Source: Clostridia bacterium (GTDB taxonomy: Bacteria > Bacillota > Clostridia > Christensenellales > Borkfalkiaceae). From it: a stretch of 64,000 nt of DNA. A model generated the notes under the pieces. That model had not been told where the DNA came from. It ran no database searches and saw only the letters and a program-made list of their open reading frames with translations. The DNA lies in NCBI GenBank assembly GCA_017508485.1, contig JAFVYV010000010.1, forward strand, positions 1 through 64,000. Direction: 5' to 3'. Below are positions 1 to 64,000 of the stretch, in pieces (position 1 is the stretch's first letter; every line of letters starts with the position of its first letter). A program made the position numbers and the translations under genes.

Positions 1-7
1 ATTGCGA

Positions 8-80
8 GAAAACTGCGAGAAACGCTTCTCGCAAAGTGCATCCGATGATGCGAAAAACCCAATAAAATCAAGGGTTTTCA
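8..80. repeat. three hairpins next to the tRNA-Ser fragment
   Basis: Three consecutive inverted repeats are visible: GCGAGAA with TTCTCGC (about 15-32), GCATC with GATGC (about 38-52), and AACCC with GGGTT (about 57-77). GCGAGAAA also occurs twice as a direct repeat near the left edge. No coding frame is visible. They may be arms of a recombination site or part of a structured RNA. Confidence 0.4.
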
Positions 81-104
81 AGAAATTACATAAACAGACG
101 AAGG

Positions 105-148
105 AAGTTTTCAAGACCGCCTCGTTATGACCACTTCGATAGCTCTCC
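105..148 (-). pseudogene. 5' half of tRNA-Ser(UGA), 3' half missing
   Basis: Read on the minus strand from 148, the segment starts GGAGAGC, has a serine-type D arm (GAAGTGG, then ACGAGGC) and an anticodon loop CTTGAAA with anticodon TGA at 113-111. It matches the 5' half of clostridial tRNA-Ser(UGA). After the loop the anticodon stem pairs poorly, and no T arm or GCTCTCC acceptor strand follows before position 1. Instead three hairpins occur at 1-80. It is either a truncated copy, one side of an insertion junction, or an interrupted gene whose 3' part lies beyond the window. Confidence 0.55.
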
Positions 149-229
149 ATTACGCTGTCATTTGACAACGTTATTATAATATATTATTTTTTTGTTTTTG
201 GCAAGTATTTTTTACTATTTTTTTAAAAA

Positions 230-679
230 TTATTCGCCCATTTTTACAAACTCTACACCGGCTTCCTTAAAAAGTTCAATTGAAAAGGCGTCTGGATAAC
301 CGTATTTGTATATTACTTTGCTTATACCTGCGTTAATTATCATTCTTGCACATATTACGCAAGGTTGGTGCGTACAATATAAAACTGCACCCTTTACGCT
401 AACACCTGATTTTGCGGCTTGAATAATTGCGTTTTGTTCTGCGTGAACTGCATAGCAAACTTCTTGCATTGTGCCACTTGCAATATTCTTTTCTCTTCTT
501 AAGCAAGAGCCCCTTTCCGTACAACTTTTTACACCTTCAGGTGCGCCGTTATAACCGGTTGTTAATATTCTTTTATCTTTAACGATTACTGCGCCAATGT
601 GTCTATTTTCTTGATAACAGCTTGACCAAGTTGCTACCGTTTCTGCCATTTGCATAAATCTTAAATCCCATTTATCCAT
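230..679 (-). CDS. comEB: dCMP deaminase family protein
   Basis: Predicted zinc-dependent deoxycytidylate deaminase that makes dUMP for thymidylate synthesis in the cytoplasm; 149 residues, normal for the family. The zinc site is visible as HAEQNAI (His ligand and proton-shuttle Glu) and PCVICARMI (two Cys ligands). An upstream cysteine stretch (CTERGSC) resembles the additional metal site of dCMP deaminases. I chose the ATG at 679 because AGGGGAAAAG lies just upstream and because the promoter (-35 TTGCAA at 735-740, -10 TACAAT at 712-717) puts the transcription start near 706, downstream of the longer open frame's first ATG. It is monocistronic and divergent from groES. ComEB-type function in competence is not implied. 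Confidence 0.85.
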   Translation of the reverse strand: MDKWDLRFMQMAETVATWSSCYQENRHIGAVIVKDKRILTTGYNGAPEGVKSCTERGSCLRREKNIASGTMQEVCYAVHAEQNAIIQAAKSGVSVKGAVLYCTHQPCVICARMIINAGISKVIYKYGYPDAFSIELFKEAGVEFVKMGE

Positions 680-711
680 AAAAACTTTTCCCCTACGTTT
701 ACTTTTTATAT

Positions 712-740
712 ATTGTACCATACTCTTACAAATTTTGCAA
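712..740 (-). promoter_or_regulatory. promoter of the dCMP deaminase gene
   Basis: TTGCAA at 735-740 and TACAAT at 712-717 are separated by 17 bases on the minus strand. This housekeeping-type promoter supports the start at 679. Confidence 0.6.
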
Positions 741-780
741 AATATTTTTCATTTTTTTTGGCTAAATTACATATTTTTCA

Positions 781-808
781 TTGACAAATATTTTTTATAG
801 TATATAAT
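781..808 (+). promoter_or_regulatory. sigma-A promoter of groESL
   Basis: A perfect -35 TTGACA (781-786) and -10 TATAAT (803-808) are separated by 16 bases. The CIRCE operator begins 5 bases after the -10 box, so a bound repressor would cover the transcription start. Confidence 0.85.
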
Positions 809-813
809 TAAAG

Positions 814-840
814 TTAGCACTTAAGCAAACAGAGTGCTAA
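814..840 (+). promoter_or_regulatory. CIRCE operator (HrcA binding site)
   Basis: TTAGCACTT, nine bases, then GAGTGCTAA: the classic 9-9-9 inverted repeat with one mismatch in the left arm. It predicts heat-shock control of groESL by HrcA, which is not encoded in this window. Confidence 0.95.
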
Positions 841-869
841 AACAAAAAAATAACGGAGGCTTTAATATT

Positions 870-1157
870 ATGAACATTAAACCATTGTTTGATAAAGTTG
901 TTGTTGAAGCAATTGCTGCAGAAGAAAGAACTAAAAGTGGTTTTATTTTACCATCTGCCGCTCAAGAAAAACAACAAACGGCTAAAATTATTGCAATAGG
1001 ACCTGGTGGTGTTATTGACGGTAAGGAAATTGTTATGCAAGTTAAGGTTGGCGACAAGGTTCTTTACTCTAAATATGCTGGTAGCGAATTCAAAATTGAC
1101 GGTAAGGAACTTACTATTATTCGCCAAAGCGACATTTTAGCAATTATTGAAGATTAA
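870..1157 (+). CDS. groS: co-chaperonin GroES
   Basis: The 95-residue GroES forms the seven-membered lid of the GroEL folding chamber in the cytoplasm. The N terminus MNIKPLFDKVVVEAI and the mobile-loop region with SGFILPSAAQEK are typical, and the length is the family norm. The longer open frame from 834 is rejected: it starts inside the CIRCE element, whereas the ATG at 870 follows a GGAGG at 855-859 with proper spacing. It is the first gene of the groES-groEL operon, 18 bases ahead of groEL, under the promoter at 781-808 and the HrcA operator. Confidence 0.97.
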   Translation: MNIKPLFDKVVVEAIAAEERTKSGFILPSAAQEKQQTAKIIAIGPGGVIDGKEIVMQVKVGDKVLYSKYAGSEFKIDGKELTIIRQSDILAIIED

Positions 1158-1175
1158 TTATAAGGAGATATATAA

Positions 1176-2804
<1,629 letters not shown>

Positions 2805-2825
2805 GCCAAAACATATAACATAAAA

Positions 2826-2858
2826 AGAAAAAGTCGTGAAATTTCACGACTTTTTTTG
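2826..2858 (+). terminator. intrinsic terminator after groEL
   Basis: The perfect 20-base palindrome at 2832-2851 (AGTCGTGAAA with TTTCACGACT) is followed by a run of T. An A-rich stretch before it means it could also serve the opposing gene at 2874. Confidence 0.85.
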
Positions 2859-2873
2859 TTGTTAAAATATTAT

Positions 2874-3068
2874 TTAATTATTGTCATTTTCTTGAACTTC
2901 TACTTCTTTTTCATCAGTTTCAATTTTTAGTTGAACAATTTCTTCATCAAGTTCAACCTTAATTTCATCTGCATTAACTTTTTTGTAATACTTAACTAAA
3001 AAATAGGTCAAAGAAGCGATTAATAGCGCCCCTGTTATTATAAGTAAAATTATAAGACGTGAATCCAT
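2874..3068 (-). CDS. small single-pass membrane protein
   Basis: A 64-residue protein that I do not recognise. Residues about 4-25 form one hydrophobic helix (LIILLIITGALLIASLTYFL), followed by a KYYKK basic patch and a strongly acidic C-terminal tail (repeated E, D and V). The orientation is likely N-out with the acidic tail in the cytoplasm. An AAGGGGAAAGG site precedes the ATG, and the gene lies 14 bases after the UPF0371 gene, so the two are probably cotranscribed. It is real rather than spurious because of the ribosome site, the spacing and the clear membrane topology; no function can be assigned. Confidence 0.65.
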   Translation of the reverse strand: MDSRLIILLIITGALLIASLTYFLVKYYKKVNADEIKVELDEEIVQLKIETDEKEVEVQENDNN

Positions 3069-3082
3069 AACCTTTCCCCTTC

Positions 3083-4561
3083 TTAATACAACGTTTCCGT
3101 TTCTTTTCTTGGTTCGTTAGTAACACGAACACCTAATTTTTTGAAAGTACTTGCATCTACGTGCGCAAGTATTACGCTTGAGTGAAGTTCAGAACCCCTT
3201 AATTTGGGTAGTTCGGCAATTGCCTTTTTAGCAAGTGGGTCGGCTGCTGCGCAAATTGAAAGTGCCATCAATACTTCGTCTGTATGAAGTCTTGGGTTTA
3301 CGCTACCCATATGCTTAACCTTTAGTTCTTGTATAGGTTCAATTACGGTTGGTGAAATAAGTTTTACTTCATCATCAATTCCCGCTAAAACTTTTAAGGC
3401 ATTTAGTAGAAGGGCTGCGCTTGAGCCAAGTAACTTACCCGTTTTGCCCGTGATAATTCTTCCATCGTTAAGTTCAATTGCACAAGCAGGACCACTACTT
3501 TCTTTTTCCTTTTCAAGTGCAGGTTTTACAACCTTTCTATCATCAATAGTGATATCTAAATTTTGCATTAAAAGTTCTATCTTTGATAAAATATCTGCCG
3601 TTATTTTGCCGTTTCTTAAATCCATTTTTGCGGCGTAATATCTTCTAATAACTTCTTGCTTAGACGCCATACTAACGGCTTCATCATCAGTAATACAATA
3701 ACCTGCCATATTAACGCCCATGTCTGTTGGAGAGTTATATGGTGATTCCCCTTGAATTTTCTTAAAAATTGCGTTAAGTACAGGGAAAATTTCTACGTCT
3801 CTGTTGTAGTTAACTGCTCTTTCGCCATATTTTTCTAAATGATAAGGGTCTATCATATTAACGTCTTTTAAGTCTGCCGTTGCCGCTTCATACGCAATAT
3901 TAACAGGGTGCTTTAATGGTAAGTTCCATATAGGGAAAGTTTCAAACTTAGCGTACCCTGCTTTTATGCCGTGCTTATAGTCGTGGTATAGTTGTGATAG
4001 GCAGGTTGCCATTTTACCACTACCAGGACCTGGCGCAGTTACTACCACTAACTTTTTAGTAGTTTCAATATAATCGTTTTTACCATAGCCTTCATCACTA
4101 ACGATTTTAGCAATATCTGATGGATAATTTTCTATTGCGTAGTGTCTATAAACTTTAATTCCATTATTTTCTAAACGTTTTTGGAAAGAAATAGCACTTG
4201 CTTGGTTTTCAAACATTGTTAATACAACGCTACCTACGTATAACCCTTTACTTCTAAATATATCAATTAGTCTTAATACGTCTAATTCGTAAGGGATACC
4301 TATATCACTTCTTGACTTGTTGTTTTCAATATCGTGTGCGCTTATAACAATTAAAATTTCAACGTCGTCTTTAAGTTCAAGTAGCATTTTAATTTTACTG
4401 TCGGCTAAAAAGCCTGGTAATACTCTTGACGCATGATAGTCGTCAAAAAGTTTTCCACCAAACTCAAGGTAAAGTTTGTCGCCAAACATATTAATTCTTT
4501 CGGTAATTTTTTCCGATTGAAGGGTTAAATATTTTAGATTGTCAAAACCGATTTTATCCAT
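3083..4561 (-). CDS. UPF0371 (DUF1846) family protein
   Basis: The 492-residue protein has the normal length of this conserved family of unestablished cellular role. Recognisable family segments are GFDNLKYL at the N terminus, the KLYLEFGGKLFDDYHASRVLPGF region, TAPGPGSGKMATCLSQLYHD (a P-loop-like turn) and PYNSPTDMGVN. The C-terminal part (AIELNDGRIITGKTGKLLGSSAALLLNALK) is also typical. A GAGG site precedes the ATG. The gene has an unusual leader of about 130 nt carrying a short open frame that ends inside a terminator hairpin (see 4588-4665), suggesting attenuation. A small membrane protein gene follows 14 bases downstream. Cytoplasmic; no signal or membrane segments seen. Confidence 0.9.
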   Translation of the reverse strand: MDKIGFDNLKYLTLQSEKITERINMFGDKLYLEFGGKLFDDYHASRVLPGFLADSKIKMLLELKDDVEILIVISAHDIENNKSRSDIGIPYELDVLRLIDIFRSKGLYVGSVVLTMFENQASAISFQKRLENNGIKVYRHYAIENYPSDIAKIVSDEGYGKNDYIETTKKLVVVTAPGPGSGKMATCLSQLYHDYKHGIKAGYAKFETFPIWNLPLKHPVNIAYEAATADLKDVNMIDPYHLEKYGERAVNYNRDVEIFPVLNAIFKKIQGESPYNSPTDMGVNMAGYCITDDEAVSMASKQEVIRRYYAAKMDLRNGKITADILSKIELLMQNLDITIDDRKVVKPALEKEKESSGPACAIELNDGRIITGKTGKLLGSSAALLLNALKVLAGIDDEVKLISPTVIEPIQELKVKHMGSVNPRLHTDEVLMALSICAAADPLAKKAIAELPKLRGSELHSSVILAHVDASTFKKLGVRVTNEPRKETETLY

Positions 4562-4587
4562 AGTAACGCTACCTCAAATTTTTGTTT

Positions 4588-4613
4588 CAAAAAAAGGGGT
4601 TATTACCCCCTTG
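4588..4613 (-). terminator. attenuator hairpin in the UPF0371 leader
   Basis: On the minus strand AAGGGG pairs with CCCCTT across a short loop containing TAATAA, followed by seven T. It lies between the promoter (4697-4725) and the UPF0371 ATG (4561), so it must be read through for the gene to be expressed. The 5' arm is the last codons of the leader frame. Confidence 0.75.
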
Positions 4614-4665
4614 AAAAATTGCAATCAAAATGCTTTCTATTGAGTTTTATTGTTAGTAATTTCAA
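4603..4665 (-). CDS. 20-codon leader peptide upstream of UPF0371
   Basis: A short frame with a TTG start at 4665, preceded by AGGAG eight bases upstream, encodes MKLLTIKLNR then KHFDCNFSRG and ends at a double stop TAATAA (4605-4600). Its last codons (CA AGG GGG) are the 5' arm of the terminator hairpin at 4588-4613 and its stops are in the loop. A ribosome at the end of this frame would block the hairpin, so translation could control transcription of UPF0371. The ribosome site, the position after a strong promoter and the exact overlap are seen; the regulation is inference. A GTG three codons upstream in frame is too close to the ribosome site to be the start. Confidence 0.5.
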   Translation of the reverse strand: MKLLTIKLNRKHFDCNFSRG

Positions 4666-4696
4666 AATAAACACTCCTAAAACACAATTCTTAATT

Positions 4697-4725
4697 ATTG
4701 TATCAAATGGTGATTAAAATGTCAA
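4697..4725 (-). promoter_or_regulatory. promoter of the UPF0371 leader
   Basis: A perfect -35 TTGACA (4720-4725) and -10 TACAAT (4697-4702) with a 17-base spacer on the minus strand. Transcription would start near 4690, leaving a leader of about 130 nt. Confidence 0.8.
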
Positions 4726-4764
4726 TAGCATTAAAAATTTATTTATCTTTTTTTAACTTTTATA

Positions 4765-4792
4765 TTGATAATTTCATAAATAATTGTATAAT
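4765..4792 (+). promoter_or_regulatory. promoter of the small membrane protein gene
   Basis: TTGATA (4765-4770) and TATAAT (4787-4792) with a 16-base spacer, about 33 bases before the ATG at 4825. Confidence 0.65.
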
Positions 4793-4824
4793 AATTATAA
4801 TAAGTATTTTTGGAGGACGATACT

Positions 4825-5043
4825 ATGGCAAAAAGAGATTATTTTGGCTTAGGTGGAATTGTTAGCCTTATTTTGGTAATTATTCCTATTACTTCTGCAA
4901 TTTGTGGCTTTATTACAAGACTTAAAGAAGGTCATATAGTTGCCGCTATTTTAAGAATTATTTTAGGTTGGAATATCATTTGGATTTTAGATATAATTCT
5001 TATGATATTAAACGGTAGAATTCTTAGAATATTAAAAATTTAA
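4825..5043 (+). CDS. small two-helix membrane protein
   Basis: A 72-residue protein with two hydrophobic helices (about residues 10-28 and 40-63) joined by a short basic loop (TRLKEGH). The second helix (ILGWNIIWILDIILMI) recalls small stress-related membrane proteins of the Pmp3/YqaE type, but I cannot assign it to that family with confidence. The ATG at 4825 is chosen because TTGGAGGACG lies just upstream; the in-frame ATG at 4810 overlaps that site. It is monocistronic, with its own promoter and terminator. Confidence 0.7.
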   Translation: MAKRDYFGLGGIVSLILVIIPITSAICGFITRLKEGHIVAAILRIILGWNIIWILDIILMILNGRILRILKI

Positions 5044-5057
5044 CTAAATATAAAAGT

Positions 5058-5088
5058 AAAAGGGGGCTTTTTTAAGTCCCCTTTTTTT
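5058..5088. terminator. terminator between convergent genes
   Basis: AGGGGGCTT pairs with AAGTCCCCT (5061-5082) around a T loop, flanked by A-rich and T-rich tracts. It can end both the 4825 gene and the convergent YgjV-like gene. Confidence 0.8.
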
Positions 5089-5665
5089 ATTTTGTTTTAA
5101 CCTTTTTTCTATAACGAATAAGGGCAATTATTACTGAAGATAAAGTTAAAAAGTCGCTTATAAATGACATTAAGTAGCCTTTTGATATACTGTTGCACAT
5201 CCAAAAAACGTAGGCAATAAAAGAGAATATTCTTATATCCTTTTCCTTTGTCATAAAAAATGCCGTGGTTGAGCCTATTCCACCTAAAATTGGAAAAATA
5301 TCTTTATAAGTGCTAAAAGAAATTATTCCAAAAGTTAAGTTTATTGCAATAAACACAAATAGCCAAACTATACTTTTTGCCCAAGCATATCTTTCTTTTA
5401 ATAAGAAAAAGCCGTTTCTTACAACTGAAGTGAAGGCAATTAAACCACTTGTTAGGTCGCCGTTTAGTAGGTAGTAGCATATCCAAGTAATTGATGCAAG
5501 AGCGTGGACTAAAAGTATTCTTTTTCTATTTTTCATTTGAAAAGAAAGAACTAAAAACATAATTGCAATAGCCCCTACTATATACGCGATTATGTCATGC
5601 CAAACACCTAGTTTACTTTCTAAAAACGGCACTATGTTTTGTGAAATTTTTGACAAAAAACCCAT
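5087..5665 (-). CDS. YgjV family inner-membrane protein
   Basis: A 192-residue membrane protein with about six hydrophobic segments, resembling the YgjV (Imp-YgjV) family. The pattern QMKNRKRILLVHAL, then a Trp/Tyr-rich helix, then VVRNGFFLLKERY after a short loop is the family signature as I know it. The function of the family is not established. It has its own promoter (TTGCAA 5713-5718, TATAAT 5691-5696, spacer 16). The ATG at 5665 has AAAAGGGA upstream. It ends in the shared terminator with the convergent small gene. Confidence 0.7.
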   Translation of the reverse strand: MGFLSKISQNIVPFLESKLGVWHDIIAYIVGAIAIMFLVLSFQMKNRKRILLVHALASITWICYYLLNGDLTSGLIAFTSVVRNGFFLLKERYAWAKSIVWLFVFIAINLTFGIISFSTYKDIFPILGGIGSTTAFFMTKEKDIRIFSFIAYVFWMCNSISKGYLMSFISDFLTLSSVIIALIRYRKKVKTK

Positions 5666-5690
5666 AATAATTCCCTTTTATAACAATCGT

Positions 5691-5718
5691 ATTATACCAT
5701 AAAAAAGTTTTTTTGCAA
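5691..5718 (-). promoter_or_regulatory. promoter of the YgjV-like gene
   Basis: TTGCAA at 5713-5718 and TATAAT at 5691-5696 with a 16-base spacer on the minus strand. Confidence 0.6.
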
Positions 5719-5807
5719 ATGCAAGAGAGTACACACCTTTGCTTTTTTCAACTTTTTTGAATATTTTTCATAAAATATTAGGATAATAAAATTAAAAGGA
5801 GAATTAT

Positions 5808-7097
5808 ATGAACCCATTTAATGAGAAACCCGTTTCTATTTTAGGCAGTTTTCAAAACTGGAAACAACTTTATCCTAAAGCATATAACAAGTATGAAGTT
5901 GACCCTTATACTAAAACAAGAATTATTTTAATGAACGGTACGGAATTTGAAGCAAACTGGTTTTCACACCAACTTGCAAGGCACACCGACAACAACGATT
6001 TAAGAAGAGAATTAAGCATTACCCGTGCTATTGAAAAGCAACAACAAATGAAAATTTCGCTACTTAAACCGTGTAATGAAAGTCCACTAGAACACACTAT
6101 CGGCTACGAACAATTAGCCGTTGACCTAACTGCGGAACTTGCTAAAAGAGAGTGCGACTGTTACGTTAAAAAGGCGTTAGATTTTGCCTTACTTGAAGAC
6201 TTTGACCATTTGTATCGCTATGCTGATTTATTGCAAATGGAACAAGGCGTTATTGCAGAAAAGTTAGTTGGTAGATATACGGAAATTATGCCTGGTAGAC
6301 CAACAATTTCTCATCACAGGTTTAATAAAGATAACGTTAAACGTGGTATCAACAGTAAAACGGCTGATAAGCAAACTATATTATCTACTATGATAATTAC
6401 TGCTGCTGAACAACAAACAATGAACTATTATATGAATATAACAAACCTTGCGACCAACGACCTTTCAAGAAAGTTGTATGAAGAAATTTGTTTGGTTGAA
6501 GAAGAACACGTTACTCAATACGAATCTTTAATGGATTCTAACGCAACTTGGCTTGAAATGCTTTTATGGCACGAATATTGCGAGTGTTATTTGTATTGGT
6601 CTTGCTACGTTACGGAAACTGACGCTTATATTAAAGCATTGTGGGAAGAAAACTTGAACATTGAAATAGGTCATTTACACAAGGCTGTTGAACTTCTTAA
6701 AAAGTATGAACACAAAGATTATACTGAAGTTATACCTGACGGCACTTTCCCTGCGCCTATCTCTTTGCACGAAAATATTGAATACGTACGTGAGATTTTA
6801 GGCACAACCGTTCAATTTACCGGTCATTTAGAAGACTATATAAACGTAAACGAACTACCAAGTGATGCAAACTTTTTCCAATACCAAAAAATTATTAACC
6901 CTACTACGGAAATAGTTCCATCGCATTTAGTTATTGACGCGCATATTAGAAATTACGGCAAAGACTATAGGTATGAAGTTGCCCCTAATCCTATAAAGGA
7001 ACTTAGGTCAAGAACGGTTGATAACACTTCAGTTGGTAGAAAGCCTGATACTGCTTTTAGCACAGACTTTTTTTGCAACACTTGTAAACCTGAATAA
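5808..7097 (+). CDS. ferritin-like fold protein of unknown function
   Basis: A 429-residue soluble protein. Its middle part (about 95-310) is helical with repeated Glu and Glu-x-x-His motifs typical of diiron four-helix bundles: ESPLEHTIGYEQLAVDL, LLEDFDHLYRY, CLVEEEHVTQYE, LWHEYCECYLYW and NIEIGHLHKAVELL. Two such bundles or one enlarged bundle could be present. The N-terminal about 90 residues and the C-terminal about 100 residues match nothing I know; the C terminus ends in a CNTC pair that could bind metal or a thiol. AAAAGGAGA precedes the ATG, with a weak promoter (TTGAAT 5757, GATAAT 5782). It stands alone. A role in oxygen or iron handling is likely by fold only. Confidence 0.6.
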   Translation: MNPFNEKPVSILGSFQNWKQLYPKAYNKYEVDPYTKTRIILMNGTEFEANWFSHQLARHTDNNDLRRELSITRAIEKQQQMKISLLKPCNESPLEHTIGYEQLAVDLTAELAKRECDCYVKKALDFALLEDFDHLYRYADLLQMEQGVIAEKLVGRYTEIMPGRPTISHHRFNKDNVKRGINSKTADKQTILSTMIITAAEQQTMNYYMNITNLATNDLSRKLYEEICLVEEEHVTQYESLMDSNATWLEMLLWHEYCECYLYWSCYVTETDAYIKALWEENLNIEIGHLHKAVELLKKYEHKDYTEVIPDGTFPAPISLHENIEYVREILGTTVQFTGHLEDYINVNELPSDANFFQYQKIINPTTEIVPSHLVIDAHIRNYGKDYRYEVAPNPIKELRSRTVDNTSVGRKPDTAFSTDFFCNTCKPE

Positions 7098-7108
7098 ATT
7101 TTTGTAAA

Positions 7109-7138
7109 ACAAAAGGCGAAGATTTCTTCGCCTTTTTT
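7109..7138. terminator. bidirectional terminator after ferritin-like gene and purL
   Basis: AAAAGGCGAAG pairs with CTTCGCCTTTT around a short loop, with T on both outer sides. It ends the convergent ferritin-like gene and the ten-gene purine operon. Confidence 0.85.
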
Positions 7139-7144
7139 ATTGTT

Positions 7145-10100
7145 TTATTTCTTAAAATAGTTAACTGCTGATTTGAACATCTTAATGTCGTATTCGCCGT
7201 AAACGTTTTTGTATAAGCCGTTTCCTATACGTTCAGAGTGTCCCATCTTACCAAGAACTCTGCCGTCAGGTGAAGTTATACCTTCAATCGCACTCATTGA
7301 ACCATTAGGGTTAAATGCGATATCGTAAGTTGCCTTACCATTTAAGTCAACGTATTGCGTTGCAATTTGACCGTTCTTTGCTAATTTTTTGATTAGTTTT
7401 TCATCAGCGATAAATCTACCTTCCCCGTGTGAAATAGGTACGTTTACTATATCACCAACTTTCATTTCAGCAAGCCATGGAGATTTGTTTGATGCAATTC
7501 TTGTTCTAACAATCTTTGATTGGTGACGACCAATTGTGTTGAAAGTTAGGGTTGGGCAAGTTTCATCAGTATCAATAATCTTACCGTAAGGAACAAGTCC
7601 TAATTTTATAAGTGCTTGGAAACCGTTACAAATACCTGCCATTAAACCGTCTCTATTTTCAAGTAAGTCAGTTACGTTTTCTTTGATTGCTGGGTTTCTA
7701 AAGAAGGCCGTTATAAATTTAGCACTTCCTTCAGGTTCATCACCACCAGAGAAACCACCTGGAATAAAGATGATTTGTGATTCTTTAATCTTTTTAGCAA
7801 ATTCATCAACGCTGTTTTGGATACCTTCTTTACTTAAGTTGTTGATAACGAAAACTTCTACTTCAGCACCTGCGTCTAAGAAGGCTTTTGCACTATCCAT
7901 TTCACAGTTTGTTCCTGGGAACGCTGGAATTAGAACTTTTGGCTTTTCTACCTTAACTTTTGGTGTTGCAACTTTCTTTGTTTTATAACTAAAGTTCTTA
8001 ACTTTTTTGTTTTGAGTTTCAATATTGCAGTTGTAAACACTTTCTAACTTGTCTTCGTAATCGTTTAATAAAGCGTTAAGTGAAAGTTTTTGTTTACCAT
8101 AAATAATTGCGTCTTTTAGGGTAATTTCACCGATTAATTGTTCGCCGTTAGCATCTTCAACTTCTAAAATAAATGAACCGTAAGAATAACCGAAAATATC
8201 TTTTAGGCTTAAGTTTTCAGCATACTTAAAACCAAAACCGTTACCCATACACATTTTAATAACGCTTTCAGCAATACCACCTAAAGTTGGCGTATAACAA
8301 GCGTAAGCCTTGCCTGATACTATTAATTCGTTTACCTTCTTAAAGCATTTAATTAATGATTTTGCTTTTGGTAAGCCGTATCTGTCGTATTCAGGGGTAA
8401 TTTTAATTACCTTGTGGCCTGCTTTTTTGAATTCGTTTGAAAGAACGTTTTTAACCTTGTCAGTAGTAACTGCAAAAGATACTAAAGTTGGTGGTACGTC
8501 TAAATCTTCAAAAGTACCACTCATTGAGTCTTTACCACCGATTGCACCTATACCTAAATCAAGTTGTGCTTTGAACGCACCAAGTAATGCAGAAAGTGGT
8601 TTACCCCATCTCTTGCCATCTTTACCTGGATGTTCAAAATATTCTTGGAAAGATAAGTAAACTTCGTTAAAAGATGCACCTGTTGCAATAAGTTTACTTA
8701 CACTTTCAACTACTGCAAGATATGCGCCGTGGTATGGGCTTTTTTCCGTAATAAATGGATTGTAACCCCAAGCCATCAATGAACAGTCGTCCGTGTGCTT
8801 TTTCTCTACTGAAATCTTTTGTACCATCGCTTGAATTGGTGTTAATTGGTATTTACCACCAAATGGCATTAATACCGTACCTGCACCGATAGTTGAGTCA
8901 AATCTTTCAGAAAGACCACGTTTTGAACAAATGTTAAGGTCGTTTACTAAATCTTTATAACCTTTTTCAAAACTTTCAGGAAGTTCGTTGTCGTATTTTT
9001 TAATTTTTGCAGATTCTATTTTTATATGCTTTTCAGCACCGTTTGAATTTAAGAAATCTCTTGAAATATCTACTATTTTGTTGCCGTTCCAGAACATTAC
9101 TAAACGAGGGTTTTCAGTTACTACTGCAACTTGTACTGCGTTTAAGTTTTCCTTCTTAGCAAGTTCAATAAACTTTTCTACGTTTTCTTTTTCAATAACT
9201 ACTGCCATACGTTCTTGTGATTCACTTATAGCAAGTTCAGTTCCGTCAAGACCTTCATACTTTTTAGGAACTGCGTTTAAGTTAATTTCAAGTCCGTCAG
9301 CAAGTTCACCGATTGCTACAGATACACCACCTGCACCAAAGTCGTTACAACGTTTTATCATCAATGAAACTTCTTTATTTCTAAATAAACGTTGAAGTTT
9401 TCTTTCTTCAGGAGCGTTACCTTTTTGAACTTCTGCTCCACAAGTTTCTACTGATTGAGCGTTGTGTGATTTTGATGAACCAGTTGCACCACCAACACCG
9501 TCTCTACCAGTTGCACCACCAAGTAAAATAACAACGTCGCCTGCATCTGGGCGTTCTCTTCTAACGTTTTCTTCAGGAGCGGCTGCAACTACTGCACCGA
9601 TTTCCATTCTCTTTGCAGCATAGCCATCGTGATAAATTTCATCAACGATACCAGTTGCAAGGCCAATTTGGTTACCGTAAGAAGAATAACCTGCTGCCGC
9701 AGTTGTAACAATCTTTCTTTGTGGTAATTTACCTTTAATTGTTTCCTTAATAGGTTTAAGTGGGTTAGCAGCACCCGTTACACGCATTGCACCGTAAACG
9801 TAAGAACGACCTGAAAGTGGGTCTCTTATAGCACCACCGATACAAGTTGCTGCACCACCAAATGGTTCAATTTCCGTTGGGTGGTTGTGTGTTTCGTTCT
9901 TAAATAATAACAACCATTTTTCAGGTTTGCCGTCAACTTCAATGTCAACTTTAACCGTACATGCGTTTATTTCTTCAGATTCATCTAATTTTTCTAACTT
10001 GCCTTGTTTTTTAAGTTCTTTAACAGCAATTGTTGCTAAATCCATTAAACAAATAGGCTTTTTAGTTCTACCAAGTTTTTCACGAAGGGCAAGATATTCT

Positions 10101-10834
10101 TCATATGCCTTTTCAATAAGTCTATCTTCAAACTTTGCATCATCAATTATTGTTGAGAAAGTAGTATGACGACAGTGGTCTGACCAGTAAGTGTCTATCA
10201 TACGAATTTCTGTTATAGTTGGATTTCTATTTTCCTTTTTAAAGTATTTTTGGCAAAATGCAATATCGTCTTCATCCATCGCTAAACCGTATGCTGAAAC
10301 GAATTCTTTTAACCCTTTTTTCTTTAAATCAATAAAACCGTCTAAAGTTTTTACACTTTCAGGAATTTCATACTTTACGTTTAAAGTTTCTGGTAATTCT
10401 AAAAGTGCTTCCCTTGCTTCTACTGGGTTTATAACGAAGTTTTTAATTTCTTTTACTTCTTCTTCAGTTAAATCGCCGTCTAATACGTAAACCTTTGCAG
10501 TACGAATTATAGGACGGTCGCCACAAGAGATAATTTGAATACATTGTGCGGCAGAGTCTGCTCTTTGGTCAAATTGACCTGGTAAAAATTCTACTGCAAA
10601 TACAAACTTTCCTTCAGGTAATTCTTCACTAACAAGGTCAAGTTGTGGTTCTGAAAAAACCGTCTTTTTTGCGTAATCAAATAAACTCTTTTCAATATTT
10701 TCAGCATCGTATCTATTGATTAAACGAACTGATTTTAAAGAAGTTATTCCTAAAAATTCCCTTATTTCTTGAGTTAATGCGTTTGCTTCGTGCGCAAGTT
10801 CTTTTTTCTTTTCTACGTAAACTCTGTATACCAT
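7145..10834 (-). CDS. purL: phosphoribosylformylglycinamidine synthase, single-chain PurL
   Basis: Converts FGAR, glutamine and ATP to FGAM, the fourth step of purine synthesis. At 1229 residues it is the large one-chain form with its own glutaminase, so no separate PurQ or PurS is needed. Seen in order: an N-terminal PurS-like region, the ATP-binding synthase halves (FKNETHNHPTEIEPFGGAAT near residue 310, then GGKDSMSG near 770) and a class I glutaminase from about residue 965 (PAFPGTNCE; nucleophile in GICNGFQ near 1066; catalytic His in VPISHGEG). It is last in the operon; its ATG overlaps the purD stop as TAATG, implying coupled translation. Confidence 0.96.
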   Translation of the reverse strand: MVYRVYVEKKKELAHEANALTQEIREFLGITSLKSVRLINRYDAENIEKSLFDYAKKTVFSEPQLDLVSEELPEGKFVFAVEFLPGQFDQRADSAAQCIQIISCGDRPIIRTAKVYVLDGDLTEEEVKEIKNFVINPVEAREALLELPETLNVKYEIPESVKTLDGFIDLKKKGLKEFVSAYGLAMDEDDIAFCQKYFKKENRNPTITEIRMIDTYWSDHCRHTTFSTIIDDAKFEDRLIEKAYEEYLALREKLGRTKKPICLMDLATIAVKELKKQGKLEKLDESEEINACTVKVDIEVDGKPEKWLLLFKNETHNHPTEIEPFGGAATCIGGAIRDPLSGRSYVYGAMRVTGAANPLKPIKETIKGKLPQRKIVTTAAAGYSSYGNQIGLATGIVDEIYHDGYAAKRMEIGAVVAAAPEENVRRERPDAGDVVILLGGATGRDGVGGATGSSKSHNAQSVETCGAEVQKGNAPEERKLQRLFRNKEVSLMIKRCNDFGAGGVSVAIGELADGLEINLNAVPKKYEGLDGTELAISESQERMAVVIEKENVEKFIELAKKENLNAVQVAVVTENPRLVMFWNGNKIVDISRDFLNSNGAEKHIKIESAKIKKYDNELPESFEKGYKDLVNDLNICSKRGLSERFDSTIGAGTVLMPFGGKYQLTPIQAMVQKISVEKKHTDDCSLMAWGYNPFITEKSPYHGAYLAVVESVSKLIATGASFNEVYLSFQEYFEHPGKDGKRWGKPLSALLGAFKAQLDLGIGAIGGKDSMSGTFEDLDVPPTLVSFAVTTDKVKNVLSNEFKKAGHKVIKITPEYDRYGLPKAKSLIKCFKKVNELIVSGKAYACYTPTLGGIAESVIKMCMGNGFGFKYAENLSLKDIFGYSYGSFILEVEDANGEQLIGEITLKDAIIYGKQKLSLNALLNDYEDKLESVYNCNIETQNKKVKNFSYKTKKVATPKVKVEKPKVLIPAFPGTNCEMDSAKAFLDAGAEVEVFVINNLSKEGIQNSVDEFAKKIKESQIIFIPGGFSGGDEPEGSAKFITAFFRNPAIKENVTDLLENRDGLMAGICNGFQALIKLGLVPYGKIIDTDETCPTLTFNTIGRHQSKIVRTRIASNKSPWLAEMKVGDIVNVPISHGEGRFIADEKLIKKLAKNGQIATQYVDLNGKATYDIAFNPNGSMSAIEGITSPDGRVLGKMGHSERIGNGLYKNVYGEYDIKMFKSAVNYFKK

Positions 10835-12105
10835 TAGTTTTTCTCCATTACTTTCATAGCCTTTTGACCGATATCTTTTCTGTAATATGCATTGTCAAAA
10901 CGTATTTTTCCTATTTCTTTATAGCCTTTTTCAATTGCTTCGCCTAAAGTTTTGCCTTTAGTTGTTAATCCTAATACTCTACCACCGTTTGTTAAAAGTT
11001 TGTCGCCTTCAAGTTTTGCACCGGCTACGTAAAGTTGACCGTTTAAGTCGCTATCTACCGTTATTTCAAAACCTTTGTCGTACTTTTCAGGATAGCCTTT
11101 TGACGCCATTATAATACAACAAGCATTTTCGTTTGAGAACTTAACGTCTTCTTTAGTAAGCGTTCCGTTTTCCGTTTTTTGCATTACGGTAAATAAATCA
11201 CTTTCCATAAGTGGAAGTACAACTTGAGTTTCAGGGTCACCAAAACGACAGTTATATTCAATTACTTTAGGACCGTCTTTAGTTATCATTAAACCAAAAT
11301 ATAAGCAACCCTTAAAAGTTCTATTTTCCTTATTCATTGCGTTAATTGTTGGTTCAAAGATAGTTTCTTGACAGATTTTTGCAATTTCAGGCGTGTAATA
11401 AGGGTTTGGAGCAATTGTGCCCATACCACCTGTATTTAAGCCGTTATCCCCGTCAAGCGCTCTCTTATGGTCCATACTTGAAACCATAGGAACAACCACT
11501 TTACCATCAGTAAATGCTAAAACTGAAACTTCAGGGCCTTCTAAAAATTCTTCAATAACAACCGTGTTGCCACTCTTACCAAATTTGCCGTTTTGCATCA
11601 TATCAACAACGGCTTCCTTTGCTTCTTCAATAGTTTCGGCTATAATAACGCCTTTGCCAAGCGCAAGGCCGTCTGCCTTTATAACGATAGGTGCTTTTTC
11701 ATTATCAAGATATTTAATTGCATCTTCTAAATTATCAAAAGTTTCATACTTTGCTGTTGGTATGTTATACTTTTTCATTAAGTTTTTAGAAAAGGCTTTG
11801 CTACCTTCAATAATAGCGGCATCTTTTTTAGGTCCAAAACATTTGATACCTATTTCGTTTAGTCTATCAACTAAACCTAAAACAAGTGGGTCGTCTGGAG
11901 CAACTACTGCAAAATCAATTTTGTTTTGAATAGCAAAATCACAAATTTTGTCAAGTTCAGTTGCACCGATTGGAACTAAAACTGCATCATCTTTCATACC
12001 ACCGTTTCCAGGTAAAGCATAAATAACGCTAATGGCTTTATTTTCTTTTAGTTTTTTTATAATAGCGTGTTCTCTGCCACCGCCACCGATGACCATTACG
12101 TTCAT
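10834..12105 (-). CDS. purD: phosphoribosylamine-glycine ligase
   Basis: ATP-grasp enzyme joining glycine to phosphoribosylamine, the second step of purine synthesis. Its 423 residues begin MNVMVIGGGGREHAI, the standard PurD N terminus. ATP-grasp motifs follow: PIVIKADGLALGKGVIIA, GNTVVIEEFLEGPEVSVLAF and NTGGMGTIAPNPYY. Length is normal. It sits 19 bases after purH and overlaps purL by one base. No anomalies. Confidence 0.97.
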   Translation of the reverse strand: MNVMVIGGGGREHAIIKKLKENKAISVIYALPGNGGMKDDAVLVPIGATELDKICDFAIQNKIDFAVVAPDDPLVLGLVDRLNEIGIKCFGPKKDAAIIEGSKAFSKNLMKKYNIPTAKYETFDNLEDAIKYLDNEKAPIVIKADGLALGKGVIIAETIEEAKEAVVDMMQNGKFGKSGNTVVIEEFLEGPEVSVLAFTDGKVVVPMVSSMDHKRALDGDNGLNTGGMGTIAPNPYYTPEIAKICQETIFEPTINAMNKENRTFKGCLYFGLMITKDGPKVIEYNCRFGDPETQVVLPLMESDLFTVMQKTENGTLTKEDVKFSNENACCIIMASKGYPEKYDKGFEITVDSDLNGQLYVAGAKLEGDKLLTNGGRVLGLTTKGKTLGEAIEKGYKEIGKIRFDNAYYRKDIGQKAMKVMEKN

Positions 12106-12124
12106 TATAAATTTCTCCTTTATC

Positions 12125-13309
12125 TTAGTGGTGGAATAATCTCATTCCTGTAAATGACATAACCATATCGTAGTTATCAGCCGCTTCAATAACTAAATCA
12201 TCACGAACTGAGCCACCTGGTTGTGCAATATACTTAACACCACTCTTTCTTGCTCTTTCAATGTTATCGCTGAATGGGAAGAAAGCATCGCTACCTAAAG
12301 TAATACCACTCATGCTAGAAAGATATGCTTTCTTTTCTTCTACTGTAAATGGAGCAGGGCGAACTGCAAAGAATTTTTGCCAGTTGTCATCACCGATTAC
12401 GTCTTCTGCTTCATCAGATAAGTAGATGTCAATAACGTTGTTTCTATCAGGTCTACCTAAAGTATCTTTAAATTGTAAACCTAAAACTCTGTCTGATTGA
12501 CGTAACATAAACAAGTCTGCCTTTTGACCAGCAAGTCTTGTACAATGGATACGGCTTTGTTGACCTGCACCTACACCGATTGCTTGTCCATCATAAGCAT
12601 AACATACTGAATTTGATTGAGTATATTTTAACGTGATTAATGCAATTATCATATCAATTGCAGCATCATCAGTTAAGTTCTTGTTTTTAGTTACGATATT
12701 TGATAATAATTCTTTGTTGATTTTGAAGTTGTTTCTTCCTTGTTCAAAAGTAATACCAAATACGTCTTTAGTTTCTTGTAATTCAGGAATATAGTTAGGG
12801 TCAATTTTAACTACGTTGTAAGTACCCTTTCTTTTTGCCTTTAGAATTTCTAAAGCCTTTTCTGAATAAGAAGGAGCAATAATACCGTCAGAAACTTCAC
12901 GAGCGATAATTTTTGCACAAGTTTCATCACATTCGTCTGAAAGGGCAATCCAGTCACCAAAAGAACTCATTCTATCAGTTCCTCTTGCTCTTGCATAAGC
13001 ACAAGCGATTGGAGAATCGTTAACGCCTTCAATATCATCAACAAAACAAGCCTTTAATAACTTGTCGCTAAGTTTTTTACCTACTGCTGCACCTGCTGGG
13101 CTAACGTGCTTAAAAGAAGTTGCTGAAGGAAGACCCGTTGCTTCTTTTAATTCCTTTACTAATTGCCAACTGTTAAATGCATCTAAAAAGTTGATGTAGC
13201 CTGGCTTACCGTTTAATATTTCAACTGGTAATTCCTTACCGTTTTTCATATAAATTTTTGCAGGTTTTTGGTTTGGATTACAACCATATTTTAATTCAAA
13301 TTCTTTCAT
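12125..13309 (-). CDS. purH: stand-alone AICAR transformylase (PurH C-terminal type)
   Basis: Transfers a formyl group from 10-formyl-tetrahydrofolate to AICAR (ZMP), giving FAICAR. At 394 residues it holds only the AICAR formyltransferase half: the N terminus ELKYGCNPNQKPA and the catalytic segment TSFKHVSPAGAAVG (Lys-His) are visible, as are the SNSVCYAYDGQAIGVGAGQQSRIHC stretch and PGGSVRDD. The MGS-like IMP cyclohydrolase domain that normally precedes it is absent. The next-door gene (13320-14039) encodes a PurO-type cyclohydrolase that would supply the last step. Its substrate ZMP is the ligand family of the operon's riboswitch. Ribosome site AGGAG lies upstream of the ATG. Confidence 0.94.
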   Translation of the reverse strand: MKEFELKYGCNPNQKPAKIYMKNGKELPVEILNGKPGYINFLDAFNSWQLVKELKEATGLPSATSFKHVSPAGAAVGKKLSDKLLKACFVDDIEGVNDSPIACAYARARGTDRMSSFGDWIALSDECDETCAKIIAREVSDGIIAPSYSEKALEILKAKRKGTYNVVKIDPNYIPELQETKDVFGITFEQGRNNFKINKELLSNIVTKNKNLTDDAAIDMIIALITLKYTQSNSVCYAYDGQAIGVGAGQQSRIHCTRLAGQKADLFMLRQSDRVLGLQFKDTLGRPDRNNVIDIYLSDEAEDVIGDDNWQKFFAVRPAPFTVEEKKAYLSSMSGITLGSDAFFPFSDNIERARKSGVKYIAQPGGSVRDDLVIEAADNYDMVMSFTGMRLFHH

Positions 13310-13319
13310 CTTTTGCTCC

Positions 13320-14039
13320 TTATTTGTTTTTATTTATTAAACGATTTTCAACCGTTTTTGTTTCTAAGTCAATATATCTTACGTATAAAGATATTTTGTT
13401 GTTTTCATCAAGTGCGTTCCAAAGTTTGTTAGTAAACTCATCAATATCGTTAAGTGTTGCTACTCTTTCAGGTTCGCCTTGGAAAGTTGGGATAGGGTTG
13501 CCGTCACATACGTAAGTATGGATAAAGTGACCAAGTCCAGCAAGTGATGAATAGTTAAAAGTATAACGATTACACTTTGTACCTTCGCTATCAGCACTCT
13601 TTAAAATGCTCATTTCATAATCAAAGTCATTATCGCCTAAATATGCAATACCACTTATTCTTGGTGTTAAGTTTGGTGCATCTGGTTCAAATTCACGTGA
13701 TTTTAATGCTTCAGTAAAACTTTTGCCATCTTTTAGTCCGTTAAAAATTGTGTCAGTTTGGTCACCGTTTGTTACGATAACTTTGTTGTCTAATGAACGA
13801 ATTGCTGCGTAAATAATTAAACTTGGGTCTTCTACCTTTGATGCGTCAAATGGTTCTGTAAAAACTTCTCCGTTCTTTTCAGAGAAAATTCTGTTTCTAC
13901 TATTTGCGCTTCTGCCCATAATAAAGTAAGCAAAACAAGCCTTTTTTGCGTCAGGTGTTTTACCTATTATGATACCACGACCTACGTAAGAATTGCCTTC
14001 AATAAGTTCATTAACGTCATTAATTTTGTAAATATCCAT
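13320..14039 (-). CDS. purO: PurO-type IMP cyclohydrolase
   Basis: Predicted to close the ring of FAICAR to IMP, the last step of purine synthesis. The 239-residue protein carries the N-terminal pattern GRGIIIGKTPDAKKACFAY and FIMGRSANSRNRIF that I recognise from the PurO family (first described in archaea, also present in some Clostridia). It is unrelated in fold to the MGS-like domain of bifunctional PurH. Ten bases separate it from the AICAR transformylase gene, and the pair restores the two activities of ordinary PurH as separate chains. Cytoplasmic; start chosen at the ATG with a GGAGAT site. Confidence 0.85.
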   Translation of the reverse strand: MDIYKINDVNELIEGNSYVGRGIIIGKTPDAKKACFAYFIMGRSANSRNRIFSEKNGEVFTEPFDASKVEDPSLIIYAAIRSLDNKVIVTNGDQTDTIFNGLKDGKSFTEALKSREFEPDAPNLTPRISGIAYLGDNDFDYEMSILKSADSEGTKCNRYTFNYSSLAGLGHFIHTYVCDGNPIPTFQGEPERVATLNDIDEFTNKLWNALDENNKISLYVRYIDLETKTVENRLINKNK

Positions 14040-14057
14040 ATCAATCTATCTCCAATT

Positions 14058-14651
14058 TTACTTTTTTAAGTTTTTGCACACCATTTCAGTTGCTTTTGGC
14101 AAAATTTTCCATTCAGCAATTTCCATAACCCTTTTTTGTAAGGTTTCAGGCGTGTCGTTCTTTTTAATATTTACGGCTTTTTGTAATATAATTTCACCAC
14201 CGTCAGGTATTTCGTTAACAAAATGCACGGTTGCACCAGTTACCTTTACACCCTTTTTTAAAGCGGCTTCATGTACCCTTAAACCGTAAAAACCTTCTCC
14301 ACAAAAAGAAGGTATAAGTGAAGGGTGAACGTTAATTATGCGTTTATCGTACTTTTTAGTAAAATTTTCACTTAAAATACTCATAAATCCTGCTAAAATT
14401 ATTAGTTCTATACCCTTTTCTTCTAAAATTTCTATAATTTTTTCTTCAAAAGCCTCTTGTGAGCCAAGTTCTTTTTTTAGAACAACTTTGCTTTCAATTC
14501 CTGCTTTTTTTGCTCTTTCCAATGCGTAAGCGCCTTCTTTATTAGAAATTACTAAAGAAATTTTACCACTTTTTATAACTTTATTTTGAGCATCAATTAG
14601 GGCTTGTAAGTTTGTTCCCCCACCTGATACTAAAACTGCTATTTTTACCAT
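14058..14651 (-). CDS. purN: phosphoribosylglycinamide formyltransferase
   Basis: Formylates GAR with 10-formyl-tetrahydrofolate, third step of purine synthesis. The 197 residues show the N-terminal VLVSGGGTNLQALIDA loop, LAGFMSILS and the catalytic NVHPSLIPSF segment with Asn and His, followed by GATVHFVNEIPDGG with the catalytic Asp. Normal length. Its start overlaps the preceding transporter stop by one base (TAATG), so the formate-type channel and this formyl-transfer enzyme are translationally coupled. Confidence 0.96.
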   Translation of the reverse strand: MVKIAVLVSGGGTNLQALIDAQNKVIKSGKISLVISNKEGAYALERAKKAGIESKVVLKKELGSQEAFEEKIIEILEEKGIELIILAGFMSILSENFTKKYDKRIINVHPSLIPSFCGEGFYGLRVHEAALKKGVKVTGATVHFVNEIPDGGEIILQKAVNIKKNDTPETLQKRVMEIAEWKILPKATEMVCKNLKK

Positions 14652-15283
14652 TATTTAACCTCTTCTGCCTTCTTTTCTTTGCCGATAAGTTTAAGCATAG
14701 GTATTAGCATACCACCGATTGTATTACCAGCAATTACTACCATTATGAAAATAAAGGCTTCTAAAGAATAAATTCTTGAAATTGCAAAATAACCCATATC
14801 TGCAATTGAGTGTTCGTATCCACTTAAAATGAATACTGGAATACAAAATAAAATTCCTGCAATCGTTTTATTTTCCCTAAACGTGATTACTGCAAGGTAC
14901 ATTAATACGCCACAGAAAACTGCTCTAATTAACGTTTGCCATAATTCTTGGTTAGCAAGTTTACCTAAGCATAACGCTTCAGCAGTTACGTGCATTGATG
15001 GAATTGCATAAGTTAATGCCGTTCCAAAAACGAACATTCCAACTAGGTTACCAAGTAAGCCTAATAAAAGGGTTGATACTGCACTTTTACTGTGGTCGTT
15101 TACTATTAAACCAATTTTACCCGTAAATAAGTTAAAGCCCTTAAAACAAATAGATAAAAGGGCTACTGAGAATAAAACTGAGCCAACTACTTTATTTTCA
15201 CAGCCAAGGAATACCCCGCAACCTATGGTAACCATAAGTCCGGCTAATACGCCTTCAAAAAAATCTCTTACGTGTTTTCTCAT
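14651..15283 (-). CDS. formate/nitrite transporter (FNT) family channel
   Basis: A 210-residue integral membrane protein with six predicted helices. Family marks are GFNLFTGKIG (the LFTGN-type element after helix 2) and GYEHSIADMGYF, which holds the conserved pore histidine of FNT channels. It is shorter than the usual 260-280 residues because it begins at helix 1 and has short ends. Known FNT proteins move formate, nitrite or hydrosulfide. Its place between purM and purN, under a ZTP riboswitch, suggests formate traffic connected with 10-formyl-folate supply; substrate is inference. It is 8 bases after purM and overlaps purN by one base. Confidence 0.8.
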   Translation of the reverse strand: MRKHVRDFFEGVLAGLMVTIGCGVFLGCENKVVGSVLFSVALLSICFKGFNLFTGKIGLIVNDHSKSAVSTLLLGLLGNLVGMFVFGTALTYAIPSMHVTAEALCLGKLANQELWQTLIRAVFCGVLMYLAVITFRENKTIAGILFCIPVFILSGYEHSIADMGYFAISRIYSLEAFIFIMVVIAGNTIGGMLIPMLKLIGKEKKAEEVK

Positions 15284-15291
15284 TTTATTAC

Positions 15292-16332
15292 CTATACAAT
15301 TTCAATTTTGTCTTCGCCTTTAATTATTTCACCGATAACGTAAGCATCTTCACCGTTTGCAGTTAAAATTGAAAGTGCTTTTTCTACGTCTTCCTTCTTA
15401 ACTACAACACTCATACCAACACCCATGTTGAAAGTGTTGAACATATCTCTTTCAGTTACGTTGCCAACTTTTGCTAAATAGTTAAAGATTGGTAAAATTT
15501 TAACTGACTTTCTATCAATTTTAGCGCATAATCCATCAGGAATACTACGTGGAATATTTTCATAAAAACCACCACCTGTGATATGTGAAATACCTTTAAC
15601 TTCAACTTCGTTAAGTAGTGCTAAAATTGACTTAACGTAAATTTTTGTTGGAGCAAGTAAAGTTTCGCCTAATGATTTGCCGTTTAATTCTTCAATTGGT
15701 TTTCTTAAATCGGTATTTTCTACGTCAAAAACCTTTCTAACTAATGAAAAACCGTTAGAGTGAACACCACTTGATGCAAGAGCGATTACTACGTCGCCTA
15801 CTGCCATTTTGTTGTTGTCAACAATCTTGTCTTTATCAACGATACCAGTACAGTAACCTGCTAAATCGTATTCATCTTCTGGATAGAAACCTGGCATTTC
15901 AGCCGTTTCACCACCGATTAGTGCTGCGCCTGATTGAACGCAACCTTCTGCAACACCTTTAACGATATCTGCAATTCTTTCTGGTACGTTTTTACCACAA
16001 GCAATATAGTCTAAAAAGAATAATGGTTTTGCACCTGCGCAAATTACGTCGTTAACGCACATTGCTACACAGTCAATACCAACTGTGTCGTGCTTGTCCA
16101 TTAAGAAAGCCATTTTTAATTTAGTACCAACGCCGTCAGTACCACTTACTAAAATTGGGCGTTTCATACCTTCTAAATCTAATTCAAAACAACCACCAAA
16201 ACCACCAACGTCTGAACAAACACCTTTAGTCATTGTTCTTTTGATGTGTGTTTTCATAAGTTCTACTGCTTTATATCCTGCGGTGATATCAACACCGGCT
16301 GCTGCATATGCATCTGATTTTGATTTGTTCAT
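15292..16332 (-). CDS. purM: phosphoribosylformylglycinamidine cyclo-ligase
   Basis: ATP-dependent ring closure of FGAM to AIR, fifth step of purine synthesis. The 346 residues carry the AIRS-family signatures [18 protein letters not shown] at the N terminus, [16 protein letters not shown] and [10 protein letters not shown], then the C-terminal [15 protein letters not shown]. Length normal. It begins only 4 bases after purF ends, and is followed 8 bases later by the FNT channel gene. Confidence 0.97.
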
Positions 16333-16336
16333 TTTT

Positions 16337-17758
16337 TTACTCCTTTCCGTTCCAACAATATGTACAAAGTTTACAAGGGTCTAACCCGATTGCTTTTATA
16401 ACACCTTCTAAAGACTGGAAGTCAATAGAAGTTAACGTTAACTTTTCACAAAGTTTTTTTCTTAAATTTTTGCCTCTTTCAGTATTACCGTCGCTATATT
16501 CTTCTATATACTTAAAACCTTCTTCCCCTTCAAGTTCCATAATAACTTGTCTTGCAATAAGTTCCATATCACTAGTTGCTCTTGAGAAGTTTAAGTATTT
16601 ACAACCAAACATTATAGGAGGACACGCTGAACGCATATGTACTGATTTTGCGCCGTTTTCATATAAAAAGTTTACCGTCTTTTTAATTTGCGTTCCACGA
16701 ACTATTGAGTCGTCAACAAAAAGTAGGTTTTTGTTTTGGATAAAGTCGTGAATTGGAATTTGCTTCATTCCTGCAATCTTATCCCTTTCCGTTTGTTCGG
16801 CTGGAGTAAAACTTCTTGCCCAAGTCGGCGTATATTTTATAAACGCTCTTGCAAATGGTATGCCACTTTTGTTTGCATAACCTATTGCGTGTGGTGTACC
16901 AGAATCAGGAACGCCACCTACGTAATCAATTTCAGATAGGTCGTGACAGGCTTTATCGTTTTCTGCCATTATTGCACCGTTTCTATAACGCATAACTTCA
17001 ACGTTAACACCTTCGTAAGTAGAAGTTGGATAGCCATAATAACTCCAAAGGAAAGAACATACTCTCATTTCCTTGCCTGGTTTTGCAAGTTGCGTTATTC
17101 CGTTTGGCGTTAACTCAACAATTTCACCCGGGCCAAGTTCCTTTTCATCATCATAGCCAAGTTTTCTATATGCAAATGATTCAAATGAAACGGCATAACC
17201 ATCTTCACGCTTACCTACTGCGATAGGCAATCTACCAAACTTATCACGTGCGGCTATAATTGAACCGTCGTCTTTTAATATAAGAATTGATGCACTACCT
17301 TGAATTTTATCTTGCGCTATCTTGATACCTTCAACAAAGTCTTTACCTTGACTGATTAAAACTGATAATAGTTCAACGGTGTTTACTTCTCCACCCGTTT
17401 TTGCATCAAAATGTCCACCTTGTTGTAAGTACTCGTCAATAAGTTGATTAGCATTACCAATTAAACCAACGTAGCATAAAGCGTACGTTCCTAATTTTGA
17501 ACGAATAAGAAGTGGTTGTGGGTCGTGGTCGCTTATACAACCTATACCAGAAGTACCCGTTAACTTTCTATAAACGTTTTCAAACTTCGTTCTAAAAGGT
17601 GAGTTTTCTATACTATGAAGTTCTCTTTGTAGTCCTACTTCCTTATCGTAAACGGACATACCGGCACGATGTGCGCCTAAATGGGAATGGTAGTCTGTTC
17701 CATAAAATACGTCTCTTATAGCGCTACCATGACTTACACAGCCAAAAAATCCTCCCAC
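16337..17758 (-). CDS. purF: PurF-family amidophosphoribosyltransferase, N-terminal Cys missing
   Basis: PurF makes phosphoribosylamine from PRPP and glutamine, the committed step. The phosphoribosyltransferase half is intact with the PRPP loop [15 protein letters not shown] near residue 340. The glutaminase half is not standard: the chain starts [11 protein letters not shown] where PurF normally exposes Cys after Met removal, so the nucleophile position is Gly2; the nearest Cys is residue 7. The HRGQEGAG element reads HLGAHRAG, and the usual NGN segment reads YVGLIGN. The start is a GTG with a strong AGGAGG eight bases upstream, so a longer N terminus is unlikely. C-terminal CKLCTYCW may bind metal. 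It may use ammonia, or be a divergent subfamily. Confidence 0.85.
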
Positions 17759-17791
17759 TTTATTTACCTCCTAAAAAAATCTAGTCCTTAA

Positions 17792-18481
17792 TTATTTTGC
17801 AAAGAATAACTTTGAAAGAGTCATTGGGTCAATATACTTGCCATCTTTATAAACACGCATATTACCTGATGCAATTTCATCAATTAGAATAACGTTGCCG
17901 TCTTTATCATAACCGAATTCAAATTTAATATCGTATAATACTAAACCCTTTTCTGCTAAATCATCAGCGATGATTTTTGTGATTTTTTGAGTCATTTCTT
18001 TTAAGTCGTCATATTGACCAGCAGTCATAACGCCAAGGTCAACTAAACCGTCTTTAGTTACTAGTGGGTCACCCTTTGCATCATTTTTGAAAGTTGTTTC
18101 AACGTATGATGGAAGGTCTGCACCTTCTTCAATATAATCGCTATATCTACGATAAAAGCTTCCTACTGCCTTTTCTCTACAAATTACTTCTAAACCTTTA
18201 CCGAAAGGTTTTGCAGCAACAACTTCCATAGTAGTGTCTTCAAGGTTAGCAGAAATGTAGTGAGTTTTGATGCCTTCCTTGTTGATTTTTTCAAAATAAT
18301 AAATTGACATACGAAGGTTAACGTCACCTACGCCTTCAATTGTTAAACCTACTGAGTTTTCACCTGGGTCAAACACGCCGTCTTTTCCAGTACAGTCGTC
18401 TTTGAACTTTAATAGGTAATTACCATTGTCTAATGCAAATACGTCTTTTGTTTTTCCTGTGTAAACTAATTCTTTTTTCAT
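17792..18481 (-). CDS. purC: SAICAR synthetase
   Basis: Joins aspartate to CAIR using ATP. The 229-residue protein is of the short bacterial type, starting [14 protein letters not shown] with the ATP-binding lysine region, and carrying [20 protein letters not shown] near the C terminus, typical of PurC. A TAGGAGATA site precedes the ATG. It is second in the operon, 65 bases after purE, with a hairpin in the gap (18503-18541). A normal enzyme. Confidence 0.96.
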
Positions 18482-18502
18482 TTTTTTATATCTCCTAAAA
18501 TT

Positions 18503-18541
18503 ATTTTCTTATACAACAAAGACGCAGAAGTCTTTGTATAG
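18503..18541 (-). other. hairpin between purE and purC
   Basis: CAAAGAC and GTCTTTG (about 18519-18538) form a 7-bp stem without a downstream T run. It is not a standard terminator; it could stabilise or mark processing of the polycistronic message. Confidence 0.4.
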
Positions 18542-18546
18542 GTAAA

Positions 18547-19035
18547 TTATAACTTACCTACTAAATCTGCGTCTTTCTTTAATACCTTTTCTGCATCACT
18601 TTCTCTTTTTGCTTTTAGTTTAGAGTAAAGTTCTTTATCTTCTACGCCAATTATTTGCGCAGCAAGAAGAGCGGCGTTTGCGCCACCATTAATTGCAACC
18701 GTTGCTACTGGAATACCCGTTGGCATTTGTACGGTTGATAGAAGTGCGTCTAACCCGTCTAGGTTAGAAGACTTACAAGGTACACCGATTACAGGAAGTA
18801 CCGTTCTTGCAGCAACTGCACCCGCTAAGTGTGCCGCCATACCTGCAAAGGCTATGATTACGCCAAAGCCGTTGTCGTATGCTTTAGAAGTGAAATCATC
18901 AACTTCTTTTGGAGTACGGTGCGCTGAGTAAACGTGCGCTTCGTATTCAATACCAAATTCCTTTAATATGGCTACTGCCTTTTCTACTATAGGTAAATCG
19001 CTATCACTACCCATAATTAAACCAACTTTCTTCAT
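18547..19035 (-). CDS. purE: N5-carboxyaminoimidazole ribonucleotide mutase (class I PurE)
   Basis: Moves the carboxyl group to give CAIR, sixth step of purine synthesis. The 162 residues begin KVGLIMGSDSDLPI and include YSAHRTP (catalytic His), IAFAGMAAHL and GVPCKSSNLDGLDALLS, all class I PurE marks. Class I enzymes normally need PurK, which is not in this window. It is the first gene of the operon and follows directly after the ZTP riboswitch; its AGGAGG (19042-19047) directly abuts the T run of the riboswitch terminator. Confidence 0.97.
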   Translation of the reverse strand: MKKVGLIMGSDSDLPIVEKAVAILKEFGIEYEAHVYSAHRTPKEVDDFTSKAYDNGFGVIIAFAGMAAHLAGAVAARTVLPVIGVPCKSSNLDGLDALLSTVQMPTGIPVATVAINGGANAALLAAQIIGVEDKELYSKLKAKRESDAEKVLKKDADLVGKL

Positions 19036-19047
19036 TTGCTACCTCCT

Positions 19048-19094
19048 AAAAAAACAAAGCACACCAAGCCTATAGAGTTATAAGCAAAGTGCGC
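19048..19094 (-). terminator. ZTP riboswitch terminator
   Basis: GCGCAC (19094-19089) pairs with GTGTGC (19064-19059), followed by a run of seven T at 19054-19048. The first arm begins in the GGGCGC at the 3' end of the aptamer, so aptamer pseudoknot and terminator compete: ligand should favour read-through. Confidence 0.75.
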
Positions 19095-19183
19095 CCAGAC
19101 GGTCGGCCGAGAGCAATTTGCCCCCTATCAATTCCTTACTCCTCCGTGGTCTTCCACGTTTATTCCGTCAGTAATAAGGAACG
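19091..19183 (-). ncRNA. ZTP (pfl) riboswitch
   Basis: Read on the minus strand, P1 pairs TTCCTTA with TAAGGAA. Inside it are ACTGACGG, a CGTGG-CCACG hairpin and GGAGGAGTAA, matching the pfl core. A 3' element GGCCGACCGTCTGGGC follows, whose CCGT can pair with ACGG as the pseudoknot. This is the conserved ZTP-riboswitch layout (ACTGGCG ... GCCGACCGCCTGGGCA in typical members). It senses the purine intermediate ZMP/ZTP (AICAR nucleotides), a signal of 10-formyl-folate shortage, and should switch on purE-purL. Confidence 0.85.
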
Positions 19184-19200
19184 TGTTTTTTCATACGTTA

Positions 19201-19230
19201 ATTTTATCATACTAAGGGCAAAAAAGTCAA
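19201..19230 (-). promoter_or_regulatory. promoter of the purine operon
   Basis: TTGACT (19225-19230) and TAAAAT (19201-19206) with an 18-base spacer on the minus strand. Transcription would begin about 10 bases before the aptamer. Confidence 0.65.
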
Positions 19231-19334
19231 TTATTTTATCTTAACTTTTATCCTTTAAAATAGTATATTTTAAATAAACATATAATAAATATTGGTCGGA
19301 TTATATTCTACGAATTTGCAACTGATTTTTAAAT
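19231..19334. other. AT-rich spacer, nothing recognised
   Basis: The stretch between the purine promoter and the GH172 terminator holds no open frame, hairpin or promoter I can support. Confidence 0.5.
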
Positions 19335-19372
19335 GAAAAAAATATCCCCACGTTAAACGTAGGGATATTTAT
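19335..19372 (-). terminator. terminator after the GH172 gene
   Basis: AAATATCCCTACG pairs with CGTGGGGATATTT (one G-T pair) followed by T residues on the minus strand. Confidence 0.8.
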
Positions 19373-19389
19373 TTTATTAACTAATGTTG

Positions 19390-22050
19390 TTATTTAACCG
19401 TTTCAATCGTGATTCCTTTAACATCAACTTCTCCACCCGTTTTGAATTGGTTGTAAATTCTTAAAGTAGTGTATTCTTTAGTTGTAGTAATTAAATAAGA
19501 AACTGTTCTCCAGCCGTTTGCATCTGCAGTTGCATTTGCATATAATTCATCAAGAATAACGTCTGTTGACGTATCAGAAGCTAATCTAGTCTTTATATTT
19601 TTACCATTTATTAACGTAGCACCGTCAGAAAATCTTAAGGTTATTGTAACTTTATAAGTGCCTGCAGTAACGTTTTTAAGACCAATATAATGTCCACCGG
19701 CAGCCTTATCTGAAGTTGAAGTTGTTTTATAGAACTTTTCTCCGTTTTCTTCAACTATTTCATAAGTTACACCACTACCCATTTTGTTTATATCTTTAAA
19801 ATAGGTGTCTCCTTCATAAGTAATTGCTCCACTAACTTCACCTTCTTCAACGTAATCAAAAGATAGAATACCATTAGTTTCTACAATTTCTGGTAAATTA
19901 GGAACTTTTGAAGAATCTCCTAATACAACACAGTCAAATATTGAGTGGTAGTTTGTTGAAGCAGAGTTTTTGCTATGAATATCAAACTTTAATACGTATT
20001 CACCTGCTTGAAGAGTTACGTCGTTAGTCGTTTGAACAACCTTTCTACCAAGTGCAGCATCTTCGTAAAGATCTACGTTAGATAATATTTTAGCCCCGTC
20101 TATATAAGCGTCTAACTTGCCAAAATTTTTACCCGTACCAAATACAAAGTTAAGTGGACCTTGGTAATCTTTTTTAACTAATAGTCTAAATTCAACAACG
20201 TTTGGTTTGTTGTCGCCGGTACTTCTAACCTTCATTAGACCGTATTGGTTGTTGCTAAAATATCTAGAATCGTACTTATAGTACATCATAAGATTCTTTG
20301 AGTAAAGAACCTTTAAATCTTCCCCTTCAATTACCGTATCACCTAACGCTTCAAAGTCGTTAATCTTTTCTTGAACAAAACCATAACGGAATTCTTCACC
20401 TGCTTTTGGCATATACGGCGTATAAGGGTCAACACCTTTTTCATCTAAATACCAAAATACTGTTGAACCATATCTAGAAACGCTATCTTGCGTCCAAGTT
20501 TTTTCAATTGCTGCTTCAAAACTCGTTTGGAAAGGAACGTTGTCTAAAATATGGAAACGAACGTTGTTGTAGTTACCTCTTGCTCCCAAGAAGTCACCAC
20601 CGTTCCAGTTTTGTGCGTGGAAGGCGTTATCAAATAAAGTTGGTTCACACCAAGCGTAACCAAAATAGTCTTCTGAACCTGTACCATAAGTAGAAGGGAA
20701 CTTTTCTCCGTCAACGAAGAACTTTTCATCACCTTCACCCCACCAACGGAAAGTATCGCCTTTTTTGAATACGTTAAGGTTAAAGCCTACAAAACGTCCT
20801 CTACCTTCTGTTTGTAAAGCAACGTAATCAATAAAACGTTCTGGTATTTCAGATTGAAGTCTATCTTGCATTGTCCATTTTGCGTGGAAACGACCAAGGT
20901 CGTCTATATTATCAGTAATAGGCGCTGTTTTAATTTCTACGTCAACACTATAATCAGTATCCATTAAGTTTTTAATAACGATTTTTGCACCCGTTCTATA
21001 AGGCATATAGAAAGCACTCCAGAACCAACCGTCTGCATTTTTACCCATAGGAACAGTTGTGTATTCTTGTCCACCCGGGTTCGCGAAGAAATCGCCAAGA
21101 GGAGCCCAAACTGACTCTTTAGTTTCTCCGTCCCAGAACATTGAAATTTCTAATTTTTGTAAAACTTCATAAAAATATACTTCTTTTAAAGGGTCATTTG
21201 CAATATCATCATTAAATTTTAACTTAAAAAACGTAATTGCATTTTGCTTACTTTCTTCAAAAATAGTAGTCGTTGCGTTTTTTGTAAGCGTAATCGTTTC
21301 ATCTAAAGCAGTAACTTCGTTATCATAAGTAGCGTTTAATGCACCACCCATTACGTCGTTTGCTTTTTCTAACGCAGTTTTATTTTTAGTAGTATAATCT
21401 TCAGTTATAGGTTCTACTGTTGCGCCATCTTCAAATAAACGGTATTGGAAGTGATAGTATTTACCCCAACCTTCTGCAAAAATAATCTTACAAGATTCGT
21501 TAAAGGTTACTGGAACGTAGTTGTTAAATCCTCTTGCATCAGTTTCATAAACCATATTGTCAAGCCCAGCAAACATACCTTTTGCACTTACGTAATCTTT
21601 AAATGGCATATCAATAGTAGGTGTAGTTGCGCCGTCAATATAAATTTTAATATGACCTGAACTTGGTGTTGCAGAGAAAGTTCTAACTAAAGTACCTGCA
21701 CCCTTAATATCAGCCGCTAAAATACTTCCGTCAGCGTAAGTTTCAATACAACCGTTTGCATCGTCGTTGTTTGAAAAACTTCTCGTTTCTCCATCAATGA
21801 ATTCGTTTCCCCACTCGATATATTTATCGGTTGCTTCGTCATATTTTGAATCCCTGTCATAAGAAGTTGCAGCTGCAGTTGATTCACCAACTTCTGGTAA
21901 AATTGCTAAACTTTTTACGTCAGTTAACAAACTAACGACCTCTTCATAACTATAGTGTTTTGCTTTTGGATCTTCAGGTTTGCAACCAACAAAACCTATT
22001 GCCGATAAAAGAAAAACTACTAAAGTTAAAATTGTTAATTTCTTTTTCAT
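19390..22050 (-). CDS. GH172 (DUF2961) glycoside hydrolase lipoprotein
   Basis: An 886-residue exported enzyme. The N terminus is a lipoprotein signal with lipobox GFVGC (Cys23). The central DUF2961/GH172 domain is shown by RWWGEGDEKFFVDGE and GTGSEDYFGYAWCEP (about residues 430-470), the family hallmark with its acidic residues, and YRTGAKIVIKN before it. The C-terminal about 120 residues look like a beta-sandwich carbohydrate-binding module. Characterised GH172 members act on D-arabinofuranosides (exo-acting on D-arabinan) or on fructofuranosyl linkages. It is last (in transcription order) of four colinear genes of which three are GH183. It has its own promoter (22096-22124) and terminator. 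No transporter is linked. Confidence 0.88.
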   Translation of the reverse strand: MKKKLTILTLVVFLLSAIGFVGCKPEDPKAKHYSYEEVVSLLTDVKSLAILPEVGESTAAATSYDRDSKYDEATDKYIEWGNEFIDGETRSFSNNDDANGCIETYADGSILAADIKGAGTLVRTFSATPSSGHIKIYIDGATTPTIDMPFKDYVSAKGMFAGLDNMVYETDARGFNNYVPVTFNESCKIIFAEGWGKYYHFQYRLFEDGATVEPITEDYTTKNKTALEKANDVMGGALNATYDNEVTALDETITLTKNATTTIFEESKQNAITFFKLKFNDDIANDPLKEVYFYEVLQKLEISMFWDGETKESVWAPLGDFFANPGGQEYTTVPMGKNADGWFWSAFYMPYRTGAKIVIKNLMDTDYSVDVEIKTAPITDNIDDLGRFHAKWTMQDRLQSEIPERFIDYVALQTEGRGRFVGFNLNVFKKGDTFRWWGEGDEKFFVDGEKFPSTYGTGSEDYFGYAWCEPTLFDNAFHAQNWNGGDFLGARGNYNNVRFHILDNVPFQTSFEAAIEKTWTQDSVSRYGSTVFWYLDEKGVDPYTPYMPKAGEEFRYGFVQEKINDFEALGDTVIEGEDLKVLYSKNLMMYYKYDSRYFSNNQYGLMKVRSTGDNKPNVVEFRLLVKKDYQGPLNFVFGTGKNFGKLDAYIDGAKILSNVDLYEDAALGRKVVQTTNDVTLQAGEYVLKFDIHSKNSASTNYHSIFDCVVLGDSSKVPNLPEIVETNGILSFDYVEEGEVSGAITYEGDTYFKDINKMGSGVTYEIVEENGEKFYKTTSTSDKAAGGHYIGLKNVTAGTYKVTITLRFSDGATLINGKNIKTRLASDTSTDVILDELYANATADANGWRTVSYLITTTKEYTTLRIYNQFKTGGEVDVKGITIETVK

Positions 22051-22095
22051 TAATCATTATCCCCTATAAAATTTTTTACATAATATAATATTTTA

Positions 22096-22124
22096 ATTAT
22101 AAATAATTAACAAACCTTAAGCAA
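22096..22124 (-). promoter_or_regulatory. promoter of the GH172 gene
   Basis: TTGCTT (22119-22124) and TATAAT (22096-22101) with a 17-base spacer on the minus strand. Confidence 0.6.
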
Positions 22125-22140
22125 GTAGTATATTTAAAAA

Positions 22141-22180
22141 TGACAAAATTTGTTAAATAAATAACAAGATTTGTTAAATA
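22141..22180 (-). repeat. two 20-bp direct repeats upstream of the GH172 promoter
   Basis: Minus-strand units ATTTAACAAATCTTGTTATT and ATTTAACAAATTTTGTCATT lie 21 bases apart, start to start (two helical turns). Each contains a partial palindrome AACAA-3-TTGTT. They sit just upstream of the -35 box, a position typical of activator or repressor sites. The AT richness of the region lowers certainty. Confidence 0.45.
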
Positions 22181-22222
22181 CTTTTTTAAAAAAAATAACT
22201 AAATTCACTCCCCTATTTTTTA

Positions 22223-22259
22223 TAAAAAAAAGACCTGAAAATTAACTTTCAGGTCTTTA
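22223..22259 (-). terminator. terminator after the cytoplasmic GH183 gene
   Basis: AAAGACCTGAAA pairs with TTTCAGGTCTTT and is followed by a T run on the minus strand. The stem core AGACCTGA recurs in the terminator at 25073-25107. Confidence 0.85.
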
Positions 22260-22274
22260 TAAATTATTACTTAA

Positions 22275-23462
22275 TTAGTCTTTAATAGTAATTTTACACT
22301 TACCAATATATGAACGGTAAATACCCTTTCTGTTCCATCTGCTGTAAACGAAGTAGAAAGTTTCACCATCGTTTTCTACCCATCTTTCGTTTAAGTATGC
22401 GCCGTAAAGGTTTGGTGCGTCAGTTGGGAATAAAATTGCTTGTGGTTCGCTCCAAACACCTGCGATATCATCAGCACATCTAACGCAAATTGGATTTCCT
22501 TTTGGAAGTGCGTGGCTAAAGTATGACATAACCCATTTTTTAGCAAATTTGTTGTAAACTACTGATAAGTTTCTGCAAGGTTCTTTAACGATAAAGCAAG
22601 CCTTGTTGTTATCTTTATCCCAAGTTTGGTTTTCAACTGAAGTTAGGTATTCGTAAGCATCAAAGTTTTCAAATCCTTCCTTCTTAACTCTACCAAGTTT
22701 AATACCTTCGTTACCAAAGCCGTAACCACCACGACCGAATACGTAAATATATCCGTCGCCACCGTCAATTGGGAAAATTTGAGTGAAGTGGTATGCTTCG
22801 TGCTTTTTCATATCAATATCAAAAGTTTCTTCATCGTTGATGCTTTCTTTATCAATATCAAGGTTAACTACCTTTTGAAGAACTTCTGGTGGGTTACCTG
22901 TTCCTTGGATACTTCTACCTTCTGCGTGGTCAACCCAAGTTAAATCAGGTACTCTTTTCCAAGTGATACCACCGTCAACCGACTTAATACAACCACCGTA
23001 GTTGTTTACGTCGGTATTTTTTACGTCGTCAGTTACTCTTGACATATAAAATGCGTAAATTGCATCGTTTACAATAATACCACCTGTGTAAATCTTAGTA
23101 GTTTCACCATCTAAAGATTCGTGAAGACTAAGTAGTGGGTTTTCAGCAGGTACGTCGTTTTTGAAACCATCTTTAGTCCAAAAACCATCTAATTTTAAGT
23201 TATCACTTAAATCATAGTCGGTAGTTACTGCGATTACGCCACTACGCCAGTTGTTTGTACCGTCAAACTTACCTAATTCATCACTAAAAGTGTCACCAAA
23301 AAGTAAGAACGTTCTGTTGTTTTTATAGTCGTTTATAGAAATACCTAAGTCCGTACCACCTACGTCGTTACGTCTTACAGTATCGTTGCCGGCATCGTCG
23401 TTATCACAAATAAATGAACCGATAATTTCAGCATGATTAAAGATAACTTCTTTCTTTTCCAT
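22275..23462 (-). CDS. GH183 (DUF4185) family protein without signal peptide
   Basis: A 395-residue member of the DUF4185 family, a beta-propeller family in which endo-D-arabinanases (GH183) have been described. Visible family segments: VGGTDLGISIN (about residues 33-43), LLFGDTFSDELG (about 50-61), NNWRSGVIAVTTDYDLS, GGETTKIYTGG-like EDGETTKIYTGG, LTWVDHAEG and YHFTQIFPI. Unlike its two neighbours it starts MEKKEVIFNHAEIIGSF with no export signal, so it should be cytoplasmic and could act on imported oligosaccharides. The start at 23462 has AAGGAGA upstream; the longer frame starts further upstream without a site. Own strong promoter with a palindrome over the -10 box. Confidence 0.82.
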   Translation of the reverse strand: MEKKEVIFNHAEIIGSFICDNDDAGNDTVRRNDVGGTDLGISINDYKNNRTFLLFGDTFSDELGKFDGTNNWRSGVIAVTTDYDLSDNLKLDGFWTKDGFKNDVPAENPLLSLHESLDGETTKIYTGGIIVNDAIYAFYMSRVTDDVKNTDVNNYGGCIKSVDGGITWKRVPDLTWVDHAEGRSIQGTGNPPEVLQKVVNLDIDKESINDEETFDIDMKKHEAYHFTQIFPIDGGDGYIYVFGRGGYGFGNEGIKLGRVKKEGFENFDAYEYLTSVENQTWDKDNNKACFIVKEPCRNLSVVYNKFAKKWVMSYFSHALPKGNPICVRCADDIAGVWSEPQAILFPTDAPNLYGAYLNERWVENDGETFYFVYSRWNRKGIYRSYIGKCKITIKD

Positions 23463-23519
23463 TATATTTCTCCTTATACAATTAGGTTTTAACACCTACA
23501 AAAAATTTTAATAATATAC

Positions 23520-23552
23520 GGGTATTATACCCTACAAGACAGTTATTGTCAA
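23520..23552 (-). promoter_or_regulatory. promoter with palindromic -10 region, GH183 gene
   Basis: TTGACA (23547-23552) and TATAAT (23524-23529) are spaced by 17 bases. GGGTAT and ATACCC (23520-23532) form a perfect inverted repeat around the -10 box, a likely repressor site. A second inverted pair, ACAGTT and AACTGT, flanks the -35 region (about 23539-23573). Confidence 0.65.
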
Positions 23553-23580
23553 TAATTGCTAACAAAAACTGTTTCTAATT

Positions 23581-24969
23581 TTACGCACTTACTTCAGTCT
23601 TAGTAATAGTTGCTTTTGCTACGTATGAACGATAAATGTTGTTGTCTGGTTCGTAAAAATCAGTCGTTTTATCATCAGCAAATCTAACGTATCTACTATA
23701 TACGAAGTAGTAAGTTAAACCGTCTGCGCTTAACCATTTTTCGTTTAGATATCCACCGTAAAGGTTTGTTCCTGATGGATTTTCAAGTAAAGTTATTGGC
23801 CTACTCCAACCTGAAGTTAGTTTTGAAGAATAACATACAACAAGTGGCGCACCTGAACCTGTAGTACAGTCAAGGAAAGACACCATCCACTTATCAATAT
23901 GCTTGTTGTAAATGATTGACATATTTGAAAGTGGTCTATTAATTATAAATACTGCTTTGTCTGGGTCTGAAAGCCACTTTTGTCCATCAGCGCCAAAACC
24001 TGCAAAGTATTCATACTTTGAAAAATCTTCAAAATCTTCTATCTTTACTCTACCAAGTTTGATACCAGAAGTTCTATATCCACCACGGCCTAAAAGGTAA
24101 ACGTAACCGTCCCCTTGACCCATTATTGGATATATTTGAGTAAAGTAATAACCTTGTCTATTTGTAATATCAACTGCGTTTTCAACGTAAGTGCCGTCAA
24201 TATCGTAGTTAACTAGTTCAGCAATTTTTGTTGCACTTAAACCTTCGCCAGATTCTCCACCTTCAGTTGGGTGAGTGTTGCCTTCTGAGTGGTCAACCCA
24301 AGTTAAATCCCACACTCTTTCCCAAGTAGTGCCACCGTCAAGTGACTTAATGCAACTGCCGTAGTTGTTTGAGTCTTTACGTTCTGATTGAGTGTTACCA
24401 AGACTTCTTCTTGAAACGTAGAATACGTAAATAGTACCGTTAATTTCTATACCACCTGTATAGATTTTTGTAGTTTCTCCACCAACTTGTACAACAACGT
24501 CGTCTTCAACCCTATCGGCTTCTTGAGTTCTATGTTGGCTCCAAAGTGGGCTTTCTGCAATTATATTTTCGTTAAAACCTTCACTTGTCCAAAAACCGTC
24601 TAAAGTTAAGTTGTTGCTTAAATCGTAGTCGTTTGTTATACCGATAACGCCACTACGCCAGTTGTTTTTACCGTCGGCAAAACCCCATTCGTTTGAAAAA
24701 GTATCTCCAAAAAGTAATAAGGTTTTGTTTGTGCTTAAGTTTACTGAAATACCTAAGTCCGTTCCACCTACGTCAAAACGGGTAATTGTATCGTTGTTTG
24801 CATCATCATCGTGGCCTAAAAAAGAACCTATCGTTTCCGCCCTGTTAAAGGTATAGTTATATTTCTTTTCCGGTGGTGTCGGTGGTGGTGTTGGTCCACA
24901 ACCAAATACCGCTACACTTGTTAATAACAGTAGTGTAGAAAACAGCATACATATTAATTTTTTCATCAT
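23581..24969 (-). CDS. GH183 (DUF4185) family lipoprotein
   Basis: A 462-residue exported paralog of the neighbouring DUF4185 proteins. The N terminus is a lipoprotein signal ending VFGC (Cys24) followed by a Pro/Thr linker (PTPPPTPPEKK). Family segments: VGGTDLGISVN, LLLFGDTFSNEWG, NNWRSGVIGITNDYDLS, GGETTKIYTGG, WVDHSEG and YYFTQIYPIMGQGDG. The acidic residues in GTDLG and FGDTF are kept in all three paralogs, so catalysis is probably intact. The start is one of two adjacent ATG codons after GAGG. It should sit on the outer face of the membrane. Own promoter at 24999-25026. Confidence 0.83.
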   Translation of the reverse strand: MMKKLICMLFSTLLLLTSVAVFGCGPTPPPTPPEKKYNYTFNRAETIGSFLGHDDDANNDTITRFDVGGTDLGISVNLSTNKTLLLFGDTFSNEWGFADGKNNWRSGVIGITNDYDLSNNLTLDGFWTSEGFNENIIAESPLWSQHRTQEADRVEDDVVVQVGGETTKIYTGGIEINGTIYVFYVSRRSLGNTQSERKDSNNYGSCIKSLDGGTTWERVWDLTWVDHSEGNTHPTEGGESGEGLSATKIAELVNYDIDGTYVENAVDITNRQGYYFTQIYPIMGQGDGYVYLLGRGGYRTSGIKLGRVKIEDFEDFSKYEYFAGFGADGQKWLSDPDKAVFIINRPLSNMSIIYNKHIDKWMVSFLDCTTGSGAPLVVCYSSKLTSGWSRPITLLENPSGTNLYGGYLNEKWLSADGLTYYFVYSRYVRFADDKTTDFYEPDNNIYRSYVAKATITKTEVSA

Positions 24970-24998
24970 TTTTCCTCTTGTTTAATTTTTCCTTGACT

Positions 24999-25026
24999 AT
25001 TTTACCATAAATTGCCATTTTTACAA
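24999..25026 (-). promoter_or_regulatory. promoter of the second GH183 gene
   Basis: TTGTAA (25021-25026) and TAAAAT (24999-25004) with a 16-base spacer on the minus strand. Confidence 0.55.
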
Positions 25027-25072
25027 AATGAAATCACCTACTTTTTGATAAAAATATTTTTTTATTTTTGTA

Positions 25073-25107
25073 TAAAAAAAAGACCTGAAAAAAATCAGGT
25101 CTTTTTT
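25073..25107 (-). terminator. terminator after the third GH183 gene
   Basis: AAAAGACCTGA pairs with TCAGGTCTTTT, followed by a T run on the minus strand. The stem is nearly the same as that at 22223-22259, suggesting duplication of gene plus flank. Confidence 0.85.
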
Positions 25108-25139
25108 AACTTTTTTATAACTTTAATAATAGTTTTTAA

Positions 25140-26681
25140 TTATTCTTGTACTAAAGTTCTATCTACAGTTGCTTTTGCAATGTATGAACGGTAAACTGGT
25201 TGGTTCTTATCCCATCTACTATATACGAAGTAGTAAGTTTGACCAAAGTTTTCAACCCACATATCGTTTAGGTATCCACCGTATAAGTTTTTAGTTTCAC
25301 CACTGTTCGTTAATAAAGTAACCGGTTCACTCCAGTTTAATAAGTCATCTGAGTATGCAATTACTAATGGAGCACCAGAACCTTCTGAACAGTCAAGGTA
25401 AGACATTACCCACTTATTGATATAGTCGTTATAAACAACTGACATGTTAGAAAGGTTTCTTTCTTCTACCATCACTACGTCGTCAGCGTGTTCAATACCC
25501 TTTTCCCAAACGCCACCGTTTTCTTTACTTGTTAAATATTCGTATTCTGCAAATACTTCAATATTTTCTTCTTTAACTCTTGCCAAAGCAACACCTGAAC
25601 TTCTGTAACCACCACGGCCGAACATATAAACGTAACCATCACCTGCTACTAATGGATAAATTTGTGTGAAGTGGAAACCTACACGCTTGTTGATATCCAT
25701 ATCAACACCGTTTACCATATTGTTTTCATCAGCAACGTTGTAACCTGCTGAAAAACCAATAATTTCTTGATTTACTAATTCTTGAATATATACTGCGTGT
25801 GTACCAGACCATTTAGGATTTGTTGCGTTTGTATTTCTATCATCATAACCAAATTCTGGGTGGAAATAACCTGCGTTCCAAGCTAAATCTCCTTCTGGAG
25901 TTGATAAGAAACCAGGGTCTCTTGTAGTTGGGTCTGAATTTAACCATTCATAGTGTGCTGGACTTAAACCGTGGTTTGCCCAAGTTAAATCCCATACTCT
26001 TTCCCAAGTAGTACCACCGTCAAGTGATTTAATACAACCACCGTAGTTGTTGTAGTTTGGACGAGATGGTTTTTCAGTTTGTTCGTGTCTTGAAACGTAG
26101 AATGCGTAAATTACACCGTTTACTTCACAACCACCTGTGTAAATCTTTGTGGTTTCGCCTTGGTTTTCAGTATCGCCAAGAGAGAAAATGATAGCATCTG
26201 CCATTTCGCCTTCTTCACGATTAGTTTCAGTTTTGAAACCATCTTTCGTCCAGAAAGAATTTAAGATGATGTTGTTTTCTAAGTTGTAGTCTTGTGATTT
26301 TGCTACAACACCACAACGCCATTCACCCCTACAGTTTTGTGCAGGGAAAGTATCACCAAATAATAATAAAGTGTATGGGTCACCTTGTGATTTAACGTTG
26401 ATTGATAAACCTAAGTCAGTACCACCTACAAAAAATCTTTTTAAAGTATCGTTACCAGCTTTGTCGTTATCACAAATAAATGAACCGATTACTTCTGCAG
26501 GATTAAAGGTTGGAATGTACTCTAAGTCATCATTTTCAATAGTTGGTGCTTTTTGACTTTCTTTATATGTTGCAAAGTCAATTCCTTTAGGTTGGTCTGG
26601 ACCGCAACCAATGAAAGCAAAACAACCTACCGTCATAATCAATGATGATAGCATACAAATAATTCTTTTGAAGTTCTTCAT
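25140..26681 (-). CDS. GH183 (DUF4185) family lipoprotein, long form
   Basis: A 513-residue exported DUF4185 protein. The lipoprotein signal ends FIGC (Cys26). Family segments are VGGTDLGLSIN, LLLFGDTFPAQN, CRGEWRCGVVAKSQDYNLE, GETTKIYTGG, TWANHGLSP and FHFTQIYPLVAGDGYVYMFG. It is longer than its paralogs by an insertion of about 60 residues between the LTWANHG and FHFTQIYP blocks (about residues 255-330), on the predicted substrate face; this may change specificity. The start at 26681 has AAGGAGA and follows the promoter at 26716-26744; the longer open frame starts within the promoter and is rejected. First gene of the glycan cluster, downstream of the ssrA-linked RNAs. Confidence 0.83.
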   Translation of the reverse strand: MKNFKRIICMLSSLIMTVGCFAFIGCGPDQPKGIDFATYKESQKAPTIENDDLEYIPTFNPAEVIGSFICDNDKAGNDTLKRFFVGGTDLGLSINVKSQGDPYTLLLFGDTFPAQNCRGEWRCGVVAKSQDYNLENNIILNSFWTKDGFKTETNREEGEMADAIIFSLGDTENQGETTKIYTGGCEVNGVIYAFYVSRHEQTEKPSRPNYNNYGGCIKSLDGGTTWERVWDLTWANHGLSPAHYEWLNSDPTTRDPGFLSTPEGDLAWNAGYFHPEFGYDDRNTNATNPKWSGTHAVYIQELVNQEIIGFSAGYNVADENNMVNGVDMDINKRVGFHFTQIYPLVAGDGYVYMFGRGGYRSSGVALARVKEENIEVFAEYEYLTSKENGGVWEKGIEHADDVVMVEERNLSNMSVVYNDYINKWVMSYLDCSEGSGAPLVIAYSDDLLNWSEPVTLLTNSGETKNLYGGYLNDMWVENFGQTYYFVYSRWDKNQPVYRSYIAKATVDRTLVQE

Positions 26682-26715
26682 TGCAAAAATCTCCTTATAC
26701 ATATCTATTGATAGG

Positions 26716-26744
26716 ATTATAACATAATTTTTAAATAATAACAA
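26716..26744 (-). promoter_or_regulatory. promoter of the long GH183 gene
   Basis: TTGTTA (26739-26744) and TATAAT (26716-26721) with a 17-base spacer. The sequence CTTGTTATT-ATTTAA over the -35 box also occurs in the repeats before the GH172 gene. Confidence 0.6.
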
Positions 26745-26800
26745 GCAACGGACGACAAAATATTCGTTTTTTATTTAAAAATCTTCAGTTTTATTTAAAA

Positions 26801-26844
26801 TAAAAAAATCCTAAAAAGATTTTTGAAAAAAATATTTTTAGGAT
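26801..26844 (-). terminator. terminator of hairpin RNA B
   Basis: ATCCTAAAAA and TTTTTAGGAT (26808-26844) form a stem followed by seven T on the minus strand. Confidence 0.8.
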
Positions 26845-26905
26845 AAAAGGAGAAGCCCGCTATCTGTCGTGCAGTTTGCGTTAACAAACTGCTGACGTAA
26901 GGCTT
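26845..26905 (-). ncRNA. structured RNA B downstream of ssrA
   Basis: A 53-nt element on the minus strand: AAGCC ... GGGCTT closes an outer stem (26905-26853), GTC pairs with GAC inside, and GCAGTTTG with CAAACTGC forms the inner hairpin. A single-stranded TCTCCTTTTA links it to its terminator. The same plan occurs in RNA A. No reading frame is present. I do not recognise a known family. It may be a small RNA with an anti-Shine-Dalgarno CUCC linker, or a regulatory leader. Confidence 0.5.
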
Positions 26906-26915
26906 GTTATCATAA

Positions 26916-26961
26916 ATAAAAAACAAGTAAAAGATTTTACAAAGCAAAAGGTTTTACTTGT
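26916..26961 (-). terminator. terminator of ssrA and hairpin RNA A
   Basis: ACAAGTAAAA pairs with TTTTACTTGT across a large loop and is followed by a T run on the minus strand. It is the first terminator after ssrA. Confidence 0.8.
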
Positions 26962-27031
26962 AAAGGAGGGGCAGGCTCATAGGTCAAGCCGTTGCAGTAG
27001 CAACGGTGGACGAAATAGCCTTGCCCTGACG
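26962..27031 (-). ncRNA. structured RNA A directly downstream of ssrA
   Basis: Beginning at the base after the tmRNA CCA, the minus strand shows an outer stem GGGCA with TGCCC (27026-26969), a second helix AGGCT with AGCC, a GTC/GAC contact and an inner CCGTTGC-GCAACGG hairpin. CCCTCCTTTA then leads to a terminator. It shares layout and the CUCCUUUA linker with RNA B. With no room for a promoter, it would be cut from the ssrA transcript or act as its 3' trailer. Confidence 0.5.
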
Positions 27032-27381
27032 TGGTGGAGATGCAGGGACTTGCACCCTGGTCTTAAATGCTTCAAATCAGTTTTCTACATTTTAGTCAGT
27101 AGTTTATCCTCTTAAAAAGTTCAGTTACCGACAACTAACACTTTTTCGCAGGTTAATTAGAACCTTTATAAAGCCTTAACCACAACTAAATAAAAGTACC
27201 CTATCTAGGTTGATGCCCAGTTTAACCCAATAGGCGAAGTTAAAAAGGACATGCTGCGTTAATTAGGCAGCAAAAGCAAGCTTATTATTGTTTGCATTTA
27301 AATTTAAGTTTCCGTTTTTACGTAGCCGAGCCTACGAATGCTTACTGAAAATTCACACCCAATCGAATCTAAAACACCCCC
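27032..27381 (-). ncRNA. ssrA: tmRNA (ssrA)
   Basis: The 5' end GGGGGTGTTTTAGATTCGA and the 3' end with T arm AGGGTGCAAGTCCCT and GCATCTCCACCA give the alanine-tRNA-like domain; CCA is encoded. The tag frame at 27296-27264 reads ANNNKLAFAA then TAA, a normal clostridial degradation tag. About 350 nt. It rescues stalled ribosomes with SmpB, whose gene lies at 29641-30096 on the same strand. RNase R, the partner in non-stop mRNA decay, is next to smpB. Confidence 0.97.
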
Positions 27382-27384
27382 GTG

Positions 27385-27410
27385 TTAAAAACCACGATTG
27401 GTGGTTTTTA
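27385..27410 (-). terminator. terminator after metA, just upstream of ssrA
   Basis: AAAAACCAC pairs with GTGGTTTTT (27387-27409). It separates metA from ssrA, whose 5' end lies four bases further on, so ssrA transcription must arise by read-through, processing or a promoter inside metA that I could not place. Confidence 0.7.
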
Positions 27411-27414
27411 GTTT

Positions 27415-28320
27415 TTACTCTAACGTAAACGGCGTTACTTGGTAAACGTAATAGTTTAACCAGTTTACGTACATTAAGTTTGCCGTTGACTTCCATCTCA
27501 TATTGATTTCGTTTGGATTGTCTTCAACGTAATAGTTTTCAGGTGGGGCTGTGTTTAATCCCCTTTCCCTATCTCTTTCGTATTCTAATTTTAAGGTATC
27601 TCTATCATATTCAGCGTGGCCTGTAATGAAAATGAACTTGTTGTCCCTTGATTTCATTATAGCGGCACCTGCTTCTTTTGAAGATGATAGTAAAATTACG
27701 TCTTTACATGCTTTTACGTCTTCAATATTTATAGTAGTATATCTTGAGTGTGGCATATAAAATCTATCGTCAGTACCACGAAGAAGTGGTTCGTGTCTTG
27801 TTAGTTTTTTATGCTTATACACACCGAAAAGTTTTTTAGGTAAAGCGTATTTAGGAATACCATAATAATAGTATAAAGCGGCTTGTGCGCCCCAACAAAT
27901 AAATATAGTGCTTGTTACGTTGTTTTTTGCAAAGTCAAAAATTTCTTCTAACTCTTTCCAGTAGGCAACGTCTTCAAATTCCATATTTTCAACGGGTGCG
28001 CCCGTTATTATCATACCGTCAAACTTTTTGTTCTTAATTTCACTAAACGGTTTATAAAAACGTTCTAGATGTTCGCTTGGAGTGTGCTTGCCTTTATACG
28101 TTTCCGTTCCGATTAAAGTTAAGTTTATTTGCAAAGGAGAATTAGACAAAAGTCTCATTAGTTGCGTTTCTGTTACTTCTTTTGTTGGCATTAAGTTCAA
28201 AATTGCAATTTCAATTGGTCTTATGTCTTGTGTGAACGCTCTTTTTTCGTTCATTACGAATATTTTTTCTTCCCTTAGCACTTTGTATGCTGGTATGTCT
28301 TTTGGTATTACTATAGGCAT
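27415..28320 (-). CDS. metAA: homoserine O-acetyltransferase (MetA family)
   Basis: Activates homoserine for methionine synthesis. The 301 residues show the MetA fold with the nucleophile in ICWGAQAALYY (Cys142), the catalytic His in FITGHAEYD and the following Glu in YERDRERG. Residue 111 in GAPVENMEF is Glu; work on Bacillus MetA showed that Glu at this position favours acetyl-CoA over succinyl-CoA, so acetylation is predicted. That fits the neighbouring O-acetylhomoserine sulfhydrylase gene 17 bases upstream. Start ATG with AAAGGATA upstream. Confidence 0.93.
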   Translation of the reverse strand: MPIVIPKDIPAYKVLREEKIFVMNEKRAFTQDIRPIEIAILNLMPTKEVTETQLMRLLSNSPLQINLTLIGTETYKGKHTPSEHLERFYKPFSEIKNKKFDGMIITGAPVENMEFEDVAYWKELEEIFDFAKNNVTSTIFICWGAQAALYYYYGIPKYALPKKLFGVYKHKKLTRHEPLLRGTDDRFYMPHSRYTTINIEDVKACKDVILLSSSKEAGAAIMKSRDNKFIFITGHAEYDRDTLKLEYERDRERGLNTAPPENYYVEDNPNEINMRWKSTANLMYVNWLNYYVYQVTPFTLE

Positions 28321-28337
28321 ATCTTTATCCTTTTAAT

Positions 28338-29621
28338 CTAAATTTTTTCTAATGCTTGTTTTACGTCTTCAATTAAGTCGTCAATATTTTCAATACCACA
28401 AGAGTATCTAATTAAAGTTGCAGGTATACCTGCTTCTTCAAGTTGTTTGTCAGTTAATTGACGGTGCGTTGCGTTTGCTGGGTGTAAACAGCAAGTTCTT
28501 GCATCGGCAACGTGTGTTTCAATTGCGGCAACCTTTAAGTTTTTCATAAATTCGTTAGTCTTTTCTCTTCCACCCTTTACTGAAAAACTAAGTACGCCAC
28601 AAGAACCGTTTGGTAAATATTTTTGACCTAATTCATAATATTTATCGTTTTTAAGTCCACAATATCTTACCCATTCAATTTTTTCGTGACTTTCTAAGAA
28701 CTCAGCCATTTTTAATGCGTTTTCACAGTGGCGTTTAATTCTTAAATGTAAACTTTCTAAACCAAGGTTGATGTAAAATGCGTGTTGTGGAGATTGGATT
28801 GAACCAAAATCTCTCATAAGTTGAGCAGTTGCTTTTGTTATGAACGCACCTTCTTTACCAAATCTTTCAGTATAAGTTACACCGTGGTAACTGTCGTCTG
28901 GCGTACATAATCCTGGGAATTTGTCTGCATATTTGTTCCAGTCAAAATTACCACCGTCAATGATTGCACCACCTACGCTTACACCGTGACCGTCAATGTA
29001 TTTTGTGGTTGAGTGAGTTACGATATCTGCACCCCATTCAATTGGTCTACAGTTGATTGGTGTTGCAAAAGTGTTGTCAACAATTAGTGGAACACCGTGT
29101 TTATGTGCAACTTTTGCGAAAAGTTCAATGTCAAGTACTGAACAAGAAGGGTTTGCAATAGTTTCACCAAATACTGCTTTTGTGTTTGGTCTAAACGCTT
29201 TGTCAAATTCTTCTTCAGTTATATCTGATGGAATAAAGGTAAAATCAATACCCATTTTTTTCATCGTTACGTTGAAAAGGTTAAAAGTTCCACCGTAAAT
29301 TTCTGCTGATGCAATTACGTGGTCGCCTGCGTTTGCTACGTTGAAAATTGAAAAGAAGTTTGCGGCTTGTCCTGATGAAGTTAACATACCTGCAGTACCA
29401 CCTTCTAATTCGCAAAGTTTTGCGGCAACTAGGTCGTTGGTTGGGTTTTGAAGTCTTGTATAAAAATAACCACTTGCTTCTAGGTCAAAAAGTTTGCCCA
29501 TTTCTTCGCTGGTGTCGTACTTAAAAGTTGTGCTTTGGTAAATAGGTATTTGTCTTGGTTCGCCGTTTTTTGGAGTGTAGCCCCCTTGAACGCAAATGGT
29601 TTCAATTCTCTTTTTTGACAT
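28338..29621 (-). CDS. metY: O-acetylhomoserine sulfhydrylase
   Basis: PLP enzyme that makes homocysteine from O-acetylhomoserine and sulfide. The 427-residue chain belongs to the Cys/Met metabolism PLP family: ETICVQGGYTP at the N terminus, SGQAANFFSI, IVDNTFATPINCRPIEWGAD and the PLP lysine in HSTTKYIDGHG (about residue 210). The long form and C terminus IRYSCGIENIDDLIEDV are typical of MetY. It lies between smpB (19 bases) and metA (17 bases), so methionine genes are embedded in the ribosome-rescue group. Confidence 0.95.
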   Translation of the reverse strand: MSKKRIETICVQGGYTPKNGEPRQIPIYQSTTFKYDTSEEMGKLFDLEASGYFYTRLQNPTNDLVAAKLCELEGGTAGMLTSSGQAANFFSIFNVANAGDHVIASAEIYGGTFNLFNVTMKKMGIDFTFIPSDITEEEFDKAFRPNTKAVFGETIANPSCSVLDIELFAKVAHKHGVPLIVDNTFATPINCRPIEWGADIVTHSTTKYIDGHGVSVGGAIIDGGNFDWNKYADKFPGLCTPDDSYHGVTYTERFGKEGAFITKATAQLMRDFGSIQSPQHAFYINLGLESLHLRIKRHCENALKMAEFLESHEKIEWVRYCGLKNDKYYELGQKYLPNGSCGVLSFSVKGGREKTNEFMKNLKVAAIETHVADARTCCLHPANATHRQLTDKQLEEAGIPATLIRYSCGIENIDDLIEDVKQALEKI

Positions 29622-29640
29622 TTTGATTTCTCCTTAAAGT

Positions 29641-30096
29641 TTATTTATATTCTTTTATTTCTCTATCTGCTTTACGCATTAAATCTTTTTCTTTTAGCGT
29701 TTGCTTTTTGTCAAAGGTGTGTTTACCTTTGCAAAGCCCTAGTTCAATTTTAATAAGCGCACCACTAAAATACATTTTAAGTGGTATTAGGGCGTAACCC
29801 TTTTCACTCATTTTGCCTTTTAACCTAAAAATTTCTTGCTTGTGGAGAAGAAGTTTCCTGTCCCTTTTGGCATCACGACTATTAAAGCCACCTGACTTTT
29901 CATACACGGCTATATGCGCGTTTTTTAAGTAAACGGCTGTACCAGAAATAAGACAAAAACTGTCTTTTAGGTTGACGCTACCAAGCCTTATTGACTTAAC
30001 TTCAGTCCCTTCTAAAACTATTCCTGCCTCTATACTTTCTTCTATAAAATATTCGTGTTTTGCCTGTCTGTTGACAGTAATAATTTTATCTTCCAT
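29641..30096 (-). CDS. smpB: SsrA-binding protein SmpB
   Basis: Binds tmRNA and brings it to stalled ribosomes. The 151 residues show ITVNRQAKHEYFIEES, GIVLEGTEVKSIR and the basic tail with DKKQTLKEKDLMRKADREIK, all family marks. Length normal. It has its own promoter at 30120-30148, and is followed by metY after 19 bases. The tmRNA gene is 2.3 kb downstream. Confidence 0.97.
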   Translation of the reverse strand: MEDKIITVNRQAKHEYFIEESIEAGIVLEGTEVKSIRLGSVNLKDSFCLISGTAVYLKNAHIAVYEKSGGFNSRDAKRDRKLLLHKQEIFRLKGKMSEKGYALIPLKMYFSGALIKIELGLCKGKHTFDKKQTLKEKDLMRKADREIKEYK

Positions 30097-30119
30097 CTTC
30101 TAAAAATCCACTATATTTT

Positions 30120-30148
30120 ATTATACAATAAAAAATATTGTTTGTAAA
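30120..30148 (-). promoter_or_regulatory. promoter between rnr and smpB
   Basis: TTTACA (30143-30148) and TATAAT (30120-30125) with a 17-base spacer on the minus strand; it can drive smpB-metY-metA. Confidence 0.6.
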
Positions 30149-30154
30149 TATTTT

Positions 30155-32056
30155 TTAATCTACTAAAAGGAATTCTGCCCTTTTATTTCCGTAATCAACG
30201 CCTGCAACCTTTATTTTTACTTTGTCACCAAGTTTATATTTGTTCTTTTTATTTGAAAGGGTGTAAGTTTTTTCATCAAAAAGGTATCTACCACCCTTTA
30301 GAACGTTTAGTCTAACTAGACCTTCTACCGTGTTTTTAAGTTCAACGAATATTCCAAAGTTTGTTACGCCACTTATTATACCTTCAAACTCTTCGCCTAT
30401 TTTTCCACTCATATATTGAATTTTATAATAGTCGTCAACGGCGCGTTCTGCTTCTATTGCGTTTCTTTCTTTTTTAGAAGATTCGTTTGATGCCGTATAA
30501 ACGAACTCGCCAAATCTTTCTTCTAAGTCCCCTTCTCCGTCTAAAAAGGCTTTTATTATTCTATGAATAACAAGGTCAGGGTATCTTCTAATAGGCGAAG
30601 TAAAGTGACAATAGTGTTCGCTTGACAGTCCAAAGTGACCTACGTCTTCAGGCGAATATTTTGCTTTTTGCATTGAACGTAGCATTACCCTGTTTACCAA
30701 AAAAAACTTGTCGTTTCCTTCTAACTTTTTAAGTAATGCGTTAAAATCGCTTGGAAAAACCTTATTCTTTTTGAACTTAACAACAATACCTAAGCCGTTT
30801 AAAAATTCTAAAAATTTGTTTAATTTTTCTTCATCAGGCTTTTCGTGTATTCTATAAATAAACGGTTTTTCTAAATAGAACATATATTCTGCAACCGTTT
30901 CGTTTGCGCATATCATAAACTCTTCTATTATTTGGTTAGAAAAGTTCCTTTTATATTCTTCAATAAAAATTTCCTTTTTATTTACGGTAATTTTACTTTC
31001 TTTTACGTCTAAATTTATGCTACCCTTTTTGTCCCTTTTGTTAACCAAAATTTTAGCAAGGGTTTCCATATCTTTTATTAACGGAAGTATTTCTTCATAT
31101 TGCACACAAAGGTCTTTGTCGCCGTCTAAAATGAGCTGTACCCTTTCATAAGTCATTCTTCTTTTTGACCTTATTACGCTTTTAACTATTCTTCTATCAA
31201 CAACTTCGCCTTCTTTATCAACTTCCATCATACAAGAAAGGGTTAACCTGTCTTGATTAGGTCTAAGTGAGCAAAGGTCGTTACATAGTACGTTTGGTAG
31301 CATTGGTATAACCATTTCAGGAAAATATACGCTTGTTCCCCTTGAATAGGCTTCTTTATCAATAGGGTCGTTTTCCTTTACGTAATGAGTTACGTCTGCA
31401 ATATGAACGCCAAGCAAATAGTTGCCGTTTTCAAGTTTTTCAACCGAAATTGCATCGTCAAAGTCTTTTGCATCTTCTCCGTCAATGGTGATTATAACTT
31501 TATTTCTAAAATCTTCACGATTTTTTATTTCTATTTCATCAATTTCTTTTGAAATTTGTTTTGCGTAGTCAACAACCTTTTTAGGAAAGGCTAAAGGTAA
31601 ATTAAAACTTTTTGCAATACATTTAATTTCCGTTTCCTTTTCAAACTGTTTGCCTAAAACTTCCTTTATTTCTCCTTCCGGGTTTTGTTTTTTAGGGTAT
31701 GAAGTTATTTTACAAACAACTTTATCACCAGTTTTTGCAACGTTAATTTTTTTGTGTGGAATAAATACGTCGTTAGAAAAACGATTGTCGTCAGGTACTA
31801 CGAAACCACCTGATTTTGAAGTGTGAAAAGTGCCTACTAATTCTTTTACGCCCCTTTCTAAAATCTTAACTACTTCTGCGCTTTCAGAGTGGCCTTTTCT
31901 AAAAAGATTTTTAGCCAAAACTACGTCGCCGTGAAGAGCGCCGTTTAAGTCTTTATGAGAAATAAAAAAGTCGTTTTTTGCACCTTCTACTTCTAAAAAG
32001 GCAAAACCCCTTTCGTTCCCTATTATTTTTCCTTTAAATAAATCCACTTTTATCAT
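30155..32056 (-). CDS. rnr: ribonuclease R
   Basis: Processive 3'-5' exoribonuclease that degrades structured and non-stop mRNA, in part with tmRNA-SmpB. The 633-residue protein has cold-shock-type OB regions (GFAFLEVEGAKNDFFI; GGFVVPDDNRFSNDVFIP), the RNB catalytic centre TIDGEDAKDFDDAISVE with its aspartates, HFTSPIRRYPDLVIHR, and a C-terminal S1 domain (IISGVTNFGIFVEL). It lacks the N-terminal helix-turn-helix and long basic tail of E. coli RNase R, so it is on the short side. It follows secG after a terminator and precedes smpB. Confidence 0.95.
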   Translation of the reverse strand: MIKVDLFKGKIIGNERGFAFLEVEGAKNDFFISHKDLNGALHGDVVLAKNLFRKGHSESAEVVKILERGVKELVGTFHTSKSGGFVVPDDNRFSNDVFIPHKKINVAKTGDKVVCKITSYPKKQNPEGEIKEVLGKQFEKETEIKCIAKSFNLPLAFPKKVVDYAKQISKEIDEIEIKNREDFRNKVIITIDGEDAKDFDDAISVEKLENGNYLLGVHIADVTHYVKENDPIDKEAYSRGTSVYFPEMVIPMLPNVLCNDLCSLRPNQDRLTLSCMMEVDKEGEVVDRRIVKSVIRSKRRMTYERVQLILDGDKDLCVQYEEILPLIKDMETLAKILVNKRDKKGSINLDVKESKITVNKKEIFIEEYKRNFSNQIIEEFMICANETVAEYMFYLEKPFIYRIHEKPDEEKLNKFLEFLNGLGIVVKFKKNKVFPSDFNALLKKLEGNDKFFLVNRVMLRSMQKAKYSPEDVGHFGLSSEHYCHFTSPIRRYPDLVIHRIIKAFLDGEGDLEERFGEFVYTASNESSKKERNAIEAERAVDDYYKIQYMSGKIGEEFEGIISGVTNFGIFVELKNTVEGLVRLNVLKGGRYLFDEKTYTLSNKKNKYKLGDKVKIKVAGVDYGNKRAEFLLVD

Positions 32057-32066
32057 AAATTACCTT

Positions 32067-32104
32067 AAAAAATAAAACAGCGACCCCTTAAGGAATCGCT
32101 GTTA
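32067..32104 (-). terminator. terminator between secG and rnr
   Basis: AACAGCGA pairs with TCGCTGTT and is followed by TTATTTTTT on the minus strand. The rnr ATG is only about 20 bases beyond, so rnr may depend on read-through. Confidence 0.75.
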
Positions 32105-32126
32105 GTTCTTTGATTAATAGTGCCTA

Positions 32127-32426
32127 TTAGATAAGCAATAAGATGTAGAAAACAACACTTAATACTGCTAAAACGATATAGCAAACTGTTGTTAACTTTT
32201 TCATTTTGCTTTCAAAAGTCTTGCCCTTGTTCTTTTCAAAGAAAGTTTCGCTAGTTCCACCTAACGCACTTATTCCTGATGAATTACCTGGTTGAATTAA
32301 TACTACTAAAATTATAAATAAGGCACAAAGTGCCATGATTACTAATAAAACGATTTTAAGCGCTGGAACTAATTCGTATAATCCACCAATTTCGTTTCCC
32401 GCTAACATATTCATTAATCCGTTCAT
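32127..32426 (-). CDS. secG: protein translocase subunit SecG
   Basis: Small subunit of the SecYEG export channel. The 99-residue protein has two membrane helices (about 25-48 and 77-98) and the conserved segment VLIQPGNSSGISALGGTSETFFEKNKGKTFESKMKKLT between them, which is the SecG signature. It has its own promoter (32467-32495). The order secG-rnr-smpB-ssrA is common in Firmicutes. Confidence 0.95.
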   Translation of the reverse strand: MNGLMNMLAGNEIGGLYELVPALKIVLLVIMALCALFIILVVLIQPGNSSGISALGGTSETFFEKNKGKTFESKMKKLTTVCYIVLAVLSVVFYILLLI

Positions 32427-32466
32427 AACGTCCTCTCTAAATAACTTTATTTTTCAAATCTTCGTT

Positions 32467-32495
32467 ATTATAGCACATAAATTTAAATATTACAA
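32467..32495 (-). promoter_or_regulatory. promoter of secG
   Basis: TTGTAA (32490-32495) and TATAAT (32467-32472) with a 17-base spacer on the minus strand. Confidence 0.65.
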
Positions 32496-32512
32496 CTATT
32501 TTTTACCATTTT

Positions 32513-34054
32513 TTACTTTATAATTAAGGTTTTGCCTTCCATTTCTTTTGGAAGTTCAACGTTCATTACTTCAAGCATAGTTGGTGCTATGTCTGCTAAG
32601 ATACCGTCGTTTCTTAAAGTTACGCCCTTAAACTTGTCGCCAATTAGTATAAACGGTACTTTGTTCGTTGTATGCGCTGTAAACGGTTTGCCGTCTTCAT
32701 CAATCATTTTATCTGCATTTCCGTGGTCGGCCGTTACTAACGCAGTACCACCTAAAGAAAGAATTTTCTTTATAACTTTGTCAATACAAGCATCTACCGT
32801 TTTTACTGCGTTGATTGCTGCGTCCATAATACCAGTATGGCCTACCATATCACAGTTTGCATAGTTTAATATAACTACGTCGTATTTATTTGAGTCTAAC
32901 TTTTCAATAACCTTGTCAGTTACTTCAATAGCACTCATTTCTGGTTGTAAGTCGTAAGTTGCTACTTTTGGAGATGCAATTAACTCTCTATCTTCGTTTT
33001 CGTTAGCCTTTTCTACGCCACCGTTAAAGAAGAAAGTTACGTGTGCATACTTTTCCGTTTCAGCAATACGAAGTTGTGTAAAGCCCTTTTTAGATAAGTA
33101 TTCCCCTAAAGTGTTGTTTAATACTTGTGGCTTAAATGCAATTTTTACGTTTGTAAAGGTTGCATCGTATTGTGTAAAGCATACGTAAGTTGGATTTACA
33201 AAACCAGTTTTTCTTTCAAAACCTGCAAATTCCTTTTCACTCATTGCTCTTGTAATTTCTCTTGCTCTGTCTGGACGGAAGTTAAAGAAAATTATAGAGT
33301 CGCCTTCTTCAATTAAAGCAACTGGACTTCCGTTTTCAGTTATATTACAAGGTAGCATAAACTCATCAGTAACGCCGTTTACGTAAGAGTTTTTAACGTA
33401 TTCTACTGCGTTTTCACTCTTTTCGCCATTACCGATTGTTAACATATCGTAAGCCTTTTCTACCCTTTCCCAACGGTTATCTCTGTCCATAACATAGTAT
33501 CTACCACAAACTGATGCGATTTTGCCTACGCCTTTAACAGTTAATTCCTTTTCAAGCGTTTCAATAAAGTCTGCGCCTGAAGTTGGTGGAACGTCTCTAC
33601 CGTCTAAGAAACAATGTACGTAAACTTCTTTTAACCCCTTCTTTTTTGCTAAGTCTAAAAGTGCAAATAGATGTGTTAAGTGGCTATGTACACCGCCGTC
33701 TGAAAGTAAGCCGTACAAGTGTAGTTTTTTGCCCTTTTTTATTGCGCTATCTACTGCGTAGTTAAGTTCTTCATTTTCAAAAAAATCACCGTCTTTAATT
33801 GACTTTGTTATTCTTGTTAATTCTTGATATACAATTCTACCTGCACCCATATTTAAGTGACCAACTTCGCTGTTGCCCATTTGACCTTCAGGAAGACCTA
33901 CGTCAAGCCCACTTGCGCCAAGTAAAGTGCTTGGATAGTCTTTCATATATCTTTTTACGTTTTCTGAATTTGCCATTGCTATTGCGTTACACGCTTTGTC
34001 ATCACAAATAGCATAACCGTCCATAATTAATAAACAAACTGGTCTAGTTTCCAT
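32513..34054 (-). CDS. gpmI: cofactor-independent phosphoglycerate mutase
   Basis: Mn-dependent interconversion of 3- and 2-phosphoglycerate in glycolysis. The 513 residues show the metal site LLIMDGYAI at the N terminus, the phospho-Ser nucleophile in MGNSEVGHLNMGAGR (about residue 62), DGRDVPPTS, RPDRAREITRAM and TADHGNADKM. Length normal. It is last in the pgk-tpiA-gpmI operon, 61 bases after tpiA with a hairpin in the gap. Confidence 0.97.
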   Translation of the reverse strand: METRPVCLLIMDGYAICDDKACNAIAMANSENVKRYMKDYPSTLLGASGLDVGLPEGQMGNSEVGHLNMGAGRIVYQELTRITKSIKDGDFFENEELNYAVDSAIKKGKKLHLYGLLSDGGVHSHLTHLFALLDLAKKKGLKEVYVHCFLDGRDVPPTSGADFIETLEKELTVKGVGKIASVCGRYYVMDRDNRWERVEKAYDMLTIGNGEKSENAVEYVKNSYVNGVTDEFMLPCNITENGSPVALIEEGDSIIFFNFRPDRAREITRAMSEKEFAGFERKTGFVNPTYVCFTQYDATFTNVKIAFKPQVLNNTLGEYLSKKGFTQLRIAETEKYAHVTFFFNGGVEKANENEDRELIASPKVATYDLQPEMSAIEVTDKVIEKLDSNKYDVVILNYANCDMVGHTGIMDAAINAVKTVDACIDKVIKKILSLGGTALVTADHGNADKMIDEDGKPFTAHTTNKVPFILIGDKFKGVTLRNDGILADIAPTMLEVMNVELPKEMEGKTLIIK

Positions 34055-34071
34055 TTTTTACCTCAATAATA

Positions 34072-34104
34072 CATTGAAAGAGTGTAAACTCTTTAGTTCA
34101 CACT
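34072..34104 (-). other. hairpin between tpiA and gpmI
   Basis: AAAGAGTGT pairs with ACACTCTTT around an internal loop. No T run follows on the minus strand, so it is a weak terminator at best and more likely a processing or stability element that could set the gpmI level. Confidence 0.45.
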
Positions 34105-34115
34105 CTTTTACTATT

Positions 34116-34862
34116 TTATTCTTTACAATTTACGATAGCGGCAAATGCTTCAGCATCTAAACTTGCTTTACCAATTAAGCCACCGTCTACGTTACGCATT
34201 GCTAATAAGCCTTTTGCGTTACCACCGTTCATACTTCCACCATATTGAATTCTAATATTTTTAGCGGCTTCTGAACCATACTTTTCTTTAATTAACTTTC
34301 TAATGTAGCCAGTTGCTTCGTTTGCTTCTTCAGGAGTTGCTACAACACCCGTGTTAACTGCCCATAGTGGTTCGTATGCAATAATTACGTTTGATACGTC
34401 TTGGATTGATTCAAAAGTTTCTAAAAGTTGAATTTTTAAATAACTCTTGTGAGTACCCCTTTGTCTTCTTTCAAGCGTTTCACCTAAACATACGATAGGT
34501 TTAATACCATATTTAAGCGCTTGCGCAGCCCTTAAACTGATATCTCTACACTTTTCACCAAAAAGACGACGTCTTTCACTATGACCAACTATAACGTATT
34601 CAACGTCAAAGTCTTTAAGCATTTTTGCACTAACTTCACCAGTATATGCACCTTCTTCTTCATAGGCTACGTTTTGTGCACCTAATTTAATTTTTGTGCC
34701 TTCAAGCAACGGTTTTACTACTGGAATAAGAGTAAATGGAACACAAAGCGCTACGTCAACCTTTGCTTTTGCTACTAAAGGTTTTAGTTCTTCAACTAAC
34801 TTTATAGCTTCTTCTTTGTCCTTGTACATTTTCCAGTTACCGATTATTATTGGTTTTCTCAT
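34116..34862 (-). CDS. tpiA: triosephosphate isomerase
   Basis: Interconverts dihydroxyacetone phosphate and glyceraldehyde 3-phosphate. The 248-residue barrel has the N-terminal IIGNWKMYK with the catalytic Lys, GHSERRRLFGE with the catalytic His, VIAYEPLWAVNTG with the catalytic Glu (about residue 165), and the phosphate loop YGGSMNGGN. Normal in all respects. Middle gene of the glycolytic operon, 36 bases after pgk. Confidence 0.98.
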   Translation of the reverse strand: MRKPIIIGNWKMYKDKEEAIKLVEELKPLVAKAKVDVALCVPFTLIPVVKPLLEGTKIKLGAQNVAYEEEGAYTGEVSAKMLKDFDVEYVIVGHSERRRLFGEKCRDISLRAAQALKYGIKPIVCLGETLERRQRGTHKSYLKIQLLETFESIQDVSNVIIAYEPLWAVNTGVVATPEEANEATGYIRKLIKEKYGSEAAKNIRIQYGGSMNGGNAKGLLAMRNVDGGLIGKASLDAEAFAAIVNCKE

Positions 34863-34898
34863 TATATTACCCCTTTGTCCTGTATCTCAAAATTTTAA

Positions 34899-36104
34899 TT
34901 ATTCTTTTTCGTTTAAGCAAGCAATACCTGGTAATACTTTGCCTTCAAATAGTTCAAGTGATGCACCACCACCAGTTGAAATGTGTGTCATCTTATCAGC
35001 AAAGCCAAGTTCTGCTACTGCTGCTGCACTATCACCACCACCGATAATAGTTGTTGCATCAGTTTCTGCAAGTGCTTTAGCAACTGCAATTGTACCACCT
35101 GCTAAAGTTGGGTTTTCAAATACGCCCATTGGTCCGTTCCAAATAACTGTTTTTGCAGTCTTAACGGCATCTGCAAATAATTCTTGTGATTTAACACCTA
35201 TGTCAAGACCCATTTCATCTTCAGGCATATTTTCTACGTCAACGTTCTTAACTTCAATTTCTGCATCAATTGGGTCAGGGAAAGATTTTGCAACAACCGT
35301 ATCAATTGGAAGATATAATTTTTTGTTTAGGCTTTCTGCCTTTGCCATCATTTCTTTGCAGTATTCAATTTGTTCGTTATCTACTAAAGATTTACCAACG
35401 CTTAAGCCCTTTGCCTTTAAGAAGGTGTAAGCCATACCACCACCGATAATTAAAGTATCACACTTTTCAAGTAAGTTTGAAATAACCTTTAACTTATCAG
35501 CAACCTTTGCTCCACCTAATACTGCAACGAAAGGTCTAACTGGTCTTTCTAATGAATCTGCCATTACTGAAAGTTCCTTTTCAATTAAGAAACCACAAAC
35601 TGCGTCTTTAACGAAACCGTATTCAACAATTGCTGCAGTTGAACCGTGTGAACGGTGTGCAGTACCAAACGCGTCGTTTACGAATACGTCACAGTAAGAT
35701 GCAAGTTTTTTACAGAATGCTTCGTCTCTCTTTTCTTCACCGGCTTCAAAACGGGTGTTTTCAAGTAAAACTACTTCGCCTTCCTTAACTTCTGCAACTG
35801 CTTTATCTGCTGATTCGCCGATAACGTCTGTTGCGAATACAACTTTTTGTCCTAAAATTTCACTTAATCTATCTGCAACTGGCTTTAAAGTGTATTTTAA
35901 GTTAACTTGTCCTTTTGGTTTACCCATGTGTGAACATAAAATAACTTTTGCACCGTTTTCAATTAAATACTTAATTGTAGGAAGTGCGCCGTTAATTCTG
36001 TTTTCATCTGTGATAACTCCGTCCTTCATAGGAACGTTAAAGTCAACTCTAACTAAACATCTTTTGCCTTTTACGTCAATATCTCTAACTGACTTTTTGT
36101 TCAT
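34899..36104 (-). CDS. pgk: phosphoglycerate kinase
   Basis: Makes ATP and 3-phosphoglycerate from 1,3-bisphosphoglycerate. The 401 residues carry [41 protein letters not shown], the [11 protein letters not shown] segment and the C-terminal [13 protein letters not shown] and [11 protein letters not shown]. Length normal. It is first in pgk-tpiA-gpmI, with a TAGGAGG site and a perfect promoter (36155-36183). No gap gene is present here. Confidence 0.98.
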
Positions 36105-36154
36105 AAATCATTGCCTCCTAATAAGAATAAAAATTTTTATTTATTTACAGTAAA

Positions 36155-36183
36155 ATTATAATCTTTTATTTTAATAATGTCAA
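36155..36183 (-). promoter_or_regulatory. promoter of pgk-tpiA-gpmI
   Basis: Consensus TTGACA (36178-36183) and TATAAT (36155-36160) with a 17-base spacer on the minus strand; a very strong promoter. Confidence 0.85.
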
Positions 36184-36296
36184 TAGTATTGTGGGTAAAT
36201 TTGATATAAAAAATTAACTTTTTTACCCCAATTTTCGCATACTATCGCTAAAAACGGGGGTTTTTTGCCATTTTTTACCGCCTATTTTTTTACAAC

Positions 36297-36330
36297 AAAA
36301 AAAGAGAGACTTTTTAATCTCTCTTTTTAA
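36297..36330 (-). terminator. terminator after the Na/Pi cotransporter gene
   Basis: AAAAAGAGAGA pairs with TCTCTCTTTTT, followed by T residues on the minus strand. Confidence 0.85.
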
Positions 36331-36345
36331 CTAATTTTTATAATT

Positions 36346-38007
36346 TTAATACTTCATAATGCTAAAGCCAACGTTTGTGATGTGGTCGCCTATTCTTTCA
36401 AGATTAGATACGGCTTGTAAGAATATTGAACCAACGTCTGGCGAACATTCGTCTTGACGAAGTCTTTCAATATGCTTTGCTTCTAGTTGAACGCTAATTT
36501 CATCAATACTTTCTTCTATTGCGTTAACTTCTGCAAGTAAACCCCTGTCGGCATTTTCAAAAGCAGACATTGCTTTATCCATTAAGTCGTTAAGTTTTGA
36601 CTGAATATCTTTAAGTTCATCAATGGCTTGTGTAGAAAGTTCGCTATCAATATCTTTTAACTTAAAGGCGTATTCCATAATGTTTTCAGAATAGTCGCCT
36701 ATTCTTTCAAGGTCGCTTACTACGTGGTAATAAGTACCTATTCTCTTTTCTTCGTTAGTTAAACCGTCTTTTGCCATTATCTTTGTTAAGAAAGCCGTTA
36801 TTTTACCGTTTAGGTAGTTTAGCGTTTCTTCATTTTCTTTTAACGCATTTTCATCATCAAAGTTTTTGTCAAGTAAAATACCTAAAGATAAATTTAAACT
36901 TTCTTTTGCAAGACCTGCCATCTTAACTATTTCCGTTTTAATTTGGTTTGCAGCGATAGTTGGCGTTTGTAAAATACGGTCGTCCAGAGAAAATACCCTT
37001 TTCTTTTGAGATGCTTTGTCTGGAACAAGTTTTTCTGCCATTTTTACTAATAGGTTTGTAAATGGTAGTAAAATTAAAGTTGTAATTACGTTAAATATTG
37101 TGTGGAAGTTTGCAATCATTCTTCCTGGTTCGGTTGTGAAACTTATTGTTGCCATTATAGGTTCAATATGGTCTTTAAATATCCAAAGTGGAATTGTAAA
37201 GATTATACAACCTAAAGTGTTAAATAGTATGTGAACGATTGCCGTTCTTCTTGCGTTTGAGTTTGTGCCGATACTTGAAATTAATGCAGTTACACAAGTA
37301 CCGATGTTTGAACCTAATATAATAAATATTGCGTTGTCAAAAGAAATTGCAGTTCCTAATGCAATTAAAATACCCGTTACGGCTGCTGAACTTTGAATAA
37401 CACCTGTTATTGCAACACCTATCAATATCAATAATAGTGGGAATACGTCTGCTTGTAAAACCTTCTTAAACACAGGCAGAATAGTTGCTTTATCTGCTGG
37501 ATTTTCATAAACGATTTGTTCAATTGACATACCGGTTATTTCTAAACCGATAAATATCATACCAAGTCCTAAAAAGATAATGCCTATCTTTTTTAACTTG
37601 TCTTTTTTAGAAAATAGGTCAAAGCCCATACCGATTGTTGCAACAAGCGCTGCAATTGCCGTTATGTTTAATTTACCTATATTGCTAAAAGATAATATTT
37701 GCGCCGTTATGGTAGTACCGATGTTTGCACCCATTATAACGGTGGTTGCTTGTGCTAAAGTCATTAAACCTACGTTAACAAACCCTACTAGCATTACCGT
37801 TGTTGCTGAACTACTGTTTATAATTGCAGTAACGGCAGCACCTATACCTACACCGGCAAATTTATTATTGGTCATTTTGCCAAGCAACTTTCTTAAATTG
37901 TTACCTGCTAACTTTTCAAGATTGTCCCCCATAATTTTCATACCGAACATTAGTATGGCAACGCCACCTAGTATGAAAAATATGTTTTCCCAAATCGCAC
38001 TTCCCAT
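36346..38007 (-). CDS. Na/Pi cotransporter family protein with PhoU-like domain
   Basis: A 553-residue membrane protein. The first about 310 residues hold two inverted repeats of the Na/Pi cotransporter fold, with the paired motifs INSSSATTVMLVGFVN and IQSSAAVTGILIALG and the GANIGTTITA and GSNIGTCVTA turns. The C-terminal about 200 residues are helical and PhoU-like (YHVVSDLERIGDYSENI; AVSNLERIGDHITNVG). It probably couples sodium to phosphate movement with the PhoU domain on the cytoplasmic side. Monocistronic with a consensus -35 (38087-38092). No pho regulator in the window. Confidence 0.9.
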   Translation of the reverse strand: MGSAIWENIFFILGGVAILMFGMKIMGDNLEKLAGNNLRKLLGKMTNNKFAGVGIGAAVTAIINSSSATTVMLVGFVNVGLMTLAQATTVIMGANIGTTITAQILSFSNIGKLNITAIAALVATIGMGFDLFSKKDKLKKIGIIFLGLGMIFIGLEITGMSIEQIVYENPADKATILPVFKKVLQADVFPLLLILIGVAITGVIQSSAAVTGILIALGTAISFDNAIFIILGSNIGTCVTALISSIGTNSNARRTAIVHILFNTLGCIIFTIPLWIFKDHIEPIMATISFTTEPGRMIANFHTIFNVITTLILLPFTNLLVKMAEKLVPDKASQKKRVFSLDDRILQTPTIAANQIKTEIVKMAGLAKESLNLSLGILLDKNFDDENALKENEETLNYLNGKITAFLTKIMAKDGLTNEEKRIGTYYHVVSDLERIGDYSENIMEYAFKLKDIDSELSTQAIDELKDIQSKLNDLMDKAMSAFENADRGLLAEVNAIEESIDEISVQLEAKHIERLRQDECSPDVGSIFLQAVSNLERIGDHITNVGFSIMKY

Positions 38008-38062
38008 TTTTTCTTCCTTGTCATATAGTTTGGTGAAAAGGTGTTTACACTTTCACGATTTA

Positions 38063-38092
38063 ATTTTACATTTTTTTTGAAAAGATTGTCAA
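38063..38092 (-). promoter_or_regulatory. promoter of the Na/Pi cotransporter gene
   Basis: TTGACA (38087-38092) and TAAAAT (38063-38068) with an 18-base spacer on the minus strand. Confidence 0.6.
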
Positions 38093-38145
38093 CCGTTTTT
38101 GGCTAACAACTTAAAATATATTTTTATATTTTTATTATATTGCTA

Positions 38146-38174
38146 TTGAAAATAGGTAAAAAAAGTGTTATTCT
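38146..38174 (+). promoter_or_regulatory. promoter of the serine dehydratase gene
   Basis: TTGAAA (38146-38151) and TATTCT (38169-38174) with a 17-base spacer. It supports the ATG at 38194 over the longer frame. Confidence 0.5.
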
Positions 38175-38193
38175 ATTTGATAGGAGAAAAATT

Positions 38194-39387
38194 ATGAAAT
38201 CATTAAAGTATTTGTACAGAGTTGGAAGAGGACCTTCTTCTTCACACACTATTGGACCTTTTAACGCAAGTATTATGTTTAAAAACTTATACCCTACTGC
38301 CGATAATTTTAAGGTTATTTTATACGGCTCACTTGCCAAAACGGGCAAGGGACATATGACCGATATGGTTATTAAAGAAGCTTTTGAAAATAAGGTGGAA
38401 ATTGTTTTTGACGAGATTACTGAAACTAAAGAACACCCTAACACTATGGAACTTTTTGCTTATAATAACGGTGAACTTTTAGGTTCTTTAAAAGTCTTCT
38501 CCGTTGGTGGTGGTGAAATTCAAATTCAAGGTCAAAAATTACCTGAACAAAAGGAAGTTTATCCACTTAATTCTTTTGATGAAATTAAAGAATATTGCGA
38601 TAATAAAGGTATTAGACTTTACGACTACGTTGAAGAGTGTGAAGGTAAGGAAATTTGGGATTACCTAACTAAAATTTGGGAAGTTATGAAAAAGTCTATT
38701 CACGACGGGCTTAATACTGAAGGGGTACTTCGTGGTGGGCTTGACCTAAAAAGAAAGGCAAGATTTTTATATAGACAAACACACATTGATGAGAGTGAAG
38801 AAACAAAGACAAACCGTTTAATTTGTGCATTTGCTTATGCCGTTAGTGAACAAAACGCATCTACTGGCGAAATTGTTACTGCCCCTACTTGTGGTGCAAG
38901 TGGCGTTGTACCTGCAGTACTAAAATTTTTACAAGTTAAAAGAAACTTTACTGATGAACAAGTGATAAAAGCACTTGCAACGGCAGGTATTATTGGTAAT
39001 TTAATTAAAACTAACGCATCTATTAGTGGTGCTGAGTGTGGTTGTCAGGCAGAAGTTGGTACGGCGTGTGCTATGGCTGCCGCTGCCGCCGCTGAACTTT
39101 ACGGACTTAACCTTGATGAGATTGAGTATGCTGCAGAAATGTGTATTGAACACCATTTAGGGCTAACTTGCGACCCTATTTTAGGGCTTGTTCAAATACC
39201 TTGTATTGAAAGAAACGCAGTTGCCGCTATGCGTGCATTAAACGCAGTTAACCTTGCCGACTTTTTGGTTGATTCAAGAAAGATTAGTTTTGATATGATT
39301 GTTAAAACTATGTATGAAACGGGCAAAGACTTAAAGGTTATTTATAGAGAAACTTCTGAAGGTGGTCTTGCTAAAAACTATAAATAA
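38194..39387 (+). CDS. sdaA: iron-sulfur L-serine dehydratase, single chain
   Basis: Deaminates serine to pyruvate and ammonia using an oxygen-sensitive 4Fe-4S cluster. The 397-residue protein fuses the beta domain (LYRVGRGPSSSHTIGPF at the N terminus) and the alpha domain (APTCGASGVVPAVL; GAECGCQAEVGTACAMAAA; CIEHHLGLTCDPILGLVQIPCIERN), with the cluster cysteines in the alpha part. It is shorter than the E. coli enzymes (about 455). The start at 38194 has TAGGAG and matches the promoter; the longer frame begins in the promoter. The oxygen-labile cluster fits an anaerobe. Confidence 0.95.
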   Translation: MKSLKYLYRVGRGPSSSHTIGPFNASIMFKNLYPTADNFKVILYGSLAKTGKGHMTDMVIKEAFENKVEIVFDEITETKEHPNTMELFAYNNGELLGSLKVFSVGGGEIQIQGQKLPEQKEVYPLNSFDEIKEYCDNKGIRLYDYVEECEGKEIWDYLTKIWEVMKKSIHDGLNTEGVLRGGLDLKRKARFLYRQTHIDESEETKTNRLICAFAYAVSEQNASTGEIVTAPTCGASGVVPAVLKFLQVKRNFTDEQVIKALATAGIIGNLIKTNASISGAECGCQAEVGTACAMAAAAAAELYGLNLDEIEYAAEMCIEHHLGLTCDPILGLVQIPCIERNAVAAMRALNAVNLADFLVDSRKISFDMIVKTMYETGKDLKVIYRETSEGGLAKNYK

Positions 39388-39452
39388 AAGACTTTATAAA
39401 AATATCAATTAACGTATAATTAAAAAGTAAATTAATTTTTTAGAGGTGGTTT

Positions 39453-40607
39453 ATGAAAAAAATATTACCTATTTTATTGTGTATGATTTTTACAATCGGT
39501 CTTACTGGCACCGCTTGTAATAAAGGTGGATTAAAAATGAAAATATTAGGAAACAACTTAAAAGATTATACCGTAGTTTATGGAAAATATGAATACGAAG
39601 ACGCTATGAAAGCAGATTTATCTGCCGCTTCTTGTACGGAATGGGATTTTAACAGACTTATTGCAGAAGAATTCGTTGCTAAAATAAATGAAAAGTTTGG
39701 CGTTACTTTAGAAATTAAAAAGGATACTGAAAGCACGGAAACTCAAAAGGAAATTTTAATTGGTAAAACAAACCGTGTTAGTTTAACCGACCAACCTATC
39801 TTTACCCCTTACGATTATTCTGTTGGTGTTAAAAACAATAAACTTTTCTTCTATGGTGGATGTTATGGAACAACTTATGCTGCTACTAATTATTTTTTAG
39901 ACTACCTTGCTGATGAAAATAATTATACAAAAAAAGTAGCAAATATTGATGCTGACTTTTCCCTTCAAGGAACGCACGACCTTATCACTATTGCTTGTAT
40001 AGGCGCAAGTAATACTGAAGGATACCACCCTCAAAATAACTTTGCTAACGTTAACTACTGGTCTTATCCTGCAACTTTGCAAAGATTAAACTGGAAAACT
40101 GTTTACGTTTATAACTTTGGTTCAAGTGGTAAAACTATGAGAACTGATATTTCAGGCGCTTCTTATCAAGCAACGCAAAAATGGTCTGACTGTGTTGCTA
40201 ATGCTGAAAATTTTGATTACGTATTTATCAAGTTAGGTACTAACGATTTTATTAAAGATAAAACAACTTGGACTGATGCTAAAAAGACTAACTTTGTTAA
40301 TAGTTTTGACAATATGCTTACCACTTTAAGTAGCGAAAATCCAAATATAAAATATACTTTATTGAACTTTTGGACACCACTTACTGAAGGTTATAATTCA
40401 AAAATTAACGAACTACTTGCAGTTTGTTATAATAACGCTTTAGCAAAAAATTACAACATTAAATTCCACGATTTAGCAAGTAATATCAAAAATGACCTTG
40501 GTCCTTCACAATTTTCTTCTGATAATTTACACTTTTCATCAAAAGGATATTGTAAATTTGGCGATTTAGTTGATAAAAAAGTTTTACAAAATTTATGGAA
40601 TATTTAA
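39453..40607 (+). CDS. SGNH/GDSL hydrolase lipoprotein, probable carbohydrate esterase
   Basis: A 384-residue exported protein. Lipoprotein signal with LTGTAC (Cys22). Residues about 35-165 form an alpha/beta domain with EILIGKTNR and LFFYGGCYGTTYAATNYFLDYL, reminiscent of the N-terminal accessory domains found in some glycan-active lipoproteins. Residues about 175-384 are an SGNH hydrolase: block I IACIGASNTEGYH (Ser nucleophile), block III KLGTNDF, and block V SSDNLHFSSKGY (Asp and His). It may remove acyl groups from a glycan at the cell surface. AGAGGTGG precedes the ATG, and a -10 TATAAT lies at 39415-39420. Related by theme, not position, to the GH172/GH183 lipoproteins. Confidence 0.8.
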   Translation: MKKILPILLCMIFTIGLTGTACNKGGLKMKILGNNLKDYTVVYGKYEYEDAMKADLSAASCTEWDFNRLIAEEFVAKINEKFGVTLEIKKDTESTETQKEILIGKTNRVSLTDQPIFTPYDYSVGVKNNKLFFYGGCYGTTYAATNYFLDYLADENNYTKKVANIDADFSLQGTHDLITIACIGASNTEGYHPQNNFANVNYWSYPATLQRLNWKTVYVYNFGSSGKTMRTDISGASYQATQKWSDCVANAENFDYVFIKLGTNDFIKDKTTWTDAKKTNFVNSFDNMLTTLSSENPNIKYTLLNFWTPLTEGYNSKINELLAVCYNNALAKNYNIKFHDLASNIKNDLGPSQFSSDNLHFSSKGYCKFGDLVDKKVLQNLWNI

Positions 40608-40618
40608 GTAAATAAAAA

Positions 40619-40651
40619 ATTAAAGGGATGCAATTTTGCATCCCTTTTTTT
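40619..40651. terminator. terminator between SGNH lipoprotein and trmL
   Basis: AAAGGGATGCAA pairs with TTGCATCCCTTT, flanked by A and T runs; serves both convergent genes. Confidence 0.85.
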
Positions 40652-40655
40652 GTTT

Positions 40656-41153
40656 TTAATATCCCCTACCAGTTAGTTCGCCTTCTTTAGTTAAGTCGTT
40701 AAAGTCGTTTTGGCGAAGTGCTTCGTAAACGGCTATTGCAACTGAGTTTGAAAGGTTAAGTGAACGAAGGTCTGAAAACATTGGTATTCTTACCGTTTTG
40801 TCGTAATGTTTTTCAAGTAGTGGTTCAGGAAGTCCCCTTGTTTCTCTACCAAAAAATAAAAAGTCGTTATCTTTATATTTTGCGTCCGTGTATACGCTTT
40901 TTGCTTTGGTACTAAAGAAGTAGAAGTTGTCCCCCGTGTAATACTTATCAAACACTTCTTGCACGTTTTCGTGCACTTCTATTTTAACCGAACTCCAGTA
41001 GTCAAGCCCTGCTCTTTTTACTGCCTTTTCAGATATATCAAAGCCAAGTGGTTTTACTAAGTGTAAAACGCAGTTGGTTGCGGCTGCCGTTCTTGCAATA
41101 TTGCCTGTGTTTTGTGGAATTTCCGGTTCTACTAAAACGATATGTAACGCCAT
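40656..41153 (-). CDS. trmL: tRNA (cytidine/uridine-34-2'-O)-methyltransferase
   Basis: SPOUT-class methyltransferase for the wobble nucleotide of leucine tRNAs. The 165-residue size and the motifs LVEPEIPQNTGNIARTAAAT at the N terminus, FLFFGRETRGLP and IPMFSDLRSLNLSNSVAIAVYEALR define TrmL. Last gene of a group running from 44131 leftwards, 9 bases after the nitrilase-like gene. Confidence 0.95.
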   Translation of the reverse strand: MALHIVLVEPEIPQNTGNIARTAAATNCVLHLVKPLGFDISEKAVKRAGLDYWSSVKIEVHENVQEVFDKYYTGDNFYFFSTKAKSVYTDAKYKDNDFLFFGRETRGLPEPLLEKHYDKTVRIPMFSDLRSLNLSNSVAIAVYEALRQNDFNDLTKEGELTGRGY

Positions 41154-41162
41154 ATTTTCTCC

Positions 41163-41828
41163 TTAAAAAACCCCTTTTAACCCCCGTGATTTGGTGGTTA
41201 TTTTGTGGTAGTCTTTTTTTATTTTTAAGTCTATTTCTTTTGTGCCTTTACCTGCAAGTAATATCTCTCCGTTAGTGTCGGCTACTTGAACGTAGTCTTC
41301 GGCTATCATTGATATTATAACGCCGTTTGTAAACGCACTTGCTCTTAACATTATTTGTGGTATTGAAGAAGTTATTTTTTTATAAACGGATATTATAAGG
41401 TCGCTTTCCCCTAAACTTAAGGTCTTTGAAATTTCAGGGAAAAATATGTCTTCCCCTATAATTACACCTATTCTTCCTATACTTGTGTCGTAAACCCTAA
41501 ACCCTGCGCCACCTGTAAATTCGCTTTCGCTACTAACGTTTACCATATCGGATACGCCTAGTATTTTGCCTTTATCTGCTATAACTGCAGAGTGACGAAA
41601 AGTACCGTAAGTGTCTGTATCGCAACCACTTATAAGCACGGTGTTTAGGTCTTTTGAAAGTTTAGATAGGTCGGAAAAATATTCCGTTTTGCCTTCTAAC
41701 TCCTTTTTATAACTAACAAGGGGTAAGCCGTTAAAACCAAACACTAATAGGTCTGGTTTATCTATATTTTCTAAACTATTTGACCAAAAAGAATTTAAAC
41801 TTTGGTTTGACACAAAACAAACTTTCAA
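41163..41828 (-). CDS. nitrilase-fold protein lacking the catalytic residues
   Basis: A 221-residue protein resembling the carbon-nitrogen hydrolase family: TYGTFRHSAVIADKGKILGV, then SIGRIGVIIGEDIFFPEISKTLSLGESDLII. In active members the second stretch has the nucleophile Cys (IGVLICYDxxFPE); here that position is Gly (IIGEDIFFPE). The usual first catalytic Glu after the PDLLVF strand (FPE) is also replaced (FGFNG), and the Lys-containing loop reads VSDMVNVSSE. It is therefore a likely pseudoenzyme, perhaps structural or regulatory. It lies between dusB and trmL and is probably cotranscribed. The family assignment is moderate; loss of catalysis follows from the alignment I made by eye. Confidence 0.6.
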   Translation of the reverse strand: MKVCFVSNQSLNSFWSNSLENIDKPDLLVFGFNGLPLVSYKKELEGKTEYFSDLSKLSKDLNTVLISGCDTDTYGTFRHSAVIADKGKILGVSDMVNVSSESEFTGGAGFRVYDTSIGRIGVIIGEDIFFPEISKTLSLGESDLIISVYKKITSSIPQIMLRASAFTNGVIISMIAEDYVQVADTNGEILLAGKGTKEIDLKIKKDYHKITTKSRGLKGVF

Positions 41829-41883
41829 CTATCTCTCCAACATTAGGTATTCTATACATAATATTGAAAATTAGCCCTTTTTG

Positions 41884-42816
41884 TTAAAGATATTGGTTAA
41901 ATAATTCCTTTAATTCTTTAGTCGTTTCGGTCATATTTGCTTTTACCCTTAACTCTTTTACGTTCATTCCTTTTAAGTAGTAAGGTAAAAACTTTCTAAA
42001 ATTTACTGCTACACGCTTATCTTCGTATCTTGTAAGTAGTAGGTCTAAATGGTTAATTAGCGTTTCTTTTAGGCTAAACTCATAGTCAATTCCTTGAAGT
42101 TCGCTAAATATGTACGGTTTTATTATTGCGCCACGGCCTATCATAACGCCGTCTGCTCCCGTTTTTTCCATCATTTCATCAGCACTTTCTTTTGAAACTA
42201 TACTGCCGTTTGCAATAATTGGTATTTTTACGGCTTGTTTTGCCTTTTTTATTTCATCAAAGAAGATATCGCCTGAATAGTACATTTCCCTTGTTCTTCC
42301 GTGAATTGTAATTAAACTTGCACCTGCGCCTTCTAACATTTTGCAAAATTCTTCAGTAATTAAGTTGTCTTGCTTTAAGCCTGTACGAATTTTTACCGTG
42401 ATAATTTTGCCCGTCTTTACGCACTCTTTTACTATTTTTTCTGCAAGGTCGGGTTTACCAAGTAATGCGCTACCTTCACCGTTTTTTATAATTTTAGGTA
42501 CGGGACAACCCATATTTATATCAATTATAGGAAATGGACTTAAATCTTCACTTTCAATTGCGTCTTTCATACAAATTGGGTCTGAACCAAAAATTTGCGC
42601 TGAAGTTAAACCGTTGTCGGCCGTGCGCAAAAGGTCTTTTGTCCCCGGTGCTTTGTAGATTATACCTTTTGCACTTACAAGTTCAGTCACTAATAAACCT
42701 GCGCCATAGTCACAAGCAATTTTTCTAAATGCAAAGTCGGTAAAACCTGCCATTGGGGCTAAAAACAAGTTGTTTTTTATGGTTAAGTTACCTAATTTTA
42801 TAGACTTTATATCCAT
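41884..42816 (-). CDS. dusB: tRNA-dihydrouridine synthase
   Basis: FMN enzyme reducing uridine in the D loop of tRNAs. The 310 residues show APMAGFTDFAFRKIACDYGAG, VDINMGCPVPKIIKNGEGSALL (family text reads IDINMGCPVPKI here), VKIRTGL, LITIHGRTREMYYSG (active region) and the GRGAIIKPYIF segment. Length normal. Its first 29 bases overlap the end of the flippase gene, which implies translational coupling. Confidence 0.95.
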   Translation of the reverse strand: MDIKSIKLGNLTIKNNLFLAPMAGFTDFAFRKIACDYGAGLLVTELVSAKGIIYKAPGTKDLLRTADNGLTSAQIFGSDPICMKDAIESEDLSPFPIIDINMGCPVPKIIKNGEGSALLGKPDLAEKIVKECVKTGKIITVKIRTGLKQDNLITEEFCKMLEGAGASLITIHGRTREMYYSGDIFFDEIKKAKQAVKIPIIANGSIVSKESADEMMEKTGADGVMIGRGAIIKPYIFSELQGIDYEFSLKETLINHLDLLLTRYEDKRVAVNFRKFLPYYLKGMNVKELRVKANMTETTKELKELFNQYL

Positions 42817-44131
42817 TTAATTCCCTACTTTCGTTAAACTTTATACAAATATACAACAAATTTAAAAAAGTAGCAACTAAAAACGCACATATTGAAGCAA
42901 TTACACCTGCATAGATATTTATATTTTGGTTAAAAAGTAGTATTACCGTTAACGGAATTTTTATGGTTATTGCAGTAAGCATATTCGTTAGCGACCTATA
43001 CGGTTTGTTTATGCTTATTAGTATTGAGTTGGTGGTTTGCGTAAGTGATAGTAAAATTATTGTTGGCGACATAGTTTTTAGTAAGCCTATTAAGGTGGCT
43101 TTACTAAAGTAATCTAACCTTGAAAACAAAATATTTACTATGGTAGGTGCAAAAAAGAATACACCTAAAAAACAAGGAAAGGCTAAAAGTAAGGTTAATA
43201 GTATTGAGTTTGTTATTCCCCTTTCCCTTTGTTTACCATTATTTTTTGCTATTATTGGTATAAGCGCAACGGACACGCCGTAACACACGGAAACGGGCAT
43301 ATTTATTATTGAGTGCGCCGAGCCTGAAAATAAACCGTATAAAAGAGTGGCGTCTTCCCTATAACTTTTTAATAAGTTTACTATTAAAAAACTGTCAATT
43401 AAGTGAGAAAGTGGAAAAGATATGCCGATAAGCATTATAGGTAGCACCGTTTTAAATAGGTCTTTTGTTAAAATTTTTCTTTCATCTTTTTCTATTTTTG
43501 TAAACAACGGCTTTTTTATTTTTATTTTGTAAAAAAGGGCTAAATATATTAAAGTTATAACTTCGCTTATGGTTACTGCTAAGGTTGATACGCCTACTTG
43601 AATTTTAATGCTACCTAAAAATAGGTTGACTAAAATTAAGCCAAAAATTAGTTTTACCACCTGTTCAATTATTTGTGAAAGGGCAGTTGGATACATATTT
43701 TTTTCACTTTGAAAAAAGCCACGAAAACAAGAAATTAAACTTACAACTAAAACGGACGGTGCTAAAAATATATAGCCTATATATGCGTTTTTATCTCCTT
43801 GCAGAGTGGAAATTGGTTTTGAAAACAAGGCTAAAAAAAGAGTGCCGAAAAGCCCAACGAAAAATAGTAGTCTAAAGGAAGATGAAAGGTATTTTTGTTT
43901 TGTTTTTTCATCATCAATTTGAACTAAATTTTTTGAAAGTGCCGTTGGTACTGCCATTGAAAAATCAAGTAGTAGTGCGTAAACTGGAAATACCATTTGG
44001 TATAAACCTATACCTACCCCACCTAAAAAATTGGTGAGTGGAATTCTATAAAACGCACCTATTATTTTTGCTAAAAAGTTGCCGATTGATATAATTAAAG
44101 TGTTTTTTAAAAACAAGTGTTTTTCCTGCAT
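42788..44131 (-). CDS. SpoVB/MurJ-like lipid flippase of the MOP superfamily
   Basis: A 447-residue membrane protein with about 12 helices. The N-terminal pattern FLKNTLIISIGNFLAKIIGAFYRIPLTNFLGGVGIGLYQMVFPVYALLL is typical of SpoVB-like members of the polysaccharide-transport branch. Such proteins flip lipid-linked cell-wall precursors; SpoVB acts in spore cortex synthesis and paralogs serve vegetative growth. Which role applies cannot be told. It is the first gene of the group ending in trmL. The ATG is at 44131; the only upstream element is the minE terminator. Confidence 0.8.
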   Translation of the reverse strand: MQEKHLFLKNTLIISIGNFLAKIIGAFYRIPLTNFLGGVGIGLYQMVFPVYALLLDFSMAVPTALSKNLVQIDDEKTKQKYLSSSFRLLFFVGLFGTLFLALFSKPISTLQGDKNAYIGYIFLAPSVLVVSLISCFRGFFQSEKNMYPTALSQIIEQVVKLIFGLILVNLFLGSIKIQVGVSTLAVTISEVITLIYLALFYKIKIKKPLFTKIEKDERKILTKDLFKTVLPIMLIGISFPLSHLIDSFLIVNLLKSYREDATLLYGLFSGSAHSIINMPVSVCYGVSVALIPIIAKNNGKQRERGITNSILLTLLLAFPCFLGVFFFAPTIVNILFSRLDYFSKATLIGLLKTMSPTIILLSLTQTTNSILISINKPYRSLTNMLTAITIKIPLTVILLFNQNINIYAGVIASICAFLVATFLNLLYICIKFNESRELNGYKVYKIR

Positions 44132-44170
44132 ATGTATAAGAATTTTTAGATTTTTATTAGGTCAAAAATA

Positions 44171-44217
44171 AAAAAAATAAAACCTTTGTTTACAGTATTT
44201 GTAAAAAAAGGTTTTTT
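44171..44217 (-). terminator. terminator after minE
   Basis: AAAACCTTT and AAGGTTTT arms with TACA/TGTA pairing inside, followed by a long T run on the minus strand. Confidence 0.75.
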
Positions 44218-44229
44218 ATGTTTTTTAAC

Positions 44230-44472
44230 TTAATCTTTTGGTAAAAAAGAAAAACTTTTTATTCTATTTGCTTCTGCCGTGACCGTTATTTTATAACCGT
44301 CCCGTTCCCTTAGTATTGTTAAAATAGGCACTTCTTTAATTTCAAAATAGTCTTTTAGAAGTTCGTTTAAGTCGTTTATTACTACGCTTACAAAATCTTC
44401 TTTTATTAAAAGCCTATCGCTTTCAATTATATTTTTTAGCCTTAATAATTCCTTTTTTTCTACCTTTTTCAA
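44230..44472 (-). CDS. minE: cell division topological specificity factor MinE
   Basis: Stimulates MinD ATPase and gives the Min system its spatial pattern. The 80-residue protein aligns with MinE: ERLK-like LLRLKNIIESDRL in the MinD-contact helix, then DLNELLKDYFEIKEV and a C-terminal beta strand pair (ILTILRERDGYKITVTAEA). The start is TTG, overlapping the minD stop by four bases (TTGA), so the two are translationally coupled. MinC is not in the window. Confidence 0.85.
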   Translation of the reverse strand: MKKVEKKELLRLKNIIESDRLLIKEDFVSVVINDLNELLKDYFEIKEVPILTILRERDGYKITVTAEANRIKSFSFLPKD

Positions 44473-45248
44473 AGCCGTTTTAACCCCCTTTTTATACTAC
44501 CAAAAAAGCCTGAATATTTGCTAGTTGTGTCGTAAATTTTTTTGGTATTTTTAATTAAATTTTGGCTTAAAATTTTGTACGCTTTATAAGAACTGCTATT
44601 TTTTGGTACGCCACCACTACTTAAAAATACTATATCTTCTTCTGGCAAAACGCCTATTAAATTGGTTTTTAAAAGACCTTCCACGTCGCTTGGCATCATC
44701 ATTTTGTTTTCTAAAATAAGGTCACCCCTAACCCTATTTATTGCTAAAGACACCCTATCTAACCGATAACTTTTTAGTATTGATATAACTTTATCTGCAT
44801 CTCTTAAACTTGAAAGTTGAGGGGTGGTTACCACTATTGCTTCATCTGCAATTGATATTGCCCTATGAAAACCTACGTCTATACCGGCAGGGCAGTCAAG
44901 TATTATATAGTCAAAAATTGCATTTACCTTTTCAATAATAAGTTTTATATTTTGACCACTTATGCTACTTACCGTTTTTGTTATTGATGGTAGTACGAAT
45001 AGGTTTTTATGCTCTTTTATTTCTACTAACGCTTGTTTTACCCTACATCTTCCTTCAAAAACGTCTAAAATGTCGTAAGAAACTCTGTTTTCTATGCCCA
45101 TAACGACGTCTAGGTTGTTAAGTCCAAAGTCAAGGTCAATTAAAAGAACTCTATATCCTAAATTATTTAACGCCACCCCTAAGTTTGAAGTGACCGTTGT
45201 TTTGCCTACGCCACCTTTACCTGACGTTATAACTATTTTTGTTGCCAC
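44469..45248 (-). CDS. minD: septum site-determining ATPase MinD
   Basis: Deviant Walker ATPase that binds the membrane and places the division site. The 259 residues begin ATKIVITSGKGGVGKTTVTSNLG (deviant Walker A), with LIDLDFGLNNLDVVMG and IILDCPAGID (Walker B and switch). The C terminus SGFFGSIKRGLKRL is an amphipathic membrane-targeting helix. The start is GTG at 45248 with AAAGGTG upstream. It lies 103 bases after mreB with a terminator in between. Confidence 0.96.
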   Translation of the reverse strand: MATKIVITSGKGGVGKTTVTSNLGVALNNLGYRVLLIDLDFGLNNLDVVMGIENRVSYDILDVFEGRCRVKQALVEIKEHKNLFVLPSITKTVSSISGQNIKLIIEKVNAIFDYIILDCPAGIDVGFHRAISIADEAIVVTTPQLSSLRDADKVISILKSYRLDRVSLAINRVRGDLILENKMMMPSDVEGLLKTNLIGVLPEEDIVFLSSGGVPKNSSSYKAYKILSQNLIKNTKKIYDTTSKYSGFFGSIKRGLKRL

Positions 45249-45273
45249 GATTTCACCTTTTGTTTATTTTAAA

Positions 45274-45326
45274 ACAAAAAAAGGTACGAGAAAGTGACTT
45301 TTTAGCCAAAAACTCGTACCTTTTGT
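45274..45326 (-). terminator. terminator between mreB and minD
   Basis: AAAAGGTACGAG pairs with CTCGTACCTTTT, followed by T residues on the minus strand. It lies only 26 bases before the minD start, so minDE would depend on read-through or an unseen promoter. Confidence 0.8.
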
Positions 45327-45351
45327 CGATTTTGTTTGTTATTTATGTTTG

Positions 45352-46365
45352 TTATTTATCCGTTTTTAGTTTTAATTTTTTTAATAGCATTTTTTTGCCA
45401 AGAACAACACCTGCACCCTTTATTACTGAATAAGGTCCGTCTTCTGCAACCGTTACTTTAATGCTAAATTTTTGTGCAAAATAATCTTCTAATCCGTAAA
45501 TTTGTGATGGTCCACCTGAAACGAATATTCCGTTTTCACGAATTTCTGCAGAGGCTTCAACAGGTAGTTTTGCAAGTAATGCTTGAGTTAATTCTGCAAC
45601 TTTGTCGTAATACTTTTTAACGACTTCAACGATATCACTTGCTGAAATTGAAATTGATTTTGGCTTACCAGTAGCAACGCATCTTCCGTTTACTGCAATT
45701 GCCATACCGTCCTTTTCAACAAGGCTACCTACGTTTATTTTTATCTTTTCAGCCGTTTGTAAACCTATTTGTAAACCGTAATTTTCTGCTAATAGGTCAA
45801 TTATGTCTCCATCAATTTTGCTACTACCTATATTTACTGAAAAGCCTACTACTACGCCGTCTAAAGATACCATACCTATATCCGTACTGCCACCACCTAG
45901 GTCTATTATAAAGTAAGGATTTGTTGTGTTTAACGGAATATCTTGACCTAACGCAGATAGAACTGGCGCTTCAATAAAATCAACGCCACCTATTCCTAGT
46001 TCGTAAGAAATTTTCTTTAACTTTGTTAAGTAAGTGCTATCGGCACCTGCTGGTACGCTATATAATACGCTTGAACCAAAACCTGATTTGAATTCTATTT
46101 TCTTAAAAAAAGATGCTAAAACGTCTTTTGCAACCTTTTCGTTAACAATTTCGCCTTCAAATATAGGGAAAACTATTTTACTGTTTACACCCGTTTTGCC
46201 TATGTTCTTTTTTGCTTCTAGACCAACTGATTTTAATTTGTTTTTGCTTTTTGGCGCTGTATCAATACAAGCAACGGTAGGTTCGCTTAAAACAACACCG
46301 TTACCTTGTTTATAAATACTGGTGTATGAACTGCCAAAATCAATTGCTATTCTATCTCCTGCCAT
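45352..46365 (-). CDS. mreB: MreB/Mbl-family cell-shape actin
   Basis: Actin-like filament protein that guides cell-wall synthesis. The 337 residues show the nucleotide-binding phosphate 1 loop IAIDFGSSYTSIY, phosphate 2 FIIDLGGGSTDIGMV, and GIFVSGGPSQIYGLEDYF with the adenosine motif. It is somewhat divergent from canonical MreB. The second ATG (46365) is preferred since the first lies inside the AAAGGA ribosome site. Its start overlaps the end of maf by 14 bases. mreC and mreD do not follow; minDE does. Confidence 0.88.
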   Translation of the reverse strand: MAGDRIAIDFGSSYTSIYKQGNGVVLSEPTVACIDTAPKSKNKLKSVGLEAKKNIGKTGVNSKIVFPIFEGEIVNEKVAKDVLASFFKKIEFKSGFGSSVLYSVPAGADSTYLTKLKKISYELGIGGVDFIEAPVLSALGQDIPLNTTNPYFIIDLGGGSTDIGMVSLDGVVVGFSVNIGSSKIDGDIIDLLAENYGLQIGLQTAEKIKINVGSLVEKDGMAIAVNGRCVATGKPKSISISASDIVEVVKKYYDKVAELTQALLAKLPVEASAEIRENGIFVSGGPSQIYGLEDYFAQKFSIKVTVAEDGPYSVIKGAGVVLGKKMLLKKLKLKTDK

Positions 46366-46912
46366 AATATACATCCTTTAATATTTCTTCTAAACTTTCC
46401 ATAGGAAGTCCAACTATGTTTGAATAACTTCCTTCAAAACCTTCTACCACTACGCCGTCTTGTATTGCGTAACTACCCGCTTTGTCTAAAAGGTTGTAGT
46501 TTTTTGCGTAATTTTCAATCTCTTTTTTTGTTAGATTTTTGAATTTTACCTTTGAAACAACGCTTTTTGTTATTACTTTATCTTTACTTATAACGGTAAA
46601 GCCTGTTATTACAAAGTGCGTTTTGCCGTTTAACCTTGATAGAGTTTTAATTGCATCTAAAGTATCTTTAGGTTTACCTAAAATTTCATTATCAAGGGCA
46701 ACGACCGTGTCTGCGCCTATAACTATACTGTCAGTATTTAGGTCAAAAACTGATTTTGCTTTTAAAAAGGATAGATTTTCTACCTTTTTTGAAGGGTTTA
46801 AGTTTGCATCTAACTCTTCATCACAAGTTGGTGAGATTATATCAAACGAAAAACCTGCGTTTTTTAAAAGTTCAATTCGCCTTGGCGAAGTACTTGCTAA
46901 AATTAATTTCAT
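46352..46912 (-). CDS. maf: Maf family nucleotide pyrophosphatase
   Basis: Hydrolyses non-canonical or dTTP/UTP nucleotides and affects division. The 186 residues start LILASTSPRRIELLKNAG, the Maf signature, followed by LKAKSVF, VIGADTVVALDNEILGKPKD with the catalytic Asp, and DKAGSYAIQDG. Normal length. It overlaps the mreB start and lies 45 bases from ppx with a bidirectional hairpin in the gap. The linkage of maf and mreB is common in Firmicutes. Confidence 0.95.
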   Translation of the reverse strand: MKLILASTSPRRIELLKNAGFSFDIISPTCDEELDANLNPSKKVENLSFLKAKSVFDLNTDSIVIGADTVVALDNEILGKPKDTLDAIKTLSRLNGKTHFVITGFTVISKDKVITKSVVSKVKFKNLTKKEIENYAKNYNLLDKAGSYAIQDGVVVEGFEGSYSNIVGLPMESLEEILKDVYYGRR

Positions 46913-46922
46913 CTTTGTATAT

Positions 46923-46953
46923 TAAAATCGCCGTGTTAAACGGCGATTTTTTT
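46923..46953. terminator. terminator between ppx and maf
   Basis: AAAATCGCCGT pairs with ACGGCGATTTT, with A/T runs on both sides. It can end the ppx transcript. Confidence 0.8.
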
Positions 46954-46957
46954 GTTT

Positions 46958-48472
46958 TTAAAGTATTTCTAAATTCTTTCTAAACGTCTTTCTAAAATCA
47001 CTTGAAATTTGAAGTGCTGCGTTAATTTCTAACCCTGCGTCACCTTCAACTTCCGTCTTCATAATAACAGAATCGCCAAGAATATCACAGTTGATATTTT
47101 TAACAAGACCTAACGAACATCTATCTAAACTGTCGGCAAGTCTTAACATTACACCCATCTTTTTAACGGCTTCTAAATCTTCTTCCGTTACGAAGTCTTT
47201 GTATCTTGCCCATTCAATTAGGTTAACGTCTTCAATTTCACTATTTGCTACTACGAAAGATGCTAAAACCATATCTCTATGACTTATACCGTATAGGTTA
47301 GAGTTTAGTACTACGTAGCCACTATGCTTTTCAAAATTGTAAAAATGTATTTTATTACCAGTTTCGTGTAGGCTTGCGGCTACCTTCATTATCTTTAGGT
47401 ATTGCCTTGGGAATTTATGTAAAACCCTTAGTTGCTTAAAGAGTTGAACTGATAAGTTAAGTACGTTTTCTATATGAGTTTTGTTGCAACCAAAATTGTT
47501 GATTATCGTATTTAAACTAAAACCTAAAACGTCTTGTATTGGCTTTTCTTGCGTAATTGGAACGGCATAGTTAAATACAAGACCAGTTCTTAAACCACTA
47601 CCACTTATTACGATATTGTCAATATTCATATATTTTTTGAAAGCAGAAATTGCGGCAAACGCACTTGGAAGAATATCTGCTCTTCCACTTGAGATACCTT
47701 TTATCTTTCTCTTTCTATCAATATCTAAATTCTTTAGTAGATTATATGTATGTTCAAAGTCTTCACCAGTAACTACGTAGTTGTGGATGGTTCTTAAAGG
47801 ATACTTTCCCATAATCTTTGAAACTCTTGCTAAGTTTCTAAACGAGCCACCTACACCGATTAGTTGAGTTTCTGGGTCAACTTCTTTTAGCCATTCTATT
47901 TGATTTAGTTGTTCAACTAAAAATTCTTCAATTTTATTTGTAGTTGCAACTGGGTCTTCCCCTTCTTTTGCAAAAAGTTCCGTTAAAGTAATTGCACCAA
48001 AAGGAAGTGTTGCGTAGTTTAATAAATTACGTCTATTATAATAAACGATTTTTGTGCTACCACCACCGATTTCAAAAATTAAACCTTTGGCAATATCCAT
48101 TGTGTTTATTACACCTTTATATACGTACATTGCTTCTTCTTCAGCAGTTAGTACTCTTAATTTTAAGCCACATATGGCTGAAACTTCATCTAAAAAGCTT
48201 CTTTGGTTTTTTGCGTGACGAACAGCGGCAGTAGCCACGGCTATTACCTTATCAACACTGTAAGCATCGCATAACTTTCGGAACATCTTTAACGTTGTTA
48301 CAGTTTCGTGAATACGGGCTGGTTTTAAGAAACCGTCCCTTTCCATTCCTTCACCTAACCTAGGTGCTTCTTTCAACTGGTCTACGATAGAAAACGTTCC
48401 GTCATCTTGAATGTCAATTATAAGTAGTCTCGCTGTGTTAGAACCAAGATCAATTATCGCTATTTTTTCCAA
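46958..48472 (-). CDS. ppx: exopolyphosphatase / guanosine pentaphosphatase (Ppx/GppA)
   Basis: Hydrolyses polyphosphate or pppGpp. The protein has about 504 residues: an ASKHA phosphatase domain (IAIIDLGSNTARLLI; ATAAVRHAKN; LTAEEEAMYVYKGV; IFEIGGGSTKIVYY) and a C-terminal HD-type helical domain (AASLHETGNKIHFYNFEKHSGYV). The TTG at 48472 is preferred to the TTG at 48490, because the -10 TATAAT (48509-48514) puts transcription start near 48502 and leaves no room for a ribosome site before 48490. The resulting N terminus MEKIAIIDLGSNT is the family form. Confidence 0.9.
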   Translation of the reverse strand: MEKIAIIDLGSNTARLLIIDIQDDGTFSIVDQLKEAPRLGEGMERDGFLKPARIHETVTTLKMFRKLCDAYSVDKVIAVATAAVRHAKNQRSFLDEVSAICGLKLRVLTAEEEAMYVYKGVINTMDIAKGLIFEIGGGSTKIVYYNRRNLLNYATLPFGAITLTELFAKEGEDPVATTNKIEEFLVEQLNQIEWLKEVDPETQLIGVGGSFRNLARVSKIMGKYPLRTIHNYVVTGEDFEHTYNLLKNLDIDRKRKIKGISSGRADILPSAFAAISAFKKYMNIDNIVISGSGLRTGLVFNYAVPITQEKPIQDVLGFSLNTIINNFGCNKTHIENVLNLSVQLFKQLRVLHKFPRQYLKIMKVAASLHETGNKIHFYNFEKHSGYVVLNSNLYGISHRDMVLASFVVANSEIEDVNLIEWARYKDFVTEEDLEAVKKMGVMLRLADSLDRCSLGLVKNINCDILGDSVIMKTEVEGDAGLEINAALQISSDFRKTFRKNLEIL

Positions 48473-48508
48473 TTTCGTATCCGTCCCCAAAATATTATTT
48501 ACGCTAGT

Positions 48509-48514
48509 ATTATA
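48509..48514 (-). promoter_or_regulatory. -10 box of ppx
   Basis: TATAAT on the minus strand, in a GTGATATAAT context. No convincing -35 box is visible at the right distance. Confidence 0.45.
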
Positions 48515-48567
48515 TCACAATATTTTTTGTTTGTACATACCCTTTTTTAATTTTCTTTTAAATTATT

Positions 48568-48969
48568 TTATGTGTTTTGTTCAGCATTTTCCTTGCTTTT
48601 ATCTTTTATGCCTTTTATAAAAATAATTAACTGAAAAATTGCTAAAAGTATTAAAAAGCCACCAAAAATTCTTTTTAACAAATCGCCTTTTATTAACTTT
48701 GCTAAATATGCACCACCTACCACACTTAAAACGCCTGGTATTATTAGATATAAAACTCCCCTTTTGTCTATTAGTTTGTTCTTAAAATGCACTATCAACG
48801 ATATTACTGCCATTGGAATAAAACTTATTAAATTTATTGCTTGTGCAGTATGTTGCTCTACGTTATAAAAAACGTTTAGTAACGGTATTAAAAAAGTACC
48901 GCCACCCATACCCATTCCTGCAAAGCCACCACCTATTAAACCACATATTATAAACCAAACGAACTTCAT
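48568..48969 (-). CDS. half-size TSUP (TauE/SafE) family transporter, second half
   Basis: A 133-residue membrane protein with four predicted helices. The N-terminal Gly-rich helix CGLIGGGFAGMGMGGGTFLIPLLNVFYN, then QHTAQAINLISFIPMAVISLIVHF, is the TauE/SafE repeat (compare its neighbour). Full-length members have about 250-270 residues with two such repeats; this gene and the next one each encode one repeat. They probably pair to form one permease. Known members export sulfite, sulfoacetate or other organic acids; substrate unknown. It lies 9 bases after the partner gene. Confidence 0.8.
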   Translation of the reverse strand: MKFVWFIICGLIGGGFAGMGMGGGTFLIPLLNVFYNVEQHTAQAINLISFIPMAVISLIVHFKNKLIDKRGVLYLIIPGVLSVVGGAYLAKLIKGDLLKRIFGGFLILLAIFQLIIFIKGIKDKSKENAEQNT

Positions 48970-48978
48970 TTTATCTCC

Positions 48979-49356
48979 TTAAAAAAACAACATCTTTCCA
49001 CCTGCAAAAAGCATTACTATTATAAAAAGTATATTTACCCAGTTTGCAGAAAGTTTTTTTAGCAAAAAAGCCCCTATTACGCCACCTACAATAACGCCTA
49101 TTCCTACAGGTAAACCTATATCCCACTTAAAACTACCGAACACTAGATAAAAAATTGCGCTTACTATGGTCATAGGAAGTATTATTAGTATTGCCGTTGC
49201 GTGAGCAATTTTGTTCTTTTTAGAAAGCAGAAAAGTCAGTATTGGCACTATTATCATACCCCCGCCACCACCAAAAATTCCGTTTATAAAACCGGTAATA
49301 ATTCCTGCTAAAATCATTACTATTTTTTCTAATTTACTGCCTTTTTTTATTCTCAT
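48979..49356 (-). CDS. half-size TSUP (TauE/SafE) family transporter, first half
   Basis: A 125-residue membrane protein, four predicted helices, with ILAGIITGFINGIFGGGGGMIIVPILTFLL followed by AHATAILIILPMTIVSAIFYLVFG: one TSUP repeat with the typical GxxxGxFGGGGG turn. No stop-codon mutation or frameshift joins it to the next gene; both frames have their own starts, so this is a genuine two-chain form rather than a broken gene. The ATG at 49356 is a tentative start because the ribosome site is weak. It is first in the pair. Confidence 0.78.
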   Translation of the reverse strand: MRIKKGSKLEKIVMILAGIITGFINGIFGGGGGMIIVPILTFLLSKKNKIAHATAILIILPMTIVSAIFYLVFGSFKWDIGLPVGIGVIVGGVIGAFLLKKLSANWVNILFIIVMLFAGGKMLFF

Positions 49357-49450
49357 AAATATTAGTCTTTGCAATTATTGTAAAAAATAACGATTTTTTC
49401 TAAATTTTTCTTTATTAATGGCGATAAAACTTGGAATATCGTTTGCTTTT

Positions 49451-49479
49451 TTTACTAAAATACTATATACTTATATAAG
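49451..49479 (+). promoter_or_regulatory. promoter of the large surface protein gene
   Basis: TTTACT (49451-49456) and TATAAG (49474-49479) with a 17-base spacer, about 40 bases before the ATG. Confidence 0.5.
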
Positions 49480-49520
49480 ATATTTTTAAAATAATAGGAC
49501 TTATCTATTTAGGAGAGATT

Positions 49521-52500
49521 ATGACTGAAAGATTAAAAAGACTTAAATCAAAAAGTGTATTTGCGTTTCTTTTAGTTTGCCTTCTTTCTTTGGCTCTTGC
49601 CTTTACCGTTGCTTGTGGCGATGATAAAGACGGAATTGATGAAGGAAAGTTTACTAAGACTGAAACTGATACGCAATTGATTACAAACGGTAATTTTGAA
49701 TTTGGCGTTTCATCAATGAATATTGTTGATTACCCTGATACTACCGTTGGCAACTGGTCTATCGCCGTTGACGGCGGGGCTACTTCTTCTAAAGTTTCTT
49801 CTGGTGTAATTAAAACGACTGATGAAGCGTTTAATGAAACTATTAACAAACTTTATGAAGATTCTGATTTTAGAAACTGGGCACTTAAGTATTACTTTAA
49901 TGTAGATAATACTGGCGGCTTAAAAGACCAAGCTAAAGAAGTACTTGGCAATGACGCATCTTCTACTGATGTTAACGAATGGGTTAAGAAAACCGTTGTT
50001 GATAGAGTTATGGGTAATGATACTGATTATAATTCTTCAACTGAAGGTGCTGGTAAAGTTTTCTATAAAAACCCTAGCGTTGCTACTGAAACTGCAAGTG
50101 GTGAAAAGCACGTTTTAATGCTTAACAACTTCTTAACGGCTTCTGAAAGTAGCAATTATTACGGTTTTGGTACTGCACAAAAAGCAACAAGTTCTAAAAC
50201 GCTTACTTTAACTAACGGTAAGTACGGTAAGATTAGTGCTTCTGTTAACACGGCTTACTTAAGTTCTAAAACTTCTAACTCTTTTGGTGCTAATATTAGA
50301 GTTATTCCTACAGTTGGTGGTATCACTCAAGACGAATATAGAATTTCTAACATTAACACAAACGGCGAATGGGAAACTTACGTTATTTACGTTAACCCTA
50401 ACGAATATGCTAACTCTACTATCAAAGTAGTTTTAGGTTTAGGTTATGGTAACGGCGCTAACTTCTTTGACTATGCCGTTGAAGGTACTGCTTATTTTGA
50501 TAACGTTGCTTTTGAAGAATTAACTGCTAGTGAATATGCTACTGAAGTTGGTAATACTTTTGATTACGACTTTACTAGTCTAAACTTAAAGAGTGCTACT
50601 TCAAGCGAACGTGTTGAAGGCACTACGCTTACCTTAAACAATACTAATAGCGCATTATTCTCTTTAGCAACTAAAGATAGTGGCGTTAATTACTTTAACG
50701 AACTTGACGTTCAAAACTTAAACATAAACGGTAATTACACAACTTCTTCTACTGGTATCAAAGGTAATAAGTTTAATACTACAGATACCCTTTCTAAAGC
50801 CACGAAGGTAGACGTTATTGATGAATTTGACGGCGTAAACGGTACTGATGGTATTAAGATTACTGCTAACAAGACAAGTTATGAAGTAGTGTTAAAATCT
50901 AACGGCTTTAAGGTTAACAACCAAGAATTTATGCAAATTTCATTCTTCTTAAAGGCTAACCTTGATAAGTTTGATAAGAGTGGTCTTTCACTTTACGTTT
51001 ACGATACTAAAACTGAAGGTGTGTTTAACCCTTCTACCGACAAGTACACTTTAACTGTTAATAACGCTAAAGATACTGAATGGACTGAATATTCTTTAAT
51101 TCTAAAGAACAACTTTGTTGACGGTCAACCTAAAAACTTCTATTTGGCTTTATACTTAGGACCTACTGACGTTGCTAATAATAACGACCCTACTAACTAC
51201 CCTACTGGTAGCGTTACTTTAGCAGGTTTTAGATATGCTACTGGTAAAGTTCAAATTGAAGAAACGGATACTGCCGACGTTAAAGATAAATACGACATAT
51301 ATTTCCTAAATAATAAATCTGTTGATAACGCAAAAACTTTTGCGACTGCTTTATATGCAAATAATTCCGTTGACTATACTGAAGAAACTGATAAGAACAC
51401 CGTGTTCTCTTTCTCAGTTGCACCAAGTGATAACGGTACTATCACACACTCTCCTGCTAACGTTGTAGGTTTTACTGGTGTTTCTTCTAACCATAAGTAT
51501 ATTAACGATGAAAATACTGAAACAGCAACTAACACTAATAAAGATGCTGGTCTTATAAATTCTAAGTACTTTGGTGCTTATTCTTACGCTAACCTTGAAA
51601 CTAACCTTGGTTTTGAAACTGGCGATGATGAAATTCAACCACTTATGATTTATAACGATACTGCATCTTCTTACGGTTTCATTTCTGCACCAAAAACTAT
51701 TGGCGCTGATAGTTATTCTGCTATTCGTGTTAAGGTTAAGGTTGTTGGCGATGCTACGGCTTTCGTTTACTTAACTGAAGTTGCTGATGCAAATAAACTT
51801 ACTGTATTAAACCAAAAGTTCACGGCAGATAACGGAAAGGCTTACTCAACCGACCTATTCTTTGAAGTTACTTCTGATATGTGTGAAGACGGTTTTGTTG
51901 AATTAAGTTTCTACGTAGCAACTGGCGCTACTGCTAAAGATATTAAAATTGAATTATGGAACGGTTCAAGAGATGGCGCTAAGACTTCTCAAGGTTTCGT
52001 ATTCTTTGATAGTTTAGTTGTTTCTACTTTCTCTGAAGGTAATTTTGAAACTTCTGGCACTCCTTTATACCAAGCATTTATTGATGGTGTAATTGAAGAT
52101 ACTGATGCAGTTTACTTTACAAGAAAACTTACTGATGCTGAAAAAGAATATAACGAACAAGTTGAAGAAGCTTTACAATTCGTTTATTACCCAACTGCTG
52201 TTTTAGCAAGTGATTTTGATTACGAATTAGTTGAAGGTTATTATGCACCTAAATCACATAACGGAACTTTCCTTTACGCAATCTTTAACACGATTGACCC
52301 TACGGAAAAGGAAATTCCTGAAGTTGATACTAACGAAGATTCTGGTTGCACGACCGACTATGACCCTTCTACTTTCTGGTTATCTTTCTCATCAATTCTT
52401 CTTGCTGTTGCTCTTTTAGTTGCACTTATTGCAGTTATCGTTAAGGCTTACAGAATTAGAAGAAAGAAGAATAAGAATGATGCTAAATCTCACTACAAAG

Positions 52501-52715
52501 TTGTAAGTAGAAATAAGGTTGCAAGTGCTAAAAAGAAGACTGTTTCTTTTGCTGATTTTGATGAAGGCACGGAAGAAGTAGTTGAAGAAAATATTGAAGA
52601 ACCTGTTGAAGAAGTTGTTGAAGAAGTTGTTGAAGAACCTACTGAAGATACTGAAACTGAAGAAGAATACACTTACGGTGAAGTTTTAGAAGATTTCTCT
52701 GACGACGATAAATAG
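49521..52715 (+). CDS. large surface protein with N-terminal lipobox and C-terminal membrane anchor
   Basis: A 1064-residue exported protein that I do not recognise. The N terminus is a signal sequence with lipobox TVAC (Cys32). The ectodomain (about 33-950) is rich in Asn, Thr, Ser and Asp and seems built of repeated beta-sandwich modules of carbohydrate-binding type: TQLITNGNFEFG near residue 52, GKISASVNTAYLSS, GTAYFDNVAFEELT near 330, SVTLAGFRYATGKVQIEE near 570, GFVFFDSLVVSTFSEGNFE near 830. A hydrophobic helix at about 953-976 is followed by RIRRKKNKN and an 85-residue acidic cytoplasmic tail with EEVVEE repeats. Being anchored at both ends is unusual. AGGAGAG precedes the ATG. Monocistronic. 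Confidence 0.75.
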   Translation: MTERLKRLKSKSVFAFLLVCLLSLALAFTVACGDDKDGIDEGKFTKTETDTQLITNGNFEFGVSSMNIVDYPDTTVGNWSIAVDGGATSSKVSSGVIKTTDEAFNETINKLYEDSDFRNWALKYYFNVDNTGGLKDQAKEVLGNDASSTDVNEWVKKTVVDRVMGNDTDYNSSTEGAGKVFYKNPSVATETASGEKHVLMLNNFLTASESSNYYGFGTAQKATSSKTLTLTNGKYGKISASVNTAYLSSKTSNSFGANIRVIPTVGGITQDEYRISNINTNGEWETYVIYVNPNEYANSTIKVVLGLGYGNGANFFDYAVEGTAYFDNVAFEELTASEYATEVGNTFDYDFTSLNLKSATSSERVEGTTLTLNNTNSALFSLATKDSGVNYFNELDVQNLNINGNYTTSSTGIKGNKFNTTDTLSKATKVDVIDEFDGVNGTDGIKITANKTSYEVVLKSNGFKVNNQEFMQISFFLKANLDKFDKSGLSLYVYDTKTEGVFNPSTDKYTLTVNNAKDTEWTEYSLILKNNFVDGQPKNFYLALYLGPTDVANNNDPTNYPTGSVTLAGFRYATGKVQIEETDTADVKDKYDIYFLNNKSVDNAKTFATALYANNSVDYTEETDKNTVFSFSVAPSDNGTITHSPANVVGFTGVSSNHKYINDENTETATNTNKDAGLINSKYFGAYSYANLETNLGFETGDDEIQPLMIYNDTASSYGFISAPKTIGADSYSAIRVKVKVVGDATAFVYLTEVADANKLTVLNQKFTADNGKAYSTDLFFEVTSDMCEDGFVELSFYVATGATAKDIKIELWNGSRDGAKTSQGFVFFDSLVVSTFSEGNFETSGTPLYQAFIDGVIEDTDAVYFTRKLTDAEKEYNEQVEEALQFVYYPTAVLASDFDYELVEGYYAPKSHNGTFLYAIFNTIDPTEKEIPEVDTNEDSGCTTDYDPSTFWLSFSSILLAVALLVALIAVIVKAYRIRRKKNKNDAKSHYKVVSRNKVASAKKKTVSFADFDEGTEEVVEENIEEPVEEVVEEVVEEPTEDTETEEEYTYGEVLEDFSDDDK

Positions 52716-52734
52716 TCTTTAATAAAACTTAAAT

Positions 52735-52768
52735 TAAAAAGGATAGATTTTTTTCTATCCTTTTTTTG
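52735..52768 (+). terminator. terminator after the large surface protein gene
   Basis: AAAAAGGATAGA pairs with TCTATCCTTTTT, followed by T residues. Confidence 0.85.
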
Positions 52769-52803
52769 TTTATAAAAATTTGGTTATTACATATAAATAT
52801 AGT

Positions 52804-53841
52804 ATGAATAATATTGTTTTAACGGGTGGTGGCACGGCAGGACATTGTATACCGAATATTGCCCTTTTACCCTACCTTAAAAAATTTGATAACGTTTACT
52901 ATATCGGCTCTACTTCAGTAGAAAAAAATATTGCATTAAATAACGGCTTAAAGTTTTTTGAAGTGCCGTCACAAAAACTGGTTAGAAGTTTTACCTTAAA
53001 AAACCTTTCTATACCCTTTACCTTGATTAAAGGCGTTAAGGAAAGCAAAAGAATATTAAAAGAATTAAACCCTAAAGTTGTGTTTGCTAAAGGTGGCTTC
53101 GTTTCTTACCCGGTAGTCGTTGGCGCTAAACTACTAAATATCCCCGTGGTGTTGCACGAAAGCGATTTTTCAATTGGACTTTCTAACAAACTTTCTATTC
53201 CCTTTTGCGATAAGGTTTTAACAGCCTTTCCCGATACTGCAAAAAAGATTAAAAAGGGGGTTTTTGTTGGAAACCCTATTAGAACTTTTAACCTTAAAAA
53301 AGATAGGTCTTGGTTCAAAAAAGAGTTTGGCTTTGATGATAAGCCAACCATTTTGGTTATGGGTGGAAGTTTAGGTAGTAAAAAAATTAATAGAGCCGTT
53401 TTAGATGCGCTTGATAGCCTTTTACCTACCTTTAATATTTTGCATATCGTTGGCAAAAATAATAAAACAAACTTGATTAAAAAGGGTTATTTTGAGTTAG
53501 AGTTTTGTTTAGATATGGAAAAAGTTTATACAATTTCAGACCTTGCAATTTCAAGAGCAGGTGCTAACGCCACTTTTGAACTTTGTAGCCTTAAAATACC
53601 AACCCTTTTTATTCCTTTATCAAAAGAGATTTCTAGGGGCGACCAGATTGAAAACGCCCGTTATTTTACTAATAAAAAGGCGTCTTTAACCCTTTACGAA
53701 GAAGATTTGACTAAAGAAAGTTTGGTTAAGTCTATTTTTAACTTATATAAAGATAGGTTTACTATTACTAAAAATCTTGAAAGTTTAGACCTTTTAGGTG
53801 CTAACCAAAAAATTGCAAATATTCTTTCTTCTTATATTTAA
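52804..53841 (+). CDS. murG: UDP-GlcNAc: lipid I N-acetylglucosaminyltransferase MurG
   Basis: Adds GlcNAc to lipid I to form lipid II on the inner membrane face. The 345-residue GT28 protein shows NIVLTGGGTAGHCIPNIAL at the N terminus, AKGGFVSYPVVVGA, VVLHESDFSIGLSNKL, ILVMGGSLGSKKIN, and SRAGANATFELCSLKIPTLFIPL for UDP-GlcNAc binding. The ATG at 52804 is chosen because it gives the conserved N terminus; no Shine-Dalgarno sequence precedes it. It is separate from the usual division/wall gene cluster. It has no partner genes here. Confidence 0.94.
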   Translation: MNNIVLTGGGTAGHCIPNIALLPYLKKFDNVYYIGSTSVEKNIALNNGLKFFEVPSQKLVRSFTLKNLSIPFTLIKGVKESKRILKELNPKVVFAKGGFVSYPVVVGAKLLNIPVVLHESDFSIGLSNKLSIPFCDKVLTAFPDTAKKIKKGVFVGNPIRTFNLKKDRSWFKKEFGFDDKPTILVMGGSLGSKKINRAVLDALDSLLPTFNILHIVGKNNKTNLIKKGYFELEFCLDMEKVYTISDLAISRAGANATFELCSLKIPTLFIPLSKEISRGDQIENARYFTNKKASLTLYEEDLTKESLVKSIFNLYKDRFTITKNLESLDLLGANQKIANILSSYI

Positions 53842-53881
53842 AAGTAAAAGCCGTAAGGAGTATAAAAAATCCTTACGGCTT
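53842..53881 (-). terminator. terminator of the small gene at 53922, minus strand
   Basis: AAGCCGTAAGGA pairs with TCCTTACGGCTT (53881-53849) and is followed by TTACTTTT on the minus strand. On the plus strand no T run follows, so murG is not clearly terminated here. Confidence 0.65.
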
Positions 53882-53921
53882 GAGATTAAGGGGGGGCCTT
53901 AATTAGGTTGAGCTATTTTAA

Positions 53922-54134
53922 TTATATCCTAGTGTTTTTTAATACGGCTTGTGCTACCCTATCTCTTTTAAGTTGAAATATAATTTCTTCCATACTAAAT
54001 TTTTGACAAAAACTACTAAGCGTGTCTGTAAATGCTAAAGGCACTTCTTTTTTATTTTCTTCTACCCTTTTAACAGTTATTACTTTTACTCTTTTTTTAT
54101 TAAATATCTTTTTGATTTTATTTGCTATATTCAT
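53922..54134 (-). CDS. small basic protein of unknown function
   Basis: A 70-residue soluble protein, rich in Lys in its first half (IANKIKKIFNKKRVKVITVKRVEENKK), with a helical second half (LSSFCQKFSMEEIIFQLKRDRVAQAVL). I do not recognise it. It is a real gene by a strong AAGGAGGA site and a terminator on its strand. It is divergent from the WYL regulator across 144 bases containing a perfect palindrome (54177-54194), so the regulator may control it. Confidence 0.6.
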   Translation of the reverse strand: MNIANKIKKIFNKKRVKVITVKRVEENKKEVPLAFTDTLSSFCQKFSMEEIIFQLKRDRVAQAVLKNTRI

Positions 54135-54176
54135 ATCGCTTCCTCCTTATTTACACCCCTATTTTATTAAGAGTTT

Positions 54177-54194
54177 ATGACACACGCTTGTCAT
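54177..54194. promoter_or_regulatory. palindrome between small gene and WYL regulator
   Basis: ATGACA, six bases, TGTCAT: a perfect 6-6-6 inverted repeat, about 45 bases upstream of the small gene and 25 bases before the regulator's -35 box. A candidate operator of the adjacent regulator. Confidence 0.5.
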
Positions 54195-54218
54195 ATTTGA
54201 AAAAAATATTAAAAAAAC

Positions 54219-54247
54219 TTGACTACTTTGTTTTTTTACACTACAAT
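54219..54247 (+). promoter_or_regulatory. promoter of the WYL regulator gene
   Basis: TTGACT (54219-54224) and TACAAT (54242-54247) with a 17-base spacer. Confidence 0.65.
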
Positions 54248-54278
54248 ATAAATATGTCAATTTAAGGAAGTAAATATT

Positions 54279-55199
54279 ATGAAATACGAACTAATGCTTA
54301 GAATTTTATTTGAACTTTTGTCGAAAAGGACGGTACAAGCAACCTACCTTGCTCAAAAGTATGAAATTTCTGTAAGAACGGTTTATAGATATATTGAGTG
54401 TATTGAATACGCAGGTGTTCCTATTTACACCAAGCGTGGTAATACCGGTGGTTTTTGTATTATGGAAAATTATAGGCTACCTGCTGGTTTTTTAACTAAA
54501 ACGGAATATACTGAAGTTATCTCTGCCCTAAAGGGATTAAACGAACACGTTGAAAATAAAACTATTACTACCGTTATAAACAAACTACTTTCTTTAATTA
54601 AAAAAGAGTATTACGACGTTGATATTAAAAGTGGACATTTAATTATTGACTCTTCTTCTTGGGCTGATGCTAACGAGTATAAAGACAAACTAACCTTAAT
54701 TGAAAACAGTATTGAAAATAACTTAATGATTGAAATAAATTATTTAGATAGAAATGGTGAAAAGTCAGTTAGACTAATTGAACCACATAATATCGTGCTT
54801 AAACAAGGGCTTTGGTACGTTTTTGCTTACTGTAATTTAAGAAATGAGTTTAGGCTTTTTAAGATAGGTCGTATTGAAAAGTTGACCTTGTTAAAAGAAA
54901 CTTTTGAAAAACGCCCTATACCTGAAATTTTACCTTTTGAAAACTGGTATTTAGCAGATAATACAGAACTTGTTGAGTTTGAAGTTGATGAAAAGATTGC
55001 ACCTGACGTTGAAGAGTGGCTTGGTGTTAATAACGTCAAAAAAGGCGATAAAATTACTGCTAAAGCAAACCTACCTATAGACGATATTTTGATAGGTAAA
55101 ATTTTAAGTTTTGGTGATGGCTTAAGGGTTGTTTCCCCTAAACACTTAAAAGATGATATAAAGAAAAAAATTCAAAACATTATAAAGTATTACAAATAA
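54279..55199 (+). CDS. YafY-type WYL-domain transcriptional regulator
   Basis: A 306-residue regulator. The N-terminal about 60 residues are a winged helix of the HTH_11 type (RTVQATYLAQKYEISVRTVYRYIECIEYAGVPIYTKRG). A WYL domain follows at about 140-230 (MIEINYLDRNGEKSVRLIEPHNIVLKQGLWYVFAYCNLRNEFRLFKIGRI region, with the WY pair in GLWYVFAYC), then a WCX C-terminal extension. WYL domains bind nucleotides, nucleic acid or other ligands and are common in DNA-damage and defence control, but also in ordinary metabolism. No defence genes are nearby. Own promoter; shares a divergent region with the small gene at 53922. Confidence 0.88.
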   Translation: MKYELMLRILFELLSKRTVQATYLAQKYEISVRTVYRYIECIEYAGVPIYTKRGNTGGFCIMENYRLPAGFLTKTEYTEVISALKGLNEHVENKTITTVINKLLSLIKKEYYDVDIKSGHLIIDSSSWADANEYKDKLTLIENSIENNLMIEINYLDRNGEKSVRLIEPHNIVLKQGLWYVFAYCNLRNEFRLFKIGRIEKLTLLKETFEKRPIPEILPFENWYLADNTELVEFEVDEKIAPDVEEWLGVNNVKKGDKITAKANLPIDDILIGKILSFGDGLRVVSPKHLKDDIKKKIQNIIKYYK

Positions 55200-55230
55200 A
55201 AAAAGGCTGATATATCAGCCTTTTTATTTT
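55196..55230. terminator. terminator between WYL regulator and gpsA
   Basis: AAAAAGGCTGA pairs with TCAGCCTTTTT, with A and T runs on both sides; serves both convergent genes. Confidence 0.8.
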
Positions 55231-55231
55231 A

Positions 55232-56193
55232 CTAAAATTCTTTTTTTGTCCTTCTTTCAAACAGTTTTGAGAACGCTTCCATTGGTTCTTTGCCGTTATA
55301 TAAAATTTCATAAACGGCGTTTGTTATTGGTAGTTCTTCGCCATATTTTTTAGCAAGGTTCATCATTGCTTTTGTTGTTGCAACACCTTCTGCAAGTTTA
55401 CTAAACTTTTCTTTTTTAACGAATTGTTCGCCAAAACTCTGTTGTGTGAGAACTGGCTAAATAAAGTTGCTTCATAGTCGCCAAGGTGACATAAGCCATA
55501 TGCAGACATTTCGTTACCACCCATAACTTTTATAAGCCTTGCAACTTCCCTTGCTCCTCTTGCCATTAAAGCGCCTTTTAAGGTTGAATAGCCTGAGCCG
55601 TCTAACATACCTGCTGCAATACCCATTACGTTTTTAGCGGCTGCGCCTATTTCACTACCGATAATATCGTCGCCATAGTAAAAACGAATAAGGTTACTTC
55701 TAAAATTGTCTGCTAAATAGGTTGTTAACTCTTTTGAATAAGAGTCAATTACCATACAACTTGGTTGACCTTGCGTAAATGCTTGTATGTGGCCAGGTCC
55801 TACCCAAACGGCTATTTTGTTTTTGTCAATGCCGTGTTCTATTAAAATTTCACTTAAACGCTTGCCTGTTTCAACTTCTATACCCTTCATACAAAGCAGG
55901 AAAGTTTTGTTAGTTAAATCGTATGCGATTAGTCTTTTTACAAATCCCCTTACTTCTTGTGATGGTATTGAGATTATTAATATATCACTTTTGTTTACGG
56001 CGTATTCAAGGTCTGAAGTTAGGTCAATTCTTTTGTCAAGTTCAACGTATTCGTTCTTGCCTTCATTTTTTAATACTTCATAAGGATAACTGCCTTCAAT
56101 ACCCCAGTTTGCTACGTCGTATCCTTTATTGCATAAATACCAAGCAATGAAAGAACCCCATCTTCCACAGCCTAAAACAGAAATTTTCATCAT
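55232..56193 (-). pseudogene. gpsA: glycerol-3-phosphate dehydrogenase GpsA, frameshifted near the 3' end
   Basis: NAD(P)-dependent enzyme supplying glycerol 3-phosphate for phospholipids. The first about 255 residues are normal: MKISVLGCGRWGSFIAWYL (dinucleotide fold), the GPGHIQAF segment, and AAAKNVMGIAAGMLDGSGY with the catalytic Lys. At LGDYEATLFSQFSHNR the frame breaks in a run of four A (55433-55436 on the plus strand). One extra base restores FGEQFVKKEKFSKLAEGV, then about 60 more family-like residues ending RRTKKEF at 55232. As read, the product ends early at 55363 with unrelated residues. This is either a sequencing error or a recent mutation; an essential gene makes an error more likely. 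Start follows GAGG. Confidence 0.85.
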
Positions 56194-56203
56194 TGTTCCT
56201 CTA

Positions 56204-56794
56204 TTATAAAGTCTTTCTGTCAACGAAGGCTCTTGCTAAAGTTACTTCGTCGGCATATTCTAAATCAGTACCGATAGGAATTCCGTGCGCAAGTCTTGTT
56301 ACCGTTACGCCAAGTGGTTTAACAAGCCCTGTTATGTACATAGCAGTTGCTTCACCTTCTACGTCTGGATTGGTTGCTAAAATTATTTCACTTACGCTTC
56401 CGTCTATTCTTGCAAGTAGTTCTTTTATTCTTATATCGTTTGGACCTATTCCGTCCATTGGAGATATCGTTCCGTGTAAAACGTGGTACACCCCTTGATA
56501 TTCGTTTAATTTTTCAATTGCTATTACGTCTTTTGGTTCTTTTACAACGCAAATCGTACTATTTGAACGTGATTTACATATATCACAAACTTCATCTTCA
56601 GAAAAATTTCCACAAATTTTGCAGTAGTGAACGTTCTTTTTTGCAAGTAAAATTGCTTCGGCAAATTCTTCTGCTTCTTCTTTTGTCATATTTATTATTT
56701 TATATGCAAATCTTTGCGCAGTTTTTTTACCAACGCCAGGAAGTTTAGTAAACTCGTTAATAAGTTTTCCTATAGGTTCTATATAAACTTTCAT
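56204..56794 (-). CDS. recR: recombination protein RecR
   Basis: Works with RecO and RecF to load RecA at gaps. The 196-residue protein has the helix-hairpin-helix [16 protein letters not shown], the zinc finger [16 protein letters not shown], and a Toprim domain starting [14 protein letters not shown] with [15 protein letters not shown]. Normal length. Its ATG overlaps the ybaB stop (TAATG), the usual dnaX-ybaB-recR arrangement. gpsA follows after 10 bases. Confidence 0.97.
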
Positions 56795-57132
56795 TAAAAT
56801 CCACCTAATGAACTAAATTTGCCCATTTTTTGTTGTGATAATGCATCTGACTTTTGCTTTGCATCGTTAAATGCTACCACGATTAAGTCTTCAAGCATTT
56901 CAATATCGTCAACGTCAACTACGTCTGGATTGATTGATATGCCTAAAAATTCGCCTTTACCGTTTAAAGTTACCTTAACTAGTCCGTTTGATGCAACCCC
57001 TTCAATTTCGGCTTCTTCAAGTTCTTGTTGAGCCTTCATCATTTCTTGTTGCATTTTTTGAATTTGCTTCATCATTTGCATTTGGTTTCCACCACCGAAA
57101 CCACCGCCAAAGCCACCTTTATATCCTGCCAT
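56794..57132 (-). CDS. ybaB: YbaB/EbfC family nucleoid-associated protein
   Basis: Small DNA-binding protein found between dnaX and recR. The 112 residues include a Gly-rich N terminus ([13 protein letters not shown]), a Met/Gln-rich helix, and the family strand pattern [22 protein letters not shown]. It overlaps recR by one base and follows dnaX by 16 bases. The long Gly and Met/Gln N-terminal extension is common in Clostridia. Confidence 0.93.
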
Positions 57133-57148
57133 TTTTAATTTCTCCTTT

Positions 57149-58747
57149 TTACTTTTTTACGATTACCGTGTCTACACCAAATTTTGATTTCATTTCTTCA
57201 ATTTCATCTAACACTTTGTTTGTAGGTTCTTTTGATAAATTTATAATTTTTACTTCTGCATCTATTTCTTTTAATTCATTTTTGATTGATGCTAAAGAAT
57301 CTTCCATATTAAGTATTTCATAATCACTATCGGTTGAAACGCTTATAACTAAAGTTTCACCTTGAATTGTGATTTTTGCACTTTGAAGTTTTGCCCATAA
57401 CATATACCTTTCACTTTTTCTAAGCCCTGATATTATTATTGCAGTTGCTTCTTCGTTAGTTAGTGAACTTAATTTTTTCTTTTCTACCTTTTCTACTACG
57501 GGTGCTTTTTCTTCTTGCACTATTTCGCTAGTTATTTTTGCAACAAGGTTTGTTTGAGTAGCAGAAGTATCACTAACTGCGTTATTAACTACAACGCCCT
57601 TTTTAACCTGTTCTTCTAGTTTAGAAACCCTTAAAAGTAAACTGTTTATGTCATAACTGTTTTCAGGAATACCCGCCCTTAAAGCCGTTGTTTCCACTAA
57701 AACTCTTGGATTAGTTGAGTATCTTAAGTCGCTTTCACAGAAAGAAAAAAGTTCTAAAACCTTTATCATAAAAGTTTCACTTGCTAAGGCTGAAATCTTC
57801 TTCATTTCTTCAAACTTGTCGGTTGGAAGGTTTAGTATTGCGTTTGCGTTAGGTGAAGTTTTTATAACTAAAAGGTCCCTTGTAATAGATATGATATCTT
57901 TACATAAAACACTCATACCCTTGCCTTGTTTTGCAGTTTGGTCAATTAAGTTAAAAATTTCTGCACTATTGCCTATTAAAATGTTTTTAACAAGTTCTAA
58001 AAGTTTGCCGTTATCTGATGCGCCTAAAACTTCTAAAACGTCAGCATATTCTAACTTTTTGTTTGAGTATGAAACGCAAGTATCTGCAATTGAAAGGGCA
58101 TCTCTTATACTGCCTTCCCCTGCTTTTGCTATAGCCATAACGGCTTCATTTGAATATTCTTTACCTATATCGTCAAAGATTTTTGCAACTAAAGTTGCTA
58201 TTTCTTTTGCGTCAATTAACTTAAAATCAAAACGCATACAACGAGATAGTATGGTTTGTGGAATTTTGTGAACTTCCGTAGTTGCTAAAATAAAGACTGC
58301 GTGTTTTGGTGGTTCTTCTAACGTTTTAAGTAATGCGTTAAAAGCAGGACCAGTTAACATATGAACTTCGTCTATGATATAAACTTTATATCTTGCTTCA
58401 ACCGGTGGATAGGTTACCTTTTCCCTTAAATCTCTTATTTCGTTTACACCGTTGTTTGATGCTGCGTCAATTTCAATTACGTCCATATTAGATGGCGTAA
58501 GTAATGCTTTACAAACTGCGCATTCGCCACAAGGAGAACCATTTTTTGGTGTTAAACAGTTTATTGCCCTTGAAAATATTTTTGCAACTGAAGTTTTACC
58601 AGTACCTCTTGTACCAGTAAATAAATATGCGTGACCTACTCTGTTTTCTTTGATTTGATTTGTTAAGGTCGTTTTTATATGGTCTTGACCTATGACTGAC
58701 TCAAAATCAACCGGTCTATACTTTCTATACAATGCAACGTATGACAT
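57149..58747 (-). CDS. dnaX: DNA polymerase III subunit tau
   Basis: Clamp-loader subunit that also binds the polymerase. The 532 residues start YVALYRKYRPVDFESVIGQDH, with Walker A TGTRGTGKTSVAK, the zinc module CLTPKNGSPCGECAVC, Walker B YIIDEVHML and the sensor/SRC region ILATTEVHKIPQTILSRCMRF. The tau-specific C-terminal part is short. I saw no clear programmed-frameshift signal for a gamma form. It lies 10 bases after the sigma factor gene and 16 before ybaB. Confidence 0.97.
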   Translation of the reverse strand: MSYVALYRKYRPVDFESVIGQDHIKTTLTNQIKENRVGHAYLFTGTRGTGKTSVAKIFSRAINCLTPKNGSPCGECAVCKALLTPSNMDVIEIDAASNNGVNEIRDLREKVTYPPVEARYKVYIIDEVHMLTGPAFNALLKTLEEPPKHAVFILATTEVHKIPQTILSRCMRFDFKLIDAKEIATLVAKIFDDIGKEYSNEAVMAIAKAGEGSIRDALSIADTCVSYSNKKLEYADVLEVLGASDNGKLLELVKNILIGNSAEIFNLIDQTAKQGKGMSVLCKDIISITRDLLVIKTSPNANAILNLPTDKFEEMKKISALASETFMIKVLELFSFCESDLRYSTNPRVLVETTALRAGIPENSYDINSLLLRVSKLEEQVKKGVVVNNAVSDTSATQTNLVAKITSEIVQEEKAPVVEKVEKKKLSSLTNEEATAIIISGLRKSERYMLWAKLQSAKITIQGETLVISVSTDSDYEILNMEDSLASIKNELKEIDAEVKIINLSKEPTNKVLDEIEEMKSKFGVDTVIVKK

Positions 58748-58757
58748 CTACTTTCTC

Positions 58758-59351
58758 CTATATTTTGCCTACAAGTTTTTTTCTTATTCTTTGAACGGCG
58801 TTGTTTATTGACTTTTCCGTTTTGTCAAGTTTGACTGCTATTTCTTTATAAGAATAGTTTTTTAAGTAAAAATTGAATACGTCAAATTCAAATTTACTAA
58901 GTACCTTTTCCATTTTTACCCAAATTTCTGCAACGGCTTCTTCGCTGATAATTTTGCTTTCAGGGTCAACTGCGTTTAAGTCAATTATCTTTTCAATTCT
59001 GCTTAAATCTTCAGGACTACTTGAGTTTAATGAAAGAAGATTTTTTGTTATAATTTCTTTCTTTGTGTTTTTTGACTTTATTTCATCTAAAATTCTTCTA
59101 TCAATGCAAACGTATGCAAAAGTGGTAAAACTGCTGTTTCCTTTATACGCTTTTATTGCGTTTGACACGGCTAGACGACCTATTTGTAAATATTCGTCTT
59201 TCTTATAATCTTCTACCCTGCCTACTCTTTGGTTTATTATTTTAAGTATTAAGTTGGTGTATCTTTTTATTAACGAATTTTCTGCTTGAGAGTCCCCTTT
59301 TTTGGCACACTCAATCAATTCTTCATCCGTTAAAATGCCATAGTCTTTCAT
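58758..59351 (-). CDS. sigH: sigma-H-type RNA polymerase sigma factor
   Basis: A 197-residue sigma-70 family factor with region 2 (LIKRYTNLILKIINQR ... YLQIGRLAVSNAIKAYKGNSSFTTFAYVCIDRRI) and region 4 (FEFDVFNFYLKNYSYKEIAVKLDKTEKSINNAVQRIRKKL). The middle LNSSSPEDLSR and the pattern of a C-terminal SINNAVQRIRKKL match Spo0H/SigH. Position beside rlmB and mrnC is the same as sigH in Bacillus. It is expected to control early sporulation and competence-like genes; some Clostridia keep it without known sporulation. One base separates it from rlmB. Confidence 0.88.
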   Translation of the reverse strand: MKDYGILTDEELIECAKKGDSQAENSLIKRYTNLILKIINQRVGRVEDYKKDEYLQIGRLAVSNAIKAYKGNSSFTTFAYVCIDRRILDEIKSKNTKKEIITKNLLSLNSSSPEDLSRIEKIIDLNAVDPESKIISEEAVAEIWVKMEKVLSKFEFDVFNFYLKNYSYKEIAVKLDKTEKSINNAVQRIRKKLVGKI

Positions 59352-59352
59352 A

Positions 59353-60075
59353 CTAATTTCTTTGTCTTAATGCTTCAAACACGGCAACGCCACAAGCAAC
59401 TGACGCATTTAAAGAGTTTACCTTTCCTTTCATTGGTATTGTTAGAATTTTTTCACACTTTTCTTTTGTTAAACGCTTAACGCCACTATCTTCACCACCG
59501 ATAACTAATGCTAAATTGCCAGTTAGGTCGCTTTCATAAATGTTGTCGCCACCAAGTTCAACTGCCATTACCCAGTAACCTGCTTCCTTTAACTTTTCAA
59601 TAGTGTGGTTGATATTTACAACTCTTGCAATTTTTACGTGGTTTAATGCACCTTCTGAAACTCTCATAACAAGGTCGTTTACACTTGCACTACGGTTTTT
59701 TGTTATAATAATACCATCAACACCTGCGCATTCGCAAACCCTTATTATACTGCCAAGGTTGTGTGGGTCTAAAACTTCGTTAAGTAGTACTATAAACCCT
59801 TCTTTACCCTTTTTTTGTACGGTTTCAATGATATCTTCAACTTCAACGTACTTGTATTCGCTAACGAAAGCGATAAAACCTTGGTGTTTTTTAGATTGAC
59901 TTTCTTTATCTAAAACGAAAGTATCGGCAAACTGTACCTTTATTTTGTATTCACGAATTTTATCAATAAGTTTTTTTGATTCAACGTCACGAAGTCCGTT
60001 TTGAACTAAAATTTTGTCAATATCTTTATCAGTTTTTAATAATTCTCTAACTGCGTTTCTACCTTCTACTTTCAT
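59353..60075 (-). CDS. rlmB: 23S rRNA 2'-O-methyltransferase RlmB (TrmH family)
   Basis: SPOUT methyltransferase acting on a guanosine of the 23S rRNA peptidyl-transfer region. The 240 residues have the RNA-binding N domain (VEGRNAVRELL) and the knot motifs LLNEVLDPHNLGSIIRVCECAGVDG, LALVIGGEDSGVKRL and IPMKGKVNSLNASVACGVAVFEALRQR. Normal. It follows mrnC by one base and precedes sigH by one base. Confidence 0.95.
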   Translation of the reverse strand: MKVEGRNAVRELLKTDKDIDKILVQNGLRDVESKKLIDKIREYKIKVQFADTFVLDKESQSKKHQGFIAFVSEYKYVEVEDIIETVQKKGKEGFIVLLNEVLDPHNLGSIIRVCECAGVDGIIITKNRSASVNDLVMRVSEGALNHVKIARVVNINHTIEKLKEAGYWVMAVELGGDNIYESDLTGNLALVIGGEDSGVKRLTKEKCEKILTIPMKGKVNSLNASVACGVAVFEALRQRN

Positions 60076-60076
60076 C

Positions 60077-60469
60077 TTAACCTCTGTAATTTAGTAAATA
60101 ATTTAATCTTTCAATTTGTCCCGTTATGTATAAATAACCTAAAACGGCTTCAAACCCTGTGGACATATTATATTCTCTTACCGTGGCACTCTTTGCCTTG
60201 GTTGGTTTTTTACTATTTCTACCCCTTTTGTAGACCATAAGTTCTTCTTCCGTTAAAATAGGAAGTAATTTGTCAATAAAAAGTGCTTGGGAAGATGCCC
60301 TTACTTCATCTATAACTGCCTTGTTCATTTCACTTGCCTTTAAGTCTTTAGTAAAAACTAACTTTTCCCTTGAATATAGTGAATACACGGCGTCGCCTAC
60401 AAACGCTAAAGTTATTGCGTTCATTGTAAGCGCTTTTTCCTTCTTTATGGTATCGCCAAGATTAAACAA
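60077..60469 (-). CDS. mrnC: Mini-ribonuclease 3
   Basis: Dimeric RNase III-like nuclease that matures 23S rRNA in Firmicutes. The 130-residue protein shows LAFVGDAVYSLYSREKL with the RNase III catalytic acidics, VRASSQALFIDKLLPILTEEE, RGRNSKKPTKAKSATVREYNMSTGFEAVLGYLYITG with the second acidic site. It has no dsRNA-binding domain, as expected. The start is TTG at 60469 with GGGGGAG upstream. It leads the mrnC-rlmB-sigH-dnaX-ybaB-recR-gpsA run. Confidence 0.94.
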   Translation of the reverse strand: MFNLGDTIKKEKALTMNAITLAFVGDAVYSLYSREKLVFTKDLKASEMNKAVIDEVRASSQALFIDKLLPILTEEELMVYKRGRNSKKPTKAKSATVREYNMSTGFEAVLGYLYITGQIERLNYLLNYRG

Positions 60470-60537
60470 GCAACACTCCCCCTATTTTCATATTTAACCC
60501 TTTTATTTTATCACATAGTTATAAAAATTACAATAAA

Positions 60538-60578
60538 AAGCCCCAAACTTTTTTATTAAAAACAAGTCTGGGGTTTAA
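60538..60578 (-). terminator. terminator after the amidase gene
   Basis: CCCCAGACTT and AAGTTTGGGG (one G-T pair) are followed by CTTTTTATT on the minus strand. Confidence 0.8.
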
Positions 60579-60579
60579 T

Positions 60580-61290
60580 TTACACGTTATTTCCATAAAA
60601 GGTTGTGGTGCTTAAATAATCTATTATACCTTTAAAAATTGCGTAGGCTATTTTTTCTTGATATTCTTCGGTCGTTAGTAGCAATTCATCTTCTTTATTT
60701 GATAAAAAGCCACATTCAATAAGGGCTGATGGGTATTTGTGACTGTTTAGTATGTAGTAGTCCCCCTTTAACACCGTGCACTCTCTACTTGCTTCTTCCA
60801 TATTGTTTAGGCTTTGTTGAAGTTTTTTTGCTAAATTTTTTGATTCTTCCTTTTCTGCGTCAAAAAAAACTTGTGCTCCCCGTCTTGATGGTAAAGAATA
60901 GTAATTTTGGTGTATTGAAACAACTAAATTTGGACTTGCCCCTTCAATTATTTCCTTTCTTTTTAGCATATCTTTCCTTTTACGATTTTTTGTTGCTAAA
61001 CCGTAAAGTCCGTTAGAAGATTCCCTTGTTAAAACTACGTTGATACCTGCTTTTATAAGGTTGTTTTTTACCTTTTTGGTTATGGCTAAATTAAGGTCGC
61101 TCTCTAATGCACCTGTATATTTACCACTAACACCGTTATCAATTCCACCGTGACCTGCATCTAAAACAACGGTTATTTTGTTGCTATCTACGTTTGCTTC
61201 TTTACTTACGCCAAATATACACAAACTAAAGGCAACTACTGAAATTGCTAAAATTATTGCTATAACTTTACTTCTTTTAACTAAAAACAT
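60580..61290 (-). CDS. cwlD: N-acetylmuramoyl-L-alanine amidase, CwlD-like
   Basis: Zinc amidase cleaving the peptide from muramic acid. The 236-residue protein has an N-terminal membrane helix (about residues 8-28) and one Amidase_3 domain: VVLDAGHGGIDNG (His ligand), GALESDLNLAI (Glu ligand), LVVSIHQNYY (His ligand) and SALIECGFLSN (catalytic Glu). Size and architecture match CwlD, which makes muramic lactam in spore cortex; with sigH and a SpoVB-like gene nearby this supports a sporulating lineage. A general amidase is possible. Confidence 0.85.
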   Translation of the reverse strand: MFLVKRSKVIAIILAISVVAFSLCIFGVSKEANVDSNKITVVLDAGHGGIDNGVSGKYTGALESDLNLAITKKVKNNLIKAGINVVLTRESSNGLYGLATKNRKRKDMLKRKEIIEGASPNLVVSIHQNYYSLPSRRGAQVFFDAEKEESKNLAKKLQQSLNNMEEASRECTVLKGDYYILNSHKYPSALIECGFLSNKEDELLLTTEEYQEKIAYAIFKGIIDYLSTTTFYGNNV

Positions 61291-61332
61291 AACTGTTAAT
61301 AAAATATTAAATTTTTAGCCTTTTTATGATAA

Positions 61333-61371
61333 CAAAAAAAGGATAACAAAATTTTGTTATCCTTTTTTATT
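61333..61371 (-). terminator. terminator after hydA
   Basis: AAAAAAGGATAACAAAA pairs with TTTTGTTATCCTTTTTT, a long perfect stem, with T residues beyond. Confidence 0.85.
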
Positions 61372-61385
61372 TTTTAAGTTAAATC

Positions 61386-63119
61386 TTAATACTTTTTCTT
61401 AGCAGTATAAGTTGTATGAAGAACTTCGTGAGCGATATGGCTACCTGGTTTTTCAAAATAGCTATCGTATAATTCCTTAATGTAAGGGTTATCGTGGCTC
61501 TTTCTAAGTTTTGCGTCTTTATCTTGATTGTAAAGAACACTTGCTCTTAATGCCTTGTAGTCAACGTTCTTTCTTGTGTAGTTATCAATGATTGGTTGTC
61601 CACCACCGTTGATACATCCACCTGGACAGCACATGATTTCAATAAATTGATAATCTGCTTCGCCGTTTCTAATCTTGTCGCAAAGAACTTTTGCGTTTGC
61701 TAGTCCACTTGCTACTGCTACCTTAACGTCTAAGCCACCTACGTTGTAAGTTGCTTCTTTAATACCTTCTAAACCTCTAACTTCAGTAAAGTCTAAAGCA
61801 GGAAGTTCTTTACCAGTAATTGTTTCAACTGCAGTTCTAAGTGCTGCTTCCATAACACCACCAGTTACACCGAAAATTACGCCAGCGCCTGAGAATTCGC
61901 CGATTGGGTTATCAAATTCGCCATCTGCTAATTCGTTGAAGATGATGCCACGTTGCTTAATGAACTTAGCAAGTTCTCTTGTAGTTAATACTGCATCAAT
62001 ATCAGGAACACCTGCTGCATTTTGGTCACTTCTGTTCTTTTCGCCTTTCTTTGCAGTACAAGGCATTACTGATACAACGTAAATGTCTTTAGGGTCAATA
62101 CCTGCTTTCTTTGCAAAGTAAGTTTTAACTACTGCACCGAACATTTGTTGTGGTGATTTACAAGTACTGATGTTACCGATTAGGTCTGGATAATATCTTT
62201 CCATAAAGTTAATCCATCCTGGTGAACAGCTTGTAATCATTGGAAGTTTGCCACCGTTTTGAATTCTTTCAATAAGTTCGTGACTTTCTTCTAAAATTGT
62301 TAAGTCTGCTGTGAAGTTAACGTCAAATACCTTCTTAAAGCCTAACATCTTTAATGCTGTAGCCATTTTGCCTTCTACGTTTGTTCCGATTGGGTAACCG
62401 AATTCTTCGCCTAAAGCTGCTCTTACTGATGGAGCAGATGCTACTACAACGTACTTGTTAGGGTCTGCTAACGCTTCCTTAACGTTGTCAATTTCTTCTT
62501 TTTCGTGTAATGCGCCTGTTGGACAAACGTTAATACATTGACCACATGCTACGCATGGAACGTCTGCTAAATTATTTTCAAATTCACAAGCGATATGAGT
62601 TGCGAAACCTCTGTCATTAGCACCGATAACACCTACTGTTTGAAGTTTGTTACATACTGCAACACATCTTCTACATAATATACACTTTGTGTTATCTCTT
62701 ACTAAATAGTCAGTTGAGTCGTCCTTTTCAAACTTGCTTACTGAACCTTGGTATGCTTTTGTATCGCAACCGTATTCTTTTGATAATTCTTGTAATTCAC
62801 AGTTTAAGTTTCTATCACAAGATAAGCAGTCTTTTCTGTGGTTTGAAAGAATTAATTCTAACGTTGCCTTTCTTGACTTGAATACCTTTTCAGAATTTGT
62901 GATTACTTCCATTCCTTCTGCTACTGGATATACACACGCTGCAGCCATACTTCTTGCGCCTTTAACTTCTACAACGCAGATACGACAAGCACCGATTTCG
63001 TTTATATCTTTCATATAACAAAGGGTAGGAATCTTAATACCTGCAACTTTTGCTGCTTCAAGAATAGTTGTTCCTTCAGGAACGCTTACGCTAATACCGT
63101 TTATTTTTAAATTAACCAT
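61386..63119 (-). CDS. hydA: [FeFe]-hydrogenase catalytic subunit (HydA/HndD type)
   Basis: Makes or uses hydrogen in electron-bifurcating complexes with HydB and HydC. The 577 residues begin with a 2Fe-2S domain (ILEAAKVAGIKIPTLCYMKDINEIGACRICVVEV), a His-containing cluster binding region (HRKDCLSCDRNLNCELQEL), a two-cluster ferredoxin (CILCRRCVAVC; CVACGQCINVCPTGAL), and the H-cluster domain: P1 TSCSPGWINF near 295, P2 MPCTAKKGE near 350, and P3 EIMCCPGGCINGGGQ near 493, all cysteines kept. A short small-subunit C terminus follows. It is 18 bases after hydB and ends its operon at a strong terminator. Confidence 0.96.
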   Translation of the reverse strand: MVNLKINGISVSVPEGTTILEAAKVAGIKIPTLCYMKDINEIGACRICVVEVKGARSMAAACVYPVAEGMEVITNSEKVFKSRKATLELILSNHRKDCLSCDRNLNCELQELSKEYGCDTKAYQGSVSKFEKDDSTDYLVRDNTKCILCRRCVAVCNKLQTVGVIGANDRGFATHIACEFENNLADVPCVACGQCINVCPTGALHEKEEIDNVKEALADPNKYVVVASAPSVRAALGEEFGYPIGTNVEGKMATALKMLGFKKVFDVNFTADLTILEESHELIERIQNGGKLPMITSCSPGWINFMERYYPDLIGNISTCKSPQQMFGAVVKTYFAKKAGIDPKDIYVVSVMPCTAKKGEKNRSDQNAAGVPDIDAVLTTRELAKFIKQRGIIFNELADGEFDNPIGEFSGAGVIFGVTGGVMEAALRTAVETITGKELPALDFTEVRGLEGIKEATYNVGGLDVKVAVASGLANAKVLCDKIRNGEADYQFIEIMCCPGGCINGGGQPIIDNYTRKNVDYKALRASVLYNQDKDAKLRKSHDNPYIKELYDSYFEKPGSHIAHEVLHTTYTAKKKY

Positions 63120-63137
63120 TACTGTTTCCTCCCAATA

Positions 63138-64000
63138 TTAACCCTTTGAAATAGCGTTAAATTTACACTTTTCAATACAAGCACCACACTTAACACAAGC
63201 ATCTGTGATTGTGTATGATGGTAATTTGTGTCCTGGTGCAACGTAATCTGTCTTAACGATTGCGCTTGCTGGACATTGTTTAGCACACATGCCACAACCA
63301 ATACACTTTTCTTTATCAATACTGAATTTTAATAAATCTTTACATACGCCTGCAGGACATCTCTTTTCCTTAACGTGTGCTTCGTATTCATCTCTAAAGT
63401 ATCTTAAAGTTGAAAGTACTGGGTTTGGAGCAGTTTGTCCTAAACCACAAAGTGCGTTTTCTTTGATGTAGTAACAAAGTTCTTCCATCTTGTCAAGGTC
63501 TTCCATTGTTGCTTGACCTTTTGTAATCTTATCTAAGTATTCTAATAATCTCTTTGTACCGATACGGCATGGAGTACACTTACCACAAGATTCGTCAACT
63601 GTGAATTCTAAGAAGAACTTAGCGATATCTACCATACAGTTGTCTTCGTCCATTACGATAAGTCCACCAGAACCCATCATTGAACCGATTGACATTAAAG
63701 TATCGTAGTCAATTGGAGTATCAATTAATGATGCAGGGATACAACCACCAGAAGGTCCACCAGTTTGCGCTGCTTTGAACTTCTTACCGTTTGGAATACC
63801 TCCACCGATTTCATATACAACTTCTTTTAAAGTAGTACCCATTGGGATTTCTACAAGACCTGTGTTAACGATTTTACCACCTAGAGCGAATACCTTTGTA
63901 CCCTTACTCTTTTCAGTTCCCATTTGAGTAAACCAGTCAGCACCCTTTAAGATGATTTGTGAAATGTTTGCGTAAGTTTCTACGTTGTTAAGTAGAGTTG
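63138..64000 (-). CDS. hydB: NADH-binding hydrogenase subunit HydB (NuoF-like), C-terminal part
   Basis: Partial gene: the frame is open from 63138 to the window edge, and [19 protein letters not shown] upstream of the ATG at 63923 is typical NuoF sequence, so that ATG is internal. Visible parts are [13 protein letters not shown], a [10 protein letters not shown] loop, the 4Fe-4S site [34 protein letters not shown], and a C-terminal two-cluster ferredoxin domain ([32 protein letters not shown]). It would pass electrons between NADH and HydA. The N-terminal flavin-binding part and hydC lie beyond the window. Confidence 0.93.

Follow-up and report, generated by a model that had tools for sequence, protein, structure and literature searches.

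A dispersed and greatly expanded set of GH183 genes in a Clostridia genus points to a candidate D-arabinan-utilisation system

D-arabinan is a rare polymer on which mycobacterial walls depend, and there is demand for D-arabinan-cleaving enzymes as tools. In the actinobacterium Microbacterium arabinogalactanolyticum, a single compact D-arabinan polysaccharide utilisation locus (EndoMA1/2, ExoMA1/2) combines exported GH183 endo-enzymes and a cytoplasmic GH172 exo-enzyme with a GH116, a sugar ABC importer and D-arabinose catabolic genes for an isomerase and kinase route, and has no SusCD (PMC10509167). PUL42 of Dysgonomonas gadei (DgGH172a-c, DgGH4185a,b), a Bacteroidota polysaccharide utilisation locus, also pairs GH172 with GH183 on D-arabinan (PMC10115798). 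The epibiont M. amalyticus, a proposed feeder on the arabinogalactan of its Gordonia host, possesses a surface GH183 lipoprotein and a cytoplasmic GH172 (PMC10115798). Mycobacterial GH183 enzymes (Rv3707c, Rv1754c and MSMEG enzymes) act on the organism's own wall and are found in two to five copies per genome.

Members of the same two families occur in the window, which is the whole 64,000-nucleotide stretch analysed here (contig JAFVYV010000010.1 of the Clostridia bacterium assembly GCA_017508485.1, family Borkfalkiaceae), and they probably belong to a greatly expanded system for D-arabinan use whose genes are dispersed. An earlier note on this DNA had described four colinear genes, one GH172 and three GH183, and all four open reading frames were found at that place and on that strand (Table 1). 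Profile searches bear out the families far beyond chance, with 212 bits for the GH172 (PF11175; Pfam cut-off 27) and 174, 162 and 155 bits for the GH183 trio (PF13810; Pfam cut-off 39.5). By eye, the GH172 and the GH183 proteins at 23581-24969 and 25140-26744 carry at the N-terminus a signal of lipoprotein type that ends in a Cys, and the GH183 at 22275-23495 has no signal at its N-terminus, as the earlier note had read them. The principal GH172 region spans residues 298-534, with a second, separate match closer to the N-terminus, and its catalytic Glu pair is retained as GEGDE...GTGSED with the 21-residue spacing of E233/E254 in DgGH172c (GEGDEKFFVDGEKFPSTYGTGSED). Compared with solved structures, this GH172 is nearest in the PDB to 4kq7 (99.5 bits), with ExoMA1 at 75 bits and alphaFFase1 at 74 bits.

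Table 1. Coordinates of the GH172/GH183 genes and of transcription-related signals in the window
Feature	Coordinates	Strand	Basis
GH172 (DUF2961) lipoprotein, 886 aa	19390..22050	-	profile match, catalytic Glu pair, nearest-PDB comparison
GH183 (DUF4185), no export signal, predicted cytoplasmic	22275..23462 (ORF from GTG 23495; probable ATG 23462)	-	profile match, alignment
GH183 (DUF4185) lipoprotein, 462 aa; nucleophile D71, acid/base D89, third acid = N	23581..24969	-	profile match, AF2 model
GH183 (DUF4185) lipoprotein	25140..26681 (ORF from TTG 26744; probable ATG 26681)	-	profile match, alignment
Terminator-like hairpin 3' of GH172	19340..19370	-	hairpin scan
Terminator-like hairpin between cytoplasmic GH183 and GH172	22229..22258	-	hairpin scan
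Terminator-like hairpin 3' of fourth gene	25076..25107	- (palindromic; reported on +)	hairpin scan
Perfect sigma-70-type promoter match (TTGACA-17-TATAAT) before cytoplasmic GH183	23524..23552	-	12/12

The cluster lies among a purine operon with a ZTP riboswitch, a tmRNA and met genes. The earlier remark that no transporter or regulator is linked is thus true at this spot, where the neighbours are housekeeping genes, but wrong for the genome as a whole. The claim that every gene has its own promoter is plausible: strong terminator-like hairpins separate most of the cluster genes and the second gene has one perfect promoter match, with promoter-like matches overall close in number to those in shuffled sequence. 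The same gene order is found in the sister species, where it spans a contig break, and the GC content and codon use of the cluster agree with the remainder of the window. Contamination or recent transfer was rejected on this agreement, on the synteny in the second species and on a reported contamination of 0; a viral origin was rejected after a scan of viral contigs returned no relatives, the one hit being an unannotated phage record at 24% identity. The cluster stands directly 3' of the tmRNA gene (27032-27381; 135 bits with Rfam, no call from ARAGORN), a frequent insertion site, and no integrase was seen. At 7070-7138, adjoining the end of a convergent gene pair, an Rfam match to the Salmonella sRNA STnc40 (45.6 bits, cut-off 45) is likely a chance match of terminator type.

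All three window GH183 proteins retain the nucleophile Asp (D33) and acid/base Asp (D51) of EndoMA1, as GGTD-LG and FGD-TF, and carry Asn at the position of its third carboxylate (E243). The retention of catalytic acids, which the earlier note had made a test of its reading, therefore stands for this Asp pair and for the Glu pair of the GH172, but not for the third, supporting acid. Across an alignment, the Asp pair is retained in 61 of 67 GH183 sequences, and the third position is Asn or Ser in most paralogues of the genus and Glu in most GH183 from other taxa. E243 is essential in EndoMA1, but DgGH4185b is active without a third acid; consequently, the third carboxylate is not family-defining for GH183, and the exact specificity of the trio may differ. 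The structure prediction that the earlier note had proposed fits the EndoMA1 fold: the AF2 model of the 462-residue lipoprotein (pLDDT 86.6, pTM 0.86) is a five-bladed beta-propeller that superposes on EndoMA1 (8ic1) with a Z of 40.4 and 2.0 A across 317 residues, the second-best match being AraH2 of M. tuberculosis (Z 22.9). The trio could in principle have moved off D-arabinan to a related furanoside, such as an alpha-D-fructofuranoside or a differently linked arabinan, leaving other proteins as the true D-arabinan enzymes of the genome. Its place within a genus-specific clade and its change from the Glu of most outside GH183 to Asn would fit such a shift, which is nonetheless unlikely given both catalytic Asp residues, the EndoMA1 fold, the activity of DgGH4185b and the presence of Asn in many paralogues, where it may be a lineage trait. 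In a deep GH183 subgroup (L021:7699-10095, L029:3631-6027, L031:9239-15946, L075), the nucleophile Asp is replaced by Gly (GGAGGGYM), yet members score 190-200 bits where scanned; judging from the sequences, these proteins are probably non-hydrolytic or use a different mechanism.

The window trio belongs to a far larger set. The gut-type draft genome of the window (G000; 1.11 Mb, 17 contigs, 86.9% complete), read for CAZymes in targeted stretches, has 16 PF13810 matches in 15 proteins by profile search, and the sister species (Clostridiales SIG381, the one congener searched) has 20 matches, or ~17 proteins after joining pieces. No match to PF13810 was found in 57 of the 61 relatives; at the level of the class this holds for 384 of 391 genomes, and at that of the order for 388 of 396. 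Two GH183 clades are confined to the genus in the tree, one holding the window trio together with an 866-aa lipoprotein and very large exported proteins of up to 1927 aa, and the other holding GH183 genes of which several are paired with small exported proteins with weak CBM matches. Between the two species, dN/dS is below 0.5 in all gene pairs tested, indicating purifying selection. Several exported GH183 have a dS of 0.5-0.96 versus 0.10-0.23 for met, isomerase and kinase genes, and their dS is 3- to 9-fold that of neighbouring housekeeping genes. The raised dS, which involves window positions 22275-26681 and L024 and L022 versus L033, L032 and L030, suggests replacement by divergent alleles. 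In other herbivore-gut Clostridia (L063:75-9893, L075), GH183 domains lie on very large open reading frames of up to 3272 aa.

Further candidate pathway genes, comprising GH172, GH183, ABC importer and D-arabinose genes, are scattered over several contigs of the genome and not gathered in one locus. Contig C8 encodes a solute-binding lipoprotein and, further along, two signal-less GH183, followed after 110 bp by a 194-aa isomerase and after another 3 bp by a kinase; this row of four is present in both species of the genus, the first GH183 of the sister being cut by a contig end. The isomerase is a homologue of arabinose-5-phosphate isomerase without CBS domains (53% identity to 5uqi, 1.4e-58; 45% to KdsD) whose SIS domain retains the equivalents of the catalytic Lys, His and Glu of KdsD (K59, H88, E111, E152), and it falls below the NCBIfam cut-offs because the CBS half is missing. 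On contig C9, sugar-ABC permeases lie immediately ahead of a GH183 lipoprotein, and adjacency tentatively assigns them, with the C8 binding protein, to the arabinan system. A signal-less GH172 on contig C4 (L043:5493-6578) has 49% identity to ExoMA1 and scores 352 bits against it, compared with 107-134 bits for other solved GH172 and 107 for alphaFFase1, placing it, at the sequence level, clearly nearer ExoMA1 than alphaFFase1. A GH116 exo-beta-D-arabinofuranosidase was not found in G000, G001 or G011, so beta-capped arabinan would not be fully digestible by a known enzyme. No fucI was found in the same three genomes, and a fucI route in the genus was rejected on that ground. On contig C2, a GDSL esterase with distant similarity to acetylxylan esterase adjoins a GH183, hinting at an acylated substrate.

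In other Firmicutes and in mollicute relatives, corresponding genes are gathered in compact loci. A survey of neighbours in related genomes, which the earlier note had proposed, retrieved them with the GH183 alignment and then tblastn (L041, L058, L071-L074, L114; some incomplete at contig ends or short of one part). Their order is binding protein, permeases, GH172, a large exported protein and one or more GH183, and they also carry LacI-type regulators alongside the ABC importer and catabolic genes. The isomerase and kinase adjoin the compact locus in G011, in one Clostridia member from roe-deer caecum and in an Acholeplasmatales MAG, while the Izemoplasma locus has fucI (1024 bits vs 775) and a ribulokinase in their place and a Haloplasma MAG locus has a ribulokinase. 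L-fucose isomerase acts also on D-arabinose. This place of the locus thus holds one or the other of two unrelated catabolic modules, both of which indicate D-arabinose as the product. In a distant family, G279 carries two GH172, a GH3, a GH116-like gene, a GH183, ABC genes, a PfkB kinase and a SIS protein together (mostly by eye). Among the 61 relatives, an isomerase of at least 60% identity and a kinase of at least 55% are confined to three of the four relatives that hold GH183 (Fisher p 1e-4), and the fourth holder has fucI.

The exported protein conserved in the compact loci, whose L071 member has no Pfam match, combines in a model (pLDDT 77, pTM 0.60) a Big_2-like domain and a C-terminal anchor with a beta-sandwich that resembles the CBM by which EndoMA1 binds D-arabinan (Z 12.7, with CBM4-type modules scoring equally); on this model, a surface glycan-binding protein is plausible. 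Exported proteins of L023, L026, L035, L040, L041, L069, L071 and L073 have in common a C-terminal G-C-x-[GS], a transmembrane stretch and a K/R-rich end, e.g. GGCGSVIGTAGAIVSVLSLAGAVVVLKKKK. No NCBIfam CTERM model scored above cut-off in the eight proteins scanned, and the tail may possibly be a Cys-based sorting signal. The G011 isomerase on contig C1 (L040:1374-2051) is frameshifted, either truly or by assembly error, and the copy on C25 is intact. A 66-67% homologue of the isomerase also lies outside a GH183 context, in a PTS-like operon (L113:7135-10999, by eye) of G357, a genome in which the search for GH183 gave no match; this hints that Clostridia may use D-arabinose by way of a PTS.

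The C8 kinase is called a ribokinase (TIGR02152, 334 bits; NCBIfam cut-off 299.65) but has Val at the ribose-contact position N14. E. coli ribokinase has poor activity on D-arabinose, its N14 contacts ribose and not arabinose in simulation, and an engineered A98G lid substitution brings an order-of-magnitude gain on D-arabinose (PMC9604405). Human ribokinase has been used in vitro to produce D-arabinose-5-phosphate (A5P). With the G032 kinase left out of the comparison, position 14 is Val or Met in all six locus kinases, Asn in three solved ribokinases and mostly Asn in unlinked relatives (exceptions: Ile in G018 and G033, Ala in G050); position 98 is Gly in two locus kinases, and the kinase of the window genome retains Ala98. 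The tree places all six locus kinases in one weakly supported group, and the N14 change may therefore have arisen once. The above-cut-off ribokinase call, together with a luxS and a nucleosidase gene seen by eye 3' of the kinase, would suit a kinase and isomerase that serve ribose or another pentose and neighbour GH183 by accident. This is improbable, however, as the pair stands next to GH183 or GH172 genes in several taxa far removed from one another, co-occurs with GH183 among relatives and is replaced elsewhere by fucI and ribulokinase, while the kinase lacks the conserved ribose-contact Asn.

From the families, catalytic residues, gene adjacency, two-species conservation and expansion seen in sequences or models, we infer activities, localisation, import and direction of flux as follows. 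Surface GH183 lipoproteins, acting as endo-D-arabinanases, and the GH172 lipoprotein would trim an external alpha-D-arabinofuranose polymer, and a sugar ABC importer would take up the oligosaccharides. Cytoplasmic GH183s and the ExoMA1-like GH172 would then release D-arabinose, which the ribokinase-family kinase would convert to A5P and the CBS-less isomerase to ribulose-5-phosphate for the pentose phosphate pathway. Points that weigh against this reading are the Asn in the trio, the lack of a detected GH116, the location of importer and regulator genes outside the window, the weak D-arabinose activity of E. coli ribokinase, the Ala98 of the genome's own kinase and an isomerase equilibrium on the side of A5P. 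It is highly improbable that the genus instead makes its own D-arabinose surface polymer, remodelled by GH183 and GH172 as proposed for mycobacteria, with the isomerase running from ribulose-5-phosphate to A5P: the isomerase equilibrium favours A5P and several GH183 sit on large exported proteins, but no Emb arabinosyltransferase (PF04602) was found in G000, G001, G011 or G032, making degradation the better fit, the importer, regulators and fucI with ribulokinase (Izemoplasma) of the compact loci are all catabolic, and enzymes of these families in the cytoplasm are hard to reconcile with a role in remodelling the wall.

Degradation of D-arabinan accordingly agrees with the direction proposed in the earlier note and with its SusCD-free, Firmicute-style system, mostly through evidence beyond the window (the ExoMA1 homologue, isomerase, kinase, ABC genes and compact loci). 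Its suggestion of a new target glycan is not supported, as the sugar released would, judging from the catabolic genes, be ordinary D-arabinose, and it lacked the genome-wide expansion (~15 GH183 in 1.1 Mb) and the dispersed locus of which the window is a fragment. A bolder and rather doubtful proposal is that the genus, with its reduced genome of ~1.1-1.2 Mb, has specialised obligately, perhaps as an epibiont or scavenger, on bacteria that bear D-arabinan or on some unrecognised source of it in herbivore guts, with ~15-17 GH183 of new specificity and an undescribed kinase-first pathway.

The predicted system would extend D-arabinan breakdown to Clostridia, a group not previously linked to this glycan, and to mollicute relatives, and it supplies an extensive natural set of diverged GH183 enzymes and a concrete, assayable D-arabinose route. 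It also raises the question of which D-arabinan supply is strong enough to sustain a genus that devotes ~15 genes to this polymer in a genome of 1.1 Mb. The literature searched yielded no D-arabinan loci in Firmicutes and no such kinase-isomerase route, an absence that is no proof of novelty. Relative to the D. gadei locus, the window genome has a Gram-positive layout with an ABC importer and lipoproteins. M. amalyticus belongs outside the Firmicutes, and descriptions of it include no comparable expansion. Mycobacterial GH183 have a fold in common with the window GH183. Compared with M. arabinogalactanolyticum, the window genome has ~15 scattered GH183, no detected GH116 and a kinase-first route with an A5P isomerase. 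The most fitting description is a Gram-positive D-arabinan system like that of Microbacterium, but one that sits in a Firmicute, is dispersed and massively expanded, and would handle D-arabinose by a kinase-first route.
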